From positions 1-23,291 of the forward strand of contig JAAETV010000293.1 of the NCBI GenBank assembly GCA_024227975.1: a stretch of DNA of 23,291 bases, written 5' to 3'. This stretch comes from Actinomycetes bacterium. Its GTDB lineage: Bacteria; Actinomycetota; Acidimicrobiia; Acidimicrobiales; SZUA-35. The translations under genes were made by a program, and so were the position numbers. Every line of letters begins with the position of its first letter. The first letter of the stretch is position 1. The notes beneath the pieces are model-generated. The model had not been told where the DNA came from, did no database searches, and was given only the letters and a program-made list of their open reading frames with translations. Below, piece by piece: positions 1 to 23,291 of this stretch.

Positions 1-1106
1 CCGGGGGCGGAACGGCGGCGGCCTCGCCCCAGGTTGGACCGGAAGGGGGAACCGGGGAGGCAGGTGGAGCCGGCCTCGGTCCAGAACTGCCGCTCGGCCA
101 GGTGACGGTCGACGGCTATGTCTGCGACCTCGTTGACGGGAAGAACCAGCAGGCCGCGAGCTTGGCCCTGAGTGATCAGATCATCCCGGTCGATGGAGGC
201 GCACAGCTGGCCGACCACTCCCGCCACCACAGTCCGGTTGGCAGTCACATGGTCGAGATCGAGCCATTCGGGGCCGTCCAGCCCCGTTGGCCCGAGCACC
301 TCGTCGGCCCACTCGACGAACCGGGTCCAGTTCGGAGGATGGATCGTGAACGAGGTCCACAGCCCGTCCCGGCTGGCCAGGGTGGTGTGTGCAGCCGGGA
401 GGGCATCACGAGACGGGACCGCCTTCGACCAGTGGTAGATGTTGCCATTGGCCGTTTGCAGGGTGGTGAGGGCGACCGCCTCCTGAGCGGAGATCACGAC
501 ATGGCCGCCCCGCCCCGCTCGGCGATTCGACATGATCAGGGCCATGGCCGCTTCGGCCGCGGCCAGCGAGATCTGCTTCCAACCGAGATCACCGGCCGGC
601 TGGTTGGGGGGATCGTCGGGGTGGCCGCACAACCAGGTCAACCCCCCGGCCGCAGTCAGGGTCAGGTCGGTCACCGGTTCGGCTCGTGCTGCCGACTCCG
701 CTGGTGGGGTCGGCGTAGCGGGCGGGGTCGCCCCCGGATCCTGGATCCGACGAAAGACGACGTCGACAACGCCCAACTCTGGCCGGTCGGTGATAGTGGC
801 CACCGCCCGGTCGAGGAATCGTCGGGTGGCGGGGCAGGGCTCGATCGGCCCGATGACCACATCGACCGCCTCCAACAGCTCGACGATGGGGGCCCAGCCG
901 GCATCAGTCGTGGTGTTGATGGCAACACTGCGCTTGCCAGCGTTGAGGAGGGCGTGCTGATGGCCACCCTGGGCCCGGATCTCGTCGCCCATTTCGTCTT
1001 CTACCCGGATGACATTCGCCCCCAACTCAGCCAACAGCTCCGACGCCAGCGCCGTTGCCTCATCCCCGACGTCGAGGATCGTCACATCGTTGAGGAAGGC
1101 TTCCAT
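1..1106 (-). CDS. CaiB/BaiF family III CoA-transferase (3' end cut by window)
   Basis: The minus strand is open without a stop from the ATG at 1106 to the window edge, giving about 368 residues. Family III CoA-transferases move CoA between carboxylic acids; the acid used here cannot be told. Residues 22-36 (SELLAELGANVIRVE) and 53-64 (LLNAGKRSVAIN) match the N-terminal Rossmann-like part of the family. Residues 171-200 hold an aspartate, D173 in AGDLGW, followed by an alanine-rich helix and RRAGRGGHV, which is the usual setting of the catalytic Asp. The ATG was chosen because family similarity starts right after it; there is no clear Shine-Dalgarno. It lies 82 bp downstream of the small gene at 1189-1605 on the same strand, so the two may be cotranscribed. 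A long plus-strand open frame over the same DNA (102-1226) looks like its shadow. The family call is firm. Confidence 0.85.
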   Translation of the reverse strand, partial: MEAFLNDVTILDVGDEATALASELLAELGANVIRVEDEMGDEIRAQGGHQHALLNAGKRSVAINTTTDAGWAPIVELLEAVDVVIGPIEPCPATRRFLDRAVATITDRPELGVVDVVFRRIQDPGATPPATPTPPAESAARAEPVTDLTLTAAGGLTWLCGHPDDPPNQPAGDLGWKQISLAAAEAAMALIMSNRRAGRGGHVVISAQEAVALTTLQTANGNIYHWSKAVPSRDALPAAHTTLASRDGLWTSFTIHPPNWTRFVEWADEVLGPTGLDGPEWLDLDHVTANRTVVAGVVGQLCASIDRDDLITQGQARGLLVLPVNEVADIAVDRHLAERQFWTEAGSTCLPGSPFRSNLGRGRRRSAP

Positions 1107-1188
1107 GCTGGACCAGCATCGGCCGAGCCGTCGGCCGTTTTCCAGTTGGGGCCCGGATCGGGGCCGGGACCGGGCCCGGCGGGAGCTT

Positions 1189-1605
1189 CTAGCTCTCCGT
1201 CTCGCGACGACGAAGCTCGGCCCTGATGTCTCGGAGCTGTTCCTCGAGGTCGGCCCGACCGTGGGTCTCGTCGATCCAGCGGTTGTGCTGCAAGGTGGCG
1301 AGGGGGTCGAGGCCGCCGCCGTCACCGCTCCCGTTGCCGGTCGAGGCGATGTGAAAATGACGATCCAGCAGGACACTGAGCTGCGCTAGCAGGGCCTTCT
1401 CCACCTCACGTAGCCGCTCGGTGCTTTGGATCTCATGGCCGGTCGCCCAGCGGATCCGCAGCTCTCGCTGACGGTTGAGCAACGAGACTCGCTCGCCGCT
1501 GTCGGTAGTGGTAGCAAGGCGACGACTGATCGCCATCAGCTCAGCGAGGTCGTCGTCGAGAGAAGGCTCGTCGAGAGAAGGCTCGTCGGCAACTGGCCGC
1601 TCCAT
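1189..1605 (-). CDS. Small charged, mostly helical protein of unknown function
   Basis: 138 aa from the ATG at 1605, just after which GC-rich third positions begin. The frame stays open further upstream to 2289, but that part is antisense to the kinase gene and low in sense. The protein starts with an acidic stretch containing a tandem DEPSL-DEPSL repeat. It continues with a long charged helix (about residues 20-78, rich in R, E and L, probably coiled coil), a Gly/Ser/Asp linker near 92-102 and a second helix at the C terminus ending RRRETES. No catalytic motif, signal peptide or membrane segment is visible and I do not recognise the family. It precedes the CoA-transferase on the same strand and diverges from the kinase gene at 1676, so the 70 bp between 1605 and 1676 should hold promoters for both sides. 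A structural or regulatory role is only a guess. Confidence 0.65.
   Translation of the reverse strand: MERPVADEPSLDEPSLDDDLAELMAISRRLATTTDSGERVSLLNRQRELRIRWATGHEIQSTERLREVEKALLAQLSVLLDRHFHIASTGNGSGDGGGLDPLATLQHNRWIDETHGRADLEEQLRDIRAELRRRETES
1553..1588. repeat. 15-bp tandem duplication inside a coding region
   Basis: The unit tcgtcgagagaaggc occurs twice head to tail (1553-1567, 1568-1582) and is followed by a partial third copy. In the minus-strand gene it encodes the repeated DEPSL pentapeptide near the N terminus and keeps the frame, as slipped-strand duplication in a disordered acidic tail would. Confidence 0.85.
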
Positions 1606-1675
1606 AGCCACCGATTCTAGCTCCACCCTGCCACCCGTCTCTGTCGCGCCATCGTGATGCCGTAGCGGGTCTAGG

Positions 1676-2416
1676 GTGCTTCCGGTGTCAGAACCCGACT
1701 TCTCACGGCTCGGCGGGCAACATGCGCTCGGAGATGACCCCGTCCCTCCTATCGTCGTAGCGCTCTCTGGTGATCGTCCGATCGATCTCGTCTGGCGGAA
1801 TGAGCTTGGTGGGATGACGTTTCGTCTCGACGGCCAGTTCCTGAAGTGGAGCCCTCGTCGCACCGGGATCGATCTCGAGTGTGAGCGTGTGCGCCTGGAG
1901 TGGCTGGAAGGCCGGCACCCTGCGCCCCTCGTCGTCGACTCAGGCGGGGACGACGAGGCCCAGTGGCTGCTCACTGCCGCCCTGCCTGGTGAGTCGGCTG
2001 TCGGCGATACCTGGCGGGCTCGTCGCCAGGAGGCGATTCGGGCCATTGCCGCCGGGCTGCGGGCCCTCCACACCATCCCGATCGGCGACTTCCCGACACC
2101 GTGGATGGCAGAAGTCTGGGTCGGCCGGCAACCAGGTTCTCTCGGGGCACGTCCGCCTTTGGCGGAACCGGTGCTGGTGCACGGTGACGCGTGCGCCCCG
2201 AACACGCTCATCTCCGTCGAAGGTGAATGGACCGGCAATGTAGACTTCGGCGACCTGGCTGTTGGCGATCGTTGGGCCGACCTCGCCATCGCATCACTGA
2301 GCCTCGACTGGAACTTCGGTCAGGGGTATCAGGGCGAGTTGTTCGATGCCTACGGAATCGAACCCGACGAGGAACGGATCAATTACTACCGAGCCTTGTG
2401 GGACCTCGAATCCTGA
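1676..2416 (+). CDS. Aminoglycoside 3'-phosphotransferase-like kinase (short form)
   Basis: 246 aa with the protein-kinase-like fold of APH(3') enzymes, which transfer the ATP gamma-phosphate to a hydroxyl of an aminoglycoside or related small molecule. Visible landmarks are a candidate ATP-binding Lys in FLKW (residue 57), the catalytic loop HGDACAPN (169-176, catalytic D171) and VDFGDLAVGDRWADLA (189-204) with the metal-binding Asp. The GTG at 1676 is used; a second GTG at 1685 is possible and neither has a strong Shine-Dalgarno. Family members usually have about 260-270 residues. Here the helical stretch between LHTIPIGDFP and the HGD loop is about 25 residues short, in the region that shapes the acceptor pocket, so the substrate may not be a classical aminoglycoside. 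It converges with the methyltransferase gene with only 50 bp between stops. The fold is confident; resistance activity is uncertain. Confidence 0.85.
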   Translation: MLPVSEPDFSRLGGQHALGDDPVPPIVVALSGDRPIDLVWRNELGGMTFRLDGQFLKWSPRRTGIDLECERVRLEWLEGRHPAPLVVDSGGDDEAQWLLTAALPGESAVGDTWRARRQEAIRAIAAGLRALHTIPIGDFPTPWMAEVWVGRQPGSLGARPPLAEPVLVHGDACAPNTLISVEGEWTGNVDFGDLAVGDRWADLAIASLSLDWNFGQGYQGELFDAYGIEPDEERINYYRALWDLES

Positions 2417-2466
2417 GGCTTTCCTTGACCAAGCGCACCAGGCTGGAGTGAGGTCTCGATGCAGTT

Positions 2467-3225
2467 TCAATCGGGTGTCGCAACGAACCTGACCGTTACG
2501 ACGCCGATAGTCAGGGCGGCATGGTCAGCGTCGACCTTGACGCCGTAGAGGTCAAGGGTTTCGGGAGGTGTGCCGTCGATCAGTGCTCGGTAGTTGGCGT
2601 CGAGATCGCGGGTGAACGAGATCGCAGAACTGGACTGCCCAACTGCCTCGAAACCGATGGCGGTGAAGCCCTCGACGAGCGCTTCACCGGTGTACATCTG
2701 GACATGGCCGTCGGGCTTGAGGGCCTGAAACTGGTTGATGAAGTCCTCTTCGTCCCTCGGGTGTCTGACTGCGTCGGCGACAACGAAGCTGCCCGTTGGT
2801 CGTAGCACGCGGCGTGCATCGGCCAGTGTGACCTCCAGGTCAGGAAAGTGGTGCAAGGCGTAGCGCGAGGCAATCCCGTCGAAGGTGGCGTCGGGAAAGC
2901 CAATCTTCCGGCCATCGGTGACGAGGAACTCGATATTGGCGCACCCTTGTTCGCTCGCAATCTCCCGGTTCCGCGCTATCGCATGGTCGGCGATGTCAAT
3001 GCCGATGACCCTGGCCTCTGGTTCATTTCTGGCGATGGCAAAGGCGACGCTGCCGGTACCGGTCGCGAGATCCAGATAGGTGCCGCCAGGCTGGGGATCC
3101 AACTCGGCGACCAGGTGACTCACATGATCGCTGTCGTGGTGAACGCGTGAGTAGCTGGCCGAGAGCAGCTCGCGGTTGAAGCTGCGTCGGCTTGCATCGA
3201 TACTGCGCTCAACATGGTCGGTCAT
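2467..3225 (-). CDS. Class I SAM-dependent methyltransferase
   Basis: 252 aa. The SAM-binding Rossmann fold is clear: motif I LDLATGTGS (residues 51-59), the acidic end of strand 2 in VIGIDIAD (near 73-80), the Asp after strand 3 in FLVTDGRKIGFPDATFD, and ALHHFPDLE as motif III/post-I. This is the Methyltransf_11/25 layout shared by UbiE/COQ5-like and many small-molecule methyltransferases. The C-terminal third (QMYTGEALVEGFTAIGF onward) would form the acceptor side. Nothing in the sequence names the acceptor. The ATG at 3225 starts a family-typical N terminus; the upstream region has no strong Shine-Dalgarno. It diverges from the AlaX-like gene across about 235 bp, so the two may share regulation, but a functional link is not shown. 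Confidence 0.88.
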   Translation of the reverse strand: MTDHVERSIDASRRSFNRELLSASYSRVHHDSDHVSHLVAELDPQPGGTYLDLATGTGSVAFAIARNEPEARVIGIDIADHAIARNREIASEQGCANIEFLVTDGRKIGFPDATFDGIASRYALHHFPDLEVTLADARRVLRPTGSFVVADAVRHPRDEEDFINQFQALKPDGHVQMYTGEALVEGFTAIGFEAVGQSSSAISFTRDLDANYRALIDGTPPETLDLYGVKVDADHAALTIGVVTVRFVATPD

Positions 3226-3460
3226 CGCGACAGAACCATAGTTGAGCGATTGCGGCCGCCGCGAACAGCCGATGGCGATTGCCTGGGGTTGTCAACGGGC
3301 CGTCAAGAGTCGACCTCTATGGGGTGCACCGACCTCGACTACTGGTTGCCCCCTTGATGCCAGCACATCAGGCGTACCGGTTATCTACTGGTTGCGGCCG
3401 AATGGCAGGCTTCATTCGGCAACCAAGATCTGTTGGATCGCTGATCACAAGGGGGTTGCC
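3226..3460. promoter_or_regulatory. Divergent intergenic region with an 11-bp direct repeat
   Basis: This 235-bp gap separates the divergent methyltransferase and AlaX-like genes and should hold both promoters. A perfect repeat, ctactggttgc, occurs at 3339-3349 and 3385-3395, 46 bp apart start to start, and could be paired binding sites. A plus-strand open frame runs through the gap into the AlaX gene, but its residues are not protein-like and the downstream ATG has the ribosome binding site. No clear -35/-10 pair was found. Confidence 0.4.
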
Positions 3461-4123
3461 ATGTTTGATTTGGATCGTCGCCCGAACGCCTATTCCGTCG
3501 ACTTCGACGCTGTTGTCGAAGGCATACACCGTAATTGGATCGTGCTTGACACTACACTCCTCCTTCCCGACAGTGCCGAGCGCGAGTCGGATTCTGGCCG
3601 CATTGACAATGTGGCCGTGCATCAGGTTGTCGAAGGCTGTGATGGCTTGTTGATGCACCAGGTGGCCGAACCCCATTTGCCACATTGTCTGGAGATCGGT
3701 AAACGAGTCGCGGGCCAGGTCGACTGGGACCGGCGCCTTTCCATGATGCGGCTCCATTCTGCTCAACATCTGGCCTACCTCGGATTTGAGGCTGTTCACG
3801 GTTCAGCCAAACGCCAGGGTCGACGAGTTGCCGCCGACTACTCCTTCGTGGAGATCGAACCCGTGCGCGAACTCCCGAGGCAAGTGGCCAGCGCAGCGAT
3901 CTCGTCTTGGATGGAGAGAGTGGTTGCCGATGATCTCCTCATCGCTGCCCTGTCACGGGGCGCCGAACCGGATCGTCGCTACTGGCATGTTGATGGGGTC
4001 GGCACCATTGCCTGCTCAGGGCTTCATCCGGAGACTACGGGAGAGGTCGGTCGTTTCGACCTGAAGGTGTCAGAGGGCCATAATGGTCTCATCAGGCTTA
4101 CCACTAGGTTGAAACCAGGGTAG
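3461..4123 (+). CDS. AlaX-like alanyl-tRNA editing hydrolase
   Basis: 220 aa from the ATG at 3461, chosen because aaggggg lies about six bases upstream and family similarity begins there. AlaX proteins are free-standing relatives of the AlaRS editing domain that hydrolyse mischarged Ser- or Gly-tRNA(Ala). The four zinc/active-site residues are all present: H99 and H103 in LHSAQH, C185 and H189 in CSGLHPETTGEVG. One difference stands out. The usual N-terminal glycine-rich loop (GGGQPxDxG) is replaced by PDSAERESDSGRI (residues 36-48), keeping only the last part. That loop contacts the substrate end of the tRNA, so specificity may have shifted. The gene is monocistronic, ending 42 bp before the SARP regulator on the same strand. 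The family call is good; retained tRNA editing is inference. Confidence 0.82.
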   Translation: MFDLDRRPNAYSVDFDAVVEGIHRNWIVLDTTLLLPDSAERESDSGRIDNVAVHQVVEGCDGLLMHQVAEPHLPHCLEIGKRVAGQVDWDRRLSMMRLHSAQHLAYLGFEAVHGSAKRQGRRVAADYSFVEIEPVRELPRQVASAAISSWMERVVADDLLIAALSRGAEPDRRYWHVDGVGTIACSGLHPETTGEVGRFDLKVSEGHNGLIRLTTRLKPG

Positions 4124-4165
4124 ATTCGATAGGTCGTACTGCCGCGGGGGTGGGCAATCGCCCTA

Positions 4166-7100
4166 ATGATGAACGCTCGAAGATTTCCCATTGTTGTACT
4201 CGGACCACTTTCTGTTGGATTCCCTGAAGCGCGAAATCAATCGCCCCTGAGCCGGGCCAAACAGCGCACGCTCGCTGTTCTGGTTGCTGCTAATGACACG
4301 GCAGCCGATTGGTCAGCGTTGTCCGCCCAGGGAGATCATGAGCTCTCGGACGAAGCCATCAAGAGGGAGCGAGCCGCCTTTCGCATGGCCATCTCGCGGC
4401 TTCGCGCCCATTTGCCCGAGGGGGTGATCGTCGAAGTCCCCGATGAAGGCGACCGGCTCAATCTTGACGCAGCGCAGGTCGACGCATGGCGCCTGCTCGA
4501 ATTGAGCAGCAACCGATCCCCTCTGGGCGCTTTGGAACCAGCTGAGTTGCTCCACCTTCTGAACCCGGTGACTCCCTTCGGTACCGTCGCCGACCTCGAG
4601 TTCGTACAGCCCATGATTCGCCGGATCCGCGATGCCCAGCGGGCACTGTTCTACCGGTTGTCGTCCGAGCATCCAGAACTGCTCCGAGGTGAGTTTCTCG
4701 AGCACTTGCGGCTCCACCTCGAAGAGGACCCCTACAACGAGACCTTGCTCGCTCTCCTCGTCGTCGCTGAGGCTGAAACTGGGAACCGTCGCCGGGCCCT
4801 CGATGTACTCCGCACAGCTGGAGATCGATTCAACGACGCTGGCCTCGATCTCTCCGACGGGTTCGACGAGCTCGAGCTCGACCTGCTCGATGGCAAGGTC
4901 TCGCCCCGCCTCGTACCCCATGTCTCAGCCAGGCAGCTCCAACTCCCGGGTGCATTGGACAGCGCCCGCGTTGGGCCCCATGTCGGCCGTGATGATCAGC
5001 TGGAGGAGTTGGCCACCCTGTTCGCTCCCGGGCCCGGCTTGCGGTCAGCCATCATCTCTGGCCGCCTCGGCGTTGGCAAGACTCGACTCTGCGCCGAGTT
5101 GGCCTCAATGGCGGTCGACCGGGGGGTCCCCTGCATCTATCTGTCGCCGTCGAGGGCCGGGAGCGACACTGCCTTTGGGCCCCTGATCACGGCGTTGGCT
5201 TCATTCCGGAAACGCGCCAGCCAGGTCTTTGACCGCAACCACGACCCAGACATCCAGAGAGCCCAGCTGTGGACCGCTGCCCTCGATGCCATGGAGGCCA
5301 AGGCCGGCCCAGGTCGGTTGCTGCTGATCGTCGATGAGAGTCAGCAACTCGATGTCCAGACCGCCCATCTGATCAGCCACCTGCCAGCGAGCGAGCTGGC
5401 ATCCCGGTTGGCTCTGGTGGTGGTCGAGGGGAGTGAACGCGATCCTCGCAGCTCGGAATCGGTGGCCACGATCATCGGAGCTCAGCCTTCCACCCTGTCG
5501 ATCGAGCTCGACATGCTCGACGAGAGCGCCATGCGTAGCCTGGTCAGCGGCCGCCATCCTGAATTCGATGGGCGGCTTGTCCAGAACCTGGCTCGCCAAC
5601 TCCACCGGCTCAGCCATGGCCTAGCTGGGGCCGCAACCCTGGTGTTGGCAAACCTCGACGACCTTCACATGATCCCCGACGTCGAAGCGCTGAGGGGCGA
5701 TCGTCTGATCGAGTCCATCGTCGCCAATCTGGCGACGGACGTCTTCGAGATCGGCCTCATGGCGTCGGTCATCGGGCTCGGTTTCGATCTCGACGCGCTG
5801 GAGGCAATCTCGGGGCGTCAGTCCAACGACTTGCTCTTGGTCATTGATGAGCTGATCGAGAGAGAACTGCTTCGAGAGGGGGAGACCCAACTCGAGTTCG
5901 AAGTTGTCCACGTACTCGTCCAATCGGCGTTCCTCAGCAGGGCCGATACTGATCAGCTCCTCCACTTCAACCAGCTGGCAGCCCAGCATTTCGCCGATGA
6001 CATCCATCGTCGAGCTCATCACCAGGCGAACGCCTACCCCCTCGTCGACCAGGAGACAGCGGTAGCATCCCTCCTGGGATCGGCCGCCGTCTTTCTCGAC
6101 CGTGGCGCCTACCAGGCCACGGTCAAAGACTATCGCCAAGTCCAGGTGGTCTCGGGCCGCCGTCTGCCTCCTGATCATGAGGGGCTCTACGCCCGAGCTC
6201 TCGAACTGTCGGGCCTGCCAACAGCCGGACGGCGGGTTCGCGACAACGCCTTCAGTGATGCCTTGGAGGCCAGCGATCACGAACTAGCACTGAGTGTGGC
6301 CACCAGTGGGCTGCCTGAAGGCGAATCGGTCGATGGTGACCGTGACCTCGTCGCCAACCTGCTCAAGCTCGACGCGTCGAACCTGAGCCACAACTGGGCC
6401 CATGCCCACGCCTGTCACCTGGCCCGACAGCTGACCATCGTCGGACGGCTCGAGGATGCAGCGGCGGTCGCGTCGAGGGCCACCCGGCTGGCCACTGACC
6501 CTGACCAGGAGATCAGGGCGGCCATTGCCTCCCGTTTCGCCATCTCGGCTACCTCGACGCCGGCCCAGCGCCTGACCAAGCTGGAAGCGGTCGAGGCCGA
6601 GCTCGACCAGGTGCCTTCCAACCTCCAAGCTGACTACTTCGCCCTGCGGGTCATCGACCACTATGAATGTCCTGATTTCACCGAGTCCCACCGATGGCGA
6701 CGGCGGATAGACGAGATCGACGTCCCCCTGCCCCCCCTTCGTGTCTGGCATGCCCTCATGTTCGATGCCATGGCCGCGACCGACGCCGGGGAGGTCAACC
6801 AGGCCCAGAAGCTGAGAGATGCCGCCCACGACTTTGCCATCAACGCTGGCATCGGTGAGGCAGTGAACGCTCGCATGGCCCCCGAACTGATTGATCTCTG
6901 GTTGGCCGATGATCTGGGGTCTAGCGTCGATCTCGTCGGCGAAGGCGCTCCCCTCGATCCGGAGGGATCGGTTCTGGCCCAAGCCGGGGCGGCGTTGGCT
7001 CTTGAGGCCGCCGGTCGAAGCAAGGAGGCCATCGCCGTTGCCGAGTCGCTGGCCAATAGCGTCGTCTGCTCACCAGCCTCCCAGGGAACAGCGGCACTGG

Positions 7101-7444
7101 CTCTGGTGGCTTCGGTGCTTGCCCACTCCGAGGATCGTCGGTTGGTGGCAACCGTGCGCTCGATGCTGGCCACCAGGGGCCAGTCGTTTCTCGTTGTCGC
7201 GGCCTGCGTTGCCTCTCTCGGCCCCACCGACCGCTATATGGCCGAACTGACCGAGAGTCCCGATGAAGCCCGTCGCCACCGCCTCCAAGCCGTCGAGACA
7301 GCCAAGGCCAGCGGTAGTTTGCTTTGGGAAGCGGTAACCCGTCGGGATCTCGTCGAGCACTACGACGATAAGACGGCGCGGGCTGAGCTACTCGATCTCA
7401 CCAGAGACAGCGAGCTCACCCACCTGGCGCCGCCCGATGGGTGA
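4166..7444 (+). CDS. SARP/AfsR-type regulator: winged HTH, BTAD, AAA ATPase, TPR-like C terminus
   Basis: 1092 aa, cytoplasmic. Residues 7-110 follow the SARP winged-helix pattern (VLGPLSV, AKQRTLAVLV, FRMAISRLRAHLP, VDAWRLLEL). Residues 115-245 look like a bacterial transcriptional activation domain with paired helices (HLRLHLEEDPYNETLLALLV). A STAND/AAA-type ATPase follows: VGRDDQLEEL at 273-282, Walker A GRLGVGKT at 299-306, Walker B LLLIVDE at 385-391. The remaining 550 or so residues are alanine-rich helical repeats, probably TPR-like. Large SARPs of this layout activate biosynthetic or developmental genes in response to ATP and a signal. Two ATGs stand side by side at 4166 and 4169; no Shine-Dalgarno is evident, but gggcaatcgccc just upstream can fold. 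Its target is unknown. The last 29 bases overlap the oppositely directed GtrA-like gene. Confidence 0.88.
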   Translation: MMNARRFPIVVLGPLSVGFPEARNQSPLSRAKQRTLAVLVAANDTAADWSALSAQGDHELSDEAIKRERAAFRMAISRLRAHLPEGVIVEVPDEGDRLNLDAAQVDAWRLLELSSNRSPLGALEPAELLHLLNPVTPFGTVADLEFVQPMIRRIRDAQRALFYRLSSEHPELLRGEFLEHLRLHLEEDPYNETLLALLVVAEAETGNRRRALDVLRTAGDRFNDAGLDLSDGFDELELDLLDGKVSPRLVPHVSARQLQLPGALDSARVGPHVGRDDQLEELATLFAPGPGLRSAIISGRLGVGKTRLCAELASMAVDRGVPCIYLSPSRAGSDTAFGPLITALASFRKRASQVFDRNHDPDIQRAQLWTAALDAMEAKAGPGRLLLIVDESQQLDVQTAHLISHLPASELASRLALVVVEGSERDPRSSESVATIIGAQPSTLSIELDMLDESAMRSLVSGRHPEFDGRLVQNLARQLHRLSHGLAGAATLVLANLDDLHMIPDVEALRGDRLIESIVANLATDVFEIGLMASVIGLGFDLDALEAISGRQSNDLLLVIDELIERELLREGETQLEFEVVHVLVQSAFLSRADTDQLLHFNQLAAQHFADDIHRRAHHQANAYPLVDQETAVASLLGSAAVFLDRGAYQATVKDYRQVQVVSGRRLPPDHEGLYARALELSGLPTAGRRVRDNAFSDALEASDHELALSVATSGLPEGESVDGDRDLVANLLKLDASNLSHNWAHAHACHLARQLTIVGRLEDAAAVASRATRLATDPDQEIRAAIASRFAISATSTPAQRLTKLEAVEAELDQVPSNLQADYFALRVIDHYECPDFTESHRWRRRIDEIDVPLPPLRVWHALMFDAMAATDAGEVNQAQKLRDAAHDFAINAGIGEAVNARMAPELIDLWLADDLGSSVDLVGEGAPLDPEGSVLAQAGAALALEAAGRSKEAIAVAESLANSVVCSPASQGTAALALVASVLAHSEDRRLVATVRSMLATRGQSFLVVAACVASLGPTDRYMAELTESPDEARRHRLQAVETAKASGSLLWEAVTRRDLVEHYDDKTARAELLDLTRDSELTHLAPPDG

Positions 7445-7880
7445 AGATCTTGTCGAGCAACAGAAACCGGAGCAGCCACAAGGTCGTGTATACCGCGAAG
7501 GTGGCGATGACGAGGAGCCAGTCGGGCGCTTCCAGCCGGCCAAGCCACCAGGCAACTGCGGTCGAGGCCGACACGTTCACCCCGGTCGTCATCCAGTACG
7601 GAATCACCTCCCGGCGCATCGAGTGGGGGGTCCTGACCCCCCAGACGAAGCGGCGGTAGGCGAGAAAGGTCGGGGTGGTGACGATGGCGGCGGCCGTGGC
7701 GTTGGCGGCGCTCGGGTGCCAGTCGGTGGCCCGGAGCAGGGTGGCGTAGACGATCAGGTTGGCGGGAGAGGCGATCAGGCTCACGATCAAGTAGAGGTTG
7801 AGCTTGCGGCCGAGACTCCGGGGCACGGCGGCAACCGTGTCGCTATTGCTGGTGGAGGTGGTTTGGGTGACGACGGTCAT
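7416..7880 (-). CDS. GtrA-like small membrane protein
   Basis: 154 aa with four predicted membrane helices (about residues 27-48, 58-76, 98-115, 121-142) separated by short basic loops such as AYRRFVWGVRTPHSMRRE. This size, helix count and the PTFLAYRRFVW motif match the GtrA/DPMS family, which flips or helps transfer polyprenyl-linked sugars for cell-surface glycans. The ATG at 7880 has gaggag a few bases upstream, a good ribosome binding site. Its stop lies inside the 3' end of the SARP regulator gene (29-bp antisense overlap), so transcripts from the two converge. Upstream on the same strand is the YiiX-like gene, separated by a hairpin-forming spacer. No glycosyltransferase is adjacent, so the glycan is unknown. 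Confidence 0.82.
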   Translation of the reverse strand: MTVVTQTTSTSNSDTVAAVPRSLGRKLNLYLIVSLIASPANLIVYATLLRATDWHPSAANATAAAIVTTPTFLAYRRFVWGVRTPHSMRREVIPYWMTTGVNVSASTAVAWWLGRLEAPDWLLVIATFAVYTTLWLLRFLLLDKIFTHRAAPGG

Positions 7881-7915
7881 GAGATCTCCTCAGGTCGGAC
7901 GAAAAGGGTGGGGAT

Positions 7916-7964
7916 GGCGTTGGGCGGTGCCAGGCCAAGCCAGACACCGCCCATGTGCAACGCC
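7916..7964 (-). terminator. Long inverted repeat between the YiiX-like and GtrA-like genes
   Basis: ggcgttg (7916-7922) pairs with caacgcc (7958-7964), and inside it gggcggtg (7922-7929) pairs with caccgccc (7945-7952). This gives a strong stem with one bulge, directly after the stop of the YiiX-like gene. On the minus strand it is followed about 10 bases later by a short T run (CCCTTTTCG). It may be a partial terminator or a hairpin protecting the 3' end of the first message. Confidence 0.45.
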
Positions 7965-8831
7965 CTAGACGGCGGGGTTCGGGTTCGGGTTCGGGTTCAT
8001 GAGCTCACCTCCCCTCCTGATCGTGTGCTCGCGCTCACCGGCTTCCAATTCGGCGCGGTCGAGCTCGCAAAGGAGGGTGGTGGAATCGGACTCGATAACG
8101 GCGCGCAGCTCGTAGCCGTCGGCCACCCACAGATCCGACGGAGCAATCAGGTGTGGGGTCGGTGGCTCGGTCGCATCCGAGGTCAGGGGAGAGGCTGGGG
8201 CTACGTCGGTCACCGAGGGACGTGGCCGCCAGGGAGGTACCCGCTGGCGCGAGGGCCATTGGACGCCCAGCCGGCACGTCCCGCAGGCCTCGTTGAGCAG
8301 GGCGGCGATGAAACTGGAACATGTGGCGTCGGTCAAGGCGACCCGCTGTTCGAGTTCGAGGGCCACCCGTCGGCCGGCCTCGATCACCTGGGGCTCGGCC
8401 GCCGCCGGAGCGAAGCGGCGAGCCAGGGCCGCACCACCAACCAGCATGCAGTACCGCCAGGAGTAGGTGACGTCACCGACCTCGAGATGGAGGCGAGCAT
8501 TGGAGACCACCCGGTGCCGGCAACCAGGCCCCATCATTGGGCGGGCCAGGCCGACATAGCGGTAGGCCGCTCGGAAGTCACTGACGGTTCGAGACAAGCA
8601 ACCGCGGGGCCCGAGCTCGGCCGTTCGCAAACCATCGCCAGAGCCGCGGTTGGAATCGGAGCCGTCGGTGTCGACGACGAGAGCGACATGGGTCCATTGG
8701 TCGGCCGAGAGGTTCATGACCATCTGGACCGAAGACAAGCGGTTGCCGAACAAGAGGTCGCCGGGCCTCGGATCGATTGTGACCCGACCACTTCGGAGCC
8801 GCAGCTGAGAAGGGGGAAGGATGGGGACCAT
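7965..8831 (-). CDS. Permuted papain-fold (YiiX/NlpC-P60-like) hydrolase, putative
   Basis: 288 aa from the ATG at 8831; a GTG at 8930 would add 33 unconvincing residues. RPGDLLFGN (22-30) followed by WTHVALVVD (46-54, His48) and, far downstream, DATCSSFIAALL (168-179, Cys171) is the His-first, Cys-later order of circularly permuted NlpC/P60 (YaeF/YiiX) proteins. In these the catalytic Cys sits on the C-terminal side. Known relatives act on lipids or amide bonds; the substrate here is unknown. No signal peptide is visible, so a cytoplasmic site is likeliest. The C terminus ends in four Asn-Pro repeats encoded by a hexanucleotide repeat. It lies upstream of the GtrA-like gene on the same strand and diverges from the histidine kinase gene. 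The family call is moderate. Confidence 0.65.
   Translation of the reverse strand: MVPILPPSQLRLRSGRVTIDPRPGDLLFGNRLSSVQMVMNLSADQWTHVALVVDTDGSDSNRGSGDGLRTAELGPRGCLSRTVSDFRAAYRYVGLARPMMGPGCRHRVVSNARLHLEVGDVTYSWRYCMLVGGAALARRFAPAAAEPQVIEAGRRVALELEQRVALTDATCSSFIAALLNEACGTCRLGVQWPSRQRVPPWRPRPSVTDVAPASPLTSDATEPPTPHLIAPSDLWVADGYELRAVIESDSTTLLCELDRAELEAGEREHTIRRGGELMNPNPNPNPAV
7975..7998. repeat. Four perfect gggttc hexamers
   Basis: Four tandem copies of gggttc lie at the 3' end of the YiiX-like gene and encode (Asn-Pro)4 on the minus strand. The run keeps the frame and probably varies in copy number between strains. Confidence 0.9.
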
Positions 8832-8987
8832 AGGCCCCAGGTTCAGAAGTGGCGGCCCCGAAACCGGGTGACCATGGTTCCCTGCTGCGGTCCCAACAAT
8901 CAGGTAGGTGCAGTGGCGGCTGGGCGACACAGACCGATGGTGATTTCATGACAGGGCTGAGGTTGGTGTGACGGAAGGCGCCGGCTG

Positions 8988-10403
8988 ATGGGACTCCTCC
9001 GAGCAGTAGGAGACCAGCTCCGGTCCCCGGCCGCCGCGCTCAGCGCGCTCACTGATTCGATCGTCACCCCCACCCTGCCTGACAATGAACTGCCGCCAGC
9101 TTCGGTCGCTACTTGGGTCGCCAGTCATTTCGCTGCCGTTGGCGTCTACTTCAGCTCCGTGCTCGTCGGGTCGGCAAAGTCCGATCTATGGCAGCCGCTC
9201 GTGATCGTGCTCTGGCTCATCGGGCTGTCCGGTCTGTGCTGGCGCCTCCTGTGCCGACTGGTCTTCGTCCCCAGAGGTGCCAGCGACACCAGTCACCGCA
9301 ACCGAGAGCAGACGAGTTGGGCCGCCTCCTTCCTTCCCCGGTCCCTGCGGGCCCGCGGTGCCCTTGGCGGTACCCGTGTTGCCAGTGACCTGAAGCTCGG
9401 CTTCTTCATCATGTCGACCTATGCCGCCTATCTCGCCGTCAACAGCCTCGGACCGTTTGCCATCGGTGGTTTCCTGGCGGTGCTGGCCTTCACCATTGGC
9501 CTGCGTTTTGCTGGGCTCGATGCCCTCGCTGGTCGGGTCCGTGAGCCCTGGTACTACACCCGCTCGGTGCTCTCGGTCCGGGCTCTCCTCACCTTTGGCG
9601 TCGTAGTCGTCGTTTCGGCTGGGGTATTCGTATTCGCTGCCCTGGCCATCGACCCTTTCCTCCGCCAATCGGAGCAGACGGTCGAGGGGATCCTGGGCCT
9701 GGATCTGTCGAGATGGGACCAGCTCCAGAATCTGGTGATAGGGACCATGCTCTTGGGTCCGCCGGCCTTGATGGTGTGTGAGGCCATCGCTGCCGTGAGC
9801 CGCCATGAGGCGGCCGTGGTGGAAGAGGTTGCCTCCTATGAACGGCGGCTGGAACGCGACGGGATTGCTGGTGACCTCCATGACGGGGTGATCCTGTCGA
9901 CCCTCAGCGAGGTCAGAGCCCTGGCCACCAGCGACAACCAGAAGAACCTGATCGACGGTCTCGATGCCAAGCTCCGTGACCTCCACCTTCGCCGCCTGGA
10001 GACGAGGGATGATCGTTCGATCAAGGCCAGCCTCCGACGGCCTCTCGAGCAGGCCAACCGTCGTGGCCTGACCCTGAGTCTGGAGACCGATCGGGAGACC
10101 CTGGCCCTCGTCGTCAACGGCACCTTCGCCCACCTCATCGAGAGGCTGATGATGATCCAGATCAACAACTCGATCGAGGCCGAGGCTGGTGGAGCTGGAG
10201 TCCGTATCGCCAGCGAGGAGGAGACGATTACCGTCGCCTACTGGGATGACGGGGGTGGATTCGACCCTGTCCTCATTGATCGCAAGCCCGGAGGTTTGGC
10301 TAGGGTTCGGTTCGACATCGACCATGCCGGTGGCTCGTTGCAGTTCCATCAGAGGGCGGGGCGGACGGTGGCCGAGGCCACTCTTCCCCGGCCAGGAGGC
10401 TAG
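8988..10403 (+). CDS. Membrane sensor histidine kinase (HisKA_3-like)
   Basis: 471 aa. The N-terminal 270 residues contain about five membrane helices (near 45-62, 68-90, 137-155, 158-175, 198-222) with no large extracellular domain, so the signal is probably sensed in or at the membrane. The phosphoacceptor is H298 in RDGIAGDLHDGV (290-301), the NarL/DesK-type dimerisation helix. The ATPase domain shows the N box INNSIEAEA (392-400) and the G1 box DDGGGFDP (420-427), followed by PGGLARVRFDIDHAGGSLQF as a shortened G2 region. The ATG at 8988 is used. Ten bases after the stop comes the response regulator gene, so the two form a two-component pair. It diverges from the YiiX-like gene across about 150 bp. 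Confidence 0.87.
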   Translation: MGLLRAVGDQLRSPAAALSALTDSIVTPTLPDNELPPASVATWVASHFAAVGVYFSSVLVGSAKSDLWQPLVIVLWLIGLSGLCWRLLCRLVFVPRGASDTSHRNREQTSWAASFLPRSLRARGALGGTRVASDLKLGFFIMSTYAAYLAVNSLGPFAIGGFLAVLAFTIGLRFAGLDALAGRVREPWYYTRSVLSVRALLTFGVVVVVSAGVFVFAALAIDPFLRQSEQTVEGILGLDLSRWDQLQNLVIGTMLLGPPALMVCEAIAAVSRHEAAVVEEVASYERRLERDGIAGDLHDGVILSTLSEVRALATSDNQKNLIDGLDAKLRDLHLRRLETRDDRSIKASLRRPLEQANRRGLTLSLETDRETLALVVNGTFAHLIERLMMIQINNSIEAEAGGAGVRIASEEETITVAYWDDGGGFDPVLIDRKPGGLARVRFDIDHAGGSLQFHQRAGRTVAEATLPRPGG

Positions 10404-10413
10404 GGAGCCACCA

Positions 10414-11232
10414 ATGAATGCCAACCAGCCGGCTGCAAGGCCAGGGGGAGGGCCCGTCGTCGGGCCCTCGCACCTGGCCGTGATCGACGACGAGCCGATG
10501 ATCACAGACTCGGTCAAGGCTCACTTCAACAAGCGGGCCGATGCCGGGCTTCCCCCGGTCATGGTGAACGGCTTCGACCGCCCCCGCCGGTTGCGGGACT
10601 TCGAATCACTTCTGGACCTGACCCATGCGGTCATCGATCTGTCGTTCGGGCGCGACGACATCGACGGTCCCCAGATACGGCCGGAGATCGAGACTGGGCT
10701 CGACGCCATCGACCTGCTGAAGGACCGCTGCGCCAACTGCAAGATTGTCGTCGCCACCCGCAACGACACCGAGCTGATCACCGAAATGGCGGTTGCCGTC
10801 CGCCAGACCTGGCCCGAGATCAAGTTCTTCCACAAAGCTGACAGCCGTCTCCGGGCCCGCATCGAGGACTTCGTCGTCGGCAATCATTACCAAGACAATG
10901 CCGAGATCGCCCTCGATCTCATCGGGGTGACCCCTGTTGCCCCCGAACGGATAGGGCGGGCCGTCGAGGCTACGGCTCGTGCCCGGCCCGGGGCTCGCCT
11001 GATCCTGACCCTGGCCGACTACCCCAGCGCTCCCAGCCGTCGCGACTTGGCCGCGGCCCTCGGTGGCCGGGCTCAGGCCTACGTTCGCAGCCTCAGCAGC
11101 GACCTCACCGCTGTTTTGATCGAGTGGGGCCTGCTCAGTGGAGACGAGGGGGGTGGTGTCAGTCGCTTGTGGAAGTGGGCCAGGGCCCGTCGAGCCATCC
11201 TGAGGCGAGAGTTGGCCACAATCATCGACTAG
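10414..11232 (+). CDS. Response regulator with an atypical C-terminal output domain
   Basis: 272 aa from the ATG at 10414, which has gggag seven bases upstream; the frame is open further upstream but overlaps the kinase. The receiver domain is recognisable: acidic pair D25-D26 in VIDDEP, phosphoacceptor D75 in HAVIDLSFG, T115 in IVVATRND and K141 in KFFHKAD. HisKA_3 kinases usually partner NarL/LuxR-type regulators, but the C terminus here is not a clear LuxR HTH. Residues 195-235 (LTLADYPSAPSRRDLAAALG onward) could form a helix-turn-helix preceded by a linker, then a basic helix (LWKWARARRAILRREL). DNA binding is plausible but unproven. It pairs with the kinase just upstream. Targets are unknown. 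Confidence 0.82.
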   Translation: MNANQPAARPGGGPVVGPSHLAVIDDEPMITDSVKAHFNKRADAGLPPVMVNGFDRPRRLRDFESLLDLTHAVIDLSFGRDDIDGPQIRPEIETGLDAIDLLKDRCANCKIVVATRNDTELITEMAVAVRQTWPEIKFFHKADSRLRARIEDFVVGNHYQDNAEIALDLIGVTPVAPERIGRAVEATARARPGARLILTLADYPSAPSRRDLAAALGGRAQAYVRSLSSDLTAVLIEWGLLSGDEGGGVSRLWKWARARRAILRRELATIID

Positions 11233-11594
11233 GTACCCCCGGTTGTGCTGACCGGCGACGTAATACAGGCAGGCAGGCTCCGGCGGGGAGGTGTCGTGAC
11301 GGGCGAGCTGGTCGACATAGTCGTGATGTTGTTGGAGTACCTGGTTCTCAGTTCAGGGATCCCAGGGGTACTACGAATACTGTGTGCCGGGGCTGGTCCG
11401 AGAACACGAGACGACCCAGACTCTCGCCGACCACGGCCGGCTTCTCCTGACCCTCGACCTCGAGCTTCACCTCGTTCATTACCTCGATCATCCCACCCTT
11501 GATTTCGGCTAGCTTCGGGGTGCCGAAAGGGCCGGCCTCATCCCGCTCAACTTCGATGTGGATCCGCTGCGTCCCGACGGCCAGAATCGATCGG
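11233..11594. other. Gap between regulator and desaturase genes
   Basis: About 360 bp between the convergent response regulator and desaturase genes. The part 11348-11594 carries a minus-strand open frame with strongly GC-biased third positions (listed separately). The part 11233-11347 holds nothing I can name; no T-tailed hairpin was found. Confidence 0.6.
11348..11491 (-). CDS. Short unrecognised ORF downstream of the desaturase, possibly a gene remnant
   Basis: 47 aa from an ATG at 11491 with aagggtggg directly upstream. The open frame extends upstream into the end of the desaturase gene (to about 11640) without a standard start, and that part also has coding-like third positions (residues such as VGTQRIHIEVERDEAG). 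The encoded residues alternate charged and hydrophobic, as in beta strands (MNEVKLEVEGQEKPAVVGES). GC bias drops near the end. It could be a small gene, or the tail of a larger one that lost its start. I do not recognise the family. Confidence 0.35.
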   Translation of the reverse strand: MIEVMNEVKLEVEGQEKPAVVGESLGRLVFSDQPRHTVFVVPLGSLN

Positions 11595-12659
11595 TCAGCT
11601 CCGAGTGGGGTAGGGGAGCCAGCGCCCTGACTCGAAGTCGTGCAGCTTGCACACCCTCACCGACCGGAGAAAGTCCCGCAGTCGGATCGGGCGTTCGACA
11701 ACATCTTCGGGGAAGGCAGCGGCAATGGCCCTAGCTGCTGCTGGGAGCCGGTAGCAGGGGATCCGCATGTCGACGTGGTGGGGGATGTGCACCATGATCC
11801 AGTGGAAGAACAGTTCCCACAACCACGAGCCCCACAGGATCGTGGTTCCCTCGACCTGGCCGCGGAAGCGATTCCACTCCCTCCGTGGCCACCAGCGGAT
11901 TTCGGGGGCGATGTGGTGCACGTAGACCACCCAGCCGATCGATTGGCAGAACAACACGAACGGCACGACCACGATCTTGGTCCACTGCCAGGCGGCTCCT
12001 CCGAGGCCGAACCCGGCCCACAGGGCGGCGAACACGGCAACGGTGTAGATCAAGAGGATGGCCTGGTCTCGACGCATCGCTCTACGCCAGCGCTCGGGTG
12101 GCGGGAAGCGGATCATCTTGTTCCACCACACCTCGCGCAGGTAATAGGCGCCAGATCCGAACGGCCCCCACTCGAACCGGTGGCGAAGCCGGCTGAAACG
12201 ACCCAGCTGCTGGTAGTCGCCAACGGTCAGGGGGTGCCAGACGAAGTCCATCCCTTGACGCAGTGTGTGACCATGGTGGACGCGATTGTGACCGAAGACC
12301 CATTGCTCGGTTGCATGGAGCGAAGGCAGCATCGCCACCCGGGCGACGATGGCATTGAGCCGGCCAGAATCGAACAGGGCGCCATGGGCCGCATCATGGC
12401 CGACGACGAACAGACCCGAGGTTGCCAGGCCAGCCACCAGCCAGAGGGGAACCAACAGTAGGGGATTGTTGGTCGACAACAGGCCCCAGATAGCGAGGCC
12501 GAGCACGACTACGTCTCGGGCCAAGATCGAAAGCCCCCGAAATGTCGACCGTTCATAGCAACGTTCGGGGATGACGTCGAGTACCGGCTTCAGCGACGTC
12601 GGTTTGACCCGATCGAGTGCCGCTGGTGATGGGCGAAGAGAGGGGTCAGTGTCGGTCAT
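11595..12659 (-). CDS. Membrane fatty acid desaturase
   Basis: 354 aa from the ATG at 12659. The three histidine boxes that bind the di-iron centre are complete: GHDAAH (H88, H92), HNRVHH (H124, H128, H129) and HIPHH (H291, H294, H295). Hydrophobic helices lie near residues 48-85 and 200-250. These enzymes use O2 and electrons from ferredoxin or cytochrome b5-like donors to insert a double bond into acyl chains. The third box HxxHH and the length fit the acyl-lipid (DesA/omega-6-like) group more than the acyl-CoA group; regiochemistry cannot be read. An upstream GTG at 12761 would add 34 residues without similarity. A small ORF overlaps its start by 14 bases. No electron donor is adjacent. 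Confidence 0.88.
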   Translation of the reverse strand: MTDTDPSLRPSPAALDRVKPTSLKPVLDVIPERCYERSTFRGLSILARDVVVLGLAIWGLLSTNNPLLLVPLWLVAGLATSGLFVVGHDAAHGALFDSGRLNAIVARVAMLPSLHATEQWVFGHNRVHHGHTLRQGMDFVWHPLTVGDYQQLGRFSRLRHRFEWGPFGSGAYYLREVWWNKMIRFPPPERWRRAMRRDQAILLIYTVAVFAALWAGFGLGGAAWQWTKIVVVPFVLFCQSIGWVVYVHHIAPEIRWWPRREWNRFRGQVEGTTILWGSWLWELFFHWIMVHIPHHVDMRIPCYRLPAAARAIAAAFPEDVVERPIRLRDFLRSVRVCKLHDFESGRWLPYPTRS

Positions 12660-12864
12660 GGGAATGGTCTGGAACGGGTCGAGCCGAAACCACGACGATG
12701 CACGCCGCCCTCCACCCCCGCCCGTCCATCTTGGCCGCGAAGTCTTCAGGCACAACACCATCCTGCCGGCTCCGAAGCCCAGATACGAAGGGAATGGTCA
12801 CTTTTCCTGATGCCAGGATCACGAGGAACTCCCAACGAGTGGCTGAGTTGGGGCCATCAGCCAA
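12646..12864 (-). CDS. Candidate small protein upstream of the desaturase
   Basis: 72 aa from a TTG at 12864, with its stop overlapping the desaturase start by 14 bases, as in translationally coupled pairs. Residues 11-60 read as strand (RWEFLVILASG), a variable segment, a helix (PEDFAAKMDGRGW) and a strand (RAACIVVV). This resembles the small beta-alpha-beta DUF4177-type proteins (WEYKVV...LNELGAEGWELV), but the match is loose. The start is weak (gaagg one base before TTG). It could be a shadow, because the plus strand is also open here. Confidence 0.35.
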   Translation of the reverse strand: MADGPNSATRWEFLVILASGKVTIPFVSGLRSRQDGVVPEDFAAKMDGRGWRAACIVVVSARPVPDHSHDRH

Positions 12865-13009
12865 GCCTTCGAAGGCGGCCCCTGCAGGTTGGAGGCCTCA
12901 AATGTTGGGGACTAGTGACCTTCTTCCCTATTACGTGTTCGAGGGTCCTCCTAGTTTCCGGGACGTCGGCGTAGGATACATGCGCCTACCGGCCGAATCA
13001 GGGAGCTTG
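12865..13009 (+). promoter_or_regulatory. Upstream region of the cytochrome bc operon
   Basis: This stretch lies between the leftward desaturase unit and the first gene of the respiratory operon and must hold the operon promoter. It has an AT-richer patch (cttcttccctattacgtg, near 12920-12937) but no convincing -35/-10 pair. gggag at 13001-13005 is the ribosome binding site of the gene at 13010. Confidence 0.35.
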
Positions 13010-13609
13010 ATGAGACATTCGACGATGGGGCACCGATCGGTGAACCAGCAGATGCGCTCGGTCATAGGGTTATTCTTCGGCTTGCTAGCCATTCTTGTGA
13101 TTGTCGCGGTCGGGGGACCCGCCGCCGCCCAGACCGATCCGAACCAAGCTGGGGACGTAGGTGACGCTGCCTCGACCCTTGACGATGTCCAAGCGATCAA
13201 CGTCTATCTCCAAGCCGATTCGGTGGCGCAGGCCGAAGACTCGGATGATTCTGAGATTGTCCAGGAGGAGACGGTGGCCGAGTCCGGAGATCCTTTCCTT
13301 TCCGACCTCGGTTACATCCTGGTCGCCCTCGTCCCGGTACTGATTGCAGCCGTGGTTTTTGCGTCCCGTCTGGTCGCGCCCACCGACCGGCTGTCGCTGT
13401 CCCGATTCGATGCCTGGCTGAAGACAGCCGTGATCGTTGCGGTTCTGGTGCTGGCCGTCGTTGTCCTTCCCGACTTCATCCTGAGCCTTTCGGCAGTGGC
13501 CGAGCTCGACCGCGTGGTCCAGGATCTGATTGGGCTTGCGGTGTGGGGTGGGGGCCTCATCATCTGTCTCTGGGGACTGTGGTACGCCCACCGGGAATCG
13601 AGGATCTGA
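13010..13609 (+). CDS. Exported/membrane protein of unknown function leading the bc operon
   Basis: 199 aa from the ATG at 13010, four bases after gggag. Residues 15-40 form a signal peptide or first helix (MRSVIGLFFGLLAILVIV...) ending in AAAQT, a plausible signal peptidase site. A 50-residue acidic, disordered outside segment follows (DSDDSEIVQEE). Then come three hydrophobic helices: LGYILVALVPVLIAAVVF, WLKTAVIVAVLVLAVVVL and LIGLAVWGGGLIICLWGLWY, with a basic end. I do not recognise the family. Its place as first gene of the cytochrome b6/Rieske/c cluster, with its stop one base before the next ORF, suggests an accessory or assembly factor or an extra subunit (inference). No haem or metal motif is visible. 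Confidence 0.75.
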   Translation: MRHSTMGHRSVNQQMRSVIGLFFGLLAILVIVAVGGPAAAQTDPNQAGDVGDAASTLDDVQAINVYLQADSVAQAEDSDDSEIVQEETVAESGDPFLSDLGYILVALVPVLIAAVVFASRLVAPTDRLSLSRFDAWLKTAVIVAVLVLAVVVLPDFILSLSAVAELDRVVQDLIGLAVWGGGLIICLWGLWYAHRESRI

Positions 13610-13610
13610 C

Positions 13611-13712
13611 GTGGACACCCCCCAGTTCTTCGACGAGACCGTGATGTGCTGCCCACCGAAGGCATTGTTGATGGGCATGAGGACTGGAGTTGGAGTACCT
13701 GAATGGTCATGA
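13611..13712 (+). CDS. 33-aa candidate ORF linking the operon lead gene to cytochrome b
   Basis: GTG start one base after the preceding stop, with gagga seven bases upstream, and a TGA that overlaps the second possible ATG of the cytochrome b gene (13709) as ATGA. The peptide has a central MCCPPK motif with adjacent cysteines and no membrane helix. Exact filling of the intercistronic gap, a good ribosome binding site and the stop/start overlap favour real translation. It may be a small subunit, a metallo-peptide or only a coupling leader. Confidence 0.42.
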   Translation: MDTPQFFDETVMCCPPKALLMGMRTGVGVPEWS

Positions 13713-14515
13713 CTAGCCAAGACGAGTCGGTCAGCCCCAGTGGCTCCGATCTCGACCGACGCTCGAGCGAATCGACGAACAGATCCGGGCTTTTTGAGCG
13801 ATTCAGGTGGACACCAGTTGGTCGCTCCATCTGGCGCGTTCCCCGCCCCCACACTCGTCGTGACCGCTCGGCGGCCCACTGGGCCAGCTTCCTGCTTCAC
13901 ATCTACCCGGTCAAGGTCCGACGCTCCCAGATCGGCTTCAAGTTCTCCTGGTACCTCGGGGTGATCTCGGCGGTCCTCTTCGGATCGTTGACCGTGTCCG
14001 GGATCTACTTGATGTTCTTCTATGTCCCCTTGCCGGCGGCGGCCTACACGGACATTCAGACCATTCAAACCGAGGTTGCCTTCGGTCAGTACATGCGCAA
14101 CGTGCATCGCTGGTCGGCCCACTTGATGGTGCTTGGAGTGGCTGCCCATATGGCTCGGGTCTTCTATCGGGGGGCCTACAAGTCGCCTCGCGAGTTCAAC
14201 TGGGTCATCGGGGTGGTCCTGCTGATGCTGACCCTGCTGATGTCGTTCACTGGCTACCTCCTGCCGTGGGACCAGCTGGCCTTCTGGGCTGTAACCGTCG
14301 GCACGGAGATGGCGGCCTACGTTCCCATCGTCGGGGAGCAAACCAGGAGTCTCCTCCTTGGTGGAGCCATTGTTGGCTCTTCGACCCTGCTCCGCTTCTA
14401 TGTGCTCCACATCGCCGTCTTGCCGTCGATAACAGTCCTTGCGTTGATGATTCATCTGTGGCGCTGGAGGAAAGACTCCATGCTCGAGCTCGATCGTGAG
14501 GAACCCGATGTCTGA
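13703..14515 (+). CDS. Cytochrome b6-type subunit of a quinol:cytochrome c oxidoreductase
   Basis: 270 aa from the ATG at 13703, seven bases after tggag; a second ATG at 13709 is also usable. It corresponds to the N-terminal four-helix half of cytochrome b. The bis-His haem ligands are H135 and H149 in helix B and H236 and H251 in helix D. The 14 and 15 residue spacings are those of cytochrome b6 rather than mitochondrial-type b. GYLLPWDQ (184-191) is the Qo-side cd1 motif. The protein has no cysteine at all, so it cannot carry the covalent haem ci of b6f and Firmicutes complexes. A 55-residue hydrophilic N-terminal extension precedes the amphipathic helix. It is cotranscribed with subunit IV, overlapping by eight bases. 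Confidence 0.92.
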   Translation: MVMTSQDESVSPSGSDLDRRSSESTNRSGLFERFRWTPVGRSIWRVPRPHTRRDRSAAHWASFLLHIYPVKVRRSQIGFKFSWYLGVISAVLFGSLTVSGIYLMFFYVPLPAAAYTDIQTIQTEVAFGQYMRNVHRWSAHLMVLGVAAHMARVFYRGAYKSPREFNWVIGVVLLMLTLLMSFTGYLLPWDQLAFWAVTVGTEMAAYVPIVGEQTRSLLLGGAIVGSSTLLRFYVLHIAVLPSITVLALMIHLWRWRKDSMLELDREEPDV

Positions 14516-15080
14516 GGAACTCAAGTCGGATGACATCCGGCCACCGACCGAGGTCGGGCTGACGGCCAGGCCGCCGAAATCGGCCGACGGTCGCCGGATC
14601 CTCGGCATCGTCCCCGGCAAGCCGGTGGCCGGTGACCGCAAGGAAGTGGCCAAGGACGACATGGTCTACGTGTGGCCCCACCTCCTGGTCCGCCATGCCG
14701 TCGCCGGCATGTGGGTGCTCCTCCTCGTGCTGGTCATCTCCATCTTCTTCGATGCCCCCCTGCGCGATGTTGCCAACCCGGCCCTGACCCCCAACCCTGA
14801 AAAGGCGCCCTGGTACTTCGCCGCCCTCCAGGAGTTGTTGTCTCACTTCCACCCACTGGTGGCCGGGGTGCTGGTGCCGGGGGCTATCGTGCTCGGACTG
14901 GTTGCCCTGCCCTACATCGACCGGAGTCCCTATTTGGCGACCAAGCACCGTCGGGTTGCAGTCGCTACCTTCACCACCTTCCTCGTCATCTGGGTGATCT
15001 TGACCCTTGTCGGCTTCGCCTTTCGAGGACCCAACTGGGGGTGGGTCTGGCCCTGGCAGGAATGGCACGGGGAACTCTGA
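14508..15080 (+). CDS. Cytochrome b subunit IV (C-terminal half of cytochrome b)
   Basis: 190 aa from the ATG at 14508, which has gtgagg upstream and overlaps the cytochrome b6 stop by eight bases; a GTG at 14496 would add four residues. Three membrane helices (about residues 63-84, 116-135, 148-168) match subunit IV. The quinol-oxidising Qo loop reads KAPWYFAALQE where b6f and bc1 have PEWY, so the usual Glu is a Pro; to my knowledge such KAPWY forms occur in several other bacterial lineages. The N-terminal 50 residues are hydrophilic and cytoplasmic. The split b6 plus IV arrangement differs from the single long QcrB of classical actinobacteria. The gene ends in TGATG, overlapping a 26-codon ORF. 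Confidence 0.9.
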   Translation: MSEELKSDDIRPPTEVGLTARPPKSADGRRILGIVPGKPVAGDRKEVAKDDMVYVWPHLLVRHAVAGMWVLLLVLVISIFFDAPLRDVANPALTPNPEKAPWYFAALQELLSHFHPLVAGVLVPGAIVLGLVALPYIDRSPYLATKHRRVAVATFTTFLVIWVILTLVGFAFRGPNWGWVWPWQEWHGEL

Positions 15081-15160
15081 TGACACACAGACCACCCCAC
15101 GACGAGCCGAGGCCGAGCGCCGCTGACGGGCAATACCCCACGGGAGCAAGACATGAGTAA
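15080..15160 (+). CDS. 26-aa candidate ORF between subunit IV and Rieske genes
   Basis: The ATG overlaps the subunit IV stop (TGATG), with ggggaa about five bases upstream; the TAA lies eight bases inside the Rieske gene. The peptide is short, hydrophilic and proline-rich. Its position gives continuous translation through the operon, but its composition is not distinctive and chance cannot be excluded. Confidence 0.25.
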   Translation: MTHRPPHDEPRPSAADGQYPTGARHE

Positions 15161-15665
15161 TATCCTTGGACGACGCCAGTTCGTAGCCAGAGTCTGGAAG
15201 GCGGGTGGGGTCTTGGTGGCAGCCGCCGGCAGCCTGACCATGTGGGACCTCCTCCAACCCCTGCCTACGACTGGCTTTGGGGGGAAGGTTCGGTCCCTCC
15301 TTCCCGACTCCATAACCGAGAGCGCCATCGTCGAGGTGCCAGCGGCCCGTTCCTATTTGACCCGAGTCGACGATGAGATCGTCGCCCTCTCGAGGAAGTG
15401 CACCCACCTTGGTTGTGTGGTCCCCTACTGCGAGTCCTCTGGCCGCTTCGAGTGCCCGTGCCATGGTTCGGTCTTCAACCGGGCCGGTGACTTCTTGAGC
15501 GGACCGTCGCCCCGGGGCATGGACCGTTTCGAGACCGAGGTCGGCGACGATGGCCTCGTCTACATCGATACCAGCGAGCGGATCGATGGCCCGCCTCCTG
15601 GCACCGTGACCGTCGACGAACCAGCCCTTGGGCCGAAGTGCACTAGTGAAGGTGGGCACGGCTGA
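15153..15665 (+). CDS. Rieske iron-sulfur protein
   Basis: 170 aa from the ATG at 15153, with gggag upstream. The N terminus has a twin-arginine start (GRRQF) followed by one hydrophobic helix (about 14-30), so the folded domain is probably exported by Tat and stays anchored. Box I CTHLGC (C83, H85, C88) and box II CPCHGS (C101, C103, H104) give the 2Fe-2S ligands C83/H85/C101/H104 and the C88-C103 disulfide. GPSPRGMDRF is the conserved proline loop. Its head domain shuttles electrons from quinol at cytochrome b to cytochrome c. The short single-helix form is b6f-like, unlike the three-helix QcrA of Mycobacterium. The stop overlaps the cytochrome c start (TGATG). Confidence 0.93.
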   Translation: MSNILGRRQFVARVWKAGGVLVAAAGSLTMWDLLQPLPTTGFGGKVRSLLPDSITESAIVEVPAARSYLTRVDDEIVALSRKCTHLGCVVPYCESSGRFECPCHGSVFNRAGDFLSGPSPRGMDRFETEVGDDGLVYIDTSERIDGPPPGTVTVDEPALGPKCTSEGGHG

Positions 15666-16117
15666 TGGCCTCGTACCACAGCAGCGAGGATGTCGAGCTC
15701 GAGAAGTCGACGACCAACGTGATGATCATTGGTGCGGTGTTGCTCTTCGGGATGGCCCTCGTCTTCCCCTTCTACCGGTTGACCGAACCGGTCAACCGCG
15801 AGAATGCGTATGAGGAACAGCTTAAGTCGCTGGCGAGCTCGGGTGAGAGCCTGTGGTCCTTCAACTGTGCGTCATGCCATGGAGAGTCGGGTGAGGGCGG
15901 TATCGGCCCATCGCTCAACGCCAAGCAGTTCCTTCAGTCGGCGTCCGACTCCCAGATCGAGCTACTGGTCGCAGTTGGGGTTCCTGGCTCGCAGATGGGT
16001 GCCTACTCCCAGGACTTCGGTGGTCCCCTTACCTCAGAACAGATCAAGGCCTTGGCTGTCTACATCCGCTCGTGGGAAGAGGATGCTCCCGACAATCCAA
16101 ACTGGCGCGACGGATAG
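15665..16117 (+). CDS. Membrane-anchored mono-haem cytochrome c
   Basis: 150 aa. One N-terminal helix (about residues 17-37) anchors the protein, with the haem domain outside. The haem-binding motif is CASCH (C68, C71, H72), and M111 in VGVPGSQMGAY is the likely sixth ligand. The rest (LTSEQIKALAVYIRSW) is the usual class I cytochrome c C-terminal helix. The ATG overlaps the Rieske stop by one base, so it is translated right after it. It takes electrons from the Rieske centre and would hand them to a terminal oxidase, not encoded here. QcrC of most actinobacteria is di-haem, so a single haem is a notable difference. Confidence 0.92.
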   Translation: MASYHSSEDVELEKSTTNVMIIGAVLLFGMALVFPFYRLTEPVNRENAYEEQLKSLASSGESLWSFNCASCHGESGEGGIGPSLNAKQFLQSASDSQIELLVAVGVPGSQMGAYSQDFGGPLTSEQIKALAVYIRSWEEDAPDNPNWRDG

Positions 16118-16139
16118 ACAGAGGGCTCCCGTCCAATAC

Positions 16140-16187
16140 CCTCCTCCAACTTGACATCCGCCCCGGGTGAGGCAGGCTTGGGGGAGG
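16140..16187. repeat. Inverted repeat after the cytochrome operon
   Basis: cctcctccaa (16140-16149) and ttgggggagg (16178-16187) are complementary at nine of ten positions around a 28-base loop. A TTGACA (16151-16156) lies in the loop. It could end the operon or regulate the following oxidoreductase gene; no T run follows. Confidence 0.4.
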
Positions 16188-16208
16188 CGATGAAGGAGTG
16201 AGCTGGTT

Positions 16209-17198
16209 ATGGAGTTGCAGTTCGGGCTGACGTTGCCCCAAAGGGGCCTGGATTTGGGCGTGTTCGAGACCGCGGCTGAGATGGTCGACCTGGCTCGGGC
16301 GGCTGAGGGTGAACCCCGCTTCGATTCGGTATGGGTTGGCGACTCGCTGACGGCCAAGCCTCGGCTGGAGTCTCTGAGCTTGCTGGGTGCCCTGGCCGGT
16401 GCTACCAGCCGGCTCCGTCTTGGTGTGGGCTGTATGGCCAGCTTCCCCGTTCGTGATGTACTGACATTCGCCTACCAGTGGGCGTCGCTCGATGTGATCT
16501 CGGGCGGGCGGATGGATCTGGCGGCCTGCACCGGGCTGGTACCGGCCAACAAGGCCAGCGCCCGAGAGGGGGCGCACTGGGGTGTACTCGACAAGGAGCG
16601 GGCGCCTCGGCTGGAAGACAACATCCGGGCCTGTCGGCTGTTGTGGTCTGGCGACGAGGTCAGCTTCGAGGGGACCCACACCTCGTTCGACGACTTCCGT
16701 CTCGCCACGGTCCCTCTTCAAGACCCGTGCCCGGTGTGGATCGCGGCCAACCCCTTCCCCGGACCCTTCTATGAGCGAGCCTTGAGGCGGGTGGCGACCC
16801 TGGCCGACGGATGGCAGACGGTGGGGCTGTTTCCCGACATGATGGGGAGCTCCTGGTCGGCACTCAAGGGCTACCTCGACGAGGCTGGTCGTGATATCGA
16901 TGCCTTCCCCCGGATGGCGTATCACAACGTGAACCTCAACCCCGACCGTTCGGCCGCCCTGGACGAGAGTGTTCGTTTCATCGAGGCCTACTACGGGAAG
17001 GGGTCCTTCACCCCGGCGATGGTCGAATCATGGACGGCGGCCGGGTCCGTCGAACAGGCGGCGGCAGATCTTCGGGCCGTGGCGGCCTCAGGGGCGACTG
17101 CTGTTACCTTGCGCATGACGAGTTGGGATCAGCAGGGCCAATATGAGCGGTTGGTGTCCGAGTTGCTGCCGGCGTTGGCTGGCTTGGAAGTGGCCTGA
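16209..17198 (+). CDS. LLM-class flavin/F420-dependent oxidoreductase
   Basis: 329 aa with the luciferase-like TIM-barrel pattern: LQFGLTLPQRG at the N terminus, FDSVWVGDSL (strand 2), SRLRLGVGCMASFPVRDV, LDVISGGRMDLAACTG (the loop usually contacting the flavin phosphate), LEDNIRACRLLWSGDEVSFEG and DPCPVWIAANP. The C-terminal segment (SVEQAAADLRAVAASGATAV) is typical of actinobacterial members, many of which use F420 rather than FMN; the cofactor cannot be decided by eye. The substrate is unknown. The ATG at 16209 is preceded by aaggag at a long spacing of about 11 bases. It converges with the GGDEF gene, with 29 bp between stops. Confidence 0.87.
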   Translation: MELQFGLTLPQRGLDLGVFETAAEMVDLARAAEGEPRFDSVWVGDSLTAKPRLESLSLLGALAGATSRLRLGVGCMASFPVRDVLTFAYQWASLDVISGGRMDLAACTGLVPANKASAREGAHWGVLDKERAPRLEDNIRACRLLWSGDEVSFEGTHTSFDDFRLATVPLQDPCPVWIAANPFPGPFYERALRRVATLADGWQTVGLFPDMMGSSWSALKGYLDEAGRDIDAFPRMAYHNVNLNPDRSAALDESVRFIEAYYGKGSFTPAMVESWTAAGSVEQAAADLRAVAASGATAVTLRMTSWDQQGQYERLVSELLPALAGLEVA

Positions 17199-17216
17199 CG
17201 CTTCGTCGAAGCATCA
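17196..17216. terminator. Small hairpin between convergent genes
   Basis: GCTTC-GTC-GAAGC flanked by TGA/TCA folds into a compact hairpin that starts in the oxidoreductase stop codon and lies 12 bases beyond the stop of the minus-strand GGDEF gene. It could serve both strands. No T run follows, so it may depend on other factors. Confidence 0.4.
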
Positions 17217-17227
17217 CACCACCAATC

Positions 17228-19792
17228 TCAGATGAGGTTCCAGGGGCGGGCCGAGCCCGGCGTCGACGGGGCTTGGCGGGCGAGCATCGTCTGGAGTGAC
17301 TCGATGGGCATGGGTCGGGCCAGCAGGTATCCCTGGGCGAGATCGCAGCCCAGTCGGGTCAGCAGCTCAGCTTGTTCGGATTCCTCGATCCCTTTGGCCG
17401 TCACCCTCAAACCGATAGCCTGCCCAAGCTCGATGATGGCACCCAGCACTTGCCGGTCAGGTTTGGAGTCGACGGCCCGGTCGATGAGAGGCTTGGCCAG
17501 CTTCATCATGTCGATGTCGAAACGGCGAAGGTAGCTGAGCGAGGAGTAGCCGGTGCCGAAATCGTCGAAGGCGACCCGTATGCCGCGCCGCCGCATAGCG
17601 GAGATAACGGAGTCCTCCTGGTCGGCGTCGGCAATGAGTGCGGTCTCCGAGACCTCGACGACAAGCCGGCCACCGAAGCCACCGCTCGGTTCGAGGGAGT
17701 CAACGAACGCCGGCAAGTCCTTGGCCGCGAGGTGTCGGGCCGACAGGTTCACGGCAACGAAGAATGGCTCCTCAGCGCCAAACCGACCGGCTTCGGCCCC
17801 CGTGCTCCTTTCAGAAACGAGGCGCGCCTGGTCGTCCAATGCTCGGCGCAGAACCCAACGGTCAATAGGGATGACCGAGCCGTCGCGCTCGGCTTGGGTG
17901 ATGAACTCACTTGGTAGGACGAGACCCCGGTCGGGTGAGCGCCAACGGACCAGAGCCTCGACTCCGGCCACCCGCTGGTTGTCGATATCAATGACAGGCT
18001 GGTAGTGGACGACAAGGTCGCTCTCAGGAATCGCGGCTTGGTCATCATTGGATCGACGGTACCGAGGCGAGGTGTCACCGGGGAAGTGCTCGACGACAGA
18101 ACCCTTGCCTGCTTCCTTGGCTGCGTACATGGCCTGGTCAGCGTCGCGAAGTAGTTGGTTGGTCCCCATCTCATCGGTGCCCTTGGCCAGGCCGACGCTG
18201 CATCCGACGACGACGGAGTATCCGTCGAGATGGATCTCTTCCGTGAGCCGCTTCACGACCCGATCGGCGATCCGTCGCGGGTCGGATGAGCTACGGACCA
18301 GCATGGCGAACTCGTCGCCCCCCAACCGAGCCACCGTATCGATTGGTCGAACCAAGCTCGAGAGTCGCTGCGCCACCTCATTCAACACCAGATCTCCGGC
18401 CGCGTGACCATGGGTGTCGTTGACGATTTTGAAGTCGTCGAGGTCTATGAACAACACGGTGAACGACTCGTGGCTGGCGGCTGCGTCGTCGAGCCTGGAG
18501 TCGAACAGTGAGCGGTTCGGTAGGCCAGTCAGGGAATCGTGGGTGGCCTGATGGGCCAGCTTTCGTTCCAGCTTCTGGAGCTCGAGCAGTGCTTGCTCGA
18601 GCTGATCGCTGTGCAACAGGACAGCCGACTGGCGGGCCAGAGCTCCTAGCACCTGGAGGTCATCGGTACTGAACGAGCTGATGTCACCGATTGGGTTGGC
18701 GATGATGAGTACGCCCTGGACCTGATCGTCGGTCGCCAACTTGGCCACCATCGCGTCCCTACCCCCGACTTCGGCGACGGCCGGTTCGAGGGGGGAGTCT
18801 GAGCCAGCCTCAATCATGAGGGGCTCGTCGATGGTAGTGATGAGGTCGGCCACGGTGTCGGGATCAAGGCCCGATGGCCATACCTCGCTCTGGCCTCCTG
18901 CGTCGGAGTAGCGGACGAGGCGTGCCGGCGAGTCGTCATCGCCCAGGAGCAGGACAGCTCCGACCTCGGCTCGGAACATCTCTCGGGCTTCATTGAGCAG
19001 GGCTTGCAGGCCGTCGTCAGAGTCGGCGAAATCGAGATTGCGACTCGACCGGTATAGGAACTGGACACGTTCCCGCTGGGCTCGTTCCGAGGCGAAGATA
19101 CTGATCGTGCCGAGCACGAGGGCGCCGGGGGCAATGAGCAGTGCCACGCTCAGACCGTCGATCGGTAGCAGGAGGGCGGCGGCCAGCCCGACGGCGGTGT
19201 TGGCTCCACTCATGATTGTGCCGGCCAGGATCAGCTCAGAAGCCTTGTGACGATCCACGGCCCCTTCGGTCAGACCGATTGCAATCATGATGATGAGGAG
19301 AGTGGCTACACCCCCGGCTGTCGTGGCGAGGAAGACCGCAGCCCACGTTGCACGGTCGAGATAGGCGTCGGTGGCTGTCGCCCGTAGGAGTAGCGAGGCC
19401 ACCAGGGCGAACAGGGCCACATTGGCCACATTGAAGGCGACCTTGATCCAGGGTTGGTGCCGGCCCAGTCTCAACCCAATCATCATCCCCAGGACGGCGG
19501 CGCCCACGACGAGGCGGGGAGGTACATAGAGCAGACCGACAACGAGGGGGATTTCGAGGAGAGAGAAGCTACTGGCTTCAGCCCGGAATTGGACATGGAT
19601 GACTCGCCACTCGACGAGAGCAAAGAGGGGAACGAGAACGATGGCCGGAAGGGCCACATCGTCGAAGGTTGGCCCCTGGTCCCAGGCGTTGGCCAGGAGG
19701 GCGATGTCGAGCGCGACCAACAACACGATCAGGCCGAGTACCCGCTGGGTTGGATGCACCCTCTCCCAGGTTGCGTGCATCGCCAGCCGCAT
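17228..19792 (-). CDS. Membrane GAF-GGDEF-EAL cyclic-di-GMP protein with a degenerate EAL domain
   Basis: 854 aa. Residues 1-235 hold about seven membrane helices (MASE-like sensor). Residues 245-395 resemble a GAF domain, then a short coiled coil (397-415). The GGDEF domain (416-570) has an intact GGDEF at 491-495 and an inhibitory I-site R482xxD485 five residues before it, so diguanylate cyclase activity with product feedback is likely. The EAL domain (590-840) keeps E612-A-L, N682, E713, D743-D744, K764 and Q820. However, the Asp of the KxD pair is A766 (KLA) and the Glu of EGVE is K800 (AKGIE). Spacing matches the known enzyme RocR exactly (K316/E352/Q372 correspond to 764/800/820), so the general-base Glu is lost. 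The domain probably binds or senses c-di-GMP rather than cutting it (inference). Confidence 0.92.
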   Translation of the reverse strand: MRLAMHATWERVHPTQRVLGLIVLLVALDIALLANAWDQGPTFDDVALPAIVLVPLFALVEWRVIHVQFRAEASSFSLLEIPLVVGLLYVPPRLVVGAAVLGMMIGLRLGRHQPWIKVAFNVANVALFALVASLLLRATATDAYLDRATWAAVFLATTAGGVATLLIIMIAIGLTEGAVDRHKASELILAGTIMSGANTAVGLAAALLLPIDGLSVALLIAPGALVLGTISIFASERAQRERVQFLYRSSRNLDFADSDDGLQALLNEAREMFRAEVGAVLLLGDDDSPARLVRYSDAGGQSEVWPSGLDPDTVADLITTIDEPLMIEAGSDSPLEPAVAEVGGRDAMVAKLATDDQVQGVLIIANPIGDISSFSTDDLQVLGALARQSAVLLHSDQLEQALLELQKLERKLAHQATHDSLTGLPNRSLFDSRLDDAAASHESFTVLFIDLDDFKIVNDTHGHAAGDLVLNEVAQRLSSLVRPIDTVARLGGDEFAMLVRSSSDPRRIADRVVKRLTEEIHLDGYSVVVGCSVGLAKGTDEMGTNQLLRDADQAMYAAKEAGKGSVVEHFPGDTSPRYRRSNDDQAAIPESDLVVHYQPVIDIDNQRVAGVEALVRWRSPDRGLVLPSEFITQAERDGSVIPIDRWVLRRALDDQARLVSERSTGAEAGRFGAEEPFFVAVNLSARHLAAKDLPAFVDSLEPSGGFGGRLVVEVSETALIADADQEDSVISAMRRRGIRVAFDDFGTGYSSLSYLRRFDIDMMKLAKPLIDRAVDSKPDRQVLGAIIELGQAIGLRVTAKGIEESEQAELLTRLGCDLAQGYLLARPMPIESLQTMLARQAPSTPGSARPWNLI

Positions 19793-19798
19793 CTAGGT

Positions 19799-19825
19799 CA
19801 TATCGGCAGATGAGAAGCTGATATG
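19799..19825. promoter_or_regulatory. Inverted repeat just upstream of the GGDEF/EAL gene
   Basis: catatcggc (19799-19807) and gctgatatg (19817-19825) pair over nine bases with one G/T position and a nine-base loop. The element sits six bases before the minus-strand ATG at 19792, where the ribosome binding site should be and none is evident. It could be an operator or a hairpin controlling translation. Confidence 0.4.
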
Positions 19826-19888
19826 AAGCCAACCTGACCTGATGACCAACCGACAGTGCGATTGGCTCCAGGTGATCTCTGGTCGTCG

Positions 19889-20437
19889 TCAGTTGTTGAT
19901 GGCGGCCACCAGCTCGTTCACATCAGGGCGGTCGTCGGGCCCTTCGCCCCAGAAGCCCCAGGCCAGGGTCCTGTTGGGAGCGATGATGAAGTCGCCTCCC
20001 AACTGGAGGGTGTCTTCTCTCGGGTAGCGGAGCCCGGAGAGCCCATTGGTTCGTAGGATCTCCCAGTACCGGCGGGCGGCCCGCCACCCGTAGATTCTCG
20101 CCGCCGAGCCCCGTCCGAGTCCGAATGCTTGGTAGGCCCGACGACTGGGATCGACCAGAATGGGGAAGGGGACATCGTTGGTTGAGCGGTAGTAGACGAG
20201 GTTGGCCGGATCAGTGAAGGTGACGAGGACGACGTCGGTGTCCTGGCCGAGCTCTGAGAGCCGGTCGCTCACGGCGATGGCGTGGGCTGCACAGGGCAGT
20301 CAATGGATATGACGGTGGAAGATGAGGATGGTGTAGCGGCCCCCATGGTCGCTGAGACGCCAGGACTGGCCATCCTCATGGGTCAGGGTGATGTTGGGTG
20401 CCGGGTCGCCGATCCGGGGACGAGGCGGGGCTTGCAT
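19889..20437 (-). CDS. Peroxiredoxin-like (AhpC/TSA) selenoprotein with UxxC redox motif; TGA at 20300-20302 read as Sec
   Basis: Read through one in-frame TGA, the minus strand gives a 182-residue AhpC/TSA thioredoxin-fold protein. The N terminus RIGDPAPNITLTHEDG and strand TILIFHRH are typical of Prx-like (PRX-like2, SelL-related) proteins. The next residues are I-H-U46-L-P-C49, where relatives have a redox Cys at the U position. The fold then continues without a break: DTDVVLVTFTDP, VPFPILVDPSRRAYQAFGLG and GGDFIIAPNRTLAWGFWGEG. A call that stops at the TGA would start at the GTG at 20272 and lose the first strand, helix and redox motif, which makes no sense for this fold. A SECIS-like hairpin lies downstream (separate entry). 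Role: thiol/peroxide redox chemistry in the cytoplasm. The ATG at 20437 follows gaggag with almost no spacer. A sequencing error or inactivating mutation is the alternative; Sec insertion is favoured. Confidence 0.8.
20256..20272 (-). promoter_or_regulatory. Candidate bacterial SECIS hairpin
   Basis: In the mRNA, GTGAGC-GACCG-GCTCTC folds into a stem (four perfect pairs GAGC/GCTC, then a mismatch and another G-C pair). The five-base apical loop starts with G, about 33 bases after the TGA. Bacterial SECIS elements are small hairpins with a G in the first two loop positions, 16-37 bases from the UGA. A second small hairpin (CACG...CGTG) overlaps it but lacks the loop G. Confidence 0.5.
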
Positions 20438-20475
20438 CTCCTCAGGGTAGGGCGTGGTTGACTACAGATACAAAT

Positions 20476-20487
20476 GTCCGTATATTC
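20476..20487. promoter_or_regulatory. Near-palindrome in the divergent promoter of the selenoprotein and SulP genes
   Basis: ccgtatattcgg, around 20478-20489, is an inverted repeat with ten of twelve symmetric positions, in an AT-rich patch that also offers a TATATT -10-like hexamer. Only 56 bp separate the divergent starts, so a factor bound here could control both genes. The coordinates are approximate to two bases. Confidence 0.35.
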
Positions 20488-20493
20488 GGCTAT

Positions 20494-22332
20494 ATGAGGT
20501 CTGCGGCTAGATTGCTCCCGGTCTTGTCGTGGGGGCCGAGCTACGACCGCTCGAACCTGCGGCCAGACCTGGCCGCAGGGGTAACCGTCGGCGCCATGCT
20601 GGTGCCCCAGGCCATGGCCTATGCCCTGCTGGCCGGTCTTCCACCCGCCATAGGGCTCTACGCCGCCACCGTCCCTGTCATCGTCTACGCCCTGTTCGGT
20701 ACGTCCCGCCAGCTGGCCGTGGGGCCGGTGGCCATCGTCTCGCTGATGACAGCATCGGCCCTAGCTCCCTTGGTCACCGAGGGGTCGGCGGGCTACGTCA
20801 GTGCTGCGGCCCTGCTCGCTCTGATGGTCGGTGCAGTCCATCTGGTGCTGGGGGTTGGTCGGCTCGGATACTTGGTGAACTTGCTGTCGCACTCGGTGTT
20901 GGTGGGTTTCACCGCCGCCGCCGCCATCATCATTGGTTTCTCTCAGGCCAGACACTTGCTCGGTATCTCAATCGAGCGCAAGGACCACTTCTACCAGACG
21001 GTGCTGGCAGTGTGGAAAGGCGTAGGTGAAACCAATGGGTTCACCCTGACCGTCGGCCTTGTCTCCCTGGCTACCCTGTTCGGGCTCAAGTCCCTCCGGC
21101 CCCGGGTGCCGGGAGCACTGGTGGTGGTGATCGGGTCGATCTTGGTTGTCGAGCTGTTTGGCCTCGAGGCCCGGGGGGTGAACGTCGTTGGTGACATCCC
21201 CGACTCGCTTCCCGCCTTCGGGCTACCCGATTTCGACGGGTCACTGATGGGTTCGCTGGCGATGGCGGCGTTCGTCATCACCCTTGTCGGGTTCATGCAA
21301 TCGGTCGCCGTGGCCAAGGTCTATGCCCGTCGCAATCACTATGAGGTGGAGCCGAACCGGGAGCTGATCGGTCTGGGTGCGGCCAATGTGGCCTCTGGTC
21401 TCTTCGGTGGCTACCCGGTCACTGGTGGCTTGTCCCGTACCGCTGTCAACGTCACCGCCGGAGCCAAAACCCCGTTGGCCTCGATCGTGACTGCCCTCAT
21501 CGTCATAGTGACGATCGCCTTCTTCACCCCCTTGCTGTCCTCGCTACCCAGTGCGGCGCTGGGGGCCATCATCGTCATGGCTGTGGTAGGGCTGGTCGAT
21601 GTGGCCGAGATGCGCCATATCGCCAGGGTGAAGAAGTCTGATCTGGTGGGATTGGGTGTGGCCTTCGTTGCCACTCTGGCCTTGGGGATCGAGATCGGCA
21701 TCATTGTGGCTGTGGTTGCTTCCGTACTGGTTGTGTTCGCCCGGATGTCGATGCCCCACTCAGCCGTGCTCGGACACGTCAAGGGCACGACGAGCTTCCG
21801 CAATGTCGACCGCTTCCCCGAGGTGACCACGCTCAGAGGGATGACGGTGGTGAGGGTCGACGCTGCTGTGTCGTTTGTCAACGCAGCCAACGTGAAGAAG
21901 CTGCTGCTGGCCCATGCCGACGAGGTGGCCACTACCGAACCCCGAGTGCTCATCCTCGATGCCTCGGGGATCAACGACATCGACGCCACCGGGGCCGAGA
22001 TGCTCCGTGAGCTATTGGGTGAGCTCGAAGAGCGCTCGGTCGCTCTCCACTTGAGTGATGTGAAGGGCCCGGTTCGCGATGTGTTGCACCGGGCCGGCCT
22101 GTGGGACCTGATCAGGACCCGCGTCCACACCAGTACCAATGATGCCGTCGAGGCGATCACGGGCCGCCGGTCGGCCCCCATCGATCATCGCCGCCATGGC
22201 ATCGATGAACGTGCAGATGCTGGTCCTCCACTGGCCGTCGAACTTGATCCGCACCTGGACCTTGGTCAGGATACGTGTGGCGCTGGGCGGGCCGTTAGGG
22301 AGGTACCGCCGGGAGATGGCGGTTCGAGCTGA
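20494..22332 (+). CDS. SulP/SLC26 family anion transporter with C-terminal STAS domain
   Basis: 612 aa from the ATG at 20494; the frame is open upstream but that part lies in the divergent promoter. The family signature is clear: PDLAAGVTVGAMLVPQAMAY (residues 23-42), GLPPAIGLYAATVPVIVYALFG, and SRQLAVGPVAIVSLM. Ten or more membrane helices reach to about residue 425. A STAS domain follows (about 440-560), with VLILDASGINDIDATGAEML. SulP proteins carry sulfate, bicarbonate, chloride or other oxyanions; the ion is not readable here. The last 50 residues, after the STAS helix (from TGRRSAPIDHRR), have poor third-position bias and may be a read-through tail, perhaps from an old frameshift. A link to selenate supply for the divergent selenoprotein is only speculation. 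Confidence 0.9.
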   Translation: MRSAARLLPVLSWGPSYDRSNLRPDLAAGVTVGAMLVPQAMAYALLAGLPPAIGLYAATVPVIVYALFGTSRQLAVGPVAIVSLMTASALAPLVTEGSAGYVSAAALLALMVGAVHLVLGVGRLGYLVNLLSHSVLVGFTAAAAIIIGFSQARHLLGISIERKDHFYQTVLAVWKGVGETNGFTLTVGLVSLATLFGLKSLRPRVPGALVVVIGSILVVELFGLEARGVNVVGDIPDSLPAFGLPDFDGSLMGSLAMAAFVITLVGFMQSVAVAKVYARRNHYEVEPNRELIGLGAANVASGLFGGYPVTGGLSRTAVNVTAGAKTPLASIVTALIVIVTIAFFTPLLSSLPSAALGAIIVMAVVGLVDVAEMRHIARVKKSDLVGLGVAFVATLALGIEIGIIVAVVASVLVVFARMSMPHSAVLGHVKGTTSFRNVDRFPEVTTLRGMTVVRVDAAVSFVNAANVKKLLLAHADEVATTEPRVLILDASGINDIDATGAEMLRELLGELEERSVALHLSDVKGPVRDVLHRAGLWDLIRTRVHTSTNDAVEAITGRRSAPIDHRRHGIDERADAGPPLAVELDPHLDLGQDTCGAGRAVREVPPGDGGSS

Positions 22333-22366
22333 CCGAGACAGTCGCGTCGAGAAGGGCGTCGTCGTC

Positions 22367-22526
22367 ATGTTCAAGGCCGTCGGACCCAAGTTCTCCCACA
22401 CACTCACCGGCCTGGTGATAGCAGCGGTGATCACCGTTGGACTCTCGCTCGGGCTTTCTCGCCATCTACTGGGGCACCGTGGTACTGCAGGTTGTCGCCC
22501 TGGTCTGGTACTTCTTCATCCGCTAG
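22367..22526 (+). pseudogene. Small two-helix membrane protein, apparently frameshifted
   Basis: From an ATG at 22367 the frame encodes MFKAVGPKFSHTLTGLVIAA and a first hydrophobic stretch ending VGLSLG (to about 22455). There the open frame turns to non-sense residues, while the frame one base later continues hydrophobically as FLAIYWGTVVLQVVALVWYF and stops at 22524-22526. Removing one base near gggcttt gives an intact 52-aa membrane protein. A one-base insertion, a sequencing error or programmed frameshifting would explain this. aaggg lies ten bases before the ATG. Frame A is also open upstream, back to 22139, overlapping the SulP gene. Confidence 0.5.
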
Positions 22527-22596
22527 CCCGCTTCGGTCGTACCTGGCACGGATCCATCATGGTGGGCAGTTGGGCGAAGAAGAATAATGGTTGCCT

Positions 22597-23291
22597 ATGG
22601 CGATTCGAGTACTGAACGAGGGTCGGCTGCCGGTAGGGGACGGGCACGAGCTTGCCTGGGAGGCAGTGGGCGACGTGCTCGGCATGCCCGTGGTGTATCT
22701 GCACGGGGGTCCGGGTTCGGGCTACACGCCTAGCCAGCGGACCTTGGTTGGGGACCACTTCGGTGTGTTGTTCGATCAGCGGGGTTCGGGACGGAGCACC
22801 CCCGGGACTGAGACGGTCGATGACCTGTCCGGCAACACCACCCAGCACCTCATCGCCGACATCGAGAAGCTCCGGATCCATCTCGGTATCGAGCGCTGGG
22901 CTGTCCTGGGGTTGTCGTGGGGGACCACTCTGGGGTTGGCCTATGCCCAGGCCCATCCGGACCGTGTCATCGGAATGGTGTTGGGGCTGGTGACAACGAC
23001 GACCCGTCGAGAGGTTGATTGGATCACCGTGGAGATGGGTCGGATATTCCCTGAAGCATGGGAGGCTTTCATCGGTCTCATCCCGGCGCATCTGTCACAC
23101 CTGAGACCGGTCACGGCCTACGCCCAGATGCTGTTCGACCCCGATCTGGCCGTTGAGGCGGCGGCGGCTTGGTGTCAGTGGGAGGACACCCACATGTCAT
23201 TGTCGCCGGGGGCTGAGCCCCGGCTCTCTGCCGCCGATCCCCAATTCCAGCTTCGCTTCGCCCGCCTCGTCACCCACTACTGGAGCAATGC
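22597..23291 (+). CDS. Alpha/beta hydrolase, proline iminopeptidase-like (peptidase family S33), 3' end cut
   Basis: 231 residues are visible before the window ends; the family has about 310-320. VVYLHGGPGSG (32-42) is the oxyanion motif, DQRGSGRSTP (60-69) the family hallmark, and GLSWGTTLGLAYAQAHPDRV (105-124) the nucleophile elbow with Ser107. The Asp and His of the triad lie beyond the window. These cytoplasmic enzymes remove N-terminal proline from peptides, though close relatives hydrolyse other amides or esters. The C-terminal cap region WCQWEDTHMSL is also typical of the family. The ATG at 22597 is used; a gaagaag lies 15-20 bases upstream, so the ribosome binding site is weak. The gene follows the frameshifted membrane protein by 70 bp. 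Confidence 0.88.
   Translation, partial: MAIRVLNEGRLPVGDGHELAWEAVGDVLGMPVVYLHGGPGSGYTPSQRTLVGDHFGVLFDQRGSGRSTPGTETVDDLSGNTTQHLIADIEKLRIHLGIERWAVLGLSWGTTLGLAYAQAHPDRVIGMVLGLVTTTTRREVDWITVEMGRIFPEAWEAFIGLIPAHLSHLRPVTAYAQMLFDPDLAVEAAAAWCQWEDTHMSLSPGAEPRLSAADPQFQLRFARLVTHYWSN

Follow-up and report, generated by a model that had tools for sequence, protein, structure and literature searches.

A gene on the minus strand of the window (here the whole stretch of 23,291 nucleotides that was analysed) very probably encodes a peroxiredoxin-like (Prx-like) selenoprotein of 182 residues that is related to SelL. The gene runs from an ATG at 20437 to a final stop TGA at 19889-19891 (19889..20437), and comparison of sequences makes it highly probable that a UGA at codon 46 (20300..20302) is decoded as selenocysteine (Sec). 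tRNA-Sec and SelB would read this codon, and a stem-loop inside the gene, 19-40 nt downstream of the UGA and with a loop of the form N-G-U-N-N, would recruit SelB. Sec46 would sit just before the first long helix of the Prx/Trx fold, three residues ahead of Cys49, and the two residues of this U46-L-P-C49 motif might form a reversible selenenyl-sulfide. The protein may be a thiol-disulfide oxidoreductase or a thiol-dependent peroxide reductase rather than a classical TxxC peroxiredoxin, because Sec occupies the Ser/Thr place of the classical motif; the chances that its exact activity is as proposed are about even. We infer Sec insertion in the window organism, as well as the redox chemistry and the substrate of the protein, and the closest relatives suggest that the host is an uncultured member of the Acidimicrobiia.

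The read-through frame and its protein

The frame carries a single internal TGA, in the context FHRHIH-U-LPC, and is closed 5' of the ATG by a TAG at 20462-20464. The preliminary description had reported a minus-strand frame that is coding around one TGA at 20300-20302, codon 46, within an HULPC motif, and both coordinates and motif prove exact. Is the part upstream of the TGA truly coding? The Pfam family AhpC-TSA (PF00578) matches continuously across the TGA, over residues 9-111, with 66.5 bits (cut-off 26), which bears out the claim. The Pfam family Redoxin is also matched, and so is AhpC-TSA_2 (PF13911), presumably the group of SelU/PRXL2, with 48.8 bits (cut-off 27). The NCBIfam profile NF040769 (SelL_rel_redox) is matched with 124.4 bits, above its cut-off of 120. 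Codons upstream of the UGA evolve as protein, with a mean pN of 0.32 and pS of 0.63 (39 codons compared with 18 relatives), and F40 and R42, both upstream, are invariant among relatives. Purifying selection acts on both flanks of the TGA. Selenoprotein genes are marked by conserved coding sequence that flanks an in-frame UGA on either side, and this gene shows it.

Without read-through, the list of open reading frames offers only a frame of 127 aa (P0002; 19889..20272, minus strand) that starts at GTG 20272, the conventional and mis-annotated form of the gene. A search of the protein database yielded 681 relatives, and the best 120 of these measure only 117-149 aa, in agreement with the earlier remark that routine annotation would miss such a protein. 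From these 120, 41 relatives were taken into a 42-sequence alignment, and the relatives in the rows shown (20 of the 41) start at or after the codon that follows the UGA. Residues 1-75 compared with the protein database gave four candidates, none significant, by a method that requires exact five-residue words. A full-length close relative thus seems to be absent from that database.

An AlphaFold model of the full 182-residue product, made with 46 sequences, has a mean pLDDT of 90.8. It places residue 46 after strand 35-40 and just ahead of helix 47-58. The first three strands and the redox residue are all encoded by codons 1-46. Among PDB structures, the closest folds are those of Bcp/PrxQ, AhpE and Tpx, and ResA ranks lower. 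The initial assignment to the Prx-like/SelL-type proteins holds up. The UxxC pair is predicted to lie at the helix start of a Prx/Trx fold, a position suggestive of a selenenyl-sulfide redox centre.

How might the two redox residues divide the work? In the profile alignment, Sec46 falls on the Ser and Cys49 (TGT, 20291..20293, minus strand) on the Cys of the SPVC motif of the PrxQ-type protein 2cx3. The 2cx3 cysteine is taken here to be peroxidatic, and the Cys49 column is invariant in the alignment of relatives. This correspondence, and the top fold matches to Bcp/PrxQ, AhpE and Tpx, speak for a mechanism in which Sec is kept but the protein is a Prx peroxidase, with Cys49 as the peroxidatic and Sec46 as the resolving residue. 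However, with one exception the loci inspected (sets of 66 and 85) have Sec or Cys at the first position, as befits an attacking residue, and the ResA thiol-disulfide oxidoreductases also match profile and fold. A peroxidase of this kind is considered possible but rather unlikely; the reading preferred is that of Sec46 and Cys49 joined in a selenenyl-sulfide.

The hairpin downstream of the UGA

A published model of the bacterial SECIS (bSECIS), in the portion of the source consulted, has a loop of 3-9 nt, a stem of 4-16 bp, an MFE of -7.5 or lower, a G among the first two loop nucleotides and a spacing of 16-37 nt (PMC13188914). A hairpin with bacterial SECIS geometry had been reported 33 bases downstream of the UGA. 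A conserved hairpin does exist, but at +19 to +40 after the UGA (20260..20281, minus strand) and not at +33.

In 54 UGA-aligned sequences, the identity of synonymous codons was judged against codon usage in those genes. Codons +8 to +11 stand out with z of 8.5, 6.7, 10.9 and 14.2, the median over positions being 0.5, and codons -1 and +1 reach 7.9 and 9.0; other outliers are codons -27, -4, +34 and +57 (z 4.3-7.1). Constraint at codons +12 to +17 is at most z 3.7 (at +14), as against 6.7-14.2 at +8 to +11, which argues against a hairpin at +33. Folded over 20240-20305, the window sequence alone is no more stable than its shuffles (z +0.65). Next to the UGA, CAT is found in 36 of 37 His codons before it and CTG in 45 of 54 Leu codons after it. 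The CAT TGA CTG of the window (20297..20305, minus strand), with silent positions kept in relatives, is a likely recoding context.

The stem pairs +19-26 with +32-39 (or 40) and encloses a loop at +27-31, mostly CGUGC or CGUGA, that begins 26 nt after the UGA. In the window, the apical loop is CGUGA (20269-20273, minus strand) and the upper stem pairs +23-26 with +32-35. Positions 2 and 3 of the loop are invariably G and U, both of which a conserved Val codon alone would fix. An initial model, with 13-19 paired to 27-33, was dropped because individual folds gave the 19-26/32-39 stem.

Is the pairing itself kept? The six core pairs form in 89.7% of cells, and two positions vary in pair type (CG/UG/UA and GC/GU/AU/CG). 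On three of five measures, covariation is greater than in any of 500 shuffles; on the other two it lies within the shuffles. Natural sequences form a mean of 5.38 of the six core pairs, as against 4.43 after synonymous recoding (z 8.2). The gain over recoding resides in pairs 22-36, 24-34, 25-33 and 26-32; there is none in 20-38 and 23-35, and 19-39 forms less often than in recoded sequences. The outer pairs 19-39 and 21-37 are formed in only 20 and 23 of 52 sequences, respectively. The telling SECIS test is that of the specific hairpin: 39 of 53 distinct sequences have one with an NGUNN loop in the same position, as against a mean of 9.2 and a maximum of 13 in 30 recodings. The loose bSECIS model is not such a test, being passed by 46 of 52 sequences (50 of 53 with a longer stretch) and by 32.1 of 53 recoded controls on average. 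Judged by these comparisons, the SECIS is under selection in the relatives.

The hairpin of the window satisfies the bSECIS rules at their limit (-7.5 kcal/mol, a 5-nt loop CGUGA with G second, 26 nt). On its own it is no better than shuffles (z -0.74), and in a longer context there are competing folds, one of which prefers a loop 23 nt downstream. The window hairpin is therefore weak alone, and the case rests on comparison. RNAalifold gave no consensus structure on the ungapped alignment, perhaps because of two alternating registers of the lower stem and some poorly pairing sequences. An Rfam search of 19700-20700 at E<=10 returned no Sec element, only five matches with low scores.

Could these marks belong to a start codon instead? 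GTG 20272, the start of the 127-aa frame, sits inside the SECIS loop. If the functional product were a short protein from this GTG, the upstream part would be a separate short frame and the TGA a true stop. Gene predictors do choose the GTG start, here and in relatives, and the GTG at codon +10 is strongly kept (48 of 54), as a start would be; the remaining six, however, have GTC, which is not a start codon. Codons +8, +9 and +11 are silent-constrained too, which a start codon leaves unexplained. The protein-like evolution of the upstream codons (pN 0.32, pS 0.63) and the invariant F40 and R42 also weigh against a short product, which would have no redox residue and has only 82.7 bits on NF040769, where the cut-off is 120. 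This alternative is very improbable.

The UGA codon and the Sec machinery in relatives

Species genomes were scanned with peptide patterns from the C-terminal half, which are blind to the UGA site, and 66 loci were obtained. These are mostly from Acidimicrobiia, with others from further actinobacteria (Thermoleophilia, Nitriliruptoraceae and others), Chloroflexi, one planctomycete and one myxococcal genome. One of the loci, L034, belongs to a cultivated bacterium, Ilumatobacter nonamiensis YM16-303. The codon-46 column is TGA in 65 of the 66. The motif is UxxC in 60 loci, UxxU in five distant ones (four Chloroflexi, one Myxococcales) and SxxU in one, a SAR202 homolog (L043) with TCA at the first position and TGA three codons later. 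Of 85 further loci, which partly overlap with these, 74 have TGA in this column and 11 have TGC or TGT, with no other codon. The proposal that the TGA marks the redox position therefore stands: nearly all relatives inspected have TGA or a Cys codon there, the SxxU locus being the exception.

Exchange of Sec and Cys is a classical mark of selenoproteins, and Cys homologs at the UGA position exist here (the 11 of 85 loci, and L131). The Cys form L131 is found in a genome (G153) where selA, selB and tRNA-Sec were not found. Another, L162, has a very close motif (FHRHLA-C-LPC) and lies in a genome with selA, so the exchange also occurs inside Sec users.

Wider samples give a similar picture, although the locus sets (66 loci, order, 397 genomes, class and phylum) partly overlap and related sequences are not independent. 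Among 148 genomes of the order, 48 matches reach E<=1e-12; the 30 strongest (E<=2e-24; 30 genomes), counted as the UGA form, all have TGA in an HULPC-type motif. The 18 weaker matches, many of them partial, comprise five with one TGA and 13 that are stop-free, and two of the latter (in G153 and G161) span the profile. L131 comes from this sample, as does L132, which looks like an ordinary CPYC protein. A set of 397 genomes of the order gave 33 matches at E<=1e-40, each with exactly one TGA. Matches to NF040769 at E<=1e-15 have one TGA in 93 of 118 cases in the class sample (24 stop-free, one with TAG); in the phylum sample this holds for 40 of 52, the other 12 being stop-free. The reading of stop-free forms as Cys is confined to the inspected loci (11 of the 85-locus set, plus L131).

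Related, distinct Sec paralogs were also seen (L126-L130, L172-L189 and L192-L217), e.g. with FLRHFG-U-LHC, AIRYYG-U-IPC and WLRHYG-U-TFC. Four of the loci (L176, L182, L188 and L189) have FLRHFG-U-LFPK, in which the alignment shows no Cys at the second position.

Do the organisms with this gene have the means to insert Sec? The machinery was tested in 50 genomes that carry the gene (the 42 closest of the 66 loci and eight of the other 24). selA or selB is present in all 50, selA at E<=1e-30 in 48 and selB above its cut-off in 47. A tRNA-Sec of at least 59 bits is present in 42. The curated tRNA-Sec cut-off is passed by 44 genomes, but it is leaky, as five of 14 control genomes also pass it, some of which are not known to use Sec. 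ARAGORN named all 30 tRNA loci submitted as tRNA-SeC with anticodon tca. selD was found in 42 of the 50 genomes (G001-G050), in 38 of these 42 with an in-frame TGA of its own; these bacteria thus probably have SelD as a second selenoprotein. In both regions read, selA adjoins selB. Most matches of the Acidimicrobiia SelB cover only the first ~340 of the 581 positions of TIGR00475. The last winged helix (PF09107) is present in both SelB proteins checked (G034, contig C299, L133:1753-3471; G010, L134:298-2019), and the region between the TIGR00475 match and this helix seems divergent.

In the order sample, selA is found in 88 of 148 genomes, in 28 of 30 with the UGA form as against 60 of 118 others (p 7e-6); the selA and UGA-form samples are taken, from size and handles, as one draw of 148 genomes. 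The two UGA-form genomes without selA have no selB at E<=1e-50, yet they have a tRNA-Sec of 67 bits, which fits incomplete assemblies. For the wider family, 31 stop-free-only genomes and 48 of 106 UGA-form genomes were compared (36 from the phylum sample and 12 high-ranked ones from the class sample), leaving out G702 (a partial match) and G571 (TAG). There selA occurs in 44 of the 48 UGA-form and 24 of the 31 stop-free-only genomes (p 0.10). As selA is common in the stop-free-only genomes too, the co-occurrence is weak in the wider family.

Might the UGA be read by a reassigned or suppressor tRNA as Cys, Trp or Gly? Cys is the exchange residue in homologs, and a Cys-inserting tRNA would give a working protein. 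However, TGA is the final stop in nine of ten window frames checked, the selenoprotein gene among them, and thus the genetic code is not reassigned; moreover, relatives have selA, selB and a tRNA-Sec with anticodon tca, and the SECIS is conserved. Decoding as a residue other than Sec has very little in its favour, and Sec is by far the preferred assignment. That the TGA is a damaged TGC or TGT, a sequencing error or a pseudogene mark, as the 11 of 85 relatives with TGC or TGT might suggest, is refuted by its conservation through many assemblies (65 of 66 and 74 of 85 loci), by the lack of any other stop in the window frame and by purifying selection on both sides, and hardly deserves further consideration.

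The window itself showed no sel gene among 20 of its ORFs compared with Pfam, and no tRNA in its 23 kb; the Sec machinery is demonstrated, by gene matches, only in relatives of the window organism. No conserved gene neighbourhood or steady partner was found; clustering gave mostly overlapping-ORF artefacts. On the plus strand, genes for a cytochrome b, a Rieske protein and a cytochrome c stand in a row (13703-16117), as in a bc1-type complex, and are followed by a luciferase-like monooxygenase (16209-17198). A GAF-GGDEF-EAL protein (17228-19792, minus strand) is encoded on the same strand as the selenoprotein gene, 96 bases downstream of it. A divergent SulP-STAS permease (20398-22332, plus strand) overlaps the start of the selenoprotein gene in its longest reading, and its true start is probably further in. 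A SulP-STAS-like ORF is near the selenoprotein gene in three other loci.

Place among known selenoproteins

Prx-like UxxC selenoproteins are an already known, predicted kind. They have been reported from the Sargasso Sea (PMC1088965) and in the Global Ocean Sampling set, where SelL is named ‘a Prx-like protein’ (PMC2398784); a 'ULPU-containing selenoprotein' is entered in a table of another survey, on a line with the numbers 26 and 28 (PMC5029168), and the Prx-like PF00578 UxxC/UxxU family stands in recent tables (PMC13188914, PMC9312934), as far as the excerpts of these sources show. No selenoprotein study of Acidimicrobiia was found among the papers listed in searches of the open-licence literature.

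The preliminary description held that selenoproteins are sparse in actinobacteria. For this order the view fails, as selenium use is common in the sample (selA in 88 of 148 genomes). It is understandable, because a 2006 census, in the portion at hand, placed Actinobacteria among three family-rich phyla, with 12 families and 19 proteins, and 12 of these 19 were those of Symbiobacterium (PMC1794560).

What is the wider significance? A broad reading, held with somewhat better than even confidence, is that Acidimicrobiia use Sec widely, with a radiation of SelL-related Sec proteins that gene prediction shortens, so that a large actinobacterial selenoproteome would be for the most part unseen. The motifs of such proteins in Acidimicrobiia include HULPC, RHULPC, AIRYYG-U and FLRHFG-U, among others. 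As part of this same reading, UGA would be the usual state in the class (93 of 118 in the sample), and the HRH clade would have a SECIS with an NGUNN loop at a fixed position. The finding gives a corrected annotation for a redox gene, the predicted proteins of which lack the catalytic residue. The SECIS, with about 50 natural variants, offers material for testing recognition by actinobacterial SelB. No new principle is involved; of interest are the SECIS within the gene, with its many natural variants, and the broad, almost uniform occurrence of the Sec form in its Acidimicrobiia clade.

How does the protein compare with known systems? The agreement with the Prx-like PF00578 UxxC/UxxU thiol:disulfide oxidoreductases, as their family is described (PMC13188914, PMC9312934, in the parts available), extends to both domain and motif (66.5 bits and UxxC). 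Likeness to NF040769 is near full-length, residues 12-179 aligning with profile positions 2-172, and its members elsewhere share the TGA, in six of nine genomes above the cut-off in the class sample and 12 of 15 in the phylum sample. The profile covers the clade only at its edge, with scores about the cut-off (L010, 119.4; L034, 118.6; L040, 130.3 bits). PrxQ/Bcp and AhpE have a similar fold, with TM-scores to the query of 0.74 for 3hjp (Bcp4) and 0.71-0.72 for 1xvw (AhpE). They differ at the first motif position, where the Ser/Thr of TxxC is replaced here by Sec46; the TxxC or TxxU of a classical peroxiredoxin is thus absent. With SelL, the common ground is a ULP motif in a Prx-like protein. 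SelL has a UxxU pair, which forms a diselenide. The window protein, with its ULPC, is not SelL in the strict sense, and by comparison with SelL as described it would form a selenenyl-sulfide rather than a diselenide.
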